From positions 2,018,501-2,082,500 of the forward strand of contig NZ_CP022372.1 of NCBI RefSeq assembly GCF_002220095.1: a stretch of DNA of 64,000 bases. The letters are read 5' to 3'. This stretch comes from Bosea sp. AS-1. Its GTDB lineage: Bacteria > Pseudomonadota > Alphaproteobacteria > Rhizobiales > Beijerinckiaceae. This document shows positions 1-64,000 of this stretch, in pieces. The notes beneath the pieces are model-generated. The model ran no database searches. It was not told the origin of the DNA and saw only the letters and a program-made list of their open reading frames with translations. Made by a program: the position numbers and the translations under genes. Position 1 is the first letter of the stretch, and every line of letters starts with the position of its first letter.

Positions 1-34
1 GAGAACCGCAGCATGGAAAATGCCGGTTTTCGAG

Positions 35-57
35 ATGCCCGGGCTCGGCCCGGGCAT
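35..57. repeat. Perfect 10-bp palindromic hairpin
   Basis: Arms ATGCCCGGGC and GCCCGGGCAT are separated by a TCG loop. There is no T-run, so it is either a weak terminator for a gene left of the window or a short intergenic palindromic repeat. No gene is visible between base 1 and 190. Confidence 0.5.
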
Positions 58-190
58 GACGGCGGCTGCCGTGCGGCCGGCTAGGCTACGCGCAAAACGC
101 TCACGCCGCAGCTCGCAAAACTGATGTCGTAGACGTCAGTTTGGATGCGCGATATATTTGGGCTGAAGTTCTAGCGATGCGAGCCGGCTC

Positions 191-442
191 ATGATGACCG
201 CTGCGCAGATGCGGGCTGCCCGGGCCATGCTCGGGATCGACCAGCGCCAACTCGCCGAGATGGCGGGCGTTTCCTTGCCGACGATCCAGCGCATGGAGAG
301 CAGCGCCGGCACTGTACGCGGCATGATCGAGTCCCTGACCCGTGTCGTGGAGGCTCTCGACCGCGCCGGCATCGTACTGATCGGAGACAATGCGACGAGC
401 AGCGAAGGCGGGCGCGGCATCCGCCTCAAGGCGCCTCCCTGA
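191..442 (+). CDS. XRE-family helix-turn-helix regulator
   Basis: This is a small DNA-binding protein of 83 residues. An HTH_3 fold occupies residues 4-60, with the recognition segment around LAEMAGVSLPTIQRME and the typical second half (VRGMIESLTRVVEALDRAG) of phage Cro/CI-like repressors. The C-terminal tail is short and polar, with no ligand domain. Either of two adjacent ATGs (191, 194) could be used. It lies 90 bp before the SulP transporter gene on the same strand, so it may control that gene or itself; that link is inferred from position only. Small XRE proteins of this type are common in Hyphomicrobiales and usually uncharacterised. Confidence 0.85.
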   Translation: MMTAAQMRAARAMLGIDQRQLAEMAGVSLPTIQRMESSAGTVRGMIESLTRVVEALDRAGIVLIGDNATSSEGGRGIRLKAPP

Positions 443-532
443 CCTCCTGAGAGGACATCCATTGCGACAGAGCGGTGCCGACCGCGCTTTGGCCGACGAC
501 CCCGCTCCGAAATGGCAGAGGAAAGGGCCGTC

Positions 533-2269
533 ATGGTCGTCGCGAGCATCAAGCCCAGTTTCATCGAGCTCTACACCCCCAAATTGCTGACCGTGCTGCG
601 GGAAGGCTATGGCCTCTCTCAGCTCAAGGCCGACGCGATCTCCGGATTGACGGTTGCCATCGTCGCGCTGCCGCTCTCCATGGCCATCGCCATCGCCTCG
701 GGCGTCACGCCCGACCGAGGGCTCTACACCTCGATCGTCGGCGGCTTCATCGTTTCGGCGCTGGGCGGCTCCCGGTTTCAGATCGGCGGGCCGGCGGGGG
801 CCTTCATCGTGCTGGTGTCGGCCTGCGTGGCACAGCACGGGGTCGACGGCCTCCTGCTCGCCACCTTTCTCTCCGGGCTGATGCTGGCGGCGGTCGGGCT
901 CCTCGGCCTCGGTACCTTCATCAAGTACATTCCCTATCCGGTCACGGTCGGGTTCACGGCAGGCATCGCCGTCATCATCTTCGCCAGCCAGATCAAGGAT
1001 CTGCTCGGGCTTACGCTCGCCAACGAGCCGGGGCCGCTGCTGCCGAAGCTGCAGGCGCTCGCCGGGGCCCTGCCGACGGTGAGCCCCGCGGCGGCTCTGG
1101 TTACCGCCGTTACGATCGGGATCATCATCGCCGTCCGCCGTCTGCGGCCGCACTGGCCTTCATTCATCATCGGCGTGGCGGTCGCCTCGGTCGGGGCGGT
1201 GCTGGCGGGCGCACAGGTCGAGACGATCGGGACACGCTTCGGCGGCATTCCGCAGACGCTGCCACTGCCGCATCTGCCGGAGATCTCGTGGGAGAAAATC
1301 GTGGCGGTGCTGCCGAACGCGCTGTCCTTCACGCTGCTCGGCTCCATCGAGAGCCTGCTTTCGGCGGTGGTGGCGGATTCGATGACGGGCCGGCGGCACC
1401 GTTCCAATTGCGAGCTGGTGGCGCAGGGCCTCGCCAACATGGCTTCGCCGCTGTTCGGCGGCATCTGCGTCACCGGCAATATCGCGCGGACTGCCACCAA
1501 TGTCCGCTCAGGCGCGCGCGGGCCGGTCTCGGGCATGCTGCATTCGGTCTTCCTGCTGCTGTTCATGCTCGTGGCGGCCCCGCTCGCTTCCTATATCCCG
1601 CTCGCGGCGCTCGCGGGCGTGCTGGCGGTGGTGGCCTGGAATATGGCCGAGAAGCAGGAATTTGCGACGCTGATCCGCGCCTCGCGGGGCGATGCCGTCG
1701 TGCTGCTGGTGACATTCTTGCTGGTGATCTTCGTCGATCTGAGCACGGGCATCGTCGCCGGCTTCGTCGTCAGCGCGTTGCTTTTCCTGCATCGCATGGC
1801 GCAGTCGGTCGCCGTGGAGAACGGCATGCCGATGATCGACGAGGACCGGGCCGACACGGCCAACGGCAACGGCCGCAAGCCCTATGATGCCGCGCCGGCG
1901 ACCGATCCCGATGTCGTGGTGGTGCGGATCTCGGGAGCTTTCTTCTTCGGTGCCTCGGCGGCCGTGGGGGCGGCGCTCGACCGGATCGGGGAGGCGCCCA
2001 AGACCTATGTCGTCGATCTTTCGGCTGTCTCCTTGCTCGACTCGACCGGCGCGGCGACGCTCGAAGGTTTTGTGCGCAAGGCCAATCGGCGCGGCGCGGT
2101 CGTGCAGATCGCCGGGGCGAGGCGGGCGGTGCGTCGCACGCTTCTCATTCATGGCATCAGGCGGCCGCGGGTACGCTTCGCCTCATCGGTGAGCGAGGCC
2201 GTCGCCGCCGGACAAGCAAGAGCGGCGGGTGCCGATCCGGCGGAAGCGTCAGGATCTCAGCCCGGATAG
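533..2269 (+). CDS. SulP-family anion transporter with STAS domain
   Basis: A secondary transporter of the SLC26/SulP family, 578 residues. The membrane domain (about residues 15-420) starts with the family pattern of a short cytoplasmic lead and a first helix (LKADAISGLTVAIVALP), followed by GGSRFQIGGPAGAF. A STAS domain (about 455-560) holds the conserved LLDSTGA loop where anti-sigma-like Ser/Asp residues sit. Family substrates include sulfate, bicarbonate and dicarboxylates; the sequence does not decide which. I chose ATG 533 over 512 because GAGGAAAGG lies at the right distance only from 533. No carbonic anhydrase or cys gene is adjacent. The 3' end overlaps the convergent lipoprotein gene by 13 bp. 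Confidence 0.9.
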   Translation: MVVASIKPSFIELYTPKLLTVLREGYGLSQLKADAISGLTVAIVALPLSMAIAIASGVTPDRGLYTSIVGGFIVSALGGSRFQIGGPAGAFIVLVSACVAQHGVDGLLLATFLSGLMLAAVGLLGLGTFIKYIPYPVTVGFTAGIAVIIFASQIKDLLGLTLANEPGPLLPKLQALAGALPTVSPAAALVTAVTIGIIIAVRRLRPHWPSFIIGVAVASVGAVLAGAQVETIGTRFGGIPQTLPLPHLPEISWEKIVAVLPNALSFTLLGSIESLLSAVVADSMTGRRHRSNCELVAQGLANMASPLFGGICVTGNIARTATNVRSGARGPVSGMLHSVFLLLFMLVAAPLASYIPLAALAGVLAVVAWNMAEKQEFATLIRASRGDAVVLLVTFLLVIFVDLSTGIVAGFVVSALLFLHRMAQSVAVENGMPMIDEDRADTANGNGRKPYDAAPATDPDVVVVRISGAFFFGASAAVGAALDRIGEAPKTYVVDLSAVSLLDSTGAATLEGFVRKANRRGAVVQIAGARRAVRRTLLIHGIRRPRVRFASSVSEAVAAGQARAAGADPAEASGSQPG

Positions 2270-2589
2270 CCGAACCTGGCCTTGGTCGCCCGGATCTGGC
2301 CGATCGCGCCGGCTTCGTTGCCGGCCGCGCAGCTCGTGCGGGCGCGAGCGATCTCGCTGCTGACGCGGTCGTGGACGCCTTTCGTCGTGTGGCCGGTGGC
2401 GACGTCGTTGTCGATCACCGCCTGGAACCGCTCGATCTCACCGGAGCAGCCCGTGCCGCCCGGCATATGGAAGGTGCTCGGTGTCACGCCTGGAGCTGCC
2501 TGCTCCGGTGCTGGAGCCGGGGGCGGGCCGGCGCTCTGGCAGGCGGCGAGGGCGAAGCCCGCGAAGGCGAGGAAAGGAAGCGCGCGCAT
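2257..2589 (-). CDS. Small lipoprotein, unknown function
   Basis: A 110-residue protein with a short lipoprotein signal: MRAL, a hydrophobic stretch and the lipobox LAAC, so Cys at about residue 18 would be lipidated. A Pro/Ala-rich linker follows, then a roughly 75-residue domain with two further Cys (GGTGCSGEI and RTSCAAG) that could form a disulfide. Sequence such as ERFQAVIDNDVATGHTTKGV suggests a helical hairpin. The upstream in-frame ATG at 2622 is less likely because it would put 11 residues before the signal peptide. I do not recognise a named family. It probably faces the periplasm. Confidence 0.75.
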   Translation of the reverse strand: MRALPFLAFAGFALAACQSAGPPPAPAPEQAAPGVTPSTFHMPGGTGCSGEIERFQAVIDNDVATGHTTKGVHDRVSSEIARARTSCAAGNEAGAIGQIRATKARFGYPG

Positions 2590-2658
2590 CGGCTTCTCCG
2601 GCACGGTCGGGAGCATGACCATTGCCGATTCTCCGCGGCCGCGCCAGCGATGGGCCGC

Positions 2659-3300
2659 TCAGCCATCGCGCAGGAAGAAAGTGGCGGCGACCGTCAAGGC
2701 GGCGGCGGCGACGGTGGCGAGCCAGATCGCCGACAGGCCGATCAGTCGATGCACGGTCGCGCCGAGGAAGGCGCCCCCCATCAGGCCGAGCCAGAGCAGC
2801 AAATGGCGCAGGAAGGCGCGCTTCGGTCCGCCGAGCATGGCGGCGGCGATCCGCTGCCCCATCTTGACCAGCGTGCCGGTCATGTAGGTCAGGCCGATGG
2901 TGACCTCGCCGTCGCGCTGGAAGACGGCGTTCTCCGTCCCCATCGCCACTGCGAGAAGCGCGATCGCCATCTGCGTTTCACCGCCGGTTTCCAGCAGTGC
3001 GGCAAGCGCGAGCAGCACCGTCACCACGGTCAGCACCGCCGGCGCGCGCTGCCGCCCGGTGGCATGGCCGATGAGGGAGCCGAGCACCACACCGCAGACG
3101 AACAGGCCGATGATGCCACCCGCCAGTGCGATCCCGCCGACATGGCCCGTCGCGAGCTCGATGCCGAGCCGGGTCGTATTGCCGGTCATGAAGGAGACGA
3201 AGTAGCCGCCGAGCGTAATGAAGCCGAGTGCGTCGACATAGCCGGCAAGCGCGGAAAAACAGGCGGCGAGCGCAATCTCGCGCCTCTGGTAGCGCATCAT
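2659..3300 (-). CDS. DUF1275 (YoaK-like) membrane protein
   Basis: A 213-residue integral membrane protein with about six hydrophobic helices. It carries the DUF1275 hallmarks YVDALGFITLGGYFVSFMTGN near the N-terminus and the AMGTENAVFQ and TYMTGTLVKMG segments in the middle. Function of the family is unknown; transport has been suggested. The start is set at the ATG pair 3300/3297, directly before YQRRE, because the family begins there. An open frame extends upstream to 3642, but that sequence is low-complexity and overlaps the leuA leader region, so it is not coding. The gene is divergent from leuA. Confidence 0.88.
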   Translation of the reverse strand: MMRYQRREIALAACFSALAGYVDALGFITLGGYFVSFMTGNTTRLGIELATGHVGGIALAGGIIGLFVCGVVLGSLIGHATGRQRAPAVLTVVTVLLALAALLETGGETQMAIALLAVAMGTENAVFQRDGEVTIGLTYMTGTLVKMGQRIAAAMLGGPKRAFLRHLLLWLGLMGGAFLGATVHRLIGLSAIWLATVAAAALTVAATFFLRDG

Positions 3301-3416
3301 GACGAAGACAGATTCCCGAATCCGCGATCCGGCGCGGAGCCGGCCGAATCGGCGTTGCCCCATCATAGGTCGCGACAGCATTTCGTCGTGAGCCGGGAAG
3401 CGCATGAGACACATGC

Positions 3417-3446
3417 TTGCGTTCGGGCTGGTCTTTCGGTTACATC
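3417..3446 (+). promoter_or_regulatory. Possible leuA promoter
   Basis: TTGCGT (3417-3422) is followed 17-18 bp later by TTACAT/TACATC (3440-3446), about 27 bp before the leader-peptide start codon. It resembles a housekeeping -35/-10 pair only loosely. Confidence 0.3.
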
Positions 3447-3472
3447 CTGTCCTGTCGATTTGAGGAACGCCC

Positions 3473-3589
3473 GTGGTTTCGACCGCCCGCCATGACCTGA
3501 CGAAGGACTGCGCCGTTGCGCAGACCGTCGGCGTGTGCGCTCGCGCTCCGTTCTCGCTTCTTGGCCTTCTTCTCCTTAGCTGCCCCTGA
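3473..3589 (+). CDS. leuA leader peptide (candidate attenuator)
   Basis: A 38-residue frame starts at GTG 3473, six bases after a GAGGA ribosome-binding site. Near its end it contains SLLGLLLLSC, written CTT CTT GGC CTT CTT CTC CTT. CTT is a rare leucine codon in this window, where CTG and CTC dominate, so this cluster is not background composition. The frame ends at TGA 3587, about 110 bp upstream of leuA. Position, size and codon bias are those of a classical amino-acid biosynthetic leader whose stalled translation reports leucyl-tRNA supply. Existence of the frame is seen directly; the regulatory role is inferred. Confidence 0.75.
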   Translation: MVSTARHDLTKDCAVAQTVGVCARAPFSLLGLLLLSCP

Positions 3590-3658
3590 GGGCCGGCCGG
3601 GCATGCTGCCTGGGCGCTCAGGGGACTGACGAGAACCGCCACAGAAATCCCAGCGCCC
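3583..3658 (+). promoter_or_regulatory. Mutually exclusive RNA pairings in the leuA leader
   Basis: CCCCTGAG (3583-3590, covering the leader stop codon) is perfectly complementary to CTCAGGGG (3617-3624). GGGCGCT (3612-3618) is complementary to AGCGCCC (3652-3658). The two pairings share bases 3617-3618 and cannot form together. A ribosome held early in the leucine run would leave the first pairing free; one at the stop codon would mask it and allow the second. No U-run follows the second stem, so control by Rho or by access to the leuA ribosome-binding site is as likely as intrinsic termination. Confidence 0.45.
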
Positions 3659-3701
3659 GCTCTCCATCGACCACGCGGTGCGCCGACACCGGAAGAAGAC
3701 C

Positions 3702-5264
<1,563 letters not shown>

Positions 5265-5270
5265 GGGAAG

Positions 5271-5301
5271 GGCGTCGCCCCTTCTATATGGGGGTGACGC
5301 C
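5271..5301 (+). terminator. leuA terminator hairpin
   Basis: GGCGTC-GCCCC pairs with GGGG-T-GACGCC across a loop TTCTATAT, 7 bp after the leuA stop. There is no clear T-run. Confidence 0.5.
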
Positions 5302-5409
5302 GTCGATTCCGGTGGATGACGCCGCGGCGATCTGGCGCGGCTTCCGATCTTGCCCTCATCTGCTCTTCCGGTGCGGTCGCTCCTCCGGCGACCCTGGGGA
5401 GCGATGGCG

Positions 5410-6681
5410 ATGGGCTATTTTCCGAACTGGACCCTGAAGACCTCCGGCGATGTCCTGCCGGACGAGCGGTTGCCCGCGGGGCAGACCGTTATTGCTGGCC
5501 TGCAGCATGTCGTCGCCATGTTCGGCTCGACGGTGCTGGCGCCGGTCCTGATGGGCTTCGACCCCAATGTCGCGATCTTCTTCTCGGGCATCGCGACGCT
5601 GCTGTTCTTCGTCATCACCCGAGGGCAACTGCCGAGCTATCTCGGCTCCTCCTTCGCCTTCATCGGCGTCGTGATCGCCGCGACCGGCTATGCCGGCTCG
5701 GGCCCCAACGCGAACATCGCGGTGGCGTTGGGCGGCATCATCGCCTGCGGCGTGGCCTACGCGCTGATCGGCCTGATCGTGCAGGCGGTCGGCACGCGCT
5801 GGATCGAGGCTCTGCTGCCGCCCGTGGTGACGGGTGCCGTCGTCGCGGCGATCGGCCTCAACCTCACCTCGGTCGCGATCAGCATGATTTCGGCCAGCCC
5901 CTATACCAAGTGGATCGCGCTGTTCACGGTCGTCGCGGTGGCGCTGGTCGCGGTCTATGGGCGCGGCCTGCCGCAGCGCCTGCCGGTGCTCATTGGTGGG
6001 CTCGCGGCCTACATCCTCTACGCACTGACGGCGCCGAGCTTCGGTGCGCCAGCCGTCGATTTTGGCAAGATCGGCGCCGCAGCCTGGTTCGGCCTGCCGC
6101 ATTTCGTGGCGCCCGTGTTCGAGATGAAGGCGATGACGCTGATCGTGCCGGTCGCGATCATCCTGGTCGCGGAGAATCTCGGGCACATCAAGGGCATCTC
6201 GGTGATGACCGGGCGCAATTTCGACCACCTGATCGGCCGTGGCTTCTTCGCCGACGGCCTCGGCACCATCATTGCCGGATCGGGCGGCGGCACGGGCGTC
6301 ACCACCTATGCGGAGAACATGGGCGTGATGGCGGTGACACGGGTCTATTCGACGCTGGTCTTCGTCGCGGCCGGCATCATCGCCATCCTACTCGGCTTCT
6401 CGCCGAAGTTCGGCGCGGTGATCGGGACGATTCCCGTGGCGGTGCTGGGTGGTCTCGCCGTTGTGGTCTTCGGACTCATCGCCGCGACCGCAGGCCGAAT
6501 CTGGGTGGAGAACAAGGTCGACTTCTCCGAGCCGAAGAATCTCATCACCGTGGCCACGGCGCTGATCCTCGGTGCGGGCGATCTCAAGCTGCCGATCTTC
6601 GGTTACGAGCTCGGCGGCATCGGCACCGCGACCTTCGGCGCGATCGCGCTCTATCACCTGCTCAACCGCCGCACGGCGTAA
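5410..6681 (+). CDS. NCS2-family uracil/xanthine permease
   Basis: A proton-coupled nucleobase importer of the inner membrane, 423 residues with about 12-14 helices. Family signatures include GLQHVVAMFGSTVLAPVLMG, the SSFAFIG segment of the TM3 half-helix, and the substrate-site region ENLGHIKGIS followed by GSGGGTGVTTYAENMG, which matches the UraA/RutG branch. Uracil is therefore more likely than xanthine or urate, but the branch cannot be fixed by eye. I prefer ATG 5410, which sits 8 bp after GGGGAG; ATG 5404 is also possible. It stands alone, between the leuA and tRNA terminators. Confidence 0.9.
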   Translation: MGYFPNWTLKTSGDVLPDERLPAGQTVIAGLQHVVAMFGSTVLAPVLMGFDPNVAIFFSGIATLLFFVITRGQLPSYLGSSFAFIGVVIAATGYAGSGPNANIAVALGGIIACGVAYALIGLIVQAVGTRWIEALLPPVVTGAVVAAIGLNLTSVAISMISASPYTKWIALFTVVAVALVAVYGRGLPQRLPVLIGGLAAYILYALTAPSFGAPAVDFGKIGAAAWFGLPHFVAPVFEMKAMTLIVPVAIILVAENLGHIKGISVMTGRNFDHLIGRGFFADGLGTIIAGSGGGTGVTTYAENMGVMAVTRVYSTLVFVAAGIIAILLGFSPKFGAVIGTIPVAVLGGLAVVVFGLIAATAGRIWVENKVDFSEPKNLITVATALILGAGDLKLPIFGYELGGIGTATFGAIALYHLLNRRTA

Positions 6682-6687
6682 CGATTC

Positions 6688-6734
6688 ACAGGCATCGCAG
6701 CGCATTCCGGTGAGCGGATTGCGATGCCTGTTTT
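6688..6734 (+). terminator. Terminator of the permease gene
   Basis: A perfect 12-bp stem, ACAGGCATCGCA and TGCGATGCCTGT, encloses a 20-nt loop and runs into TTTT then CTCGTTTT. It begins 6 bp after the permease stop codon. Confidence 0.85.
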
Positions 6735-6755
6735 CTCGTTTTCGCATCGGATTTT

Positions 6756-6780
6756 CCGAAAAGCGGCAGCCGGTTTTCGG
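6756..6780. repeat. Intergenic inverted repeat
   Basis: CCGAAAA (6756-6762) and TTTTCGG (6774-6780) flank GCGGCAGCCGG. The surrounding text (GCATCGGATTTTCCGAAAA) resembles a short dispersed intergenic element that I recall from Rhizobiales genomes; only this copy is clear here. Confidence 0.35.
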
Positions 6781-6922
6781 TCCATCGCGAGGGCCCGCCG
6801 AAGAAATCCGGCGGGCCTGCAAAATTTCTGTCATGGATGGGTGGACAGGGCCGGGGGGCTTTGCTACACGCCCCCTGCCTGACGCGGCCGACGCCGCTGA
6901 CCGGCGACGCTTCGTGGCGTAT

Positions 6923-6998
<76 letters not shown>

Positions 6999-7075
6999 CG
7001 GTTTCCTCCAGACATCGCTGAACTGACAGGCTGGACCGAGCGGCTGGCTCGTCGAGCGCAGCCGCCCGAATACCG

Positions 7076-7405
7076 TCACCGCGCCGCGGCAAGGGCCGCG
7101 ATCATGCCCGACAGCGAGTTGATCAGGATGAACTGATTGTCGACGCGCACCCAGCGCTGACCGGGACCCGGCGCGCGCAGATGATAGCGGTGATAATCGG
7201 CGACATAGTTGCGGCGATAATGCGAGGGCAGGGCGTGGCCGCGGACCCAGCGCTGCTTCTTGACGACCACGACCTTCTTCTTGACCACGTGCTTCTGCAC
7301 GTGGACCGGACCGCGATGCGGCGCATGATAGTTCTGAGCAAAGGAAGTGGCCGGGGCGGCAAGAATTGAAACGCCGATGATCCCGGCTGCGAGAAATTTA
7401 TTCAT
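7076..7405 (-). CDS. RcnB-like periplasmic protein
   Basis: A 109-residue secreted protein. Residues 1-23 form a Sec signal peptide ending TSFA-QN. The mature part is very basic and rich in His, Tyr and Val (HVVKKKVVVVKKQRWVRG), followed by the RcnB-type core, LPSHYRRNYVADYHRYHLRAPGPGQRWVRVDNQFILIN. E. coli RcnB is a periplasmic factor in nickel/cobalt homeostasis, but most members of the family are uncharacterised and the metal role is not shown here. An AAGGAG site lies just before ATG 7405. No metal exporter is adjacent. Confidence 0.8.
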   Translation of the reverse strand: MNKFLAAGIIGVSILAAPATSFAQNYHAPHRGPVHVQKHVVKKKVVVVKKQRWVRGHALPSHYRRNYVADYHRYHLRAPGPGQRWVRVDNQFILINSLSGMIAALAAAR

Positions 7406-7660
7406 GTCGAAACTCCTTTCGTCTTGATGAGTTCATCATGGCGTCTGGAATATAAATCCCAGCTGAACGGTCGAATTAAATCTCTGTAATGTCTTTGTAA
7501 TTTACCAATCGCGTGCACCGGGTAATCTGTCCGAGCTAATCTTCGTTTCTCGTCTAAGCGGATGGCCTCGGAAGCACCCGGCGTTCTGAAGGAGAGCTGG
7601 ACCGCGCCGTGCTTTCGGGCTCTTTCTGTCAGGTGAGCCTGATCGAAGCGGAGCTAGGCC

Positions 7661-8116
7661 TTGGAGATCGAGCTGCTTTTGCGACTGTTCGCCGGCCTCG
7701 CCGCCGGAGTGGCCCTCGGCTGGCAGCGAACCCTGCGGCACAAGAGCGCCGGCATCCGCACCTTTGGTCTGGTCGGGCTGGGGACGGCGACGGCGGCCTG
7801 CCTGTTCAGCGAGACGCTCCATCCCGATGCGGCGAGCCGCGTCGTCCAGGGCGTATTGACCGGTATAGGCTTCCTGGGGGCAGGCCTGATCGTGCGGCGG
7901 AGCGACGACTTCATCCCACATGGGTTGACGACGGCGGCAGCGGTCTGGGTGACGGGGGCTCTGGGTTGTGCCGCCGGCCTCGGTCAATGGGCGATCGTGG
8001 CGGCGGCGACGCTCATGGCGTTCGCACTGCTGACACTCGATCACTCGCTTGAGCGCTGGGTCCAGCACCGTCATCCGGGCGACGAGGGCTCCGCCGGCGA
8101 GGGAGACGTCAAGTAG
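7661..8116 (+). CDS. MgtC/SapB-family membrane protein
   Basis: A 151-residue inner-membrane protein with four helices and the family signatures LGWQRTLRHKSAGIRTFGLVGLG, GVLTGIGFLGAGLIVR and TTAAAVWVTGALGCAAGLG. MgtC proteins affect Mg2+ adaptation and acid/ATP homeostasis and are linked to F-type ATPase. This copy is a short form without the C-terminal ACT-like domain (C-terminus RHPGDEGSAGEGDVK). The start codon is TTG at 7661, seven bases after GGAG; no ATG fits the family N-terminus. No mgtB or other Mg2+ transporter is nearby. Confidence 0.88.
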   Translation: MEIELLLRLFAGLAAGVALGWQRTLRHKSAGIRTFGLVGLGTATAACLFSETLHPDAASRVVQGVLTGIGFLGAGLIVRRSDDFIPHGLTTAAAVWVTGALGCAAGLGQWAIVAAATLMAFALLTLDHSLERWVQHRHPGDEGSAGEGDVK

Positions 8117-8193
8117 TCCCGCGCAGCCAGTGACACCTTGGGGCGAACCTTCGGCGGAATGGGGCGTTCCTTCCGCAGGAGGTCCATATCCTG

Positions 8194-8451
8194 ATGATGA
8201 TGGTCACGCATGACTGGCGTGCAGGCCCCGGCAATACGCCGGCCGTTCCCGATCCGCCGCCCGAAGCGCCGCCGCTGACGCCCGGCCAAGTGCCGCCGGC
8301 GCCGCCGGTCGAATCGCCACCGGATCAGGAACCGCCGGGCATTCCCAGCGAGCCGCCGCCGGAGCTGCCACCCAACGCCCCGCCCGAGGCGCCTCCTGCG
8401 ACACCGATCGACCTGCCGCCGGAGCGCGAGCCGCGTCAGCCGCAGGAATGA
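8194..8451 (+). CDS. Proline-rich small protein
   Basis: An 85-residue product in which about 40% of residues are proline, in irregular PPE, APP and EPP repeats from residue 19 to the end. There is no signal peptide and no hydrophobic helix. The case for a real gene is a near-perfect ribosome-binding site, AGGAGGT (8177-8183), 10 bp before ATG 8194, with two more in-frame ATGs at 8197 and 8200. It would form an extended polyproline rod and should need EF-P for translation through its PP motifs. No family is recognised. GC-rich DNA can create such frames by chance, so confidence is moderate. Confidence 0.6.
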   Translation: MMMVTHDWRAGPGNTPAVPDPPPEAPPLTPGQVPPAPPVESPPDQEPPGIPSEPPPELPPNAPPEAPPATPIDLPPEREPRQPQE

Positions 8452-8481
8452 ACCCGAGGAGCGGCGTCTCTCTGCAGAACC

Positions 8482-9075
8482 TCAGAAGACGTAGCCGACG
8501 CGCACGCCGTAATTGGTGATGCCGGGGTTGTCATGGCAAAGCCCGGCATTCGACATGTGCTCGACCGTGGCCATGACGCTCCAGTTCGCACTGAGGCGGT
8601 AGCCGAGCGAGGCGGATTCGCGGAACAGCGGCGAGCAGCCGAGCGCGATCCGATCCAGCGGGACAACGCGACCGGTCTTGCCATTGTGGAAGCCCGCGCC
8701 GACGCTGATTTCGGCAAAGAGCCTGTCGGTGAAGTCGTAGGTCCAGGTGAAGCCGGCATAGACGGCGCTGGTATCGCCAGCCGTGTTGAGCGTCGTGCCG
8801 AGATGGAGCCGCGGCACGAAGAAGGCCATCGCCGGATCGGCTGGCTGGAACGGCTTGACGAAGAGGATCTCGAGATTGGCGTCGACGCTGCCGCTTTCGC
8901 GTGCGGCGGGGTTATGGGCGAGAACGCCGCCGCGCAGTTCCGAGATCAGGCCGACACCGACAACCGGCGGCGCATAGGCGAGGGGCGTCGTGAGATCGGC
9001 CGCGCCAGCCTCGCTGGCGAAAAGACCGAGAGTGACCAGGAGGAGGACACCCAGAGGCAACCGCAAGGACCGCAT
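8482..9075 (-). CDS. PagL-like lipid A 3-O-deacylase
   Basis: An outer-membrane beta-barrel acyloxyacyl hydrolase of 197 residues. Residues 1-25 are a Sec signal peptide. The barrel strands carry aromatic girdles (GFTWTYDFTDRLFAEISVGAGFHNG) and the protein ends in Phe (RVGYVF), as outer-membrane proteins do. The catalytic His-X-Ser of PagL is visible as EHMSNAG (His173, Ser175), with a partly conserved downstream loop. PagL removes the 3-O-acyl chain of lipid A and lowers its endotoxicity. The gene stands alone. Length is slightly greater than Pseudomonas PagL. Confidence 0.82.
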   Translation of the reverse strand: MRSLRLPLGVLLLVTLGLFASEAGAADLTTPLAYAPPVVGVGLISELRGGVLAHNPAARESGSVDANLEILFVKPFQPADPAMAFFVPRLHLGTTLNTAGDTSAVYAGFTWTYDFTDRLFAEISVGAGFHNGKTGRVVPLDRIALGCSPLFRESASLGYRLSANWSVMATVEHMSNAGLCHDNPGITNYGVRVGYVF

Positions 9076-9178
9076 CAGACGAACCTCCGCTGCGATTCGT
9101 CATGGTTAACGAATCCTGTGCAGCGGAGAGTCGCCGGAATATGGTTTGCGAATCCTTAAGGTGGAGAAGGCGCCGGCC

Positions 9179-10567
9179 TTAGACCTTCGGCGCTTCGCCC
9201 GAACCGATATCCCAGTAGAGCCCGGCCATGGCGGTGAGCCCTTCGCGGGCGATGGCGACCGGCAGGTGCTCGTCCGGCGCGTGCTGCTGGCAGCCGGGGT
9301 AGGAGTGCGGCACCCAGATGGTGCGCAGCTTCAGGACCTCGGCGAAGATGTCGTTGGGCAGCGAGCCGCCGAGATTGGGCAGCAGCGCTGGTTTCTTGCC
9401 CGTGCTCTTGGCGATCGAGTCGATGGTGAACTGGACCCAGACGTCGTCGGGGTCGAGTCGCGTCGCACCGAAGCGTTCCGTGCCGGGTGTCACGATCTCA
9501 ACCATGGAGAAGCCGTGGCGGTCGAGATGACGGCGCAGCGCCGGGATCACATCATGCGGATCGATGCCGACGACGAAGCGCAGGCCGCAGCGGGCCCAGG
9601 CGCTCGGAGGTACGGCGTTGACCGGCGTTTCCGGCACACCCGACTTCATCGCCAGTACGTCGAAGGAGCACCAGCCGAAGACCTGCTCGGCCGGAGAGAG
9701 ACCAGCCTCGCCCCAGTTCGGATCGATGGTCGGACCATCGGGGCCGCCATCGACCTCGCAATCGGCAAGCGCGCGTCGCACCGAGGCGGGCAGCTCCTTC
9801 GGGACCCATTCATGGATCCGGATCTGGCCGGTGGGCGAGGTGATCGAGGCGATGGCGTGGACGAGCTGGATCGCCGGGTCCGAAAGCAGGCCACCCCAGT
9901 TGCCGGAATGGTGGCCGGCGTCGCGGGCGTTGATCTGCAGGTCGAAGGTGATGACGCCGCGGGCGCCGAGGAAGACGGTCGGGCGCTCGGCATTGAGGCG
10001 CGGCCCGTCGGAGGCGATCAGGATATCGGCCTTGAGCAGCTCGGCTTCATCGGCGCAGAGCTCGCGCAGGCCGGGCGAGCCCGATTCCTCACCCATTTCG
10101 ATCAGGTACTTGGCGTTGAAGCCGAGCTTGCCGCGCGTCTCCAGCACGGCGCGCAGGCCGTTCAGGTTGATCAAGTGCTGGCCCTTGTTGTCGACGACGC
10201 CGCGGCCATACCAGCGGCCGTTCTTCTCGACGAGCTTCCAGGGCGAGAGACCTTCGCTCCACTGTGCGTCGAGGCCGCGAATGACGTCGCCATGGCCGTA
10301 GCCGAGGATGGTCGGCAGGGCAGGGTCCTCGATGCGCTCGGCATAGAGGAAGGGTCCCTTGGCCCTGGGATGCGTCAGGATGCGGCAGGTGAAGCCGAGC
10401 TTCTCCAGCAGCGGGCGCATCTCCAGATCGAGATATTCGGAGAGGACCGGGGCACGGTTGGGATTCTGGCTCTCGCTGGGCATCGCGACGAGGCGGCCGA
10501 GGTCGCTCTTCATGCGGCCTGAATCGAAATAGTCCTGTGCGGTCGCGATCGCCTGCGCGCGGGTCAT
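9179..10567 (-). CDS. M20-family metallopeptidase
   Basis: A zinc peptidase/deacylase of the ArgE/DapE/carnosinase-like family, 462 residues. The di-metal ligands are visible in order: His92 in GYGHGDV, Asp126 in GVVDNKGQ, Glu160/161 in EMGEESGS (general base and ligand), Asp187 in ASDGP and His430 in QQHAPDEH. The lid/dimer domain is residues about 205-330. ATG 10567 is chosen because the family begins near MTRAQAIATAQDYF; the longer upstream frame is composition noise. It is likely a cytoplasmic dipeptidase, but the substrate cannot be deduced. Divergent from the helicase gene. Confidence 0.88.
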   Translation of the reverse strand: MTRAQAIATAQDYFDSGRMKSDLGRLVAMPSESQNPNRAPVLSEYLDLEMRPLLEKLGFTCRILTHPRAKGPFLYAERIEDPALPTILGYGHGDVIRGLDAQWSEGLSPWKLVEKNGRWYGRGVVDNKGQHLINLNGLRAVLETRGKLGFNAKYLIEMGEESGSPGLRELCADEAELLKADILIASDGPRLNAERPTVFLGARGVITFDLQINARDAGHHSGNWGGLLSDPAIQLVHAIASITSPTGQIRIHEWVPKELPASVRRALADCEVDGGPDGPTIDPNWGEAGLSPAEQVFGWCSFDVLAMKSGVPETPVNAVPPSAWARCGLRFVVGIDPHDVIPALRRHLDRHGFSMVEIVTPGTERFGATRLDPDDVWVQFTIDSIAKSTGKKPALLPNLGGSLPNDIFAEVLKLRTIWVPHSYPGCQQHAPDEHLPVAIAREGLTAMAGLYWDIGSGEAPKV

Positions 10568-10702
10568 GCTGGTCTTCCCTTCGGATTCGAGGCCGCCACA
10601 GTGCCGGTGGACGCAAGCCTCCGCCAGTGCCAAGAGACGGGGCACGCCATGCCCGGCGATCAGAGCCGCGGCGTGCCTGTCGGGAGATCTGCTGCCTCGC
10701 TC

Positions 10703-12106
10703 ATGACGTTTATCCCTCACCCTCATCAGCTCGTCGCGCGCGACGCCATCCTTGCCGCGCGGGCGAAGGGGGCGGCGGGCTTCCTGCTGGGCGACCTCAC
10801 GGGGCTCGGCAAGACGCTTTCCGCCTGGCTCGCGCTTTCGGCCATGCCGGAGGAGGAGATCCTGGTGATCTGCCCGAAGGGCGCGATCCCGCAATGGCGG
10901 CGGACCATCGCGCTGTCGGGTCTGCCGGCAAAGCGCGTGACGCTGATGAATTTCGAGAAGACGAAATCGCTGCTGGCGCCGCCGGCCGACAGCAAGAAAC
11001 GCTCGACACGGGCGAAGAACAACGAGCTGGCAAAGCTCGGTACGCCGAAACGGATCTGGCCGCTGGTGGTGATCGACGAGGCGCACCGCATCCGCAACCC
11101 GTATTCACAGCAGGGGCTGGTCTGCCGCCAAATGGCGGCGCGGGCCGATTTCACGATCTATATGAGCGCGACGGCCGGGCAGTCGCCGCATGAGCTGTCC
11201 TATCTCGCGCCGCTTCTGGCCAGGGCGGCCGGCATGCCGAGCGCCGATCTAGACGGCTTCCGGGCGCTGATGAAGCGGCTGAAGATCGGCAAGGCCAAGG
11301 GGCGCTGGAAGAACTGGAGCTGGGAGCCGAACGAAACCGATCGCAAGGCGATGGCCGCGCTGCTCTATCGCGGCGCGAACGCCATCGGCCTGCGGCGCCG
11401 GCCGGAGGAGATCGCCGGCTGGCCGGAGGTGCAGCGGGAACTGACGCCGGTCTCGTTGGATGGCGCCGCGCGCAGGCTCTACGAGGCGACCTGGCGGGAG
11501 TTTCGCAAGGAGCTGGGGCTCGCCGGCGGCTCGACGCGCAAGCCGCAGGGTTGGGCCGCTGATCTGCGCTTCCGGCAGAAGGCGAGCCTGCTGCGCATCC
11601 CCGGCACCGCCGATTTCTGCGAGGACCTGCTTGGCAATGACGAGCAGGTGGCGATCTCGGTCTCCTTCCTCGAAACCAGCGCGATGCTGGCCGAGACGCT
11701 GAGCGGGCGCGGCTGGCGCACGGCTGAGATCAATGGCGAGCGCTCGGGCGCGCAGAACGAGGAGACGCGCATCGCCTTCCAGACCGGGCAGCTCGATGCG
11801 GTGATCTTCACCGTGACCGAGTCGATCTCATTGCATCGCGGCGAGATGGCGGGCGGGGAGCGGGAGAGGGCGCTCGTCATCCACGACATGCGCCACAGCG
11901 CGATCCAGCTCCAGCAGATCGAGGGGCGTTGCCATCGCGATGGCCAGCACGCGACGATCTTCTACACCTATGCCGAGGATACGGTGGAGGAGGCGATTGC
12001 CGGGACGGTCATCCAGCGCATGGCGGCGATGGAAGGGCTGGCGGGTGACGACACGCGAATGCTCGAGGCGATCGCCCAGATCGTCGAGGGGCGTGCGGCG
12101 GCCTGA
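10703..12106 (+). CDS. SNF2/DEAH-type helicase-like ATPase
   Basis: A 467-residue superfamily 2 protein. Motif I is DLTGLGKT (31-38), motif II is VVIDEAHRIRN, motif III is MSAT, and motif VI is QQIEGRCHRDGQ near residue 410. The two RecA lobes are present but no accessory DNA-binding, nuclease or methyltransferase domain is seen. DLTGLGKT differs from the usual DEMGLGKT of SNF2 remodelers. The gene stands alone, with no recognisable restriction or defence partner. ATG 10703 (MTFIPHPHQ) is chosen because a Q-motif-like PHQ precedes motif I. Its role is unknown; it could come from a phage or integrated element. Confidence 0.8.
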   Translation: MTFIPHPHQLVARDAILAARAKGAAGFLLGDLTGLGKTLSAWLALSAMPEEEILVICPKGAIPQWRRTIALSGLPAKRVTLMNFEKTKSLLAPPADSKKRSTRAKNNELAKLGTPKRIWPLVVIDEAHRIRNPYSQQGLVCRQMAARADFTIYMSATAGQSPHELSYLAPLLARAAGMPSADLDGFRALMKRLKIGKAKGRWKNWSWEPNETDRKAMAALLYRGANAIGLRRRPEEIAGWPEVQRELTPVSLDGAARRLYEATWREFRKELGLAGGSTRKPQGWAADLRFRQKASLLRIPGTADFCEDLLGNDEQVAISVSFLETSAMLAETLSGRGWRTAEINGERSGAQNEETRIAFQTGQLDAVIFTVTESISLHRGEMAGGERERALVIHDMRHSAIQLQQIEGRCHRDGQHATIFYTYAEDTVEEAIAGTVIQRMAAMEGLAGDDTRMLEAIAQIVEGRAAA

Positions 12107-12119
12107 AGGCCTTCCAGTA

Positions 12120-12278
12120 TTATTGCCGCGCGCGCTCGCCGAGATCCTTGGCACCTTCGACCGAGGATTGGGTCAGCCGCACGATGCTGTTCCAGGCGTC
12201 GCGCGTGTAGGCGCCCTGATGCACAATGGCGTCGTAGCCGACCACCAGCACGATGATGAGCAGAAGCACGCGGAACAC
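12120..12278 (-). CDS. Small membrane protein, 52 residues
   Basis: A short frame starts at GTG 12278, nine bases after GAGGGAG. The product has one hydrophobic helix at the N-terminus (FRVLLLIIVLVVGYDAIV) and a polar amphipathic tail with AYTRDAWNSIVRLTQSSVE. It fills the gap between the helicase and the allantoinase fusion gene, and its codon use matches neighbouring genes. No family is recognised. Confidence 0.6.
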   Translation of the reverse strand: MFRVLLLIIVLVVGYDAIVHQGAYTRDAWNSIVRLTQSSVEGAKDLGERARQ

Positions 12279-12367
12279 GAAAGACACTCCCTCGATAGCG
12301 TCGCATCAACGCCGCGTTCAAGGGAGGGTTCCCGTGCCGGGCCGCGGTGAGCAGCCGCAGGCCAGTT

Positions 12368-13792
12368 TCAGCCGGTGGGCAGCAGCTCCTTCAGTCGCAG
12401 CAAGGCGATCTTTTCGACCTGCTTCAGCGCCGTCGCGAATTCCTGTTCCGGCGTGTTTTTCAGGCGCTCCTCGAAGGCGGTGAGGATCTCGGCCTTGGCG
12501 GCTCCCTTTACCGCCATGATGAAGGGGATGCCGAAGCGGGCCTTGTAGGCCTCGTTCAGCGCCGTGAAGCGGACCCGCTCGTCGCTGGTCAGCCGGTCGA
12601 GCCCGGCCGAAGCCTGCTCGCCGGTCGATTCGGGAGTCAGCTCGCCGGCTGCCGCCAGCTTGCCCGCCAGGTCGGGATGGGCGGCGAGCAAGGCCTTCTG
12701 CCTGTCGGAGGCGGCCTTGCGCATCACGGCGGTCATGGCGGCATGGAGCCCTTCGGCTGTGTCCTGGGCCGGCGTGAGCCCGGCGTCGTAGGTCGCCTCG
12801 GCGATCCAGGGGGAATGCTCCCAGACGCGGCCATAGACCTCGGTGAACAGGGCCTTCGGGAGTTTCGAGGGCACGTAGCCGCCCACCGGCGGATGTGTCC
12901 TGACCCAGTGGCGGGCGATGTCGAGCCGGGTCGCGACCCAGACTCTGTCATGGCTCTTCACATAATCGAGGAAGCGGGCGAGCGCGGCGGCGCGGCCGGG
13001 TCGGCCGACGAGGCGGCAATGCAGGCCGACCGACATCATCTTCGGGGCGGTCTCGCCCTCGGCATAGAGCGTGTCGAAGGAGTCCTTCAGATAGGCGAAG
13101 AACTGGTCGCCGGCATTGAAGCCCTGCGGCGTGGCGAAGCGCATGTCATTGGCGTCGAGCGTATAGGGCACGGCGAGTTGCGGTCCCTTCGGTCCGACGA
13201 GCCAATAGGGCAATTCGTCGGCATAGACGTCGGCCGTGTAGAGGAAGCCGCCTTCCTCCATGGTGAGCGGGATCGTGTTCTGCGAGGTGCGGCCCTGGTA
13301 GCAGCCGAGGGGGCGCTCGCCGGCCAGTTCAGTCTGGATGCGGATCGCCTCCTGGATGTCGGCGCGCTCGCGCTCCTTCGGTGTGTCACGGTAGTCGATC
13401 CATTTCAGGCCATGGGTCGCGATCTCCCAACCGGCCTCCTGCATCGAGCCGACGATCTCCGGGTAGCGGGCGAGCGCACTCGCCACCGCAAAAACGGTCA
13501 CCGGCAGGTTGCGCTCGGTGAACATCCGCCACAGCCGCCAGTAGCCGGCGCGGGAGCCATATTCGTAGATCGACTCCATGTTCATGTGGCGCTGGCCCGG
13601 CCAGGGGGCGGCGCCGACGATCTCGGACAGGAAGGCCTCGGAGGCGGCGTCCCCGTGCAGGACGCAGTTCTCGCCGCCTTCCTCGTAATTGATCACGAAC
13701 TGGACGGCGATGCGGGCCTCTCCCGGCCAATGCGGGTGGGGTGGGGTGCGGCCATAGCCCTTGAGGTCGCGCGGATAGGTCGTCTGGCTCAT
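12368..13792 (-). CDS. puuE: Allantoinase PuuE fused to OHCU decarboxylase UraD
   Basis: A 474-residue bifunctional ureide enzyme. Residues 1-305 are a cofactor-poor polysaccharide-deacetylase-like allantoinase of the PuuE type (YPRDLKGYGRTPPHPHWPG, NMESIYEYGSRAGYWRL, ATHGLKWIDY). Residues 310-474 are 2-oxo-4-hydroxy-4-carboxy-5-ureidoimidazoline decarboxylase, recognised by EHSPWIAE, HPDLAGKLA, EQASAGLDRL and the FGIPFIMAVKG segment. One chain would thus make (S)-allantoin and open its ring to allantoate. The gene follows uraH with a 4-bp gap, so the three steps after urate oxidation lie in two linked genes. Fusion is seen directly; activities are from family knowledge. Confidence 0.92.
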   Translation of the reverse strand: MSQTTYPRDLKGYGRTPPHPHWPGEARIAVQFVINYEEGGENCVLHGDAASEAFLSEIVGAAPWPGQRHMNMESIYEYGSRAGYWRLWRMFTERNLPVTVFAVASALARYPEIVGSMQEAGWEIATHGLKWIDYRDTPKERERADIQEAIRIQTELAGERPLGCYQGRTSQNTIPLTMEEGGFLYTADVYADELPYWLVGPKGPQLAVPYTLDANDMRFATPQGFNAGDQFFAYLKDSFDTLYAEGETAPKMMSVGLHCRLVGRPGRAAALARFLDYVKSHDRVWVATRLDIARHWVRTHPPVGGYVPSKLPKALFTEVYGRVWEHSPWIAEATYDAGLTPAQDTAEGLHAAMTAVMRKAASDRQKALLAAHPDLAGKLAAAGELTPESTGEQASAGLDRLTSDERVRFTALNEAYKARFGIPFIMAVKGAAKAEILTAFEERLKNTPEQEFATALKQVEKIALLRLKELLPTG

Positions 13793-13796
13793 GGGT

Positions 13797-14150
13797 CTAG
13801 CTGCCGCGATAGGTGGAATAGCTCCAGGGCGAGGCCAGGAGCGGGACGTGATAATGGCCCTCCGGCTCGGCGATGCCGAAGCGGATAGGGACGATGTCGA
13901 GGAAGGGGGGAGCGGGCAGGGCGGTGCCGAGCCCTCGGAAATAGGCGCCGATCGCGAAGCTCAATTCATAGGAGCCGGGTGTCAGCGTCCCGGTGAGGAG
14001 CGGGGCGTCGGTGCGGCCATTGGCATTGGTGACGGCTTGCGCCAGCTGCGCGCGGGTTCCGTCGGAGTTCAACCGCTCCAGCGTGATCGCGATGCCGGCG
14101 GCGGGCCGGCCGTTCACCGTGTCGAGCACATGCGTCGAGAGACGTCCCAT
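13797..14150 (-). CDS. uraH: 5-hydroxyisourate hydrolase
   Basis: A transthyretin-like enzyme of 117 residues that hydrolyses 5-hydroxyisourate to OHCU. It begins with [16 protein letters not shown] (catalytic His) and ends with the diagnostic YRGS tetrapeptide; [19 protein letters not shown] is a nearly exact family C-terminus. Length is normal and there is no signal peptide. It is the first gene of the minus-strand pair with puuE-uraD and is divergent from puuD across 238 bp. Confidence 0.96.
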
Positions 14151-14388
14151 CCCTGTCCTTCTCCTGCGGCACGTCGGCTCGGCGGGCCGATTCCGGAAAC
14201 GGTTTGCGCGAGTTTAGAACCGCGCTTCGGAAAAGGGATATCGGCTTTTGCGACAAGATCATGTTCCCGGATGTCGATCCATCGGGGCGTCGTGGTGATT
14301 TCGGGCGAAGCCAAAGCAGGCTAGCGTTGGACGCCGGAGTGCATCCTCCGGATTCGCGTCCACCACCAGCCTCGCGGAGCGAAGCGCC
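14151..14388. other. uraH/puuD divergent intergenic region
   Basis: This 238-bp gap must hold both promoters. The one clear structure is a 6-bp inverted repeat, CCGGAG (14334-14339) and CTCCGG (14346-14351), about 40 bp before puuD, which could be an operator or a 5'-UTR hairpin. No regulator gene is adjacent. Confidence 0.4.
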
Positions 14389-15627
14389 ATGCTCAGCGCC
14401 TATCTGATGGAATGGGGCAGCATGATGCTGCGCTGGCTCCACGTCATCACGGCCATCGCCTGGATCGGCTCCTCCTTCTTCTTCATCCATCTCGATGCCT
14501 CCTTGCGGCCGTCATCCGACATCCCCCCGGGCACAGGCGGGCGCGCCTGGCAGGTGCATGGCGGCGGTTTCTACGAGATGCGCAAATACATGGTGGCGCC
14601 GGCCGTGATGCCGGCGGAGCTGACCTGGCACAAATGGCAGAGCTACTGGACCTGGATCTCCGGCTTCTTCCTGCTGGTCTGGGTCTATTACGCGCAGTCG
14701 GAGCTCTACCTGATCGACCCGGCGGTGATGCAGCTCTCGCCCGTCGCGGCGGGGGCGATCGGCATCGCGGCGCTGGTCGTCGGCTGGCTGATCTACGACT
14801 GGATGTGCCGCTCGCCGCTCGGCCGGCACGACGTGCTGCTCGGGCTGATCGGCTTCGGCTATGTCGTGGCGGCAAGCTGGGCTTTCGCCCATGTCTTCTC
14901 CGGACGCGGCGCGCTGATCCATACCGGCGCGCTGATGGCGACCATCATGACCGCCAACGTCTTCTTCAACATCATGCCGGGGCAGCGGAAGGTGATCGCC
15001 GCGCTGACCGCCGGCGAAAAGCCCGATCCGAAATACGGCAAGGCCGCCAAGCAGCGCTCGACGCACAACAACTACATCACCCTGCCGGTGCTGTTCCTGA
15101 TGCTGTCGAACCACTATCCGGTGACCTACGCCAACGCGGCGGTGATCCCGCTGCTGGTGGCATTGGTGATCGTGGCCGGCGCGCTGATCAGGCACTTCTT
15201 CAACGTACGCCATGCCGACCACGCGAAATCGCCGTGGTGGTGCTGGGCGGTCGCGATCCTGGCGCTGTGGCTCGTCTTCTGGGTGGCGATGTCGTCCTCG
15301 CCGGGCGGGCGCGAGCAGCTCGGCCTGAAGCCGCGCGAGCCGGGCAAGCCTGTGCTCTTGGCGGGCATGAGCCTGCCGCCGGCCGAGGTGACGAACATCG
15401 TCACCGGGCGCTGCGCGATGTGCCACGCGCCCGAGCCGTCCTGGCCCGGTATCCAGATCGCGCCGAAGGGCGTGTTGCTCGACGGGCCGGAGCAGATCGC
15501 CATGCACGCCCGCGCCATTCGGACGCAGGCGGTGATGACCCATGCCATGCCGCCCAACAACCTCTCCGGCATGACGGCCGGCGAGAGGCGGGTTCTGGCT
15601 GCCTGGCTCGCTGAAACGCCGCGTTGA
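14389..15627 (+). CDS. puuD: Membrane urate oxidase with cytochrome c domain
   Basis: Oxidises urate to 5-hydroxyisourate and passes electrons to a cytochrome c, unlike soluble uricase. The 412-residue protein has about eight transmembrane helices (residues 10-305) with helix histidines (WLHVITAIAWIGSSFFFIHLD, HNNYITLPV, SNHYP), then a C-terminal periplasmic cytochrome c domain with CAMCH at 342-346 and a Met ligand candidate in THAMPPNN. This domain architecture is the PuuD type found in Alphaproteobacteria. Divergent placement next to uraH and puuE-uraD supports the assignment. Coupling to respiration instead of H2O2 formation is established family knowledge. Confidence 0.95.
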   Translation: MLSAYLMEWGSMMLRWLHVITAIAWIGSSFFFIHLDASLRPSSDIPPGTGGRAWQVHGGGFYEMRKYMVAPAVMPAELTWHKWQSYWTWISGFFLLVWVYYAQSELYLIDPAVMQLSPVAAGAIGIAALVVGWLIYDWMCRSPLGRHDVLLGLIGFGYVVAASWAFAHVFSGRGALIHTGALMATIMTANVFFNIMPGQRKVIAALTAGEKPDPKYGKAAKQRSTHNNYITLPVLFLMLSNHYPVTYANAAVIPLLVALVIVAGALIRHFFNVRHADHAKSPWWCWAVAILALWLVFWVAMSSSPGGREQLGLKPREPGKPVLLAGMSLPPAEVTNIVTGRCAMCHAPEPSWPGIQIAPKGVLLDGPEQIAMHARAIRTQAVMTHAMPPNNLSGMTAGERRVLAAWLAETPR

Positions 15628-15827
15628 TGCAGGTTTTGCGCGTTCCTTGCCGTCGCCCGGTGATCGCTGTTTCGACGATCGGTTTCGGTCTTCGTTCAGC
15701 TTTTGCGCAATTGGCTCACGAGTCCGTGATCGCGTTCAGTTTCGGTTCATCTGCTCACCGCCACTGTTGCGTCCCACAGACAGGCTGGAGGCAGGCTCCA
15801 TGAAGGAGCCGTCCGCGCCTTGGGACC

Positions 15828-18350
15828 GTGGGGGTCCAGTTGAGACGCTTGGATGCAAGGGGCACCAGCTACCTGCTGGCGGCCATCGCTTTCGTCGTGG
15901 CATGGGGCGTCCTGTGCTGGCCCTGGCTTTCGGGGTCGGTAACGATTCCGTTCGATGCCAAGGCGCACTTCCAGGCGCAGGTCGAGTTCCTGGCGCGGGC
16001 GATCCATTCCGGCCAGTCGCCTTTCTGGAACCATAACGTCTTCGCCGGTTCGCCTCAGGTCGCGGATCCGCAATCCCTCATCTTCTCACCGGCGATCCTG
16101 CTGGCGCTGCTCTCGCCGGCGCCGAGTTTCCGCATGGTCGATGCCTTCGTGCTGCTGCATCTGCTGGCGGCCGGCTTCGCGGTCATCATGTTCTTCAAGG
16201 ATCGCGGCTGGCATCCGGCCGGCGGACTGCTGGCCGCGCTCGTCTTCGCCTTCGGCGCCTCGGCCTCCTGGCGTATCCAGCATATCGGGCAGATCGAAAG
16301 TCTCGCGTTCTTCGCCATCGCCTTCTGGCTGACGGCGCGGATGCTGCAGCGGAATTCGGCCTGGGCTGGACTCTTCGCCGGGCTTTCGGCCGGGCTGATG
16401 GTGCTGAAGCCGGACCAGGTCGCGATGCTCGGCGGCTATGTGCTGATCGGCATGGTGCTGGCGCATTGGATCGCGGGCGGCTGGCCGGCGATCCGTGGCT
16501 CGCTGCTGCCTGCCGCGCTGGCGAGCGTTGCCGGAATGGCCGTGATCGCGATGCCGCTGCTCTGGACCTGGCTGTTCGCCGAGGCGACGACACGGCCGGA
16601 GATCAGCCTGGGTGTGGCGACCTCGGGCTCGCTGCACCCGGCTTCGCTGCTGACCGCCTTCATCGGCGATCTGTTCGGCGCCAAGGATCCGAAGGTCGAG
16701 TTCTGGGGGCCGTACCTCAATCCGAACTGGGTGAAGGACCTCGCGCTCTCGCAGAACATGGCGCAGGTCTATATGGGCGCGCTGCCGATGCTGCTGCTGA
16801 TCGCGCCCGGGCTGACACGCGGCTGGCTCTGGGACAAGGCGGTGCGGCCGCTGACGCTGCTCTTCCTGTTCATGGTGCTCTATGCGCTCGGGCGCTATAC
16901 GCCGTTCTTCGAGGCCACTTACGACTATCTGCCCGGCGTGAAGATGTTCCGCCGGCCGGCCGATGCGACCTTCCTGATCGGCGCGCTCGGCGCGGTGCTT
17001 GCCGGCTATGTGCTGCACCGGATGCTGACGGCCGAGAATATCTCCTTCCGCCGCGACCTGGCGATCGGCGGAGCGGTCGTGCTGGCGATCGTGCTCGGCG
17101 CGGTCCTGTTGTCGCGCAATGAGGGGCATCTCGCCGATGCCTGGAAGCCGGTGGCGATTGCGCTCGGCTGGTTCGGTGCGGCTGTCGCGTTGCTGTTCGT
17201 TCTGCAGCGCTGGCGCGGGGCGCTCGGCCCGGTCGCGGCCGTGGTGCTGGTGACGGGTGTCGTCGCTTCCGACCTCGGCGCCAATAACGGCCCGAACGAA
17301 TCGACGGCGCTGTCGCCGGATCTCTACGACGTGCTGCGGCCGACGACGCGCAACCAGACCATCGCGCTCATCAAGCAGCTGACGGCGCAGCCGGCCGGTT
17401 CGCCGCGGCGCGACCGGGTGGAGCTGCTCGGCATGGGCTTCGAATGGCCGAATGCCGGCATGGTGCACGGTTTCGACCATACGCTGGGCTACAACCCCCT
17501 GCGCCTGGAGGATTTCTCGGAAGCCGTCGGCACCGGAGACGGCATCGCCCGGCCGGCCGATCGCAAGTTCACGCCGCTCTTCCCCTCCTATCACAGCCAG
17601 CTCGCGAACCTGCTCGGCCTGCGCTACATCGCCTCGCCCGTACCGATCGAGCAGGTCGACCGCACGCTGCATGACGGCGATCTCAAGCTGCTGGCGCGTA
17701 CCAAGCAGGGCTATGTCTACGAGAACCCGCATGCGTTGCCGCGGGTGCAGTTCGTCGGCGGCTGGGCGCTTGCCGACTTCGAGAGCATGAAGCTGTCAGG
17801 CCGCTGGCCGGATACCGATCTGGAGCAGGCGGTGCTGCTCGACACCGAGCCGCCGGTTTCCACGCCGGAGGGGCCGGTCTCCGTGCAGGCCGAGGTCAAG
17901 CTTGTGAGCTATCGCAACGCCGCCGTCGAGATCGAGGTGACCACGCCAGCCGCCGGTTTCGTCGTGCTCAACGACGTCTGGCATCCCTGGTGGCGCGCGC
18001 AGGTCGACGGCGTCGATACCGACATCCTGAGGGCCAATGTGCTGTTCCGGGCCGTGCAGGTGCCGGCCGGCACGCACAAGGTGAGCTTCACCTTCCAGCC
18101 GCTGGCAGGAGCCATCGCCGAGCTCGAGGCGCGGTTCGCGCCGAAGGAGCCGGAGGATACCCTGCCTCTGCCGCCGCCGGTCGACCGGAACGAGCCGCAG
18201 GTCGTGATGTCCACTGGCGAGGAGCCGTTCCTGGCGGGGCTGTCGCCCTCAGTTCGCGACTCGCTCGGACTTGGCCCCGTCCAGCGCGGGCCGGCTAGCC
18301 GCAACGGCACCGCCTCGGCCCAGATCTTCGGCGAATCCGAAGCGCACTGA
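15828..18350 (+). CDS. YfhO-like polytopic membrane protein
   Basis: An 840-residue membrane protein. Residues 10-460 contain about 12 helices in a GT-C-like layout, with an early acidic loop (SVTIPFDAKAHFQAQVEF) where GT-C enzymes keep their catalytic Asp, and the FWNHNVFAGSPQVADPQSLIFSP stretch typical of YfhO. Residues 470-770 form an extracytoplasmic domain ending in the conserved VVLNDVWHPWWRAQVDG motif. B. subtilis YfhO is proposed to glycosylate lipoteichoic acid; the substrate in a Gram-negative is unknown. The start may be GTG 15828 or TTG 15840. It stands alone and ends at a convergent hairpin with the FNR gene. Confidence 0.82.
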   Translation: MGVQLRRLDARGTSYLLAAIAFVVAWGVLCWPWLSGSVTIPFDAKAHFQAQVEFLARAIHSGQSPFWNHNVFAGSPQVADPQSLIFSPAILLALLSPAPSFRMVDAFVLLHLLAAGFAVIMFFKDRGWHPAGGLLAALVFAFGASASWRIQHIGQIESLAFFAIAFWLTARMLQRNSAWAGLFAGLSAGLMVLKPDQVAMLGGYVLIGMVLAHWIAGGWPAIRGSLLPAALASVAGMAVIAMPLLWTWLFAEATTRPEISLGVATSGSLHPASLLTAFIGDLFGAKDPKVEFWGPYLNPNWVKDLALSQNMAQVYMGALPMLLLIAPGLTRGWLWDKAVRPLTLLFLFMVLYALGRYTPFFEATYDYLPGVKMFRRPADATFLIGALGAVLAGYVLHRMLTAENISFRRDLAIGGAVVLAIVLGAVLLSRNEGHLADAWKPVAIALGWFGAAVALLFVLQRWRGALGPVAAVVLVTGVVASDLGANNGPNESTALSPDLYDVLRPTTRNQTIALIKQLTAQPAGSPRRDRVELLGMGFEWPNAGMVHGFDHTLGYNPLRLEDFSEAVGTGDGIARPADRKFTPLFPSYHSQLANLLGLRYIASPVPIEQVDRTLHDGDLKLLARTKQGYVYENPHALPRVQFVGGWALADFESMKLSGRWPDTDLEQAVLLDTEPPVSTPEGPVSVQAEVKLVSYRNAAVEIEVTTPAAGFVVLNDVWHPWWRAQVDGVDTDILRANVLFRAVQVPAGTHKVSFTFQPLAGAIAELEARFAPKEPEDTLPLPPPVDRNEPQVVMSTGEEPFLAGLSPSVRDSLGLGPVQRGPASRNGTASAQIFGESEAH

Positions 18351-18364
18351 GCCGGACCCGGTTG

Positions 18365-18388
18365 CCCGTCATCGTAAGCGATGACGGG
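18365..18388. terminator. Bidirectional hairpin between convergent genes
   Basis: CCCGTCATCG and CGATGACGGG form a perfect 10-bp stem with a TAAG loop, between the stop codons of the YfhO-like gene and the ferredoxin reductase gene. No T-run follows on either strand. Confidence 0.55.
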
Positions 18389-18400
18389 GCGGTCGCCGCC

Positions 18401-19989
<1,589 letters not shown>

Positions 19990-20197
19990 CGAGGAAACTC
20001 CGGTTCAGGGCGGGCCATTCCTTTTGCCAGTCTCCCGTGCCGTCGAGAAGGAGGTTTGCAGGTAAACTGTTGTGTGGCCGGGGAGATAATGGGGGCGATC
20101 CGGGGCCGGCGGTTCGCGTAACAGTGGCGGCCTCATGACTGTCTTGCGCAAGACACGTGGAAAAGGCTTGATAGCCTGCCAAACCAAGGAGGTATCC

Positions 20198-20641
20198 ATG
20201 GGTCTGTTCAGTTTCATCAAGGAAGCCGGTGCCAAGATCTTCGGCTTGAGCTCGGCCCAGGCGGCGACGCCCGATGCTCTGCAGAAGGAACTGGCCGGCC
20301 ACGGCCTGCCTTCCGACGTCAACATCCAGATCGACGGCGACAAGGTGAAGGTCTCGGGCAAGGCGGTCTCGACCGAGGAGGCCGAGAAGATCATCCTCGC
20401 GCTCGGCAACACCACCGGCGTGGCGCAGGTCGAGTCCGACCTGGCCGTCACCAAGGAGGCGCCCGCCGCCGTGTTCTATACGGTGAAGAAGGGCGATACG
20501 CTCTGGAAGATCGCCGAGGAGCATTACGGCAAGGGGCAGGGCGCGAAATACACCGAGATCGTCAAGGCCAACACGCCGCCGGTCAAGAATCCTGACCTGA
20601 TCATGCCGGGCTGGGTGCTGCGCATCCCGCCGCTGGGCTGA
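20198..20641 (+). CDS. lysM: BON and LysM domain protein (YgaU-like)
   Basis: A 147-residue protein with a BON domain (about residues 25-90: LPSDVNIQIDGDKVKVSGKAVSTEEAEKI) and a LysM domain (about 97-145: YTVKKGDTLWKIAEEHYGKG to the end). This is the arrangement of E. coli YgaU/Kbp, a small K+-binding protein, and of many alphaproteobacterial peptidoglycan-binding LysM proteins. ATG 20198 follows a strong AGGAGGT site, which rules out the upstream ATG at 20135. No signal peptide is present, as in Kbp. Divergent from the GlcG gene. Confidence 0.88.
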   Translation: MGLFSFIKEAGAKIFGLSSAQAATPDALQKELAGHGLPSDVNIQIDGDKVKVSGKAVSTEEAEKIILALGNTTGVAQVESDLAVTKEAPAAVFYTVKKGDTLWKIAEEHYGKGQGAKYTEIVKANTPPVKNPDLIMPGWVLRIPPLG

Positions 20642-20819
20642 GAGGCTGCCGCTGTCGACGGGATCGCGCCTGCGGGTGCGATTCCGCCGCAAGGATGCCG
20701 ATGCCCGGATGGACGCATCCTGCACGAAGCTTCGCGCTTCGGGCGGTGCGCCGGGCATTGGCGTTTCGCTGCTCCCGTCCTATCTCCGCTTCCGGCTGCA
20801 GCGCAGGAAACGATCCGCC

Positions 20820-21137
20820 ATGACCGTGAATGATCTCGACATCGATGACCTCAAAGCCGGGCTGGCCGATGGATCGATCCTGCTCGTCGATGTCCGGGAG
20901 CCGCATGAGTTCGCGGCGGGGCATATTCCAGGTGCCGTCTCGCGGCCGCTCTCCCAATTCGATCCGGCGGAGCTGCCGAGCGAGCCGGGCAAGCGCGTGG
21001 TCTTCTCCTGCGCGGCCGGGGTTCGCTCGCGGCACGCGCTGGCATTCGCGCAAGCGGCCGGGCTTCCCATCGACAGCCATTATGTCGGCGGGTTCAAGGA
21101 CTGGGCGATGCGTGGCGAGCCGATTTCTTTCGATTGA
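20820..21137 (+). CDS. Rhodanese-domain protein
   Basis: A single-domain rhodanese of 105 residues. The active-site loop is VVFSCAAGVRS, with the persulfide-forming Cys, and the family CH2A-like LLVDVREPHEFAAGHIPGA is near the N-terminus. It is the GlpE/PspE type, which moves sulfane sulfur to acceptors such as cyanide or thioredoxin. It is cytoplasmic, with AGGAAA upstream. The following DUF3829 gene starts 53 bp downstream and may be co-transcribed. Confidence 0.9.
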   Translation: MTVNDLDIDDLKAGLADGSILLVDVREPHEFAAGHIPGAVSRPLSQFDPAELPSEPGKRVVFSCAAGVRSRHALAFAQAAGLPIDSHYVGGFKDWAMRGEPISFD

Positions 21138-21189
21138 TCCGACAGGCGGCCGCGCTCATGGCAGCCTGTGCATGACCAAGGTTATTGCA

Positions 21190-22146
21190 ATGTCCATTCG
21201 TACGTTTCTTTCCAGCGCGGTCTGCGCCATCGTTCTTGCCGGCGCGATGCCGGTGGCGGTGTCGGCGCAGGGCGTTCCGGCACAGGGCGCAGCCTCCGCG
21301 CCGGCCGGTGAGGCCGAATTGCAGGCCGCCATCACCAAGTCGAACGCCTATACCGCATTGATGAACCGCACGCTGCGCGCGATCCAGTCCTGGGAACGCT
21401 ATGCGAGCTGGGTCGACATGAAGAAGGGGCCGACCGGCAAGGAGCGCTACATCTCCTATGGGCTCTACAGCCTCTATGACGTTACCGGCGAGATCAAGAA
21501 GGCCGAGGAAGCGGCCGCGCGCGATCCCAAGCTGCCGGAGATCGACGCGACGGTGCTGGGCTACATCAAGGCCTATCAGGAACTCGCGCCGTTGATCACC
21601 CGCGCCGAGCGCTACTACGACCGCAAGGACTATCGCGACGACAATCTCGCGGAAGGGCAGAAGCTGCACGCGCAGATGGTGCCGGCGGCCAAGGCCTTCC
21701 TCGACCAGCGCGCGAAGCTCGATGCCATGATGCGCGTCTACAAGACGGCGCTCGACGCGCAGGAACTGGCGGCGATCGAGCAACGCGAGGGCAAGTCCGT
21801 GCGCTGGGTCGTCCGCAATGTCATGATCAATGCGCGCTCGGTGATCGACCTGATGCCGACGAACGAGAAGCCGATCGTCGATCTCAAGGCGTTCGATGCC
21901 GCCGTCGCCGGTTATGCCAAGGCGATTCGCGAGATGGACGATTTCAAGGACAAGAATCCGGGCAAGTCGCTGTTCATGGACAGCCAGGCGAGTTCCTGGC
22001 TCGGCAAGCTCCGTGACTTCTCCGAAAAGCTCGCCAAGACCAAAGGCGATGTCCGGCGTGGCGCCGCGAATGACGCCAACTGGATCGTGAACAATTACAA
22101 TACCATGATCACCCTCTCGGAAACGGCGGTTCGCTTCCCCCGATAG
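21190..22146 (+). CDS. DUF3829 (YiiG-like) secreted protein
   Basis: A 318-residue protein with a Sec signal peptide (residues 1-25, ending VSA-QG) and a long helical region. Motifs such as NAYTALMNRTLRAIQSWERYASWVD, YYDRKDYRDDNLAEGQKLHAQMVPA and the C-terminal NWIVNNYNTMITLSETAV fit the DUF3829 family, whose function is unknown. E. coli YiiG is a lipoprotein; here no lipobox Cys is seen, so it is probably soluble periplasmic. ATG 21190 is preceded by CAAGG; ATG 21172 would put six residues ahead of the signal. Confidence 0.8.
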   Translation: MSIRTFLSSAVCAIVLAGAMPVAVSAQGVPAQGAASAPAGEAELQAAITKSNAYTALMNRTLRAIQSWERYASWVDMKKGPTGKERYISYGLYSLYDVTGEIKKAEEAAARDPKLPEIDATVLGYIKAYQELAPLITRAERYYDRKDYRDDNLAEGQKLHAQMVPAAKAFLDQRAKLDAMMRVYKTALDAQELAAIEQREGKSVRWVVRNVMINARSVIDLMPTNEKPIVDLKAFDAAVAGYAKAIREMDDFKDKNPGKSLFMDSQASSWLGKLRDFSEKLAKTKGDVRRGAANDANWIVNNYNTMITLSETAVRFPR

Positions 22147-22246
22147 CGCGATGCGTTGAATGCAGCCCCGGGGCGTATGGCACCGGGGCTGACGACATGC
22201 CGTTTCTGTTCCAGTCTTTCATCAGACCTAACTGAGGATATGCCTC

Positions 22247-24556
22247 ATGCGTCCCATGAAATTCGGTTTCGGCCAGCCGGTGCGGCGAGTCGAGGACCAT
22301 CGGCTGACCACCGGTACCGGCCGTTACACCGACGACATCGCGACAGAAGGCGCCCTGCATGCCTATGTGCTGCGCTCGCAATATGCGCATGCGCGCTTCG
22401 CCATCCGAGACAAGGAAGCCGCCCGCAAGATGAAGGGCGTGAAACTCATCCTGACCGGCGAGGATGTCGCTCAATACGGCGATCTGCCGTGCAAGGGGCA
22501 TATCGAGACGGTGTCGGGCGGGATGTCGCAGTCGCTGCCGGTTCCGGTGTTGCCGACCGATACGGTGCGCCATGTCGGCGAGGCCGTGGCCTTCGTCGTC
22601 GCCGAGACGCTGGCGCAGGCCCGCGACGCGGCAGAGGCGATCGAGATCGACTGGGAGCCGCTGCCGGCGGTGACCGGGATCGCGGAGGCGCTGGCCGAGG
22701 GCGCGCCGCAGGTCTGGCCGGATCGGCCGGGCAATGTCGCCTTCGAGGCCGAGCAGGGCGACCGCGCCAAGACCGAGAAGGCTTTCGCCAAAGCGGCGCG
22801 CACCGTCTCGCTCACCATCGTCAACAACCGGCTCGCCTCCAACTATATGGAGACCCGCGCCTGCATCGCCGATTACGACAAGGCCGAGAAGCGCTGGACG
22901 CTGACACTGGGCAGCCAGGGCAGCCACGGCATGCGCGACCTCATCGCGAGCTATGTGCTCAAGGTCGACCCCAAGCGCATCCGCGTGATCACGCCGGATG
23001 TCGGTGGTGGTTTCGGCACCAAGATCTTCCTCTACCGCGAATATCCGCTGGCGATGATCGCCGCCGAGAAGCTCAAGCGCCCGGTCCGCTGGGTGGCCGA
23101 TCGCAACGAGCATTTCCTCGCCGACACCCATGGCCGCGCCAATCTCGCCACGGCGACGATGGCACTCGATGCCCGGGGCAAGTTCATCGGCCTCAAGGTC
23201 GATCTCTCTGCCGAGATGGGCGCCTGGCTTTCGCAGTACGGACCCTTCATCCCCTGGGTCGGCACCACGATGACGCCGGGCTGCTACAATATCCCGGCGG
23301 TGCATGTGCTGTTTCGCGGCGTGCTCACCAACACCACCCCGATCGACGCCTATCGCGGGGCAGGGCGGCCTGAAGCTGCCTATCTGATCGAGCGGCTGGT
23401 CGACGCGATCGCCCGCGAGACCGGCAAGTCGCCGGATACGGTGCGGGCGCTCAACTTCGTCAAGCCGTCCGAGATGCCGCACAAGACACAGACCGGCCCG
23501 GTGTACGATTCCGGCGAGTTCGAGGGCCATATGCGCCGGGCCATGGAAGTGGCTGACTGGAAGGGCTTCAAGGCTCGCCACAAGGCCTCGGCCAAGGCCG
23601 GCAAGATCCGCGGCATCGGCCTGTCCTGCTATATCGAGGCCTGTGGCGGTGGCGGCCCCGAGAGCTCGACCGTGATCCTGGAGAAGGATGGCACCGTCAC
23701 CGTGCTGATCGGCACCCAGTCGAACGGGCAGGGGCATGAGACGGCCTATTCGCAGCTCGTCTCGCAGCATCTCGACATCCCGATGGACCGCATTCGCGTG
23801 GTGCAGGGCGATACCGACCGGGTCGAGACCGGCTCCGGTACCGGTGGCTCGCGGTCGATCCCGGTCGGTGGGGCGGCGCTGAACAAAGCGACCGAGATCC
23901 TGACCGACAACCTCAAGCAACTCGCCTCCGAGAAGCTCGAGGCGGCAGTCGGCGACCTTGAGATCGCCAATGGCGCGGTCCGGATCGTCGGCACCGACAA
24001 GGCGCTCGACCTTGCCGCGATCGCGGCGCTGCCGGGTGCAACGCCGACCATGCTCAAGGTGCATCAGAGCTGGACGCCGCCAGAAGCGACCTATCCGAAC
24101 GGGACCCATGTCTGCGAGCTGGAGGTCGACCCGGGGACGGGGCAGGCCGAGATCCTCAACTACGTGGTGGTCGACGATTTCGGCGTGACGCTGAATCCGT
24201 TGATGCTGCAGGGCCAGGTGCATGGCGGTGCGGCGCAGGGCATCGGCCAGGCGCTGATGGAGGAGATTCGCTTCGATCCCGACGGGCAGATGCTGACCGC
24301 GACCTTCATGGACTATGCCATGCCGCGGGCCATCGACGTGCCGAACTTCCATTTCGAGACACGCAATGTCCGCTGCCTGACCAACGCCATCGGCGTAAAG
24401 GGCGCGGGCGAGGCCGGTGCCATCGGCGCCTGCCCGGCTGTGATGAACGCCATGGTCGATGCGCTTGACCGGGCAGCCGGCATCAAGGCGATCGACATGC
24501 CGGCGACGCCGGTGAAGGTGTTCAATGCGCTGAAGGAGGCTGGTTACCGGCTTTGA
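22247..24556 (+). CDS. CoxL-type molybdopterin-binding subunit, orphan
   Basis: The large subunit of the xanthine oxidase/CO dehydrogenase family, 769 residues. The Mo-pterin site segments DVGGGFGTK (251-259) and GVKGAGEAGAIGA (catalytic Glu about 722) are intact. The active-site loop reads AYRGAGRPEA (368-377), the form II (CoxL-like) pattern; true aerobic CO dehydrogenase has AYRCSFR. CO oxidation is therefore unlikely, and an aldehyde or N-heterocycle substrate is more plausible. The [2Fe-2S] and FAD subunits are not encoded in the window. Two c-type cytochrome genes follow. Xanthine dehydrogenase is an alternative in view of the urate genes 7 kb away, but XdhB motifs are not seen. Confidence 0.88.
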   Translation: MRPMKFGFGQPVRRVEDHRLTTGTGRYTDDIATEGALHAYVLRSQYAHARFAIRDKEAARKMKGVKLILTGEDVAQYGDLPCKGHIETVSGGMSQSLPVPVLPTDTVRHVGEAVAFVVAETLAQARDAAEAIEIDWEPLPAVTGIAEALAEGAPQVWPDRPGNVAFEAEQGDRAKTEKAFAKAARTVSLTIVNNRLASNYMETRACIADYDKAEKRWTLTLGSQGSHGMRDLIASYVLKVDPKRIRVITPDVGGGFGTKIFLYREYPLAMIAAEKLKRPVRWVADRNEHFLADTHGRANLATATMALDARGKFIGLKVDLSAEMGAWLSQYGPFIPWVGTTMTPGCYNIPAVHVLFRGVLTNTTPIDAYRGAGRPEAAYLIERLVDAIARETGKSPDTVRALNFVKPSEMPHKTQTGPVYDSGEFEGHMRRAMEVADWKGFKARHKASAKAGKIRGIGLSCYIEACGGGGPESSTVILEKDGTVTVLIGTQSNGQGHETAYSQLVSQHLDIPMDRIRVVQGDTDRVETGSGTGGSRSIPVGGAALNKATEILTDNLKQLASEKLEAAVGDLEIANGAVRIVGTDKALDLAAIAALPGATPTMLKVHQSWTPPEATYPNGTHVCELEVDPGTGQAEILNYVVVDDFGVTLNPLMLQGQVHGGAAQGIGQALMEEIRFDPDGQMLTATFMDYAMPRAIDVPNFHFETRNVRCLTNAIGVKGAGEAGAIGACPAVMNAMVDALDRAAGIKAIDMPATPVKVFNALKEAGYRL

Positions 24557-24563
24557 TGCAAGG

Positions 24564-24589
24564 GCGGATTTGCGGGGTTGCAAATCCGC
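24564..24589 (+). terminator. Hairpin after the coxL-like gene
   Basis: A perfect 10-bp stem, GCGGATTTGC and GCAAATCCGC, encloses the loop GGGGTT, 8 bp after the stop codon. No T-run follows, so termination may be partial. Confidence 0.5.
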
Positions 24590-24687
24590 TCACGCAAAAG
24601 CGACTTGGCTGTGCCGCGATCATCGTTTGATCTAGACGTGTTCAAAACGGCGCCACCCGGCGCCGACTCGTCTTGAAGGGGAACTGA

Positions 24688-25119
24688 ATGATCCGCACCG
24701 CTCTCGTGCTTGCCGGCCTCGGGCTCGGCCTCACCGCCGTGATGGCGCAGTCGAACCCGATCGCAGAACGGCAGCAGACGATGAAGGCGGTCGGCGCCGC
24801 GACGCGCGAAGGCGCAGCCATGGCGAAGGGCGATGCCGCTTTCGACGCCGGCAAGGCGCAGACGGTCTTCAAGACCTATGCCGATGCGGCGAAGAAGATG
24901 CCGACGCTGTTCCCCGACAATTCCAAGACCGGTGGCGAGACCACGGCTGCGGCGAAGATCTGGGAAGACCAGGCCGGCTTCAAGGCCGCCTTCGCCAAAT
25001 TCGAGGCTGATGCGGGCGCGGGCACGGCCGTCACCGATCTCGCCGGTTTCCGCACGGCCTTCGGTGCTGCCACCAAGAACTGCGGCGCCTGCCACGAGGC
25101 CTATCGCATCAAGAAGTGA
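24688..25119 (+). CDS. Cytochrome c-prime/c-556 family protein
   Basis: A 143-residue periplasmic monoheme cytochrome. Residues 1-20 are a signal peptide (cut near VMA-QS). The mature protein is a four-helix bundle rich in Ala and Lys, and the heme site CGACHEAYRIKK is 10 residues from the C-terminus, as in cytochrome c-prime. Arg/Met at the distal side cannot be judged by eye. Class II cytochromes bind NO or CO or act as electron carriers. Location between an orphan molybdenum hydroxylase and a diheme cytochrome suggests, but does not prove, that it accepts electrons from the former. Confidence 0.9.
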   Translation: MIRTALVLAGLGLGLTAVMAQSNPIAERQQTMKAVGAATREGAAMAKGDAAFDAGKAQTVFKTYADAAKKMPTLFPDNSKTGGETTAAAKIWEDQAGFKAAFAKFEADAGAGTAVTDLAGFRTAFGAATKNCGACHEAYRIKK

Positions 25120-25141
25120 GGGCGCGCGTCTCGCTCTTGGG

Positions 25142-25174
25142 AAAGCGGGTGCCAGCGATGGCCGCCCGCTTTTT
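25142..25174 (+). terminator. Rho-independent terminator after cytochrome gene
   Basis: AAAGCGGG and CCCGCTTT form an 8-bp stem around a 15-nt loop with further GCC/GGC pairing, ending in TTTTT. It is 22 bp after the cytochrome c-prime stop. Confidence 0.8.
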
Positions 25175-25379
25175 CTGCTTCTGCCGGAGCTTTTTGAGCC
25201 TTCCGGGCGTTTGAGGCGGGCCGGCCTTGTCGCGTCGAGCGACGCGAGACGGTTGGAATTGTTGTAGCGAGAGGGTTGCCGGCAGTTGGTTCTGCCGTCC
25301 AATCTGTCGCCGTGGAGCTGGATCCGCGCGATCGCATCCCGATCGAAACGGCGTTCGCTCCGGCTTTGTGGAGATGCCG

Positions 25380-26318
25380 ATGCTGTTGCTGCGCCGCCTT
25401 CTGGTCACCCTCGTCGTGCTGGCAGCGATCGCGTTCGGCGGCTTCTACGTGCTCACCGATCCACGTGTCGTCTCGCCGGCTCCGGAAGTCGGCGCGCTGC
25501 CGGCGCCCGATATCGAGAACGGCAAGCTCCTGTTCGCAGCCGGCGGCTGCGCCTCCTGTCATGCGACGCCGGGGCAGGACGATCGCACGAAGCTCGGCGG
25601 CGGCTTGGCGCTGGCCTCGCCCTTCGGCACCTTCCACGCGCCCAACATCTCGCCGCATACGCGTGACGGCATCGGCAACTGGGGCATCCAGGACTTCGTC
25701 GACGCGATGGCAGCTGGTGTCGGCCGGCAGGGCGAACATCTGTATCCAGCCTTTCCCTACACATCCTACCGGCTGATTCCGCCCAAGGCGCTGGCCGACC
25801 TCTTCGCCTATATCCGCACGCTGCCGCCGATCGAGGGCAGGGCGCCGGCGCATGAGTTGCGCTTCCCCTTCAACATCCGGCGGCTGGTTGGCGGCTGGAA
25901 ACTGCTGTTCTTCGAAGGCGGTTCCTTCCGCCCCGATCCGGCGAAGAGCGAGGCCTGGAACCGCGGCGCCTATCTCGTCAACGGTCCCGGCCACTGCGCC
26001 GAATGCCATTCCAGCCGCAATGCCTTCGGCGCGATCGTGCCAGCGACACGCTTCGCCGGCGGACCGGACCCTGAAGGCAAGGGCTTCGTCCCCAACATTA
26101 CCCAGGACGAGGCGAACGGGCTCGGCAAGTGGTCGAAGGAGGAGATCGCGGAGCTGCTGAAGACTGGTTTCACGCCGAGCTTCGATAGCGTCGGCGGTTC
26201 GATGGCGGAGGTGGTCCGCAACATGGCGCAACTGTCGGATGCCGACCGGGCCGCGATGGCGGAGTATCTCAAGTCGCTGCCGGCCGTGGCGAGCCCGCCG
26301 CGGCCGCAGGCGAAGTAG
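25380..26318 (+). CDS. Membrane-anchored diheme cytochrome c
   Basis: A 312-residue cytochrome with an uncleaved N-terminal anchor (LLLRRLLVTLVVLAAIAFGGFYVL) and two heme domains. The first has CASCH at 57-61 and the second CAECH near 205. Segments such as GGGLALASPFGTFHAPNISP and the later FVPNITQDEANGLGKWSKEEI are the pattern of the cytochrome subunit of alcohol, aldehyde and gluconate dehydrogenases, of which two of the usual three heme domains remain. ATG 25380 has GGAG at the right distance. The gene could pass electrons from the coxL-like enzyme to the respiratory chain; this is inferred from position. Confidence 0.88.
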   Translation: MLLLRRLLVTLVVLAAIAFGGFYVLTDPRVVSPAPEVGALPAPDIENGKLLFAAGGCASCHATPGQDDRTKLGGGLALASPFGTFHAPNISPHTRDGIGNWGIQDFVDAMAAGVGRQGEHLYPAFPYTSYRLIPPKALADLFAYIRTLPPIEGRAPAHELRFPFNIRRLVGGWKLLFFEGGSFRPDPAKSEAWNRGAYLVNGPGHCAECHSSRNAFGAIVPATRFAGGPDPEGKGFVPNITQDEANGLGKWSKEEIAELLKTGFTPSFDSVGGSMAEVVRNMAQLSDADRAAMAEYLKSLPAVASPPRPQAK

Positions 26319-26380
26319 AGAGGCTCCACCGGTCGGGTGTGATGCCAGATCCGCGAGAAGGAGGGGGCGAGCGCCCGCCT

Positions 26381-26989
26381 ATGCGCTTCAAGGCTGTCAT
26401 GGTCGATGTCGACGGCGTGGTGATCGTGCATCCCGATCCACAAGGCTGGGCGCACCATCTTGAACGCGATCTCGGATTGTCTTCCGAGGCGCTACAGAAC
26501 GCTTTCTTCCGGCGCCACTGGCAGGATGTCATTCTCGGGCGCGCGGCATTGCGGGAGCGTCTGTCACCCGTGCTTGCCGAGATCGCTCCCCATCTCAGTC
26601 TGGAGCGGCTGGTGCGCTACTGGTTCGAGAACGACGCCCATCTTGATCGAGATTTGCTGGCGCAGCTTGCACCGATCAGGGCCGGCGGCGTGGAGCTCCA
26701 CCTCGCGACGGTGCAGGAGCATGAGCGGGCCCGCTACATCTGGAACGAGCTCGCGCTGAACCAGCACTTCGACGACCTCCATTATGCGGCGGAGATCGGT
26801 TGGGCCAAGCCCGACGCCTCGTTCTTCCGCGCAGTCGAGGCAAAAGCCGGCTTCTCGCCGGCGGAGATATTCTTCGTCGACGACAAGCAAGCCAATGTCG
26901 ATGCGGCGCGGGCGCTGGGGTGGAGTGCAGCGCTGTGGGACGGCACCCGATCCCTCGCGGTATTGATCGCGGAAGCGGAGAGGCGCTGA
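26381..26989 (+). CDS. HAD-superfamily hydrolase
   Basis: A 202-residue phosphatase-like protein of HAD subfamily IA. Motif I is DVDGVVI (nucleophile and acid Asp), motif II is the HLATVQEHERAR stretch (Thr), motif III Lys is in IGWAKPDASFFRA, and motif IV is FFVDDKQANVDAAR. The cap is a small helical insert after motif I (WAHHLERDLGLSSEALQNAFFRRHW). ATG 26381 is favoured because motif I normally begins within ten residues; a GTG 42 bp upstream is possible. The substrate is unknown. Convergent with the diguanylate cyclase gene. Confidence 0.85.
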   Translation: MRFKAVMVDVDGVVIVHPDPQGWAHHLERDLGLSSEALQNAFFRRHWQDVILGRAALRERLSPVLAEIAPHLSLERLVRYWFENDAHLDRDLLAQLAPIRAGGVELHLATVQEHERARYIWNELALNQHFDDLHYAAEIGWAKPDASFFRAVEAKAGFSPAEIFFVDDKQANVDAARALGWSAALWDGTRSLAVLIAEAERR

Positions 26990-27049
26990 TCCCGCGCGGC
27001 AGCGCAGTCTCTCTGCACTGGCCGGCGTCCACTATCTTCCCGGGGTCCT

Positions 27050-28219
27050 CTAGGCCGCCTTGGCGACCTGTTCCGGCCCGGCGATCTCGATGCGGTTGCG
27101 ACCCAGCATCTTGGCCCGGTAGAGGGCATGGTCGGCGGCGCCCAGCAGCGCGCTCAGCTCGGCCTCCCGGCCTCTGGTCTCTGCCATCCCGATGCTGACG
27201 GTGGCCGGAATCGCGAGCCCGTCATGTCGCACGGCCGTGTCGGCGAAGCGACGGGCGATGCTTTGACCGATCAGGCGAGCCTCCTCGCCATCCATATCCG
27301 GCAGCAGGATCGCGAACTCCTCTCCGCCAAGGCGTGCGCTCATGGCGTCCGGCCCGGCGATCTCCTTCGTGATGCTGGCGAAGAGCTTCAGTACGCGGTC
27401 TCCGGCTTCGTGTCCGTATCTGTCGTTGATCGCCTTGAAGTGGTCGAGGTCGATCGCGAGCAACGTGCAGGAGGCATGCCGCCCAGCACGGGCCAGATGC
27501 TGGGGGGCGAGCTCGAAGAAGCCCTGTCGGTTGTTGAGGCCGGTGAGGAAGTCTGTGCGGGCTGTCGCAACCAGCCGGGCGCGATCCTCTTCCCGCACCA
27601 GCGCCAGCAGGGACATCGACATCGTGACGATGAAGAGAACCGCCTCGTACATGGTGAGCTCAGCGACGATAGGCAGCATGTCGTTGCCGTAGATCGTCGT
27701 CAGGATCGGAGCTGCGAAGGTGCGTGCGCCATAAAACAGGCCATGGCAGGCAAAAGCGGCGACCGCGATCGGGCGGGAGCGCAAACCCGCGGCAGTTCGA
27801 CTGCGGAGCAGTACAAGCGCTGCTACCGCGCAGACGACCGCGATCGGAAAGGCGCTGATATGGTTCCAGAACAGGCTCGCAGCGCCGGCTCCGGCCACAA
27901 GCCAGGCCGCGCCGATGGCGGCGAGCAAGGCCGCCATGAGGCTCGGGTGGAGCCTCTTGCCGTCCAGCGCCAATATCCCCTGCAAGGCCAAAAGGTAGCC
28001 GAACATCATCACGACATTGGTGATAGCCGGGCCGGTGACACCCGGAAGCAGGCTTCGGTTCATCGCCAGCACGCAGCCGAAAGCAAAAATACCGTAGGCC
28101 GCAGCCCACAGGCCGAGCTCCCGCGCGCGCTGGGCCTGCGCCTTGCGCTCCCAAAGCGTCATCGCCGCTGCGACGAGCAGCGTTCCGGTCGTCAGATACC
28201 AGAGGGTTGCAAGGTCCAT
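27050..28219 (-). CDS. Membrane diguanylate cyclase
   Basis: A 389-residue c-di-GMP synthase. Residues 5-205 form six or seven transmembrane helices with no recognised sensory domain name. The GGDEF domain (about 220-380) has the active site as LGGEEFAILLPD, the functional GGEEF variant, with NNRQGFFELAP and DLDHFKAINDRYGHEAGD upstream. No RxxD inhibitory site is visible in the expected position before GGEEF (DAMSARLGGEEF has MSAR rather than RxxD), so product inhibition may be absent. No EAL domain. It likely feeds c-di-GMP to motility/adhesion control. Confidence 0.92.
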   Translation of the reverse strand: MDLATLWYLTTGTLLVAAAMTLWERKAQAQRARELGLWAAAYGIFAFGCVLAMNRSLLPGVTGPAITNVVMMFGYLLALQGILALDGKRLHPSLMAALLAAIGAAWLVAGAGAASLFWNHISAFPIAVVCAVAALVLLRSRTAAGLRSRPIAVAAFACHGLFYGARTFAAPILTTIYGNDMLPIVAELTMYEAVLFIVTMSMSLLALVREEDRARLVATARTDFLTGLNNRQGFFELAPQHLARAGRHASCTLLAIDLDHFKAINDRYGHEAGDRVLKLFASITKEIAGPDAMSARLGGEEFAILLPDMDGEEARLIGQSIARRFADTAVRHDGLAIPATVSIGMAETRGREAELSALLGAADHALYRAKMLGRNRIEIAGPEQVAKAA

Positions 28220-28685
28220 CGGTCTCGTCGTCAGCCGTGGCCGTATCCGGTCTCAGGCATATGGCGTGCTCCCAGCCAGCCCAGCGTAGAAATGGAGCCT
28301 GGCGCACACAGGTTAATTTCAGCTTGTGGGGGTGCGCCGCTTTTCGGATTTTCGCCGCGGTCGAAAATCGGGCCCTCATGAGCATAAATCCGCTTGGGGA
28401 CTTCTTGGAAAGCAGTTCTTGATGGTGAGAAATTGCCGCAGAAGTGAAAAATTCTACTTGAAGATTGAAGTAGGTTGGGTTGGTAAATTATAGTATTTGC
28501 GTACGCGTAATCCCGCTCTCTCAAATTTCCTGATGTTCATGACGTAAGGTTATGGCGCGGAAAATCTGCGGCTCCGCCAGATCGGGGCCGCTGTGCTGGA
28601 GTGGGCAATATGCTGTCGTAACGGTTCGTGCCGGCTGGAACGCAGGCGCTGCGGAGCGGCTCAATCCGAGCCGCCTCGGGCGCTG
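28220..28685. other. 466-bp intergenic region, partly AT-rich
   Basis: This gap between the diguanylate cyclase start and the cupin stop (both minus) has an AT-rich tract at about 28400-28540, unlike the rest of the window, which probably carries the cyclase promoter on minus. I see no convincing frame, tRNA or strong hairpin. Confidence 0.5.
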
Positions 28686-29090
28686 TCACGCATGCGGGCC
28701 GGCGTATTGCTCGTCCGTGACGTGCTCGAGCCAGTCGACCGGCGAGCCGTTCAGCTTCTCCTGCAACGCGATATGAGTCATCGCAGTCGTCGCCGTGGCA
28801 CCATGCCAGTGCTTCTCGCCGGGCGCGAACCAGACGACATCGCCCGCGCGGATCTCTTCGATCCGGCCGCCCTCGCGCTGGACCCAGCCACAGCCGGCGG
28901 TGACGATCAGGGTCTGGCCGAGCGGGTGGGTGTGCCAGGCGGTGCGGGCCCCGGGCTCGAACGTCACGAGCGCGGTCGCGATTCGTGCTGGCTCGGGCGG
29001 GTTGAACAGCGGGTCGATGCGAACCGTGCCGGTGAAGTATTCGGCCGGACCCTTGCCCGAGGGCTGCGAGCCGATGCGTCGGATGTCCAT
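28686..29090 (-). CDS. Mn-cupin, hydroxynitrile lyase-like
   Basis: A 134-residue single-domain cupin. The metal ligands fall at His53, His55, Gln59 and His94, and active-site His96 and His106 are also present ([20 protein letters not shown] and [19 protein letters not shown]). From memory these positions coincide with those of the manganese hydroxynitrile lyase of Granulicella tundricola, and the flanking sequence is very alike from the N-terminus onward. The physiological reaction in bacteria is unknown. It follows the XRE-cupin regulator gene by 25 bp on the same strand and is probably co-transcribed. A general cupin oxygenase or isomerase is the alternative. Confidence 0.87.
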
Positions 29091-29115
29091 CGTCTGGCCT
29101 CTGCTTCCGTGCGCC

Positions 29116-29736
29116 CTATTCCATCACCGCTGCCTTGAGGATGCAGACCATGAGGGCATGGCCCGGCTCCTTGCCGACGCAGCGGACGATGTGACGGCGG
29201 TCGCAGCGATAGCGCAGGGTCTCGCCGGCCTTGGCGCGCTGAACGATGTCGCCGACCTCGACCTCGAACTCGCCGGCAGTGACGGAGAGGGATTCGATCG
29301 AGCCGCGCTGGTGGCCTTCCGAATCGAGCTCGCCGCCGGGCTCGGAGGAGACCTCGTACCATTGCAGCCACTCGACCGTCTTGATCCAGCCGATGATGGC
29401 GAGCTTGAGCTTGCCATCTTCCGAGACGAGGATCGGCGTGTCGGCGCGCGTGGTCTTGTCGATGAAGGGCTCTTCCTCGCCGCTGGAGAGGACGCGCTCG
29501 ATCGAGATGTCGAGCGCCTGGGAGAGCCGCCAGATCGTCGCCAGCGTCGGGTTGGTCTCGTTGCGTTCGATCTGGCTGATGATCGACTTGGCGACGCCAG
29601 ACTGCTCAGCGAGGTCGGAGAGCGAGAAGTTATAGGCCTTGCGTAGGCGCTGGATTGTCTTGCCGAGTTGGCCGGAGATGACCTGCGCGCCCGATTCCAG
29701 CTCGCGTCCGCCGCGCTCTTTCGTCTCGATGCCCAT
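29116..29736 (-). CDS. XRE regulator with C-terminal cupin
   Basis: A 206-residue transcription factor. The HTH domain is residues about 22-80 ([53 protein letters not shown]). A cupin-2 sensor domain fills the C-terminal half ([27 protein letters not shown]). Related regulators such as PuuR and SutR act near catabolic genes and sense a small ligand or sulfur compound. ATG 29736 is preferred over the TTG at 29778. It sits directly upstream of the hydroxynitrile-lyase-like cupin, which is the obvious candidate target. Confidence 0.9.
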
Positions 29737-29852
29737 TCCGCCGTCCTGTTCGCTGCCTGGATCGCGTGCCCTCGCCAACGATCTTTATAACGAACGAACA
29801 ATGCCTGTTCTCCGGTTACGGAGCAAGTCTCGCGGCCGGATTCGGTGTCGCT

Positions 29853-30776
29853 TCAGGTTATGCGGCTGGGGCCGACTTCGCGTTGTGCCTGCCGCGCGAG
29901 ACCGAGCTGACGCTCACGGAAGATGACGTAGATCCCGGAGGAGATGACGATGAAGGCGCCGATCACGATCGTCGAGGCCGGCCATTCGCCGAACCAGAAC
30001 CAGCCGATCGCCACCGCCCACAGCATGGTGGAGTACTCGAAGGGGGCGACCAGCGAAGCGTCGCCATAGCGATAGGCCTGGACGATCAGGATCTGGCCGA
30101 GGCCGCCGAGGATGCCGATGACGACCATCAGCGCGGCATCCTGATAGGTGGGGACGTTCCAGCCGAGGAGGATGGTCGAGAGGCCGAGCAGGCTGGTCAG
30201 CAGCATGAAGTAGAAGACGATGGCACCGGTGCGCTCGGTCTGGGTCAGCAGGCGGACCTCGACCGAAGCGAAGGCCGAGCAGAAGGCGCCGGCGAGGCCG
30301 AGCGCGGCACCGACGGCCGCACCCGGTCCGAGCTGATGGGAACCGGCGCCGAGATGGGGGGAGAGCATGATGAGGACGCCGACGAAGCCGATCGTCACCG
30401 CGCTCCAGCGGTAGATGCGCACGCGTTCCTTCAGCACCAGCGCGGCCAGCACGACGACGGCGAGCGGCGCGGCATAGCCGATGGCGACAGCCTCCGACAG
30501 CGGCAGGAACTGCAGGGCCGCGAAGCCGCAGAACATGCCGGTCGAGCCCATGATGCCGCGCTTGAGATGGCCGCGCAGATTGTCCGTCTTCAGGGCGGCC
30601 GGCAGCTCGGCACGCCAGGCGAGCCAGATCAGCAGCGGAATCATCGCGAAAAAGGAGCGAACGAAGACGATCTCGCCCGTCGGGTAGCGCGTCGAGATGG
30701 CTTTGATGCCGGCCGACATCAGCGTGAAGAACAGCGCCGAGAGCAGCTTGAGACTGATGCCGAGAAGAGGGGACAA
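29853..30776 (-). CDS. DMT-superfamily (EamA) transporter
   Basis: A 307-residue inner-membrane protein with ten helices in two EamA repeats. Repeat signatures include RSFFAMIPLLIWL, KRGIMGSTGMFCGFAALQFLPLSEAVAIGYAAPL and the second-half counterpart AYRYGDASLVAPFEYSTMLWAVAIGWFWFGEWP. Members export amino acids, metabolites or drugs; S-adenosylmethionine and riboflavin transport are known in related branches. The substrate cannot be deduced. The start is TTG 30776, with no strong Shine-Dalgarno, so the N-terminus is uncertain. It shares its strand with the regulator-cupin pair 117 bp downstream. Confidence 0.87.
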   Translation of the reverse strand: MSPLLGISLKLLSALFFTLMSAGIKAISTRYPTGEIVFVRSFFAMIPLLIWLAWRAELPAALKTDNLRGHLKRGIMGSTGMFCGFAALQFLPLSEAVAIGYAAPLAVVVLAALVLKERVRIYRWSAVTIGFVGVLIMLSPHLGAGSHQLGPGAAVGAALGLAGAFCSAFASVEVRLLTQTERTGAIVFYFMLLTSLLGLSTILLGWNVPTYQDAALMVVIGILGGLGQILIVQAYRYGDASLVAPFEYSTMLWAVAIGWFWFGEWPASTIVIGAFIVISSGIYVIFRERQLGLARQAQREVGPSRIT

Positions 30777-30799
30777 GGCGGCGGCGCTGCGGGATGGCG

Positions 30800-30825
30800 G
30801 GAACGGTTTCGAGCGAAACCGTTCC
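30800..30825. repeat. 12-bp perfect palindromic hairpin
   Basis: GGAACGGTTTCG and CGAAACCGTTCC are separated by two bases, in the 130-bp gap between the SDR stop and the transporter start. It may be a terminator for the SDR gene or an operator; no T-run follows on minus. Confidence 0.55.
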
Positions 30826-30906
30826 TCCTTAGATCATGTCGAGGCGGGGTTGCGAAGCGTCAAGGCTGCAACACCGCCCAGCTGTTGGCGTGCGTCGTTC
30901 GCTCGA

Positions 30907-31686
30907 TCAGAACGTGCCGCGGAAGGAGCCGCCGTCGATCAGGAAGTTCTGGCCGGTGATGTAGCCGGCGTGGACACTGGCCAGGAAGGCGCAGAGCTTG
31001 CCGAACTCGTCGGGGGTGCCGAGGCGGCCGGCAGGGACAGCGGCGAGCCGGTTCTTCGTCGCCTGCTCGATGCTGATGCCCTGCATCTCGGCCACCTTGT
31101 TGGTCGCGGTCTTGATCCGGTCGGTGTCGAAGACGCCGGGCAGGATGTTGTTGATGGTAACGTTGGCGTGGGCGACCTCGCGTGCGACGCCCGAGAGGAA
31201 GGCGGTGAGGCCGGCGCGGGCGGCAGACGAGACGTCGAGCCCGGTCAGCGGCGTCACCACGCTCGCCGAGGTGATGTTGACGATGCGGCCGAAGCCGCGC
31301 GCGATCATGCCGTCGATCACGCTCTGCACCAGCTCGAGTGGCGTCGCCATGTTCTGCACCACGCCTTCGAGCAGGCCCTCGCGCGTCACCTCGCGGAAGG
31401 GCTTCGGCGGCGGCCCGCCATTGTTGTTGACGAGGATGTCCGGTGCCGGCGCGGCGGCGAGCAGCGCATCCTGCCCGGCCTTGGTCGCGACATCGGCGAC
31501 CACGGCGATGACGGTCGCGCCGGTGCTGGCGCGAATCTGGCTCGCCGTCGCTTCGAGCGTTGCGGCGTTGCGGCCGTTGATGACGACCGTGCAGCCGGCT
31601 TCGGCGAGGGCCTGCGCGCAGCCGCGGCCGAGCCCCTTGCTGGAGGCGCAGACGATGGCCGTGCGGCCCGCAATTCCAAGATCCAT
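30907..31686 (-). CDS. SDR protein lacking the YxxxK motif
   Basis: A 259-residue short-chain dehydrogenase/reductase fold. The dinucleotide motif is intact but unusual (VCASSKGLGRG), NNNGG stands where NNAG is expected, and the catalytic Ser lies in ITSASVV. At the position of YxxxK the sequence reads SSAARAGL, so Tyr is Ser and Lys is Arg. This matches a recognised BKR-like SDR subgroup that lacks the catalytic tetrad. Its activity, if any, is unknown. The C-terminal IDGGSFRGTF is typical of classical SDRs. Start ATG 31686 is preceded by GGGAGAAAAG. Divergent from the LpxH-like gene. Confidence 0.87.
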   Translation of the reverse strand: MDLGIAGRTAIVCASSKGLGRGCAQALAEAGCTVVINGRNAATLEATASQIRASTGATVIAVVADVATKAGQDALLAAAPAPDILVNNNGGPPPKPFREVTREGLLEGVVQNMATPLELVQSVIDGMIARGFGRIVNITSASVVTPLTGLDVSSAARAGLTAFLSGVAREVAHANVTINNILPGVFDTDRIKTATNKVAEMQGISIEQATKNRLAAVPAGRLGTPDEFGKLCAFLASVHAGYITGQNFLIDGGSFRGTF

Positions 31687-31830
31687 CAGCTTTTCTCCCG
31701 TGAGCCTGGGGTGCTGCGACGACGCAGCCATCCATCGGCAAGGCAGAGCATGGATTGGCGGCTCCGTCATCAAAGCGCAACGCAAATCAGACACACGCCG
31801 CAGGCATCGCAACAGCATGGGCCGCCGGGC

Positions 31831-32736
31831 ATGAGCGACGAGGACGACGCGAAGCGGGTTCGCAGCATCTTCATCTCGGATCTGCATCTGGGCACGCGCG
31901 GGGCCCAGGCCGATCTCGTGCTGGAATTCCTGCGCGCCTACGACGCTCCCACCATCTATCTGGTCGGCGACATCATCGACGGCTGGCGGCTGAAGAGCGG
32001 CTGGTACTTCCCGCAGAGCCACAACGACGTCATCCAGAAGCTGCTGCGCAAGGTGCGCAAGGGCTCGAAGCTGATCTACGTCACCGGCAACCACGATGAC
32101 TTTCTGCGCGACTTCACCGGCCTGCAGTTCGGCGGCATCACGCTGGTCGACGACATCGTCCACGAGACGGCGGACGGCAAGCGTCTGCTCGTCATCCATG
32201 GCGACCTGTTCGATCTCGTCGTGCGCAACGCCAAATGGCTCGCGCTGCTCGGCGACTGGGCCTACACCGTCGCGCTCGGGCTCAACATGGCGCTGAACAA
32301 GGTGCGGCGCTGGCTGCAGCTGCCGCACTGGTCGCTTTCGGCCTGGGCCAAGCACAAGGTCAAGAACGCCGTGAATTACATCGGCGAGTTCGAGACCTGC
32401 CTCGCCGAGGAGGCCCGCAGGCACAACGCCGACGGTGTGATCTGCGGCCACATCCACCATGCCGCCTTCCGTGAGATCGCAGGCCTGACCTATATCAACA
32501 CCGGCGACTGGGTGGAGAGCTGCACCGCCTTCGTCGAGCATCATGACGGGCGCTTCGAGCTGATCCGCTGGCCGCAAGGGCGGCTCAAGGGTGAAGCGGC
32601 GGTCCCGGTCGTCGTGCCGGCACGGCCGGCTGCCGTGCCGGAACTCGTCGAGGCGGCCCGGAGCATGCTGGGACCCATGGAGCTGGCGCGCATTCTGGGC
32701 GGCCAGCCGGAAACGGCCGAACGGAAAGCGCGCTGA
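31831..32736 (+). CDS. LpxH-like metallophosphoesterase
   Basis: A 301-residue calcineurin-like phosphatase of the UDP-2,3-diacylglucosamine diphosphatase family. Metal motifs appear in order: SDLHLG, GDIIDGW, GNHDD, VIHGD and GHIHHA. A C-terminal extension (residues about 255-301) ends in an amphipathic helix. True LpxH acts in lipid A synthesis; many alphaproteobacteria use LpxI instead, so this could be a paralog with another nucleotide-sugar lipid substrate. The stop codon overlaps the start of the glycosyltransferase gene by one base, so the two are translationally coupled and likely work on the same lipid. Confidence 0.85.
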   Translation: MSDEDDAKRVRSIFISDLHLGTRGAQADLVLEFLRAYDAPTIYLVGDIIDGWRLKSGWYFPQSHNDVIQKLLRKVRKGSKLIYVTGNHDDFLRDFTGLQFGGITLVDDIVHETADGKRLLVIHGDLFDLVVRNAKWLALLGDWAYTVALGLNMALNKVRRWLQLPHWSLSAWAKHKVKNAVNYIGEFETCLAEEARRHNADGVICGHIHHAAFREIAGLTYINTGDWVESCTAFVEHHDGRFELIRWPQGRLKGEAAVPVVVPARPAAVPELVEAARSMLGPMELARILGGQPETAERKAR

Positions 32737-33845
32737 TGCGCATCCTCATCGCGACCGACGCCTGGCGGCCGCAGATCAACGGCGTCGTGCGCTCGCTGGA
32801 GCGGATGATCCAGGCTGCGCCGGATTTCGGCGCGACGGCGGCTGCGCTGACGCCGGAGGGTTTCCGGCAGATCGCCATGCCGAGCTACCCCGATATCCGG
32901 CTTGCGCTCGCGACCCGGCGCGCACTGGCGGAGCGGATCGCCGAATTCGGACCGGACCATATCCATATCGCGACCGAAGGGCCGATCGGCTGGCTGACGC
33001 GGGCGGTCTGCCTCGCGCAGAAGCGCCCCTTCACCACGAGCTATCACACGCGCTTCCCGCAATATGTCGCGGCGCGCTGGCCCATTCCCGAGAGCTGGAG
33101 CTACGGGCTGCTGCGGCGGTTTCACGGCCCGGCGGCGGCGGTGATGGTTTCGACCGCGACAGTGGAGGAGGAGCTGCGCGGGCACGGCTTTCAGAAGCTG
33201 GTGCGCTGGGGGCGGGGCGTCGATCTCGATCTGTTCCATCCGCGCCCACAGAGCGTGCTCGAGCTGCCGCGGCCAATCTTCCTCAGCGTCGGGCGCGTTG
33301 CGGTGGAGAAGAATCTCGAGGCTTTCCTGTCGCTCAGGTTGCCAGGCAGCAAGGTCGTCGTCGGCGACGGGCCGGCTCGGGTCGATCTGCAGCGCGCCTT
33401 TCCTGACGTGCATTTCCTCGGCGTGAAGGAGGGCGAGGCGCTCGCGGCGATCTACGCCTCCTCAGACGTCTTCGTTTTCCCAAGCCTGACCGACACCTTC
33501 GGCATCGTCTTGCTGGAGGCCGCAGCGAGCGGGTTGCCGGTCGCGGCCTTTCCGGTGCAGGGCCCGCGCGACGTCTTCGCCGGCAGCGGCGCAGCGGTGC
33601 TCGACGAGGACCTGCGCAGTGCCGCGATGCAAGCGCTCCGGATCCCTGCCGAAACCTCGCTTGAGCTCGCCGCGCGCTATAGCTGGGCGAGCAGCGCGGC
33701 GCAGTTCTACGGTCATATCCGGCGCGTGGCGCAACAGGCCGGCTATCTGCCGCAGGAGCCGGCCGTCCCCGCCACCAGCAGCTTCACAGCCTTCGCGAAC
33801 GGGCGTGGCGCGGAAGGGCGCGTGCCGCAGCGCCTGCCGGCTTGA
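32736..33845 (+). CDS. GT4-family glycosyltransferase
   Basis: A 369-residue GT-B enzyme. The N-terminal domain begins RILIATDAWRPQINGVVRSLE and the C-terminal donor-binding domain has SVGRVAVEKNLEAFL and FVFPSLTDTFGIVLLEAAASG, the E-x7-E-like region of GT4. This branch includes mannosyl and glucuronosyl transferases that act on diacylglycerol or phosphatidylinositol. Together with the overlapping LpxH-like gene it suggests a glycolipid pathway; the exact sugar is not deducible. The 3' end overlaps the convergent antiporter gene by 62 bp. Confidence 0.9.
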   Translation: MRILIATDAWRPQINGVVRSLERMIQAAPDFGATAAALTPEGFRQIAMPSYPDIRLALATRRALAERIAEFGPDHIHIATEGPIGWLTRAVCLAQKRPFTTSYHTRFPQYVAARWPIPESWSYGLLRRFHGPAAAVMVSTATVEEELRGHGFQKLVRWGRGVDLDLFHPRPQSVLELPRPIFLSVGRVAVEKNLEAFLSLRLPGSKVVVGDGPARVDLQRAFPDVHFLGVKEGEALAAIYASSDVFVFPSLTDTFGIVLLEAAASGLPVAAFPVQGPRDVFAGSGAAVLDEDLRSAAMQALRIPAETSLELAARYSWASSAAQFYGHIRRVAQQAGYLPQEPAVPATSSFTAFANGRGAEGRVPQRLPA

Positions 33846-35574
33846 GTTGGGCACGGAAGCCGTCGCGCCGCTCATGCACCGAAGCGATGACGAGGCCCAT
33901 CGGTACGCCGAGGCCGACGAGCGCAGCCTCCGACAATTGCAGGCTCGCCTCGATGGTTTCCGGCACGGCATCGTTCACGCCGATCTCGTAAAGATGGCGG
34001 GCGTGGGCCGCGTCGCGGGCGCGGGCGACGATGACGATGTCCGGTCGCAAGGCCCGCGCCGCCTGCACGGTCGCATCGACGGCGCGCGGATTGTCGATGG
34101 TCACGATCAGCGCCGTCGCCTCCTCCAGCCCGCATAGCTTGAGGAATTCCGCCTGCGTCGCGTCGCCGTAGAAGGCGGGGCGGCCTGCGCGGCGCTGGGC
34201 GGTGATCAGCGAGGCATCCGAATCGATGACGATGTGGGACTTGCCGTGCTCTTCCAGCATCGAGGCGACCAGGCGCCCGACTCGGCCACCGCCGACGACG
34301 ATGGCGCGGGGCGCCTGGTCGTCCGGCGGCAGGATCTTCGCCTCGTCGGGAAGGGCGACGGCGGGAGCGAGCTTCTGGGCGAAATGGCGGGCGAGGCGGG
34401 CCTGCAGCGGCAACGTGACCATCGTCAGCGAAACGGCGGCCAGCGCGATGCTGCTCGCGCCCTGGTTGACCAAGTCCGCGCTGGTGGCGCCGTTCAGCAG
34501 CACGAAGGCGAACTCGCCACCGGGGCTGACCATCAGCGCCGTTTCGAGCGCGGTCGCCGAGGACAGCCGGAAGCGCCGGGCGAGAGCGAAGATGATCAGG
34601 CTCTTGATCGCAACCAGCCCTGCCGCGACAGCGAGGATCGCAAAGGGGTGGGTCGCGATCTGGGCCGGGTTCACACCCATGCCGACGGTGAGGAAGAAGA
34701 CGCCGATCAACAGTGACTTGAACGGATCGATCGTGACCTCGACCGCGCGACGGAACTCGGTCTCGGCCAGCAGCAGTCCGGCGATGAAGGCGCCGAGCCC
34801 CATGGAGAGGCCGGCGGCGGCGGCGATCAGCCCGGTGCCGAGCGCGGTCAGGAGCGTCGCGGCCATGAAGCTTTCGGCCGAGTCGGTCGAGGCGACGAGA
34901 CGGAAGAGCGGCTTCAGCGCCAGCCGACCGATGATGACGATGGTGGCAATGGCGACCGCCGCCTGGATGAAGGCCTGCGCCAGTCCGGCGAGCAACGAGC
35001 CGGAACCATTCTGCGTGTCGAGCACATTGACCAGGAACAGCAGCGGCACGACCGCCAGATCCTGGCAGAGCAGGATGGCGAAGCTGGCGCGCCCGGCCGA
35101 GGTGGTCATCCGCTTCTTGGCGGCAAGCAGCTCGACGATCATCGCCGTCGAGGAGAGGGCAAGGCCGAAACCGATGATCAGCGCCGCCGTGGCCGGTTGG
35201 CCGAGCGCATAGGCGATGAGCCCGATGGCGGCGGCGGAAAGCCCGACCTGGGCAAGTCCGAGGCCGAAGACGAGGCGCTTCATCGTCATCAGGCGCTCGA
35301 GGGACAGTTCCAGCCCGATGACGAAGAGCAGGAAGGCGACGCCGAGCTCGGCCGGGCCGGCCAGCGCCTCGGCATTCGAGACGGTGATGGTTCTGAGCAG
35401 CGGTACGGTTGAGACCAACCCGCCGAGGCCGAAGGGGCCGAGCAGGGCGCCGCAAGCGATGAAGGCGATGATCGAATTGACCTTGAGCGTCTTCGCGAGC
35501 GGCACGACCACTCCCGCCGTCGCGAGCACGACGACGGCGTCCTTGTAGACGGAGGGATCGACGGTTCCGGCCAA
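33784..35574 (-). CDS. Kef-type cation/proton antiporter with TrkA-N domain
   Basis: A 596-residue CPA2 antiporter. Residues 10-400 form about 12-13 helices, with the LLFVIGLELSLERLM and MGLGAFIAGLLLAETEF segments typical of KefB/KefC. Residues about 415-530 are a TrkA-N (RCK) domain with the NAD motif IVVGGGRVGRL. A basic tail follows. It probably moves K+ (or Na+) out against protons and is gated by nucleotides; glutathione gating is not evident. No KefF/KefG ancillary gene is adjacent. TTG 35574 is the only suitable start. Divergent from the MoxR gene. Confidence 0.9.
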   Translation of the reverse strand: MAGTVDPSVYKDAVVVLATAGVVVPLAKTLKVNSIIAFIACGALLGPFGLGGLVSTVPLLRTITVSNAEALAGPAELGVAFLLFVIGLELSLERLMTMKRLVFGLGLAQVGLSAAAIGLIAYALGQPATAALIIGFGLALSSTAMIVELLAAKKRMTTSAGRASFAILLCQDLAVVPLLFLVNVLDTQNGSGSLLAGLAQAFIQAAVAIATIVIIGRLALKPLFRLVASTDSAESFMAATLLTALGTGLIAAAAGLSMGLGAFIAGLLLAETEFRRAVEVTIDPFKSLLIGVFFLTVGMGVNPAQIATHPFAILAVAAGLVAIKSLIIFALARRFRLSSATALETALMVSPGGEFAFVLLNGATSADLVNQGASSIALAAVSLTMVTLPLQARLARHFAQKLAPAVALPDEAKILPPDDQAPRAIVVGGGRVGRLVASMLEEHGKSHIVIDSDASLITAQRRAGRPAFYGDATQAEFLKLCGLEEATALIVTIDNPRAVDATVQAARALRPDIVIVARARDAAHARHLYEIGVNDAVPETIEASLQLSEAALVGLGVPMGLVIASVHERRDGFRAQLKPAGAAARALPRHARSRRL

Positions 35575-35787
35575 GGCCTGCCCTTACGATTCGAACGGTT
35601 GGGATGGTCCGGGTATTCTTGCGGTTCGCAGGTGCGATGCACAACCTTCGAATCGCTGCGACCGCGAGAAATTTGCGTTGCCGCGCGAGCCTTTAGGCAG
35701 AAGCGCTGCGATGGGTTGCGCAAAACGCGGTTTTGTCCGCCTTTGCGAATGCGCTAGCGTTAGCGGCCACGCTCAGAAGGATCGTCC

Positions 35788-36633
35788 ATGCGTTTTGCCG
35801 GCACCGAGAACTATGTCGCGACCGAGGATCTCACGGTGGCCGTCAATGCCGCGATCCGGCTGGAGCGGCCGCTGCTGGTGAAGGGCGAACCCGGGACCGG
35901 CAAGACGGTGCTCGCGGAAGAGGTCGCGGCCGCGCTCGGGGCACCGCTGATCACCTGGCACATCAAGTCGACCACTAAGGCGCAGCAGGGCCTCTACGAA
36001 TACGATGCGGTGAGCCGCCTGCGCGACAGCCAGCTCGGCGATCCGCGCGTGTCCGATATCGCGAACTACATCAAGCGGGGCAAGCTCTGGGAGGCCTTCG
36101 CCTCGCCGGTGAGGCCGGTGCTGCTGATCGACGAGATCGACAAGGCGGATATCGAGTTTCCGAACGACCTCCTGCTCGAGCTCGACCGCATGGAGTTCCA
36201 CGTCTACGAGACGGGCGAGACGATCAAGGCGGCGCAGCGGCCGGTGATGATCATAACCTCCAATAACGAGAAGGAGCTGCCGGACGCCTTCCTGCGTCGC
36301 TGCTTCTTCCACTACATCCGGTTCCCCGATGCCGAGACGATGCAGGCCATCGTCGAGGTGCATTTCCCCGGCATCAAGAAGCGCCTGATGGAGGAGGCGC
36401 TCAGGCTGTTTTTCGAGGTACGCGACGTGCCGGGCCTGAAGAAGAAGCCTTCGACCTCCGAGCTGCTCGACTGGCTGAAGCTTCTCGTGGCGGAGGATAT
36501 CGGCCCGGAGGTGCTGCGCGAGCGCGACCCGCGCAAGCTGATCCCGCCGCTGCATGGCGCGCTGCTGAAGAACGAGCAGGACGTCTCGCTCTTCGAGAAG
36601 CTCGCCTTCATGGCGCGGCGCGAAAGTCGTTGA
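35788..36633 (+). CDS. MoxR/CoxD-type AAA+ ATPase
   Basis: A 281-residue chaperone-like ATPase. Walker A is GEPGTGKT (33-40), Walker B is VLLIDEIDKAD near 113, sensor 1 is ITSNNEKELPDAFLRR, and the insert in the pre-sensor region is MoxR-like. The sequence TWHIKSTTKAQQGLYEYDAVSRLRDSQ is characteristic of the CoxD/GvpN-like branch that helps mature metalloenzymes. Normally a VWA-domain gene (CoxE) follows; here the next gene is on the other strand, so the partner must be elsewhere. It could act on the coxL-like enzyme 12 kb away; this is speculation. Confidence 0.9.
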   Translation: MRFAGTENYVATEDLTVAVNAAIRLERPLLVKGEPGTGKTVLAEEVAAALGAPLITWHIKSTTKAQQGLYEYDAVSRLRDSQLGDPRVSDIANYIKRGKLWEAFASPVRPVLLIDEIDKADIEFPNDLLLELDRMEFHVYETGETIKAAQRPVMIITSNNEKELPDAFLRRCFFHYIRFPDAETMQAIVEVHFPGIKKRLMEEALRLFFEVRDVPGLKKKPSTSELLDWLKLLVAEDIGPEVLRERDPRKLIPPLHGALLKNEQDVSLFEKLAFMARRESR

Positions 36634-36640
36634 ACTTGCG

Positions 36641-37894
36641 TCAGCCGATGCCCAGCAACGGGCGGGCATTCAGCGCGGCAACAAGTGCCGCCGCAGTGGC
36701 GCAGGCATAGGTGAGGGCGAAGGCGTCGACGGTGCGCAGCGCTGTGCCTGGGCGGAGCGATGAGGCAAGGAGCGCGACGCCCGGCACGATCTGCATGGCG
36801 TGCAGCGCCAGGAAATGGGCGAGGCGCAGATCGCCGACGCTCAGAGACCAGCCGAAGAACGGGATGACGGCAGCCGAAGGCGGCGGCGTGCCGACCGTGT
36901 GGCCGCCGGCACTGCTCAGCACCGCGCCGGAGAGGATGCCGAGAATGGCGGTGAGGCCGAGACCGAGGATGAGGGAGCGGCGCAACACCGCCGGCAATGG
37001 CGCTGCGTCCTTGCGGGCCAAGCCATAGGCGAGGATGCCGCTCGCCGCGGTGAAGAGCACGGCCGCGATGCCCATGGCCGCATAGAAAGCGATCGCCGTC
37101 GGGCTGCCCTGATTGTAGTGGGAGGCTTCGCCACGCGAGGCGCGCCAGGCGATATAGACGAGCTCGAAGAAGAGCAGTCCGATCACTGGCCAGACCGTGA
37201 AGCGGCCGAGCCGCGAGCGCTGGAAGGCTTCGCCGGTCAGCGGCAGCAGCAGTGCGAAGGAGAACAGATAGATCGCGATCGAGATTTCGAATTTCAGCGG
37301 CTTGAGCCAGACATTGTCACCGTTGAAGAGCCGTGTGTCGATGGCATAGGCGAGCAGCGTCGGAACGATGAGGAGCACCATCGCGATGCCGGCTGCGCTC
37401 AGGCGTGGCTCCCACTCCAGGGCACGGAACGGCGCGGGCAGCCGCGCCAGGAAGCGCGGAATCCGGTCTTCCACGACGATGTCGCGGCTCGTCGCGACGA
37501 GGCGATAGAGCAGGTAGCCGGCCGGGCCGAAGAGGAAGGTCAGGACGAGAACCGGGATCATCGCCCAATGCGGCAGGCCCGCGTGCTGCGAGCGGCGCAG
37601 CAACCAGGCGCCAATCAGCAGGTCGAAGGCAAGGTAATGCACCCAGCCGGCGAGCAGCAGCGGCCTCGAGGCAAACAGGGCTGCGACGTCGTCGAGCGAT
37701 GAAAAGCCGCCTTGCGCCTCGTGCCAACACACGCCGATCAGGACGAAATAGCCGAGGGCCAATAGGGTCGGGATAAGGGCGCCGGCCAGAACCTGGCCCG
37801 CCCGCCAGCGCGGTGTGGCGATCAGCAGGAGCCAACCGCAAATGGCCAGCAGATTGGCTCCGGAGAAGGCAGCGTCCCATGTCAAAGCCGGCAT
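36641..37894 (-). CDS. ABA4-like membrane protein with extra C-terminal domain
   Basis: A 417-residue polytopic membrane protein. Residues 5-140 match ABA4-like (DUF4281) proteins: ANLLAICGWLLLIATP, FSSLDDVAALFASRPLLLAGWVHYLAFDLLIGAWL and LTFLFGPAGYLLYRLV. Plant ABA4 is needed for neoxanthin synthesis; the bacterial role is unknown. Residues about 165-417 add a second membrane domain with about seven helices and buried polar groups (GDNVWLKPLKFEISIAIYLF, ASHYNQGSPTAIAFY, GDLRLAHFLALHAMQIVPG). The start is one of two ATGs, 37897 or 37894; the GGAGG site favours 37894. It is divergent from a TetR gene, with operator-like repeats between. Confidence 0.8.
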   Translation of the reverse strand: MPALTWDAAFSGANLLAICGWLLLIATPRWRAGQVLAGALIPTLLALGYFVLIGVCWHEAQGGFSSLDDVAALFASRPLLLAGWVHYLAFDLLIGAWLLRRSQHAGLPHWAMIPVLVLTFLFGPAGYLLYRLVATSRDIVVEDRIPRFLARLPAPFRALEWEPRLSAAGIAMVLLIVPTLLAYAIDTRLFNGDNVWLKPLKFEISIAIYLFSFALLLPLTGEAFQRSRLGRFTVWPVIGLLFFELVYIAWRASRGEASHYNQGSPTAIAFYAAMGIAAVLFTAASGILAYGLARKDAAPLPAVLRRSLILGLGLTAILGILSGAVLSSAGGHTVGTPPPSAAVIPFFGWSLSVGDLRLAHFLALHAMQIVPGVALLASSLRPGTALRTVDAFALTYACATAAALVAALNARPLLGIG

Positions 37895-37908
37895 CATTCC
37901 CTCCAAAC

Positions 37909-37921
37909 TTGACAGTGTTCA
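37909..37921. promoter_or_regulatory. TetR operator-like site 1
   Basis: TTGACAGTGTTCA resembles TTGAC-N3-GTCAA with a one-base slip. It lies 14 bp before the ABA4-like start codon on the minus side, where repression would act on that gene. Confidence 0.5.
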
Positions 37922-37948
37922 GTTGCGGGTCGGTTCTGACTCGTTATC

Positions 37949-37961
37949 TTAACGCCGTCAA
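37949..37961. promoter_or_regulatory. TetR operator-like site 2
   Basis: TTAACGCCGTCAA matches TTGAC-N3-GTCAA at nine of ten arm positions. Its centre is 40 bp from site 1 and 20 bp from site 3, so all three face the same side of the helix. Confidence 0.6.
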
Positions 37962-37968
37962 GATTATT

Positions 37969-37981
37969 TTGACGCTGTCAA
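37969..37981. promoter_or_regulatory. TetR operator-like site 3
   Basis: TTGACGCTGTCAA is a perfect 5-bp inverted repeat around three bases. It lies 17 bp before the TetR start codon, consistent with autoregulation. Confidence 0.65.
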
Positions 37982-37998
37982 GATTCACGGAGGCCGTC

Positions 37999-38679
37999 AT
38001 GGCCGATGCCCCGGCGCGGACCGAGCGCGAGCACTACCACCATGGCGCATTGCGGGAGGCGATGATCGCGGCCGCGGAAGCGGTGTTGGTCGAGCGTGGG
38101 CTCGGCGGCTTCACCTTGCGCGAATGTGCCCGGCGGGCGGGGGTGTCGCCAGCCGCTCCGGCGCATCATTTCGGCAACCTGACCGGTTTGCTGACGGCGA
38201 TCGCGACGCTGGGCTTCGACGACCTTTCGACCGCGATGGAGGCGGCGGTTGCAATGGCGCAGGCGCAGGGACGCAGTCGCCTTGCCGCAATCGCACGAGC
38301 CTATGTCGAGACGGCGCTCGCCAATCCCGGGCGTTTCCGCGTCGTCTTCGGCCAGCGCGGGATGGACCGGCAGGACCCCGCCTTCCGGGCTGCGGCAACG
38401 CGGGCCTTCGGCATCCTAGTCCGCGAGGTGCGGCTGAGCCGTGGTCTGCCAGCGCCTCTTTCCCTTGACCAGAAGCCCGCCGCAGAGGCGCTGGCACCCG
38501 ATCTGCCGGAAGTGCTGCTCGCCTGGTCGACAGTCCATGGCTTCTCGACGCTGCTGATCGACGGCGCACTGGATTTCCTGGCTCCGGAAAGTGGGCGCCG
38601 CGCGTTTCTCGACAGGCACGCGGCAAGGCTTTTCGCTCTGCTGGCATCAGCCCTTTCGATCGAGGCGGAGCCGGCCTGA
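37999..38679 (+). CDS. TetR-family transcriptional regulator
   Basis: A 226-residue repressor. The HTH domain is residues about 12-60 (ALREAMIAAAEAVLVERGLGGFTLRECARRAGVSPAAPAHHFGNLTGLLTAIA). The C-terminal ligand/dimer domain (about 75-215) is all helical and poorly conserved. The start ATG 37999 lies directly after three repeats of TTGAC-N3-GTCAA, so it probably represses itself and the divergent ABA4-like gene. The inducer is unknown. Confidence 0.92.
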   Translation: MADAPARTEREHYHHGALREAMIAAAEAVLVERGLGGFTLRECARRAGVSPAAPAHHFGNLTGLLTAIATLGFDDLSTAMEAAVAMAQAQGRSRLAAIARAYVETALANPGRFRVVFGQRGMDRQDPAFRAAATRAFGILVREVRLSRGLPAPLSLDQKPAAEALAPDLPEVLLAWSTVHGFSTLLIDGALDFLAPESGRRAFLDRHAARLFALLASALSIEAEPA

Positions 38680-38769
38680 CGGGACTGCGCGACAGGCTGC
38701 CTCGCATTGGCGCCGGCACCGGGCTGAACCCGGCAATTGCGGCGAGCCGAGGCCACAATGCGGGTCCGA

Positions 38770-39381
38770 TCAGGACGGTTGTTTCGGCAGTGCGTCGCAA
38801 GGGGGGATCGCAGTCGCCAGGTCGACCGTCGGGGCCGCGGCATGGACAATCCCTGCAAGATCGACATCGCGGGTGAGCAGCACATAGTTCTGCGTCTCCG
38901 ACGTCTTCAGATAGCTCGTCATCGGGATCGTCTTGCCCGAGAGTTCGCCGAGCCGGCAGGCTTTTTCAGCCATCAGGGCGAGGCTGCCGCGGTTCCCGCC
39001 GTTGTGCGGACCGACGAACATCTCCTGACGGAAGGCGCCGATGCGCGCGGCGTCGGCCTCGCTGAGCCGGTAGACGGTGAAACGACGCCCGGGCGCCGCC
39101 AGGCTTGGCAGCTGCGCCAGTTCCTTTGGGTCGCTGACCTCCTCCAGAACGACTTTACGCTCGTGACGGCCGCCATCCTTGGGCAAGGCCACCATCGTCA
39201 TGGTGATTCCGCCAGGGAGTGGGCGGATCTCTGCCGGCAGGCTGATGCCGGCCCGCAACGCGGCGAGCTGCGTCGTCCGGATATCGACCTGCGACAGTTT
39301 CGGCAGCGAGGCCAGGGGCACATGCCCGCAGCCGGCAAGCACGCAACTCATGATGAGACAGAGCGAGGAAACGGTGCGCAT
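38770..39381 (-). CDS. Hypothetical lipoprotein
   Basis: A 203-residue protein with a lipoprotein signal (SSLCLIMSCVLAGCGH; lipobox LAGC, Cys18). The mature part has a segment LPKLSQVDIRTTQLAALRAGISLPAEIRPLPGG that may form a beta-rich domain found in other envelope lipoproteins, and two further Cys (KACRLGE and IPPCDAL) that may pair. No named family is recognised. It is divergent from the DUF2975/XRE pair across 75 bp and probably belongs to the envelope. Confidence 0.75.
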   Translation of the reverse strand: MRTVSSLCLIMSCVLAGCGHVPLASLPKLSQVDIRTTQLAALRAGISLPAEIRPLPGGITMTMVALPKDGGRHERKVVLEEVSDPKELAQLPSLAAPGRRFTVYRLSEADAARIGAFRQEMFVGPHNGGNRGSLALMAEKACRLGELSGKTIPMTSYLKTSETQNYVLLTRDVDLAGIVHAAAPTVDLATAIPPCDALPKQPS

Positions 39382-39402
39382 GGAAAGCCTGTTGAATTGC
39401 CT

Positions 39403-39431
39403 TTGACATTCAAAAATTCGTCTATTACTTT
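39403..39431 (+). promoter_or_regulatory. Possible promoter of the DUF2975/XRE pair
   Basis: TTGACA (39403-39408) is followed 17 bp later by TACTTT (39426-39431) in an AT-rich stretch that stands out from its surroundings. The -35 is perfect and the -10 is weak. Confidence 0.4.
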
Positions 39432-39456
39432 AATTTTGTCAATTAAGGGCATCATC

Positions 39457-40029
39457 ATGTCGCACCCATCCCCGCCAGCCGCAGCCTTGACCCGTGACGC
39501 TGCCGTTCGCCTGCGACGCGTCAGCCGATGGGCACGCGCCTTCAGCTATGCCGCAGGATTGCTCATGTTCTTCGGCTTGATCTGGCTGTGGACGGACCCC
39601 GAGGCGCTCGCCAGCCATGCCCGGAGTGCGATCGGGCTGGCGAACGCGCCCATCGCGCCATCGCCGAGGGGGTACTGGGCAGCATTCGCGCTCGCCTGGG
39701 TGCCCGCCGCGTTCTTCATCCTGGCGATGCTGCGGCTGGGGAACCTGTTCCGGGCGTTCGGTGAGGGCAGGGTCCTCGTCGATGAGAACGCGACGAGGCT
39801 GGCGCAAGTCGGCTGGCTTCTCGCCGGCTTCGGCGCCGTGACGCCGGTGGTCCGTGCGGCCCAGAGCCTGGCGCTGACTTTCGACAATCCCGGCGGACAG
39901 AGGCAGATCGCCATCATGCTCGATCCCGGCATCTTCGCTGCCCTGGCCGCGGGGGCGACGCTGATCGCCTTCGGCCTGGTGCTGCGCGAGGCGATCAGGC
40001 TCTCGGACGAGAATCAGAGTTTCGTGTAA
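39457..40029 (+). CDS. DUF2975-like membrane protein
   Basis: A 190-residue protein with four transmembrane helices (FSYAAGLLMFFGLIWLW; YWAAFALAWVPAAFFILAML; QVGWLLAGFGAVTPVV; IFAALAAGATLIAFGLVL) and the polar loop LGNLFRAFGEGRVLVDENATRLAQVG that recurs in DUF2975 proteins. Function unknown. Such genes are nearly always followed by a small XRE regulator, as here (10-bp gap), so the pair may act as a membrane sensor and repressor. Start ATG 39457; a longer open frame upstream is chance. Confidence 0.8.
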   Translation: MSHPSPPAAALTRDAAVRLRRVSRWARAFSYAAGLLMFFGLIWLWTDPEALASHARSAIGLANAPIAPSPRGYWAAFALAWVPAAFFILAMLRLGNLFRAFGEGRVLVDENATRLAQVGWLLAGFGAVTPVVRAAQSLALTFDNPGGQRQIAIMLDPGIFAALAAGATLIAFGLVLREAIRLSDENQSFV

Positions 40030-40038
40030 GCCGGTCCC

Positions 40039-40263
40039 ATGCCCGTTATCGTCGAACTCGATGTCATGCTGGCGCGCCGCAAGATGCGCTCCAAGGAACT
40101 CGCACAGCGGATCGGCCTGACGGAGCAGCAGGTCTCGCAGCTCAAATCCGGCAAGGTGCGCGGCATGCGCTTCGATACGTTGTCGCGGATCTGCGAGGTG
40201 CTGCAGTGCCAGCCGGGCGATTTGCTGCGCTACGAGCCGGGAGTCGATGCCGAGGGCGAATGA
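40039..40263 (+). CDS. Small XRE regulator (YozG-like)
   Basis: A 74-residue Cro/CI-like DNA-binding protein. MLARRKMRSKELAQRIGLTEQQVSQLKSGKVRGMRFDTLSRICEVLQCQPGDLL is the full HTH_26 domain. It pairs with the upstream DUF2975 membrane gene, a layout seen in many bacteria, and probably binds the AT-rich region in front of it. No ligand domain. Confidence 0.9.
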   Translation: MPVIVELDVMLARRKMRSKELAQRIGLTEQQVSQLKSGKVRGMRFDTLSRICEVLQCQPGDLLRYEPGVDAEGE

Positions 40264-40303
40264 CCCCCTCGCAAATCGAGGGCGGCATCGCTAGGTTTCT
40301 CCC

Positions 40304-40831
40304 ATGCGACGCCTCATGCTCCTGCGCCATGCGAAATCGAACTGGCCCGCCGGTGTGGCCGACCGGGACAGGCCGCTCGCCGCACGGGGACGCGAGGCGG
40401 CTCCGGTGATGGGGCGCTACCTCGCCGACGAAATGCTGCTGCCGGATCTCGTGCTGATCTCGCCGGCCAAGCGCACGGTCGAAACCTGGGAGCTGGTCTT
40501 GTTCATGCTGCCGGAGAAGCCGGCGACCCAGTACGAACCGCGCATCTACGAGGCCAAGCCCGGGGCGCTGCTCTATGTGGTGCAGGAGACGGAGCCCTCG
40601 GTGAAGACGCTCCTGATGATCGGCCATAATCCCGGCTTCGAGGAGTTGGCGCGGCGGCTGGCCGGTCATGGCGATCGCTACGCTGCGGCGCGGATGGGCC
40701 AGAAATATCCGACGGCAGGTCTTGCGGTGCTCGATTTCGCCATCGAGGATTGGCGCGATGTCGACGAGCGCGGTGGCCGGCTTGACCGGTTCGTCACGCC
40801 TGCGTCCCTCGGTGAAGGGCCCGACGAGTGA
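40304..40831 (+). CDS. sixA: SixA-like histidine phosphatase
   Basis: A 175-residue branch 2/SixA-type phosphohistidine phosphatase. The RHG motif is LLRHAKSNW (catalytic His9), with the second His in MIGHNPGFEE and Arg/Glu partners in SPAKRTVETWELV. E. coli SixA removes phosphate from HPt or PtsH proteins. It is cytoplasmic. It is the first gene of a likely operon with ycjX and ycjF (13-bp gap), which is unusual company and may link it to envelope stress. Confidence 0.88.
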   Translation: MRRLMLLRHAKSNWPAGVADRDRPLAARGREAAPVMGRYLADEMLLPDLVLISPAKRTVETWELVLFMLPEKPATQYEPRIYEAKPGALLYVVQETEPSVKTLLMIGHNPGFEELARRLAGHGDRYAAARMGQKYPTAGLAVLDFAIEDWRDVDERGGRLDRFVTPASLGEGPDE

Positions 40832-40844
40832 GCGCTGCGGCGTG

Positions 40845-42290
40845 GTGAGCGACCCCTCCTACATCGACACCGCCCGCAATGCGGCGCTGGCCTTTGGCGA
40901 CAGCCTGCTCGGGCTGGCGCGGCCGCGTCTGCGGCTTGGCGTCACCGGGCTCTCGCGCTCGGGCAAGACCGTCTTCACCACTGCCCTGATCCAGAACCTG
41001 ATGGAAGGCGCGAAGCTGCCGGTGCTGAAGGCGGCTTCGCAGGGGCGCATCGCCCGCGTGCGGCTGGTACCGCAGCCCGATCCTGACGTGCCGCGCTTCC
41101 CCTACGAGGCCCATCGCGCGGCGATGAACGGGTCGGACCGGCGCTGGCCGGAGTCGACGCGGCGCATCTCGGAGCTGCGCGTCGAGATCGATTACGAACG
41201 GGCCTCCGGCTGGTTCAAGGGGCCGGCGACGCTGACGCTCGATATCGTCGATTACCCCGGCGAATGGCTGCTCGATCTTGCCTTGATCGGGCAGGACTAC
41301 AAGGCCTGGTCGATGCAGGCGGTGGCCGATGCCCGCAAGTCGCACCGGCAGAAGGCCGCAGCCGATTGGCTGGGCGACCTCGCCGGTCGCGATGCTGACG
41401 GCCCCGCCGACGAGCTGGCGGCCGAGGCTGCGAGCGATCTTTTCAAGGGCTATCTGGCGAAGCTCCGGGCCGACCCGGAGGCCGTGGCGGTGACGCCGCC
41501 TGGCCGCTTCCTGATGCCGGGCGACCTCGAAGGTTCGCCGGCCCTGACCTTCGCGCCACTGGATCTGGGGCATGACCGGGAGCCGAGGCCCGGCACGCTC
41601 GCGGGGCTGATGGCGGAGCGCTTCGAGGCCTATAAGCGCGTCGTGGTCACGCCGTTCTTCCGCGACCATTTCGCCAGGCTCGACCGGCAGATCGTGCTGG
41701 TCGACGTGCTGGCGGCGCTCGACGCCGGCGCGCCGGCGCTGGCCGATCTCGAAACCGCGCTGGGGCAGGCGCTCTCAGCCTTCTCGGTCGGGCGCAATTC
41801 CTGGCTCTCCAGCCTGTTCGCGCCGCGCATCGAGCGCGTGCTCTTCGCCGCGACCAAGGCCGACCATATCCACCATTCCAGCCATGACCGGCTGGCGGCG
41901 GTGATGTCGCTCCTGGTCTCGCGGGCGCTGTCGCGAGCGCAGGGGGCCGGTGCGCAGGTCGAGGCCATGGCGCTGGCCGCCGTCCGGGCGACGCATGAGG
42001 TCCGCATCCGGCAGGGCCGAGAAGAACTGCCGGCCATTGCCGGGGTGCCTGAGGCCGGCGAGGAGATCGATGGGCAGGTCTTCGATGGCGTGACGGAGGC
42101 CGCGATCTTCCCGGGCGAGCTGCCTGAACGGCCGGAGGCCATCTTCGACCCGAAAAGCCACTGGCAGATCCGGGCGCCGCGCTTCCGCCCGCCGCTGGTC
42201 GAGGCCGATGCCGGCGGGCGGCTGAAGCCGCCGCCGCAGATCCGCCTCGACCGTGCGCTCGAATTCCTGATCGGCGACAGGTTGGCGTGA
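40845..42290 (+). CDS. YcjX-like P-loop ATPase/GTPase
   Basis: A 481-residue protein of the YcjX/DUF463 family. Walker A is GLSRSGKT at residues 35-42, and TLTLDIVDYPGEWLLDL holds the Walker B-like Asp. The family is stress-induced and predicted to act with YcjF at the inner membrane. In E. coli the pair belongs to the psp regulon, but no pspA is seen here. GTG 40845 is the start because it follows the sixA stop by 13 bp and precedes the family N-terminus (SDPSYIDTARNAALAFGD). Confidence 0.9.
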   Translation: MSDPSYIDTARNAALAFGDSLLGLARPRLRLGVTGLSRSGKTVFTTALIQNLMEGAKLPVLKAASQGRIARVRLVPQPDPDVPRFPYEAHRAAMNGSDRRWPESTRRISELRVEIDYERASGWFKGPATLTLDIVDYPGEWLLDLALIGQDYKAWSMQAVADARKSHRQKAAADWLGDLAGRDADGPADELAAEAASDLFKGYLAKLRADPEAVAVTPPGRFLMPGDLEGSPALTFAPLDLGHDREPRPGTLAGLMAERFEAYKRVVVTPFFRDHFARLDRQIVLVDVLAALDAGAPALADLETALGQALSAFSVGRNSWLSSLFAPRIERVLFAATKADHIHHSSHDRLAAVMSLLVSRALSRAQGAGAQVEAMALAAVRATHEVRIRQGREELPAIAGVPEAGEEIDGQVFDGVTEAAIFPGELPERPEAIFDPKSHWQIRAPRFRPPLVEADAGGRLKPPPQIRLDRALEFLIGDRLA

Positions 42291-42303
42291 GGAGGGCACG
42301 GCG

Positions 42304-43320
42304 ATGACGAAGGCACCTCGCGCGATCCTGCTCGGCGAAAGGGCGGCTGACGACATCGCCGTCGATGGCGGTGGCATCCGGCAGGGGGACGTTGCGATCC
42401 TGCCGGAAAGCGAGCCGGTCGATGCCATCGAGTCGACGGCCGTGGCGCCGGTGAAGCGCCGGTTCTCCTGGGGCTCGCTCTTCGTCGCCGGGCTATCGGG
42501 CTTTCTCGCACTGGCCGCCGGCGTCTGGGTCGAGAACACGATCTCGTCGCTGATGAGCCAGAACCCGGCGCTGGGCTATGCTGCGCTGGTCTGTGCCGCC
42601 ATCGCCGTCTTTGCGCTGCTGGTGATGCTGGCGCGGGTGCTGCGTGACATCCTGCGCGAGCGCAAGGTCGAGGCCCTGCGGGAGCGCGGGGCCGATCTGC
42701 TCGTCGGCGGAACCACCGATGCCGCCAAGGCGCTCGCCGGCGAGCTTGCCGGTCTCTACAAGGCGCGCGCGCAGACCGCGCAGGGCAGGGCGGAGCTCGA
42801 GGCGGCGCTGCCGCAGCTCTTCGCGCCACGCGACGTGCTGACCGTCGCGGAACGCAGTCTGCTGGTGCCGCTCGACAGGCAGGCGCAGGAGCAGATCGCG
42901 ATCGCGGCACGACGCGTCTCGCTAGTCACGGCGGTGAGTCCGCGTGCGCTCGTCGATGTCCTGTTCGTCCTCGTCGCCTGTGCCCGGCTGCTGCGTTCCA
43001 TCGCCGGCATCTATGCCGGGCGCCCCGGTACGCTCGGATTGCTTCGGCTGGCCCGGCAAGTGCTGAACCACCTGGTGCTGACCGGCGGTATGGCGGCGGG
43101 CGACGCCGTGATCCAGCAAGTGCTGGGGCAGGGGCTTGCCGCACGGCTCTCCGCCAAGTTGGGCGAGGGGGTCATCAACGGCATGCTGACGGCCCGGATC
43201 GGGCTTGCGGCGCTTGCGGTCTGCCGGCCGCTGCCTTTCGTCGAGGCCACGCCGCCGACCCTTTCGGACGTGGCGGGTGATCTCGCCTCCTGGCGCGGAG
43301 CCAAGAGCGAGACGGAATGA
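42304..43320 (+). CDS. YcjF-like membrane protein (TIGR01620 family)
   Basis: A 338-residue inner-membrane protein. Two transmembrane helices (LFVAGLSGFLALAAGVWV; AALVCAAIAVFALLVMLARVL) follow a disordered N-terminus, and the C-terminal DUF697 region begins near residue 205 (SLVTAVSPRALVDVLFVLVACARLLRSIAGIYAG). It is the third gene of the sixA-ycjX-ycjF set and probably binds YcjX at the membrane. Function is unknown apart from stress association. Confidence 0.88.
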   Translation: MTKAPRAILLGERAADDIAVDGGGIRQGDVAILPESEPVDAIESTAVAPVKRRFSWGSLFVAGLSGFLALAAGVWVENTISSLMSQNPALGYAALVCAAIAVFALLVMLARVLRDILRERKVEALRERGADLLVGGTTDAAKALAGELAGLYKARAQTAQGRAELEAALPQLFAPRDVLTVAERSLLVPLDRQAQEQIAIAARRVSLVTAVSPRALVDVLFVLVACARLLRSIAGIYAGRPGTLGLLRLARQVLNHLVLTGGMAAGDAVIQQVLGQGLAARLSAKLGEGVINGMLTARIGLAALAVCRPLPFVEATPPTLSDVAGDLASWRGAKSETE

Positions 43321-43337
43321 CCCGGCAGAATCTGCCC
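43321..43337. promoter_or_regulatory. Palindromic enhancer-like site upstream of flgE
   Basis: CCCGGCAGAATCTGCCC holds a perfect inverted repeat GGCAGA-A-TCTGCC, 93 bp before the -24 element. A near-identical palindrome precedes the flgI promoter. It resembles the FlbD-binding ftr element of Caulobacter as I remember it. Confidence 0.5.
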
Positions 43338-43353
43338 AGGGTGGGCGGTTCTA

Positions 43354-43371
43354 CCCGGCGCGGATTGCCGC
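43354..43371. promoter_or_regulatory. Second, weaker ftr-like site before flgE
   Basis: CCCGGC and TTGCCGC arms are separated by GCGGA, about 60 bp before the -24 box. It could be a second, lower-affinity activator site. Confidence 0.35.
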
Positions 43372-43421
43372 GAAACGCTTCGTAAACGATCTAACTCTCT
43401 GAAATACAAAGGCCGTGCGGC

Positions 43422-43437
43422 TGGCACGGCGCGTGCA
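43422..43437 (+). promoter_or_regulatory. Sigma54 promoter of flgE-flgK-flgL
   Basis: TGGCACGGCGCGTGCA matches the sigma54 consensus TGGCACG-N4-TTGCA at all but one position (T to G). The -24 GG and -12 GC have exact spacing. Transcription would begin near 43448, about 50 bp before the flgE start codon. Confidence 0.75.
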
Positions 43438-43498
43438 GACTTTCGCCACGAGTTGTGGGCTGCGCCCTGGGGGGCGTGCCGGTCGAGGCGAGGGTGCC

Positions 43499-44899
43499 AT
43501 GGGTGTTTTCAGTGCGCTGACGACAGCGGTTTCAGGTATGACGGCGCAGTCCTATGCGCTCGAGAACATCTCCGGCAACATCGCGAACTCGCGAACCGCC
43601 GGCTATAAGCGGGTCGATACGGCCTTCGCCGATCTGGTGCCGGATGCGGCGCTGAACCGTCAGGTCGCCGGCTCGGTCGCGGCTTTCAGCCAGGCGACGA
43701 ACTCGATCCAGGGTGATCTCAACCCGACCCGCATCGACACCAACATCGCGATCAACGGCGACGGCTTCTTCGTGGTCGACCAGCGCCAGAGCGGCGTCGG
43801 CGCCAACACGCAGTTCTCCAACACGAATCTCTATACCCGGCGCGGCGATTTCGACTTCGACGCGAACGGCTATCTCGTCAATGGAGCGGGCTACTATCTC
43901 AAGGGCCTGAAGATCGACCAGGTGACCGGCCAGCTGATCGGTACGCAGCCGGACGTGCTGCGGATCACCAAGGAGCAGTTCCCCGCCAAGGCCACGACCT
44001 CGATCGAATATCGCGCGAACATTCCGGCCGTGCCGGGGACGACGCAAAAGTCCCAGGGCGGCAGCGAGCTTCTCAACGCGGCGTCCGTCACGGCTGCCGG
44101 GACGCCGCCGAACTCCTATCCCGCCAACGCCGCTGTGATGGGCAACAACATCAGCAGTTTCCTGGCGAGCTCGATCCCCGGCGGGTCGGTGACCGTCTAC
44201 GACCAGCTCGGCAAGGCCACCAGCGTCGAGATGCGCTGGGCCAAGATCGACAATGGCGATGCCACCGCCACCCCGCCGACGACGGGCACCTGGGGTCTTT
44301 TCGTCGCTCAGGACACCAGCGCGACCGGTGCTGGCCAGGTTGCCTATGTTCAGGCCGGCCAGAACGTCACCTTCGGTACGACCGGACAGATGATATCCCC
44401 TGCCACCGGCGACATCGCGTTGCCGACGATGACGATCGGCGGGACGACGATCACCGGCATCAACCTGACGACCGGCGGCAACGGCGTGACGCAGAATGGC
44501 GACGTCAGCGGCCAGATCGATGCGCGCAGCATCCGTCAGGACGGCTACACCGCAGGCACGCTCGACCGCGTCTCGGTCTCGGCCGAGGGGCAGGTGATCG
44601 GCACCTTCAGCAACGGTCAGGTCGTGGCGCTCGCCCAGGTCTCGGTCGCCCGCTTCAACGCTGATAATTCGCTGAAGCGGCTGGATGGCGGTGCCTTCGA
44701 GGAGACGATCGAATCCGGGCCGCCGATCATCGGGCTCGGCACCTCGCAGATGGTCGGCGGCAGCGTCGAGCAGTCGAACACCGACATTGCCGACGAATTC
44801 TCGAAGATGATCGTCACCCAACAGGCCTACTCGGCCAACACCAAGGTCATCACCACCGCGCAGGAAATGCTGACCTCGGTGTTCAACATCATCCGGTGA
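43499..44899 (+). CDS. flgE: Flagellar hook protein
   Basis: Polymerises into the flexible hook outside the cell. The 466-residue protein has the flagellar rod/hook N-terminus (MGVFSALTTAVSGMTAQSYALENISGNIANSRTAGYKRVD), the central FlgE D1/D2 region (GDGFFVVDQ, YTRRGDFDFDANGYLVN) and the C-terminal coiled segment ending NTKVITTAQEMLTSVFNIIR. Start ATG 43499 is set by the family N-terminus. It is the first of three axial-protein genes in one direction and has a sigma54 promoter, the pattern for hook genes in Caulobacter-like regulation. Export is by the flagellar type III system, without a signal peptide. Confidence 0.96.
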   Translation: MGVFSALTTAVSGMTAQSYALENISGNIANSRTAGYKRVDTAFADLVPDAALNRQVAGSVAAFSQATNSIQGDLNPTRIDTNIAINGDGFFVVDQRQSGVGANTQFSNTNLYTRRGDFDFDANGYLVNGAGYYLKGLKIDQVTGQLIGTQPDVLRITKEQFPAKATTSIEYRANIPAVPGTTQKSQGGSELLNAASVTAAGTPPNSYPANAAVMGNNISSFLASSIPGGSVTVYDQLGKATSVEMRWAKIDNGDATATPPTTGTWGLFVAQDTSATGAGQVAYVQAGQNVTFGTTGQMISPATGDIALPTMTIGGTTITGINLTTGGNGVTQNGDVSGQIDARSIRQDGYTAGTLDRVSVSAEGQVIGTFSNGQVVALAQVSVARFNADNSLKRLDGGAFEETIESGPPIIGLGTSQMVGGSVEQSNTDIADEFSKMIVTQQAYSANTKVITTAQEMLTSVFNIIR

Positions 44900-44958
44900 G
44901 CGGCGCCTCTGCCTGAGCTGCGGCCCAGGAGGGCCGGGAAGAACGACAGGAGTTGACG

Positions 44959-46806
44959 ATGGGGTTGAGCACCTCCCTCAACACGGCGATCGGTGGCCTC
45001 ACCGCCAGCCAGGTCGGTATCGGCGTCGTTTCGCAGAACGTCGCCAATGCCGGGACGACGGGTTATGTCCGGCGCGTCGTCTCGAACAGCGACAGCCTGA
45101 GCGGGCTCACGATCGGCGTGCAGAGCACGCAGGTTCAACGGCTGCTCGACACCATCGTCCAGCATCAGCTCTGGCAGGAAGCGTCAGGAGCGGCCTACAC
45201 TTCGACGCGCGCCAAGGCGCTGACGAATCTCGACAAGCTCTATGGCGCGCCGGGCAGCGCGACCGCGCTCGACACCGTCTTCAACAAGTTCACCAGCGCG
45301 CTGCAGTCGCTGCAGAACGATCCCTCGTCCTACAGCCTGCGCTCGCAGGTGGTCGACTCCGCAACGCAGCTTGCCCGGCAGCTCAACACGCTGTCGAGCG
45401 GCATCCAGGCGCAGCGCGACCAGGCCGAGACCGGCATCGCCACGGCCGTCACCAAGGTCAACGACCTGCTCGGCGCCCTCACCAAGGTCAACGCCCGCAT
45501 CGTAGCGGCGCCAAACGACAGCGCGACAGCCAGCCTGAAGGACCAGCGCGACCTGATCCTCTCCGAGCTGTCGCAGTACGTCGACATCAAGACCACGGAG
45601 GATGCTCGCGGCTCGATCAGCGTCGTGACCGGTTCGGGGACGCAACTTTTCGACGGACAGCCCGCCGTCACCTTCAGCTTCGATGCCCATAGCGGGCTCG
45701 GGCCGGACGACCAGTGGAGCACCGACCCGACCAAGCGAGGCGTCGGCACGATCACGATGCGCAGCGCGAACGGCAGCGTGTCGGACGCGATCACCAACAA
45801 CGTCTTCCGCTCGGGCGAGATCGCCGCGAATATCGAGCTGCGTGACAAGACGCTGGTGAAGGCCCAGGCGCAGCTCGACGAGATCGCCACCCAGATGACG
45901 AAGGCGCTGTCAGAGCGCTCGATCCAGGGAAACGTCTACCCGGCGGCCCCGGCCACGCCTACAGGGCTCGACGTCAACATCGACAAGCAGCGCGTCAACA
46001 CGCTGACATTCGACTATACGTCTCCGCCAGCGACCGGGACGCAGCGTTTCACCTTCGTCGATGCGCCGGCCGGCGTGACCGTGCCGATCGGCAGCGACCC
46101 AAACAACAAGGTGATCGCGATCGATTTCTCGGCGAGCCCCGCCTCGATCGCCAGCCAGATCCAGAGCGCGCTCGACGCGAATGGCGCCACAGGCTTCACG
46201 GTTTCGAATCCTGGCACCGGGGTGCTGCGCATCACCGAGCCGAGTGGCCGCGTCGCCGGGCTCGGCGCCCAGACCACCGTGACCAGCGCGGATGCGGCCA
46301 CACCGGAGATGCCGCTCTTCGTCGATGCCGGCAACAAGCCGTTCGTCGGCTCCTATGACGAGGCCACTCGCAAGGTCGGCTTCGCGGCACGCATCACCAT
46401 CAATGCCGATGTCGTCGCCAACCGGGCGCTCTTGTCCGGGGCGCCCGGCACGCCGGCCGGCGACACCGCCCGCGCCAGCGCGCTGCTCGCGGGTCTGACG
46501 AGCAATGTTCGCAGCTTCGACAACTCCTCTTCGCCGGATGGCAGTACCGTGCCCTTCTCCGGGACGGTGGGCAACTTCGTCCAACGGGTCGTCTCTTCCC
46601 AAGGCCAGGCCGTCGAGACCGCGCAGCGGCTGGACGAAGGACAGCAGGTCGCGCTCGCCTCGATCCAGAGCCGCTTCCAGGAAACCGCGCAGGTCAATGT
46701 CGATCAGGAAATGTCGATGCTGATCGAGCTCCAGAACGCCTATGCCGCCAATGCCCGCATCATCTCCACGGTCAAGGAGATGATGGACATGCTGATGAGA
46801 GTGTGA
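44959..46806 (+). CDS. flgK: Flagellar hook-associated protein 1
   Basis: Forms the first junction ring between hook and filament. The 615-residue product begins LSTSLNTAIGGLTASQVGIGVVSQNVANAGTTGYVRR and ends with the FlgK C-terminal helix (ENxYAANARI-like: ELQNAYAANARIISTVKEMMDMLMRV). ATG 44959 follows AGGAG. It lies 59 bp after flgE and 7 bp before flgL. Confidence 0.95.
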   Translation: MGLSTSLNTAIGGLTASQVGIGVVSQNVANAGTTGYVRRVVSNSDSLSGLTIGVQSTQVQRLLDTIVQHQLWQEASGAAYTSTRAKALTNLDKLYGAPGSATALDTVFNKFTSALQSLQNDPSSYSLRSQVVDSATQLARQLNTLSSGIQAQRDQAETGIATAVTKVNDLLGALTKVNARIVAAPNDSATASLKDQRDLILSELSQYVDIKTTEDARGSISVVTGSGTQLFDGQPAVTFSFDAHSGLGPDDQWSTDPTKRGVGTITMRSANGSVSDAITNNVFRSGEIAANIELRDKTLVKAQAQLDEIATQMTKALSERSIQGNVYPAAPATPTGLDVNIDKQRVNTLTFDYTSPPATGTQRFTFVDAPAGVTVPIGSDPNNKVIAIDFSASPASIASQIQSALDANGATGFTVSNPGTGVLRITEPSGRVAGLGAQTTVTSADAATPEMPLFVDAGNKPFVGSYDEATRKVGFAARITINADVVANRALLSGAPGTPAGDTARASALLAGLTSNVRSFDNSSSPDGSTVPFSGTVGNFVQRVVSSQGQAVETAQRLDEGQQVALASIQSRFQETAQVNVDQEMSMLIELQNAYAANARIISTVKEMMDMLMRV

Positions 46807-46813
46807 GGCAGCC

Positions 46814-48337
46814 ATGACCATCACCACCTATGGCACCGGCGCCTACCGCACGGCCCAGCCGAACAATTTCGTCTCCAGCCGCGCGCAGTTCGACGATCTG
46901 CAGCGGCAGCTCGCCACCAAGGAGCGCAGCACGAGCTATGGCGATCTCGGCATCGACCGTCGCGTCAGCCTCGACCTCAACGCCAAGATCTCCTCGCTCG
47001 AGTCCTGGCTGGATGGCATCGGTCTCGCCGACGTCAATCTGAAGCTGATGTCGGGCGCCGTCGACAACTTCGCGAAGATGGCGACGGAGAGCCGCAACGA
47101 CATGCGCTCGAATACCTATCTGCCGACCTCGACCGGCCAGACGGCGCCGCAGACGCTGGCGCAGGAGAAGTTCAAGCAGACGCTCGACCTGCTGAACAGC
47201 AACGTCAATGGGCGCTATCTCTTCTCCGGTCGGACTTCGGACACGCAGCCCACGCTGAGCTATGACGAAATCATCAACGGCAGCACCGGCAAGGACGGGC
47301 TGCGGCAGGTGATCGACGAGCGCAAGAAGGCCGATCTCGGCAGCGACGGCATGGGCCGGCTGCAGATGGGAGTGACGGGCACGACGACGATCAATCTGTC
47401 GGATGCCGACCATGTCTACGGCTTCAAGCTCGGCGACATCTCTGCGACGGGAACCGGCATTTCGGTCTCCGCCCAGACGCCCGCGCCTGCCGGGACGAAT
47501 GCCGCCTTCGCCATCTCCGTCACCGGCCAGCCCGTGCCCGGCGACAAGGTCAGCATCACCCTGAAGCTGCCCGATGGCACGCAGGAGCAGATCACGCTGA
47601 CCGCGCGTGCGCCGGGGACGAGCGGCTCGGCTACGGATTCCTTCGAGATCGGCGCGGACATCAACGCGACCGCCGCGAACCTGCAGAATTCCATCGGTAC
47701 GGCGATCAAGACGGAGGCGAAGACAACGCTTTCCGCCGCCTCCTCGCAGGTCGCAGCGGCTGCCTTCTTCGCTGGCAGCACCAGCAACCCGCCCGTGCGC
47801 GTGCCCGGCGCGGATCCTTACACGGCGACCAATCCTCCCACCAATGCCGGCGTCAAGGATACCGTGATCTGGTATCGCGGCGACGATGCCACCGATCCGG
47901 CGCGCAGCACCGCGACGGTCCAGGTCGATCAGGGGCAGACCGTCGGCACCGGCGCCCGCGCGAACGAGGAGGCCTTCCGGGTCGGCCTCGCCCAGTTCGG
48001 GATCATGGCGGTCGAGACCTTCCCCGCCGACGATTCCAACTCGCAGGCCCGATACGAAGCGATGGCGGAGCGGGTCGGAGACCGGCTCGGCTTCGGCGGC
48101 ACCACCCAGAAGCCAACGGAGCTCATCACCGAGCTGGGCTCGGCCCAGACGGCGCTTGCGAATGCCAAGGAACGGCATCAGAGCACCAAGGATTACCTGA
48201 CCACGACGCTTTCGGGTGTCGAGAACGTGACGACCGAAGAGGTGGCGACGCAGATCCTGTCGCTGCAGACACAGCTGCAGGCGAGCTACCAGGTGACGTC
48301 GATGCTCTCGAAGCTCTCGCTGACCAACTATCTCTGA
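46814..48337 (+). CDS. flgL: Flagellar hook-associated protein 3
   Basis: Second junction protein, related to flagellin. The 507-residue product has the FlgL/flagellin helices at the N-terminus (FVSSRAQFDDLQRQLATKERSTSYGDL) and C-terminus (VATQILSLQTQLQASYQVTSMLSKLSLTNYL). It is longer than the roughly 300-350 residues usual for alphaproteobacterial FlgL; the extra length is a surface-exposed central region (about residues 190-400) rich in Thr, Ala and Gly. It ends just before a strong bidirectional terminator. Confidence 0.93.
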   Translation: MTITTYGTGAYRTAQPNNFVSSRAQFDDLQRQLATKERSTSYGDLGIDRRVSLDLNAKISSLESWLDGIGLADVNLKLMSGAVDNFAKMATESRNDMRSNTYLPTSTGQTAPQTLAQEKFKQTLDLLNSNVNGRYLFSGRTSDTQPTLSYDEIINGSTGKDGLRQVIDERKKADLGSDGMGRLQMGVTGTTTINLSDADHVYGFKLGDISATGTGISVSAQTPAPAGTNAAFAISVTGQPVPGDKVSITLKLPDGTQEQITLTARAPGTSGSATDSFEIGADINATAANLQNSIGTAIKTEAKTTLSAASSQVAAAAFFAGSTSNPPVRVPGADPYTATNPPTNAGVKDTVIWYRGDDATDPARSTATVQVDQGQTVGTGARANEEAFRVGLAQFGIMAVETFPADDSNSQARYEAMAERVGDRLGFGGTTQKPTELITELGSAQTALANAKERHQSTKDYLTTTLSGVENVTTEEVATQILSLQTQLQASYQVTSMLSKLSLTNYL

Positions 48338-48414
48338 GAGCGAGCTGTCAGGCGGTTCGCGCGGGGGCGGGGACTGGTTGTCGCCCTGTTCAGACCCTCG
48401 CATATCCACAAAAG

Positions 48415-48445
48415 CGAAAACGCCGCCCATCGGGCGGCGTTTTCG
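48415..48445. terminator. Bidirectional terminator, flgL and flaF
   Basis: CGAAAACGCCGCCC and GGGCGGCGTTTTCG form a perfect 14-bp stem with a 3-base loop ATC. The A-run and T-run at the base serve both strands, between convergent flgL and flaF. Confidence 0.9.
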
Positions 48446-48471
48446 TGATGGCTCATCGGATCAGGAGGCGG

Positions 48472-48843
48472 TCAGCGACCGCGCAGGCCGGAGGCGATCT
48501 CGCGATTGATGCTGACCAGGATGCCGAGACCCTGCGGCTGCGGGTCAGCCGCGAGCTTGAAGCTCTGGTTGAAGATAAAATTCGCGAGGCCGAGGATATT
48601 GGTCTTGATGCCGACCGGCAGCGGGTTGTCTTCCGCGATCATGGCCTTGACGAGCAAGGTCCAGAGGCGCCGGTTGTAGGAGAGCGCGTCGTCGAGATCG
48701 CCTTCCCGGTTCATCCAGTCGTCGGCGACGGATTGCAGCCGGGTGGCAGCCTTGATCAGCAGGGAGGCTTCGAGCTCGCGGGGAGAAACGACGGACTGGG
48801 CTGTCTTGGCAGCGGCGGCGTAGGCGTTAAACCCGTTTTGCAT
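48472..48843 (-). CDS. flaF: Flagellin-synthesis regulator FlaF
   Basis: A 123-residue cytoplasmic protein specific to alphaproteobacterial flagella. AYAAAAKTAQSVVSPRELEASLLIKAATRL and the NRRLWTLLVKAMIAEDNPLPVGIKTNILGLANFIFNQ core identify it. FlaF is needed for flagellin synthesis or secretion and works opposite to FlbT. It overlaps flbT by 17 bp and ends at the bidirectional terminator. Confidence 0.94.
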   Translation of the reverse strand: MQNGFNAYAAAAKTAQSVVSPRELEASLLIKAATRLQSVADDWMNREGDLDDALSYNRRLWTLLVKAMIAEDNPLPVGIKTNILGLANFIFNQSFKLAADPQPQGLGILVSINREIASGLRGR

Positions 48844-49219
48844 GCTCGATCAATTCCGCTTCGTAGGCGATCAGCTTCTTGGCTGCCTTGAGAGCCTTAT
48901 AAAGATCGCCGCTTAAGATGCGGTTATTGATCTCGTGAATATGCGGCAGAGCGCTCGGCGCGGCCTGCAGGAAATCGCGCACGAGCTGGAAGAAGGTCTC
49001 GTGCTGGTGCGTGGGATCCTGTTCCAGATACATCAATTGGACGGCCAGATAGATGTTCTTGGCCGGCGTATCGGCGCTGGCTGCGGTGAGAATATCCTTC
49101 TCGCGCAGGATCGGGGCGTCACCCTCGATGAAGAAGCGCGTGCGCTGCTCGTCGTTGCGGATCACCACCTGGCCGATGATGATCCGTTCACGCGGCTTGA
49201 GCTCGACCTTGAGAGCCAT
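48827..49219 (-). CDS. flbT: Flagellin mRNA regulator FlbT
   Basis: A 130-residue RNA-binding regulator. Family signatures are LKPRERIIIGQVVIRN, FFIEGDAPILREKDIL and LYLEQD-like MYLEQDP followed by a helical C-terminus. In Caulobacter FlbT binds the 5' end of flagellin mRNA and destabilises it when the hook is not complete; in Brucella it is an activator. The gene lies 43 bp after a flagellin gene on the same strand and shares a transcript with flaF. Confidence 0.95.
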   Translation of the reverse strand: MALKVELKPRERIIIGQVVIRNDEQRTRFFIEGDAPILREKDILTAASADTPAKNIYLAVQLMYLEQDPTHQHETFFQLVRDFLQAAPSALPHIHEINNRILSGDLYKALKAAKKLIAYEAELIEHAKRV

Positions 49220-49262
49220 GTCGGTCCTGCCTTCTGGCTTGGAGGGGGGCGTGTCTTCGGCG

Positions 49263-50594
49263 TCAGCCGAAGAGCCGGAGCACGCCCTGATCGGCCTGGT
49301 TGGCGAGCGACAGCGCCGTCTGCGAGAGCTGCTGGCGGGTGTTGAGCGCGAGCAGCTTGGCGCCTTCCTCGTTCGGATCGGCGAGGACGAGGTTGTCGGC
49401 GCCCACGGTCAGCGTGTTGACCAGGTTCTTGGTGAAGTCCTGGCGGGTCTGCACGACCGAGAGCTGCGAGCCGAGCGTCGAGGAGATCGCGCGCAGTGAG
49501 GTCAGCACGTTGGTGAGACCGTCGGCGGCCTTGTTGAGGTCGTTGTCGTTCTGGATGTTGTAGTCGCCGGCGCTGGTCGTGGTGCCGTCGACGGCCATGC
49601 CGATGCCCAGATTGGCCGAGGTGATCGTCTGGCCCTGGACGTCGAGCTTGTTCTTGTTGGCGCCGGTCTTCTCGTTGAAGGTGATCGACAGCAGGTCGCC
49701 GCCGAGCAGGTTGATGCCATTGAAGCCGGCATCGCGGGCGAGACCGTCGATCTGGTCGCGCAGATCGTTGAACTGCTTGACCAGCGTCGAGCGTACCGAA
49801 GAGGTGCCGGCCGCGGTCACGCCCGCGATCACGGTTCCCGTGCCGAACAGCTTGTCGGTATCGGTCGTGACGGGGGAGAAGACGCCCGCCGTCGTCGCCG
49901 TGCCGGCCGCGATGGTCAGAGGATCGGAACCCGTGCCGGTGACGGTCAGCTTGCCGTCGTTGCCGACCGAGGCGGTCGCGATGCCGGAGCCGTTGATGCC
50001 GTTGACGAGGTCCCGGACCGTGGCGCCGGCGGCGAGGTTGAACGTGTAGACGGTCGTGCCCGCCTTGATCTGGATGGCGTTGCTGTCGGTGCCGGTCGCG
50101 GCGGTGAGGCCGACATTGCCGACGCTCGACTGGTCACCAGCGGTGGCCGGGTCGTCGCCCTGGGCGAGGCCGGCGGTGCCGATGAGCTTCTTGTTGAGTG
50201 CGACGTCGAGCTTGCTGCCGGCTGGCGGGAAAGTGGCGTTGCCCGCGCCGAGATCGGCGGTGCCGGCGATCTTGGGACGGTTGGCGGCGGCGTCGTTCTG
50301 GGCCTGCTTGATCGTGGACTGCAGCGACTTCACCAGGTTGGTGATCGAGTCGATGCCCTTCGATGCGGCCTGGATCGTCTGGATGCCGTTCGAGATGCCG
50401 TCGAGCAGGCCAGTGAGCTGGTCGGCGCGGTCGTTCAGGTTCAGCGAGGTGAAATAGTTGACCGGGTTGTCGATCGCGGAATTGACCTTGCGGCCGGTGG
50501 CGAGGCGATTCTGGATCACGCTCTGCTGGGCCGTGGTCTGCTGCAGCGTCAGCAGGTTGTTGCGGACGCCGCTGGAAAGAATCGTGTTCGCCAT
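49263..50594 (-). CDS. fliC: Flagellin, copy 1
   Basis: A 443-residue filament protein. N-terminal D0/D1 helices (TILSSGVRNNLLTLQQTTAQQSVIQNRLATGRKVNSAIDNPVNYFTS) and C-terminal helix (TRQQLSQTALSLANQADQGVLRLFG) are intact. The centre has a flagellin hook IN motif (residues about 165-235). About 70% of the N-terminal half repeats in copy 2, but the first 30 residues differ. It leads directly into flbT and flaF. A flagellin of this R-type is typical of Hyphomicrobiales. Confidence 0.95.
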   Translation of the reverse strand: MANTILSSGVRNNLLTLQQTTAQQSVIQNRLATGRKVNSAIDNPVNYFTSLNLNDRADQLTGLLDGISNGIQTIQAASKGIDSITNLVKSLQSTIKQAQNDAAANRPKIAGTADLGAGNATFPPAGSKLDVALNKKLIGTAGLAQGDDPATAGDQSSVGNVGLTAATGTDSNAIQIKAGTTVYTFNLAAGATVRDLVNGINGSGIATASVGNDGKLTVTGTGSDPLTIAAGTATTAGVFSPVTTDTDKLFGTGTVIAGVTAAGTSSVRSTLVKQFNDLRDQIDGLARDAGFNGINLLGGDLLSITFNEKTGANKNKLDVQGQTITSANLGIGMAVDGTTTSAGDYNIQNDNDLNKAADGLTNVLTSLRAISSTLGSQLSVVQTRQDFTKNLVNTLTVGADNLVLADPNEEGAKLLALNTRQQLSQTALSLANQADQGVLRLFG

Positions 50595-50665
50595 GTCTCG
50601 GTCCCCTGAGAGCGCGATCGCGGCGCCTGCATGGTTTGGATCGGACCGATCATCATTCGTTAAGA

Positions 50666-50675
50666 CTAATATTAG
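50666..50675. promoter_or_regulatory. AT-rich palindrome upstream of flagellin copy 1
   Basis: CTAATATTAG, flanked by TTAAG and GTTAA, is a 10-bp palindrome about 75 bp before the flagellin start codon in an AT-rich pocket. It may be part of the flagellin promoter; no sigma54 box is convincing here. Confidence 0.4.
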
Positions 50676-50704
50676 GTTAATAGGCGCCGGTCGGAGTTAA
50701 AATG

Positions 50705-50739
50705 CGAAAACGGCGGGGCTTTGGGCCCCGCCGTTTTCG
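50705..50739 (-). terminator. Terminator of flagellin copy 2
   Basis: A perfect 15-bp stem, CGAAAACGGCGGGGC and GCCCCGCCGTTTTCG, with a 5-base loop, 48 bp after the stop of copy 2. The symmetric A/T runs would also work on plus. Confidence 0.9.
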
Positions 50740-50786
50740 TCGTCTTCGGCCCGCTCCTGCGGGCTGCCCGCTTCTGCGGACGAAGA

Positions 50787-52109
50787 TCAGAACAGGCGCA
50801 GAACCGCCTGGTCGGCCTGGTTCGACAGCGACAGAGCCGTCTGCGACAGCTGCTGGCGGGTCTGCAGGGCGAGGAGCTTGGCGCCTTCCTCGTTGGTGTC
50901 CGCCAGGGTCAGGTTGTCGGCACCCTGGGTCAGGGTGTTGACGAGATCCTTGGTGAAGTCCTGACGAGTCTGCACTGTCGAGAGCTGCGAGCCGAGCGAC
51001 GAGGAGGTGGCGCGCAGCGAGGTCAGCACGTTGGTGAGCGAGTCCGCGGCCTTCGCGAGATCGGCGTCGTTCTGGACGTTGAACTGGCCGGTCGTCGCGC
51101 TGCCGTCCACGGCGGTCGTGATACCAAGGTTCGCCGAAGTGACGGTTTCGCCCTGGATGTCGAGCTTGTTCTTGTTGGAACCGGTCTTTTCGTTGAACGT
51201 GATCGACAGCTTGTCGCCGCCGAGCAGGTTGATGCCGTTGAAGCCCGAATCCCTGGCCAAGCCGTCGATCTGGTCACGCAGGTCGTTGAACTGCTTGACG
51301 AGCGTCGAACGGACCGACGAGCTGCCGGCGGACTGAACGTTCGTGGTCGTGCCGCCGATCAACTTGGCGGTTTCAGCCGCGCTGCCAGCGAAAGCACCGG
51401 CGGTTGTGGCGCCGAGTTCCACCGACAAAGCGTCCGAACCCGTGCCGCTGATCGAAAGCTTGCCATCGTCGCCGACCGAAGCCGTCGCGATGCCGGACGA
51501 GTTGATCGTGTTGACGACGTCGCGAACAGTCGCGGTCGCCGACAGCGTCACCTTGAACGTCGTGCTGCCAGCCTTGATCTGCAGCTCATTCTGCGCGACG
51601 GCAGCGCCCAGGTTGCCGTTCGTCGCTTCGTTGGTGCCCGCCGTCGCCGGGTCGTCCGCGCTGGCCACGACCGCGCCGGCGCCAACAGCCGCCTCGAAGA
51701 CGTTCTTGTTCAGGGCGATGTCACGCTTGCTGGCATTGACCGGCAGAGTGGCGCTGTTGCCGCTCAGGTCGGTCGTGCCGGCAATCTTGGGACGGTTGGC
51801 GGCGGCGTCGTTCTGAGCCTGCTTGACGGTCGACTGCAGCGACTGAACCAGCTTGGTGATCGAGTCGATGCCCTTGGAGGCCGCGGTGATCGTCTGGATG
51901 CCGTTGGAGATGCCGTCGAGCAGGTTGGTCAGCTGACCGGCGCGGTCATTCAGACCAGCGGCGGTGAAGAAGTTGACCGGATTGTCGACCGCGGAGTTGA
52001 CCTTCTTGCCGGTGGCGAGACGGTACTGGGACTGCGCCGCATCGGCCTTGGTCGAGTTGAGCGCAGTGAGCGCCGAACGCACGCCGGCGGAGAGAGAAAC
52101 GGTAGCCAT
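50787..52109 (-). CDS. fliC: Flagellin, copy 2
   Basis: A 440-residue paralog of copy 1. N-terminus ATVSLSAGVRSALTALNSTKADAAQSQYRLATGKKVNSAVDNPVNFFTA; C-terminus TRQQLSQTALSLSNQADQAVLRLF. The region DLTNVLTSLR to NEEGAKLLAL is nearly the same in both genes, while the central residues 120-260 diverge, which points to duplication followed by change in the exposed part. ATG 52109 fits the family; a 22-residue upstream extension is noise. It has its own terminator, so the two flagellins are separate units. Confidence 0.95.
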   Translation of the reverse strand: MATVSLSAGVRSALTALNSTKADAAQSQYRLATGKKVNSAVDNPVNFFTAAGLNDRAGQLTNLLDGISNGIQTITAASKGIDSITKLVQSLQSTVKQAQNDAAANRPKIAGTTDLSGNSATLPVNASKRDIALNKNVFEAAVGAGAVVASADDPATAGTNEATNGNLGAAVAQNELQIKAGSTTFKVTLSATATVRDVVNTINSSGIATASVGDDGKLSISGTGSDALSVELGATTAGAFAGSAAETAKLIGGTTTNVQSAGSSSVRSTLVKQFNDLRDQIDGLARDSGFNGINLLGGDKLSITFNEKTGSNKNKLDIQGETVTSANLGITTAVDGSATTGQFNVQNDADLAKAADSLTNVLTSLRATSSSLGSQLSTVQTRQDFTKDLVNTLTQGADNLTLADTNEEGAKLLALQTRQQLSQTALSLSNQADQAVLRLF

Positions 52110-52291
52110 TTGAAAAACCCTTCTGGGATGGTGCCTTCTGGCGTCGAGGCCGTCCTGGCCGCGACTGGGGGACACTGCTTCGGGGCTTCGTAACGAGAGG
52201 TAAATTTCCGCGCTCGAATGCCTCAGGTCTTGGCGGGGCTAACGATGTGGTGAACGAGCGATTAAGGAGGGCGGCGTGCCCAGAAACGACA

Positions 52292-52313
52292 AAAGCCCGC
52301 TTACGCGGGCTTT
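52292..52313 (-). terminator. Terminator of the FlaG-like gene
   Basis: AAAGCCCGC and GCGGGCTTT form a 9-bp stem around TTAC, 27 bp after the stop codon on minus. T-run reads from the A-run AAAA at 52291 on plus. Confidence 0.8.
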
Positions 52314-52339
52314 CTGCGGAAGCGTGTATTTCACAAGCC

Positions 52340-52792
52340 TCAGGCGGTGCGTTCGACCCGGTGGGGTGTCTCGCTGGCTTCGCGGGCGCGTTCGGTGAGT
52401 TCGCGCGAATAGGCTCGCAGTTTCAGAGTGGCCTCGTCGGGCAGCTGGAAGATCGTCTCGCCGGTTTCCCGGTTCTTCTTCTGCAGCACCAGGGCGCGCG
52501 TCCGGGGGTCGATGATAAGCTTGCGCTCCACGGTGTCATCGAGCGTCTTATCGGCTTCGCGGCTGTTCTGCGCGCGCTCGAAGCCACGCCTCTCGCCGGC
52601 GGCGCGGCTGCGGGCATCGCGCTCCTGAGCGCGGACATCGACGTGGACGGCGTCGCCGGCCGAGGCGGATTGCACGGTCTTCTCGGGGGGAAGATCAACA
52701 GCGACGCTGCCGGGCTGGGCGGTGACGTCGGCACGGGCAACGGCGGGCGCGCCGGTTACGGCAGACACCTTCGGGACATTGCCAAAGTCCAT
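52340..52792 (-). CDS. FlaG-like flagellar protein
   Basis: A 150-residue protein with a disordered N-terminal half and a C-terminal domain reading KLIIDPRTRALVLQKKNRETGETIFQLPDEATLKLRAY, the pattern of FlaG proteins (a beta hairpin then ETGEVI-QIP). FlaG limits filament length in other bacteria. ATG 52792 follows AAGGAG at a good distance. It is next to the flagellin genes on the same strand, which supports the assignment. Identity is moderate, so it may be a flagellar gene of another name. Confidence 0.7.
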   Translation of the reverse strand: MDFGNVPKVSAVTGAPAVARADVTAQPGSVAVDLPPEKTVQSASAGDAVHVDVRAQERDARSRAAGERRGFERAQNSREADKTLDDTVERKLIIDPRTRALVLQKKNRETGETIFQLPDEATLKLRAYSRELTERAREASETPHRVERTA

Positions 52793-52993
52793 GTTGCACT
52801 CCTTCTGGAGCTCTCGACGGTGCCGCTGCACCGCTTCGTCGTCGTATCGCGGACAGGATAGAGCCATCCGATCCTGACGATACTGCCCGAAATGATTGAA
52901 TCCCGCGTTAGAAAATTAGGTAAATATTGAAGATTGCCGTGGCAGCCGCCGAGCGTCCGCAGGGCGCACGTCCCAAGGTGGTGTCGCCGGCGT

Positions 52994-53482
52994 TCAGAGC
53001 TGGCGGGAGACCACGAGCGGCCCTGAGTTCGGCCGGGCGAAGACGCCCGCGCCGACTTTGGCTGTCGGCCCGTAGCCATTCGCCCGCATCGGCTTGTTGG
53101 CATCGGCGGCGAGGTCGCGGATCACGGACTCGGAAACGGCTCGGGCCGTCGCAAGCACGATCTGGTTGGTCTCGATCAGCCCCTGGAAGGCGTGATGTGC
53201 CTCTTTCAGCCGCTTCACCTCGGCGGGGGCGAAGCGGGCAAGGGCGACGGCATTCAGCTTCACCTGCTCGACACCGCGCATATAGATGCCGGCGAGCTCG
53301 GTCTTGCGGGGCTCGCGCGTCATCGCCTCGGGCAGGCGGCCCGCGCGCACGAGCTCGGTCTCCTCGCCGACGAGATGCGCCAGCGCCGCGAGTGCCTCAA
53401 GCACGCCCTCGACCAGCGCCCTGGCCTCACCGGGGCCGGAAATGCGCGGCCGCTCGTCGAGAATGCGTTCTGCCGCCGACAT
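52994..53482 (-). CDS. FlbY/FlgN-like flagellar protein
   Basis: A 162-residue helical protein. Residues 20-120 look like the FlgN chaperone coiled coil (ALVEGVLEALAALAHLVGEETELVRAGRLPEAM, EVKRLKEAHHAFQGLIETNQIVL). The C-terminus ends in a conserved GYGPTAKVGAGV/PLVVSRQL stretch. It is third after flgI and flgJ, exactly where Caulobacter carries flbY. It probably binds FlgK/FlgL before export. Assignment rests on gene order and helical pattern. Confidence 0.7.
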   Translation of the reverse strand: MSAAERILDERPRISGPGEARALVEGVLEALAALAHLVGEETELVRAGRLPEAMTREPRKTELAGIYMRGVEQVKLNAVALARFAPAEVKRLKEAHHAFQGLIETNQIVLATARAVSESVIRDLAADANKPMRANGYGPTAKVGAGVFARPNSGPLVVSRQL

Positions 53483-53484
53483 CC

Positions 53485-53841
53485 TCAGGCTCCCGCCGAG
53501 CCCTGGGCCTGCGAACCCTGGGCCTGCAGACTCAGCATCTCGCGCAGGATCTGGTCGGACACGCCGATACCGCCGGCCTTCTGGATCTGCTGGGCGTATT
53601 GTTGCGTGAGCTGCGAACGCCAGACGTCGCCGCCGGTGCCGTTGTCGCCGAGCGGCCCTTCCGTACCCATGTTGGTGAACATGTGCTGGGTCATCTGCTC
53701 GAGAAACATCGCCTCGAAATCGTCGGCCTGCTTCTTGGCTTTCGCCTTGGCCGGGTCGAGGGCATTGGCGATGCCGTCGACGAGCTTGCCGGCAACGCCG
53801 AGCGCGAGATTGGCGGCGGGGAGGGCGAGAGCGGCAGTCAT
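53485..53841 (-). CDS. flgJ: Rod-binding protein, FlgJ N-terminal type
   Basis: A 118-residue protein that matches only the rod-capping domain of FlgJ (KKQADDFEAMFLEQMTQHMFTNM, then SQLTQQYAQQIQKAGGIGVSDQILREML). The muramidase domain is absent, as is normal in Alphaproteobacteria, where the gene is also called cheL. ATG 53841 overlaps the flgI stop by one base (TGATG), giving translational coupling. Confidence 0.9.
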   Translation of the reverse strand: MTAALALPAANLALGVAGKLVDGIANALDPAKAKAKKQADDFEAMFLEQMTQHMFTNMGTEGPLGDNGTGGDVWRSQLTQQYAQQIQKAGGIGVSDQILREMLSLQAQGSQAQGSAGA

Positions 53842-54974
53842 CACATCACCTCGATTTCGGCCTGCAGCGCGCCCGCCGACTTGATGGCCTGGAGGATGGA
53901 AATCAGGTCGCGCGGGCCGATGCCCAGCGCGTTCAGCCCGTCGACAAGCTCGGCGAGCGTCACGCTTTCCTTGACGAGGGCGAGCTTGTTGCCGCCTTCG
54001 GTATCAACCTTGACGCTGGTGCGCGGCGTCACGACCGTCTGGCCGCGCGAGAAGGGTTCTGGCTGCGAGACCTGTGGCTGCTCGCTGATCGTGACGGTGA
54101 GGTTGCCCTGCGCCACGGCGACGGTGGAGACGCGCACGTCCTTGCCCATCACGATGATGCCGGAGCGCTCGTCGATGACGACGCGGGCGAGCTGGTCCGG
54201 CTCGACGCGCAGCTGCTCGATATCGGTCAGCAGCTTGATCATGTTGCCCTTGAAGCGGGCCGGGATCTGGAGGACCACTGTCGAGGGATCGGTCGGCTCG
54301 GCGGAGTCGCCGCCGATGAAATCGTTGATCGCGGCGGCGACACGGCGCGCCGTGGTCAGATCCGGATTGCGCAGCGACAGGCGCAGGGTGCTCAGCTTGT
54401 TCAGCGCGAAGTCGATCTCGCGCTCGACCACGCCGCCATTGGCGATGCGCCCGACGGTCGGGACGCCGCGCGTGATCTTGCTGGCCTCGCCTTCGGCCGA
54501 GAAGCCGGAGATCGCGACCGGCCCCTGGGAGACGGCGTAGACCTCGCCATCGGCGCCGAGCAGCGGCGTCACCAGCAGCGTGCCGCCCTGGAGCGATTTG
54601 GAATCGCCCATCGCCGAGACGGTGACGTCGACACGAGTGCCCTGCGTGGCGAAAGGCGGCAGGTTGGCGGTGACCATCACGGCGGCGACGTTGGCGGTGC
54701 GCATGTTGGCGCCGCGCGTGTTGACACCGAGGCGTTCCAGCATCGCCTGCAGCGACTGCTTGGTGAAGGGGGTGTTGTTGAGCGTGTCGCCGGTGCCGTT
54801 GAGGCCGACGACGATACCGTAGCCGAGAAGCTGGTTGGTGCGCACGCCCTCGACGGCGGCAAGGTCCTTGATGCGGGAGAGCGCGAAAGCAGGCTGCGCC
54901 GGCAGGCTGAGGCCGAGCACGAGCAGACCGACGAGCGGCCGCATCAGCGTTCTCAGGGCGGGCAGGCGAAACAT
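53841..54974 (-). CDS. flgI: Flagellar P-ring protein
   Basis: Forms the periplasmic P-ring bushing. The 377-residue product has a Sec signal peptide (about residues 1-30, VLGLSLPAQPAFA) and the FlgI domain (SRIKDLAAVEGVRTNQLLGYGIVVGLNGTGDTLNNTPFT to the end, DLISILQAIKSAGALQAEIEVM). ATG 54974 is chosen over 55007 because the sigma54 promoter at 55014-55029 would start transcription near 55003, downstream of the earlier ATG. First gene of flgI-flgJ-flbY, divergent from fliX. Confidence 0.95.
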   Translation of the reverse strand: MFRLPALRTLMRPLVGLLVLGLSLPAQPAFALSRIKDLAAVEGVRTNQLLGYGIVVGLNGTGDTLNNTPFTKQSLQAMLERLGVNTRGANMRTANVAAVMVTANLPPFATQGTRVDVTVSAMGDSKSLQGGTLLVTPLLGADGEVYAVSQGPVAISGFSAEGEASKITRGVPTVGRIANGGVVEREIDFALNKLSTLRLSLRNPDLTTARRVAAAINDFIGGDSAEPTDPSTVVLQIPARFKGNMIKLLTDIEQLRVEPDQLARVVIDERSGIIVMGKDVRVSTVAVAQGNLTVTISEQPQVSQPEPFSRGQTVVTPRTSVKVDTEGGNKLALVKESVTLAELVDGLNALGIGPRDLISILQAIKSAGALQAEIEVM

Positions 54975-55013
54975 GGGGCTTCCGATGCTCGTGTGCGAAT
55001 CTGGCATCTGCCC

Positions 55014-55029
55014 TGCGAGGGGCGTGCCA
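55014..55029 (-). promoter_or_regulatory. Sigma54 promoter of flgI operon
   Basis: On minus the sequence reads TGGCACGCCCCTCGCA: the -24 TGGCACG is perfect and the -12 TCGCA differs from TTGCA by one base, with exact spacing. The transcript would start near 55003. Confidence 0.72.
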
Positions 55030-55123
55030 AGTCGCGGAAAAAAGAAAAGCCTTGTTTATCAGTTAGTTGTAGGCTTGTCGTGTCCGGGCAGCGCCGCGGT
55101 TCTGCCTGCCGATCCTGCCGGGG

Positions 55124-55138
55124 CGGCAGTTTCTGCCG
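55124..55138. promoter_or_regulatory. Palindromic enhancer-like site upstream of flgI
   Basis: CGGCAG-TTT-CTGCCG is a perfect palindrome 96 bp upstream of the -24 box on minus. A further CTGCC/GGCAG pair adjoins it (55115-55129). Its complement CGGCAGAAACTGCCG closely resembles my recollection of the Caulobacter FlbD ftr site. It lies between flgI and fliX and could serve both. Confidence 0.55.
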
Positions 55139-55255
55139 GGTGCTTTACCGGCTGTTAACCGTGAGAGGCCAAGCTTTCGTTAACACTTCGCGTTCGCGCA
55201 TCGGGCGCCCGAAGGTCGGCTTTCCGTTCCGCCCCGATGCTCCAATGAGGCCGCC

Positions 55256-55663
55256 ATGATCAGGATCGACCAGCGCGCGCCCGTCTCCGGCGCCGGCCCG
55301 GCGAGTTCCGCAAGGCGTGCGAGCGGCGCGTCCTTCGCGCTTCCGACAGCCGAGAGCGAGACGCCGACCCGCAGTGCCGGCGTGGCCACGGCCGGCCCTC
55401 TGGACACGCTTCTGGCCGTGCAGGCCGATGAAGACCAGCAGGAGCGCAAGCGTCGTCAAGCGCGGCGCGGGCACGATCTGCTCGACGGTCTCGACCGGCT
55501 GAAGGCGGCGCTGCTCGCGGGCCGGGTGTTGCCGTCGGAGCTGGAGCGGATCCGGCACGCCCTGGCGTTAAGGCGCGAGACGACCGACGACCCGCGCCTC
55601 GACGAGGTGCTGGCTCACATCGAACTGCGCGCTGCGGTCGAGCTGGCGAAACTCGGGCGCTGA
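55256..55663 (+). CDS. fliX: Flagellar regulator FliX
   Basis: A 135-residue protein. The N-terminal half is low complexity; the C-terminal half has the FliX core HDLLDGLDRLKAALLAGRVLPSELERIRHALALRRETTDDPRLDEVLAHIELRAAVELAKLG. In Caulobacter FliX binds the sigma54 activator FlbD and couples its activity to assembly of early flagellar parts. flbD itself is not in the window. Divergent placement from flgI is the same as in Caulobacter. Confidence 0.93.
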   Translation: MIRIDQRAPVSGAGPASSARRASGASFALPTAESETPTRSAGVATAGPLDTLLAVQADEDQQERKRRQARRGHDLLDGLDRLKAALLAGRVLPSELERIRHALALRRETTDDPRLDEVLAHIELRAAVELAKLGR

Positions 55664-55678
55664 AGCCGCCAGCGCTCA

Positions 55679-55703
55679 CGCTGACGGGGTTATGCCGTCA
55701 GCG
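55679..55703. terminator. Possible hairpin after fliX
   Basis: CGCTGACGG and CCGTCAGCG form a 9-bp stem around GGTTATG. It includes the stop codon of the convergent cupin gene and has no T-run. Confidence 0.4.
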
Positions 55704-56243
55704 GATGAACTGGTCGACATATTCCGCGCCGAGCCCGTTCTGGGCGTAATGCGCTCGGCACTTGTCGATGCGGGTGAAGACGTCGTCATAGCCGAGACAT
55801 TTGCCATCCGGGTCGACATAGATCATCGCGCCGTTGACCTGGAACATGGTGATCATCTCCTCGACATCGGGATCGACCACCAGCGTGTGGGTTTCGCCCG
55901 GCGCCTCGTAGACATAGGAGCCTTCGGTCGCGACCCAGTCGTGCTCGAGGTAGCGCCACTTCCCCTTCAGCACATAGCCATGCACCGGCAGCGGATGGCG
56001 GTGACGCGAGAGCACGCCGGCGCGCCGCACCTTCAGCAGGTTCATCCAGTAGCCGCGCGACACGCAGAAGAGCAGGGGGCGAAACCAGACATTGTCGTCG
56101 ACCGGCACCCAGACGCGCTCGTCCGTCGGGATGACGTTCGGGACGATCAGCTCCGGCGGAGATTCCTTGGGCTGGGGATGGCGATAAGGCGTCCAGCGCT
56201 CTTCCTGGGTTGCGGCGACGGGCATCGGGCTGGTCGTGTTCAT
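55698..56243 (-). CDS. Cupin of the 2,4'-dihydroxyacetophenone dioxygenase family
   Basis: A 181-residue protein with one cupin barrel: RHRHPLPVHGYVLKGKWRYLEHDWVATEGSYVYEAPGETHTLVV holds the metal-binding HxH, Glu and His. The family type enzyme is a Fe(II) dioxygenase that cleaves a C-C bond of dihydroxyacetophenone, but many members are of unknown substrate. ATG 56243 follows GGGAGAG. It is downstream of an SDR gene on the same strand (87-bp AT-rich gap), which may form a small catabolic unit. Confidence 0.82.
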   Translation of the reverse strand: MNTTSPMPVAATQEERWTPYRHPQPKESPPELIVPNVIPTDERVWVPVDDNVWFRPLLFCVSRGYWMNLLKVRRAGVLSRHRHPLPVHGYVLKGKWRYLEHDWVATEGSYVYEAPGETHTLVVDPDVEEMITMFQVNGAMIYVDPDGKCLGYDDVFTRIDKCRAHYAQNGLGAEYVDQFIR

Positions 56244-56330
56244 GGCGTCTCTCCCGTGCTGAGTTCTTGATTCAACGGTCGTACAATTCGATTCAGGATG
56301 CGTTTTCAATTCATTGAAAACATTTGATTT

Positions 56331-57068
56331 TCAGACCGCGAGGTAGCCGCCGTCGACCGGCAGGATCGCGCCCGTGATGAATTGTGCCTCCTCCGAGACC
56401 AGGAAGGCGATGGCGCCGCCGACATCGCCGGGCTTGCCCCAGCGACCCATGGGCGTGCGCGCGAGGATCGGGGCCGAGCGCTCCGCATCCTCGACGAGCG
56501 GTCGCGTCAGCTCGGTTTCGATCCAGCCGGGGGCGACGGCATTGACCCGGACGTTCTCCGGCGCCCAGGCGGCAGCCAGCGATTTGGTGAGCTGGCCGAT
56601 GCCGCCTTTCGAGGCCGCATAGCCGGGTGCGAAGGGCGAGCCGTGGAAGGTCAGCATCGAGGCGATGTTGACGATGGCACCGCCCTGCTTGTCCGGCCCC
56701 GTCGCCGCGAGCTTCTCCTTCGCGGCAAGGCACATGCGCATGGTGCCGGTGAGGTTGACCTCGATGGTCAGGCGGAAGGCGTCGATCTCGAATTCCTTGC
56801 CGCCGCGCTGGATCATGCCGGCGCAGTTCACCAGCGCGTCGAGCCGCGGGCAGGCCGCGACGATGGCCGCGACCTCGTCGTCACGGGTGACATCGAGGCG
56901 GGCGTGACGGATGGCCGGGTGCGCCGGGGTGACGGCAACCTCCTCCGCGGTGAGGCCGGTAGCGAGGACTTCGTAGCCGGCCTTGGCGAGAGAGAGGGCG
57001 GCGCCGGCGCCGATGCCGCGCGTGCCACCGGTGACGAGGGCGAATTTCGATGAAGCCGATTGTGTCAT
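56331..57068 (-). CDS. SDR family oxidoreductase, classical
   Basis: A 245-residue NAD(P)-dependent enzyme with all classical marks: VTGGTRGIGAG (cofactor), VNCAGM, catalytic Ser in NIASM and YAASKGG (Tyr-x3-Lys). C-terminal PVDGGYLAV is typical. The substrate is unknown; acyl-carrier reduction and alcohol or sugar oxidation are all possible. The cupin gene lies downstream on the same strand. It contrasts with the SDR at 30.9 kb, which lacks YxxxK. Confidence 0.93.
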   Translation of the reverse strand: MTQSASSKFALVTGGTRGIGAGAALSLAKAGYEVLATGLTAEEVAVTPAHPAIRHARLDVTRDDEVAAIVAACPRLDALVNCAGMIQRGGKEFEIDAFRLTIEVNLTGTMRMCLAAKEKLAATGPDKQGGAIVNIASMLTFHGSPFAPGYAASKGGIGQLTKSLAAAWAPENVRVNAVAPGWIETELTRPLVEDAERSAPILARTPMGRWGKPGDVGGAIAFLVSEEAQFITGAILPVDGGYLAV

Positions 57069-57143
57069 GTGCCGGAGGCTAGAGCGCCGGCCGGAAATGG
57101 GGAAGGGCGCCTGCCGCAGGCCGCCATGAGCCTGCGGCTTACC

Positions 57144-57962
57144 TTACTGCCACTTGTATTTGAGCGAGATCAGCGCGGTGCCGCGGGTCTCATAGTCGCT
57201 GGCGACGAGCGGCAGCTTGCGGGCGAGCGCCAGATCGAGCGATGCCTGCCAGGGCAGATCCGCCATCTTGGCGAGATCGACCGAGAGCTTGACCTCCGGC
57301 GTCAACGTGGAATGGAACCCGTCGCCCGAGGCGAAGACATAGTTGCCGGCCATGCAGAGCTGCGTCGTCAGCGTCAGATGCGGGAAGATTTGCCGCCGAT
57401 AACCGATCATGGCATCGCCGGTCTGCTCGGGATTGCCGCCGACCGTGCCGCTGCCTCCGGTCGAGAGGCCCCAGATCACGCCGGGAGTGGAGGAGACGGG
57501 CTGGGCCCAGCGCCAATCGAACCGTGCGTCACGCGATGCGCCTGCTTGTGCCGGCGTCGTCAGGCTGGTCGAAAGCGAGAAGACGTCCCGGCCCAGCTTG
57601 AAGCCGACGGAGCGGTCCTCCTGCGCGCTCGCGATCGTCTCGCGCGCCGCAAAGCCCTTGCGAATGATGTCGACCGGGATCGGCGCGCGTGCGCGCAGAT
57701 GCGCACCGGACGAGGCGTTGGTCCGGCCGATCGCCGCCAAAGCCGGATTGAACACGATGGCGTCGGCGCTGGCGGTTATGGCCTCAGCGGCTCCCATCTC
57801 GTCGGCGTCGGGGTCTTGCAAGGCAGCGCGCGGGATCGGCAACTGCGCGGCCGTCTCCGGCGTTGCGTCCTGCGCGTAGGCCGGGCCGGTGGACAACAGT
57901 CCGACAAGAAGAAGCGCTGCCGGCGCTACGGCGGCGCTCTTGATCATGATGTGGCGAAACAC
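57144..57962 (-). CDS. Putative outer-membrane protein, unknown
   Basis: A 272-residue protein with a signal peptide (residues 1-30, PAYA-QD). Alternating hydrophobic residues and aromatic-rich strands in the C-terminal half (ARFDWRWAQPV, AMIGYRRQIFPHLTLTTQLCMAGNYVF, TALISLKYKWQ) suggest a beta barrel with about eight strands. No family is recognised. The start may be GTG 57962 (AGGA upstream) or ATG 57947. It stands alone between an SDR gene and icd. Confidence 0.7.
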   Translation of the reverse strand: MFRHIMIKSAAVAPAALLLVGLLSTGPAYAQDATPETAAQLPIPRAALQDPDADEMGAAEAITASADAIVFNPALAAIGRTNASSGAHLRARAPIPVDIIRKGFAARETIASAQEDRSVGFKLGRDVFSLSTSLTTPAQAGASRDARFDWRWAQPVSSTPGVIWGLSTGGSGTVGGNPEQTGDAMIGYRRQIFPHLTLTTQLCMAGNYVFASGDGFHSTLTPEVKLSVDLAKMADLPWQASLDLALARKLPLVASDYETRGTALISLKYKWQ

Positions 57963-58176
57963 GTCGTTCGTCCTGTCGCTATGACGAGCGGCAGATCAGG
58001 CTAGGCGAGGAAGATGCCGATTTTGCGGCAGCGCAACATATTCGCGTGGATGCGCATTGCCCGAAAGCTGCGCTTCCCCCGCCGGCCCGAACCCGCTAGG
58101 AAGCCCCCAAGCTGCCGACAGCGGCGAAAGCCGCCGTTCCGGATCGTTCTATACTGGAGAGCACAGGGGTCACCGC

Positions 58177-59391
58177 ATGAGCAAGATCAAGGTCGCCAAC
58201 CCGGTCGTCGACATGGACGGCGACGAGATGACCCGGATCATCTGGCAGAAGATCAAGGACACGCTGATCTTCCCGTATCTCGATCTGCCGCTCGAGTATT
58301 ACGACCTCTCGGTCGAGAACCGCGACGCGACCAACGACCAGGTCACCATCGACGCCGCCAACGCCACCAAGAAGTGGGGCGTTGCCGTGAAGTGCGCGAC
58401 GATCACGCCGGATGAGGCGCGCGTGAAGGAATTCAACCTCAAGGAGATGTGGAAGTCGCCGAACGGCACGATCCGCAACATCCTCGGCGGCGTGATCTTC
58501 CGCGAGCCGATCATCTGCAAGAACGTGCCGCGCCTCGTGCCGGGCTGGACCAAGCCGATCGTCGTCGGCCGCCATGCCTTCGGCGACCAGTACCGCGCCA
58601 CCGATTTCAAGTTCCCGACCAAGGGCACGCTCTCGATCAAGTTCGTCGGCGAGGATGGCCAGGTGATCGAGAAGGAGGTCTTCAAGGCCCCCGGCTCCGG
58701 CGTCACCATGGCGATGTACAACCTCGACGACTCGATCCGCGACTTCGCCCGCGCCTCGCTGAACTACGGCCTGATGCGCAAGTATCCGGTCTATCTTTCG
58801 ACCAAGAACACCATCCTCAAGGCCTATGACGGACGCTTCAAGGATATCTTCCAGGAGATCTACGACGCCGAGTTCAAGACGGAGTTCGAGAAGGCTGGCA
58901 TCACCTACGAACACCGCCTGATCGACGACATGGTCGCCTCGGCGCTGAAGTGGTCGGGCGGCTATGTCTGGGCCTGCAAGAACTACGACGGCGACGTGCA
59001 GTCCGACACCGTGGCTCAGGGCTTCGGCTCGCTCGGCCTGATGACCTCCGTGCTGATGACCCCGGACGGCAAGACCGTCGAGGCCGAGGCCGCGCACGGC
59101 ACCGTTACCCGCCACTATCGCGAGCACCAGAAGGGCAAGGAGACGTCGACGAACTCGATCGCCTCGATCTTCGCCTGGACCCGTGGTCTCGCCCATCGCG
59201 CCAAGCTCGACAACAACGAGGAGCTCGCCAAGTTCGCCAAGCTGCTCGAGAAGGTCACGGTCGACACGGTCGAGGCTGGCGACATGACCAAGGACCTGGC
59301 GCTGCTCGTCGGTGCCGACCAGAAGTGGCTCTCGACCACCGGCTTCCTCGAGAAGGTCAGCGAGAACATGAAGAAGGCGATGGCGGCCTGA
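58177..59391 (+). CDS. icd: NADP-dependent isocitrate dehydrogenase
   Basis: Oxidises isocitrate to 2-oxoglutarate in the TCA cycle. The 404-residue product is the eukaryote-like homodimeric type ([39 protein letters not shown] with substrate Ser/Asn/Arg, [28 protein letters not shown] with metal Asp residues, [16 protein letters not shown]). The regulatory Ser loop of E. coli-type IDH is not conserved. ATG 58177 lies after GGAGAGCACAGGGG. It is followed by a strong terminator, so it is a single-gene unit. Confidence 0.96.
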
Positions 59392-59414
59392 GGCTGCCTC
59401 GTTGCCCAAGATGG

Positions 59415-59441
59415 AAGCCCGGCCGCAAGGCCGGGCTTTTT
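59415..59441 (+). terminator. Terminator of icd
   Basis: AAGCCCGGCC and GGCCGGGCTT form a 10-bp stem with a GCAA tetraloop, followed by TTT. It starts 24 bp after the icd stop. Confidence 0.93.
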
Positions 59442-59539
59442 CGTTTGGGGCACCCGCACGGCGGAACGCGGATGCCTCTGAGACGTTGTCGATCGTCGCC
59501 GCTATCCTGATGATGCGGTGTCCCGCCGGGAGGACCAGC

Positions 59540-60001
59540 ATGCCGAAGATCGACCTCGATGCGGTTCCCAGAATCAAGGGTTCCGGCTACCCGGAAATCT
59601 TCGCCGCCCCCTGCGCGGAGCGTATCAGGCAACGACTCGGCAATGCCGGCCGGCTGCAGGATTTCGGCGTCAATCTGATGCATCTGCCGGCTGGCGGGTG
59701 GTCGTCACAGCGGCACTGGCATTCACACGAGGACGAGTTCGTCTATGTGCTGGCGGGAGAGCTGATCCTGATCGAGGATGAGGGCGAGACGCTGCTCCGC
59801 GCAGGCGACTGCGCTGCCTTTCCGAAGAACAGCGGCAATGGCCATCACATGATCAACCGCTCGGACGCGGAAGCGGTCTATCTGGAGGTTGGCTCGCGCT
59901 GGCCGGCGGATATGACGACCTGCTCCGATATCGACATGATGAGCGCCAATGCCGATGGGTATTTCGTGCGAAAGAGCGGCGAGCCCTATCCGCAAGGCTA
60001 G
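59540..60001 (+). CDS. Cupin domain protein
   Basis: A 153-residue bicupin-like single barrel. HWHSHEDEFVYVLAGELILIEDEGETLLRAGDCAAFPKNSGNGHHMIN carries the three His and one Glu of the cupin metal site. The N-terminal segment (RIKGSGYPEIFAAPCAERIRQRLG) and C-terminal tail (YFVRKSGEPYP) match a cupin group common in Alphaproteobacteria with no assigned substrate. GGGAGGA lies just before ATG 59540. Convergent with the secreted-protein gene. Confidence 0.85.
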   Translation: MPKIDLDAVPRIKGSGYPEIFAAPCAERIRQRLGNAGRLQDFGVNLMHLPAGGWSSQRHWHSHEDEFVYVLAGELILIEDEGETLLRAGDCAAFPKNSGNGHHMINRSDAEAVYLEVGSRWPADMTTCSDIDMMSANADGYFVRKSGEPYPQG

Positions 60002-60006
60002 GTTCG

Positions 60007-60662
60007 TCACTCCACCTTGATCGGCCGTCGCGCCAGAATGGTCAGCCCGCTGACCGGTGCGTTCATCACGTAGCGCAGCTCGTAGAGACCAGCCTGCTCG
60101 GGCGCGTCCAGCGTCGCCTCGACGTTCTCGGCCGGGAAGAAGCGCGGTCCTTCGGCATCGACCGGGGCGTCCGGCTTCACCAGCATGACGCGGTCCTGCT
60201 CGCCATTGGGGCCGATGCCACGCACAGGCAGGGCCTGACTGCGGCCGACGCGCTCGGGCGCCGCCAGCGTCGCGCTCGGCTCTGTGGTGGTGAGCGGCTG
60301 GCGGAACAGGATCTGGGGCGCGCCATCCTTCTCTACGGTCAGACGCAATTCATAGGTGCCGACGGCGCCCGGGGTTTGCAGGGCGGGAACTGTATTCTTC
60401 GGCTGCAGGACCACGATGGCCTTGTCGGCGGGATCGTCCGGCCGGGTGATGGCGAGGCGGGCGCCTTGCGGCGGGTTGCTCAGGAAGACGCTGAGCGGAG
60501 CGCCGGCCATGATGCTGCGCGCCGCCGAAAGGGAGGGCTGCGGGGGACGCGGAGTCGGCTTCTGTTGTTTCTGGGCCAAAGCCGCAGCCGGCCAGAGGCC
60601 GGCCGCGACCAGCAGGGCGCGGCGGGAGAGGGCACCAGGACGGGCGCTCTTCCCGATCCGCA

Positions 60663-60663
<1 letters not shown>
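60007..60663 (-). CDS. Tat-type secreted protein with two repeat domains
   Basis: A 218-residue protein with a twin-arginine-like signal (LSRRALLVAAGLWPAAALA). The mature part has two similar blocks: PGAVGTYELRLTVEKDG and PEQAGLYELRYVMNAPV, each before a hydrophobic segment. This recalls a beta-sandwich repeat found near VWA proteins in other Alphaproteobacteria. Function unknown. It overlaps the alaS stop codon by one base and so is read from the alaS transcript. Confidence 0.75.
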
Positions 60664-63305
<2,642 letters not shown>

Positions 63306-63443
63306 CGCTTCTTGCGCTTCTCAAAACGGGCAGGAGCCGGGCTTGAGCCCGGCGGGAAGGACCGGTTCTAGTCAGGCCGCCCGCGCCTGTCCAGAAAGCT
63401 TGATGCGCTGCACACCCGGCAAGGTCTTATCGGCAAACGAAAA

Positions 63444-63465
63444 CGGGCGGCCCGAAGGCCGCCCG
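63444..63465 (-). terminator. Terminator of recA
   Basis: CGGGCGGCC and GGCCGCCCG form a 9-bp stem with a CGAA loop; on minus it is followed by TTTTCGTTT. It begins 32 bp after the recA stop. Confidence 0.9.
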
Positions 63466-63496
63466 CGCCTCTTTCCCGGTATTCGGGCAGATCGTC

Positions 63497-64000
<504 letters not shown>

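Follow-up and report, generated by a model that had tools for sequence, protein, structure and literature searches.

Directly upstream of leuA in Bosea sp. AS-1 a short reading frame ends in a run of leucine codons beside a hairpin, which raises the question of whether leucine supply governs this gene and through which RNA structure it would do so. An earlier note on the window (the whole stretch of 64,000 nucleotides that was analysed) proposed ribosome-mediated attenuation by a leader peptide and two mutually exclusive stems, with either Rho or masking of the leuA start as the output. We favor a leucine-responsive translational attenuator of leuA, with a probability of roughly 0.63; translation of the leader in the cell, stalling of ribosomes on it under leucine starvation and a translational output are steps that we infer. 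The parts of the locus are:

3416–3445, + strand: possible promoter, CTTGCG – 18 nt – TTACAT (tentative, read by eye)
3462–3466, + strand: GAGGA, ribosome-binding site of the leader frame
3473–3589, + strand: leader frame, GTG start, 38 codons, ending ...SLLGLLLLSCP-stop
3557–3577, + strand: leucine-codon tract, six leucines in seven codons, five CTT; proposed sensor and anti-Shine-Dalgarno (anti-SD) strand
3566–3573, + strand: CTTCTTCT, a strand able to pair with GGAAGAAG of the leuA SD (from the sequence; predicted duplex)
3583–3590, + strand: 5′ arm of hairpin P1, CCCCTGAG, containing the leader stop TGA (3587–3589)
3592–3615, + strand: inner helices of P1, GCC/GGC and CGGGCA/TGCCTG
3612–3618, + strand: GGGCGCT, 5′ strand of the second pairing (present; support mixed to weak)
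3617–3624, + strand: 3′ arm of P1, CTCAGGGG
3627–3636, + strand: TGACGAGAAC after P1, kept in Bosea and pairing with tract segment TTCTCCTTA in the Bosea consensus fold
3652–3658, + strand: AGCGCCC, 3′ strand of the second pairing; alternative partner within AGCGCCCGC/GCGGTGCGC (3675–3683)
3691–3698, + strand: GGAAGAAG, leuA ribosome-binding site
3702–5264, + strand: leuA, 2-isopropylmalate synthase, start ATG at 3702

The gene at 3702–5264 is one that we take, from its conserved sequence, to encode the LeuA enzyme. The GTG frame with its upstream GAGGA is present as the earlier note described it, and codons 29–35 read CTT CTT GGC CTT CTT CTC CTT, giving the reported six leucines in seven codons, five of them CTT, before the frame ends in CCC TGA. 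CTT is indeed locally rare (5.4% of 1367 leucine codons in 30 long ORFs of the window), and the tract is the sole 7-codon stretch with at least six leucine codons in the 64 kb when all six frames are scanned. The CCCCTGAG/CTCAGGGG pairing with the stop inside its 5′ arm is seen in the minimum-energy fold of the window, in which the leuA ribosome-binding site (RBS) is paired with the leader's own start region; the leader folds modestly better than shuffles (z −1.33). Likewise GGGCGCT and AGCGCCC are both there, their pairing excludes that of CCCCTGAG with CTCAGGGG, and a U-run is absent. The alphaproteobacterial promoter consensus underlies the CTTGCG/TTACAT reading, which is tentative because a consensus scan found no sigma-70-type site.

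The element is not peculiar to Bosea. The motif, defined as CTTANNNGCCCCTGAG...CTCAGGGGA with at most two substitutions and AGGGG within 90 nt downstream, occurs in 53 of the 56 leuA upstream regions, which were collected through the similarity of LeuA and not through the motif; the window's own is included, A1 comprises 33 of the 53 leaders, and 18 of 20 other families of the order are among those with the motif. The three regions without it are those of G026 (at a contig end), G039 and G044, and five of the 61 genomes (G032, G045, G050, G052 and G059), whose best LeuA match is partial or distant, were not fetched. A first covariance model, comprising the hairpin and upstream bases, matches 245 of 297 genomes of the order, once each except for two matches in G205, together with 63 of 289 class genomes and 39 of 299 phylum genomes, all 39 of the same class; the three samples overlap. 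A second covariance model built from other orders matches 91 of the 289 class genomes, 136 of which have LeuA at E ≤1e-120. Eighty-three of these 91 matches sit 30–196 nt before leuA on the same strand, two others lie 406 and 417 nt before it, and six are in genomes without a LeuA listed at E ≤1e-120. Six of these eight outliers were inspected: in G357 and G430 the element stands before leuA close to a contig end, in G354 it is followed by a cupin-like gene and then leuA, and in G476, G574 and G576 (L359:269–344, L360:284–363 and L361:286–349) it precedes a different LeuA type with DLRDGNQ rather than TTLRDGEQ. This last position suggests that the element follows leucine synthesis and not one gene lineage.

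An exact-pattern scan of named genomes yields at least 120 stretches, and among the 80 matches listed all 80 precede leuA, recognised by motif within 500 nt in 79 and by translation in L266. These 80 loci belong to Hyphomicrobiales, Rhodospirillales, Acetobacteraceae, Caulobacteraceae, Thalassospira and others, with 4 of the 80 labelled only Proteobacteria. Of the 52 order genomes that the model does not match, 20 were checked: LeuA of at least 64% identity is present in 11, G062 has one of 55%, and 8 have distant relatives only or none. Loss of the element, or divergence past the point of recognition, can therefore happen with leuA retained. By family, three f24 genomes without the element are also without a close LeuA; LeuA is present and the element undetected in four genomes of f4, one of f9 and three of f34, another f34 genome being the matching G205. 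A search of the whole window against Rfam 15 gives no family above the gathering threshold except tRNA (a tRNA gene at 6923–6995, + strand, RF00005, 73 bits), and at 3400–3760 there are two matches far below threshold.

For the leader frame 182 leaders were tested (35 Bosea, 97 from the rest of the order and 50 from the class), 12 of 194 having been dropped beforehand for want of a recognisable leuA in the flank; L172 (G526), which has no motif, was dropped as well. The frame end and the leucine codons at fixed places are conserved among these relatives, as the earlier note had anticipated for a genuine leader. Counting back from the stop, leucine stands at codon −4 in 182 of 182 leaders, at −6 in 100%, 100% and 96% (genus, order and class) and at −5 in 100%, 94% and 48%, although the search models in part determine these positions and the 53 of 56 leaders obtained through LeuA similarity form the sample with less bias. 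In other orders, many leaders carry CGA at codon −5, and among L130–L175 (e.g. L143 and L144) the tract reads CTTCGACTTA or CTGCGACTTA, with the arginine codon CGA between two leucine codons. The last 16 codons hold 6.2, 6.1 and 5.1 in-frame leucines per leader in genus, order and class compared with 1.4–3.0 in other frames, which is two to four times as many across the 182 leaders. An SD match of at least 4 precedes the leader start in 33/35 Bosea leaders, 57/97 of the rest of the order and 27/50 of the class, and in Bosea the frame stays open at 35–43 codons with lengths differing by whole codons. The locus thus has a leader frame with codons of the regulated amino acid, as classical ribosome-mediated transcription attenuators do.

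The N-terminal part behaves differently from the end. In 13 equal-length Bosea leaders no conserved N-terminal peptide sequence is seen, the residues drift, and variable sites in codons 2–27 are spread 19/20/19 over the three codon positions, as would be expected if the open frame merely happened to lie beside a conserved hairpin and sensed no leucine. Such a coincidence is very improbable given that the frame end, the leucine codons and the place before leuA are kept class-wide, including before the different LeuA type. The stop lies inside P1 in 180 of 182 leaders (165 TGA, 11 TAG and 4 TAA, with TGG in the other 2) and in 34 of the 42 leaders of a fresh set picked by hairpin models containing no RBS sequence; a stop within P1 was accordingly rejected as a requirement. 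L388 and L389 (G428 and G536) have no stop there (CCT GGG). Proline directly precedes the stop in 180 of 182 leaders, and a Pro-stop stalling motif is not required, as L364 has Leu-stop.

Hairpin P1 covaries, as it should if it is one of the two stems proposed in the earlier note. For P1 and its inner helices the covariation score is 0.358, compared with 0.185 when shuffled and at most 0.101 when slid (95 sequences), and in the class alignment it is 0.346 compared with 0.166 and at most 0.057 (56 distinct sequences). Of the pairs 94% are kept, with 135 double-sided changes compared with 41 in shuffles (95 sequences), and since both alignments were fitted to the model's structure, these counts lean towards that structure. 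A leucine-codon leader with a conserved hairpin before leuA, whose stem covaries across many families, is, on the comparative sequence evidence, strongly supported.

The CCCC/GGGG core of P1 (window 3583–3586 and 3621–3624) is near-invariant, in 95, 95, 95 and 94 of 95 sequences, which exceeds what pairing alone would need. This near-invariance would suit a P1 that serves as the binding site of a protein or small molecule, with the leader frame secondary, and a binding protein has been proposed for the actinobacterial LEU element (PMC1262725). We judge this quite unlikely for the present element, in which compensated changes of the core do occur (CCUC/GAGG in L364 and CCCU/AGGG in L360), the inner part of P1 differs between orders, and leucine at −4 and −6 is the most constant coding feature. 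Compensated P1 changes occur in L359 and L360, before the different LeuA type.

The attenuator reading that we prefer places the switch between the leucine-codon tract and the leuA RBS. The idea of this pairing came from single sequences and was then tested by swaps, in which each leader's tract is paired with its own or with other species' leuA RBS region. Native pairs are the more stable, with energy z −6.4 (GC-matched −5.5) for the 97 leaders of the order outside Bosea and z −7.7 (GC-matched −5.9) for the 50 of the class; after removal of similar RBS regions (N=96) the GC-matched z is −5.4 (0/5000). Control comparisons in the class are weaker than tract with RBS but still show some signal, with z −2.95 for the reversed RBS, −2.7 for an upstream piece of the leader, −3.1 for the region following P1 and, GC-matched in 27 leaders, −3.25 for the region from −52 to −25, so part of the signal is composition or wider complementarity.

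Because the first leaders had themselves suggested the pairing, the fresh set of 42 was fetched. Its GC-matched energy z is −4.85 (1/10000); 24 leaders have at least 6 consecutive Watson-Crick pairs compared with 18% of swaps, and 7, 8 and 9 pairs in a row occur in 18, 9 and 4 compared with 5.0%, 1.5% and 0.3%, in an analysis for which windows were widened after the sequences had been inspected and four of the 42 had been seen earlier. For these two reasons the 38 unseen leaders were retested with the original windows, giving a longest-helix z of 5.4 (0/10000), an energy z of −3.1 (10/10000) and at least 7 consecutive Watson-Crick pairs in 12 of 38 compared with 4.3% of swaps (~1.6 expected). 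The fresh set is not fully independent, since it includes leaders related to one another and to those of the first set; under strict thinning to 26 leaders unlike each other and the first set, again with the original windows, the longest-helix result holds (z 3.6) and the energy test does not (z −1.3, 966/10000). Gene starts in the fresh set were chosen with an SD-match bonus, equal for native and swapped pairs, and two of the 42 are not leuA by motif: the gene of L374 resembles the other LeuA type, and that of L364 is cupin-like.

Individual leaders show how the two strands change together. Within one genus, L388 (CGATTCTTCG/CGAAGAATCG) and L389 (AGATTCTTCG/CGAAGAATCT) differ by a compensatory change between 10-bp perfect helices. 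In L364 (G354), whose codon before the stop is leucine, the tract has CTA for CTT and the RBS is TTAGGA, a parallel change; the small cupin-like gene lies here between the element and leuA. Consensus tract-RBS pairs were sought in six alignment clusters: three of 5–6 sequences give 8 pairs with one compensatory each, and neither the largest cluster (46 sequences) nor the two others gives any. Outside Bosea, species-specific pairing of the leucine-codon tract with the leuA RBS is, judging by the swaps, what is selected.

In Bosea itself the pairing is less distinct. Tract with RBS is not better than swaps (z +0.57), the longest-helix test goes in the wrong direction (z −2.6), and at least 7 bp are found in 7 of 35 leaders compared with 7.9 expected, in a test that has little power because swaps among near relatives can keep the pairing. 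In the Bosea consensus fold the tract pairs with the nucleotides that follow P1, and leader bases pair with the leuA start codon. The helix of the TGACGAGAAC region with the tract gives a swap z of −4.85 over a 25-nt window and of −0.16 over a 15-nt window, and the TGACGAGAAC/TTCTCCTTA pairing is uncertain because its signal is confined to the wider window; swaps in Bosea gave no signal for pairing of the tract to the 15 nt immediately following P1 or of the leader to the leuA start. The CTTCTTCT/GGAAGAAG pairing is thus supported by swaps outside Bosea and not significant inside it. The general logic of a tract that would mask the RBS is supported by comparisons in the class, while inside Bosea alone the tract-RBS pairing is indistinguishable from chance.

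Folding calculations address what a ribosome on the tract would do. With the tract masked, mean predicted SD openness rises from 0.35, 0.31 and 0.25 to 0.48, 0.44 and 0.42 (genus, order and class; every second sequence), and equally large masks placed upstream or after P1 shift it by −0.07 to +0.04. In the window the predicted openness is 0.32 when free, 0.04 with a ribosome on the stop and 0.76–0.88 with a ribosome on the leucine codons. A gain above 0.1 is seen in 26% of Bosea leaders, 52% in the order and 64% in the class, with a drop in 6–12%. Placing a ribosome on the stop likewise raises mean SD openness, to 0.45 from 0.32 in the order and to 0.35 from 0.24 in the class, which blurs the off state. 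Folding thus predicts that, on average, a ribosome on the leucine codons exposes the leuA RBS.

Leucine-responsive translational attenuation would then proceed as follows. The leader frame would be translated, and the leucine-codon tract with flanking leader bases would be the strand that pairs with the leuA RBS, the CCCCTGAG/CTCAGGGG hairpin folding between the two and keeping both strands close. With ample leucine the ribosome would pass the tract, stop inside the 5′ arm of the hairpin and leave, after which the tract would re-pair with the leuA site and leuA would be low. With charged leucyl-tRNA scarce the ribosome would wait on the leucine codons and cover the tract strand, so that the leuA site would be free; leucine shortage would in this way turn leuA on. 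A wider proposal, possible although we lean against it, is that this is a class-wide alphaproteobacterial element, absent from Rfam, in which the sensing codons are the switch strand masking the leuA RBS, which goes with leucine synthesis and not with one gene, and whose hairpin core acts beyond pairing, e.g. by gating ribosome release at the leader stop.

The second pairing of the earlier note fares less well than the first. Its energy relative to species-swapped partners gives z −0.7 in the order outside Bosea and z +0.4 in the class, and in Bosea z +0.4 with wide segments and z −2.4 (40/5000) with narrower ones; relative to shuffled partners the Bosea mean z is −0.8 (every second sequence). 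Support for GGGCGCT/AGCGCCC as a conserved pairing is thus mixed in Bosea and absent elsewhere, and of the two exclusive stems it is the first that covaries. These results bear on ribosome-mediated transcription attenuation, in which P1 would be an anti-terminator and a GGGCGCT/AGCGCCC or AGCGCCCGC/GCGGTGCGC helix would lead to Rho- or pause-dependent termination. The second pairing can form in the window, visual inspection finds it possible in several other families as well (G037, G048 and G060), its narrower Bosea segments do give the z of −2.4, and the stop and leucine codons are placed much as in the enteric attenuator model. We nevertheless consider transcription attenuation unlikely, given the absence of a species-specific signal for the second pairing in the order, the class and the wide Bosea segments, a third-fourth region whose fold is only slightly more stable than that of shuffles (mean z −0.4 to −0.8, every second sequence), and terminator-like sites in just 4 of 182 leaders (0/35 Bosea, 1/97 in the rest of the order and 3/50 in the class). 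On these counts intrinsic termination was rejected. TTTT runs between P1 and leuA are present in 4/35, 19/97 and 13/50 leaders compared with 0.5, 3.8 and 1.8 in mononucleotide shuffles, and seldom come after a stem. Of the attenuation originally proposed, the leucine leader and hairpin stand, the second pairing has mixed support in Bosea and none elsewhere, and an intrinsic terminator is not supported; masking of the leuA start as output, in place of a terminator, is supported, with the tract itself and not GGGCGCT/AGCGCCC appearing to be the masking strand.

Three known systems come closest. The enteric leu operon attenuator (leuL) has a leucine-codon leader peptide with a hairpin at the leader stop; in contrast to it, the alphaproteobacterial leaders are nearly without intrinsic terminators and, outside Bosea, their codon tract is species-specifically complementary to the RBS. 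In ermC-type translational attenuators, ribosome stalling within a short upstream frame unmasks an RBS, as would happen here; the cue would be charged tRNA in place of an antibiotic, and the sensing codons would be part of the masking strand. A third is the actinobacterial LEU element (Seliverstov et al. 2005, PMC1262725), described as a leader in which the run of leucine codons base-pairs with the leuA SD, together with a pseudoknot or alternative hairpin, occurring in Actinobacteria plus before one transposase gene. The two share their place upstream of leuA, and a leucine-codon leader before leuA, characteristic of the LEU element, is found here too; a base stem of leucine-codon run and leuA SD box, as in the LEU element, is supported here for the order outside Bosea, the class and the fresh set and is indistinguishable from swaps inside Bosea. 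Unlike the pseudoknot given there, the alphaproteobacterial element forms one hairpin, in which the leader stop usually lies, and all its occurrences found here are in Alphaproteobacteria or in records that carry the label Proteobacteria; the two are set side by side by description. By this analogy the best reading is translational attenuation that would be built like the LEU element. The authors of that study doubted a role of the leucine codons on the basis of Streptomyces mutation work and proposed a binding protein, and the same caution applies to the alphaproteobacterial leader.

A paper on Caulobacter genome architecture (PMC4117421) gives leader peptides for trpS and ilv genes, and its main text contains neither leucine nor isopropylmalate as a word. 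Among the matches listed in a search of open literature, covering titles and the beginnings of abstracts and leaving subscription papers mostly outside its scope, no description of a leuA leader in Alphaproteobacteria was found. The element yields a specific hypothesis, open to test, of how leucine could control leuA throughout a large bacterial class. If the hypothesis is true, CUY leucine codons would serve as a natural Shine-Dalgarno complement for a second time, perhaps independently, after the case proposed for Actinobacteria. CTT pairs with AAG, which could explain the leader's preference for this otherwise rare codon.
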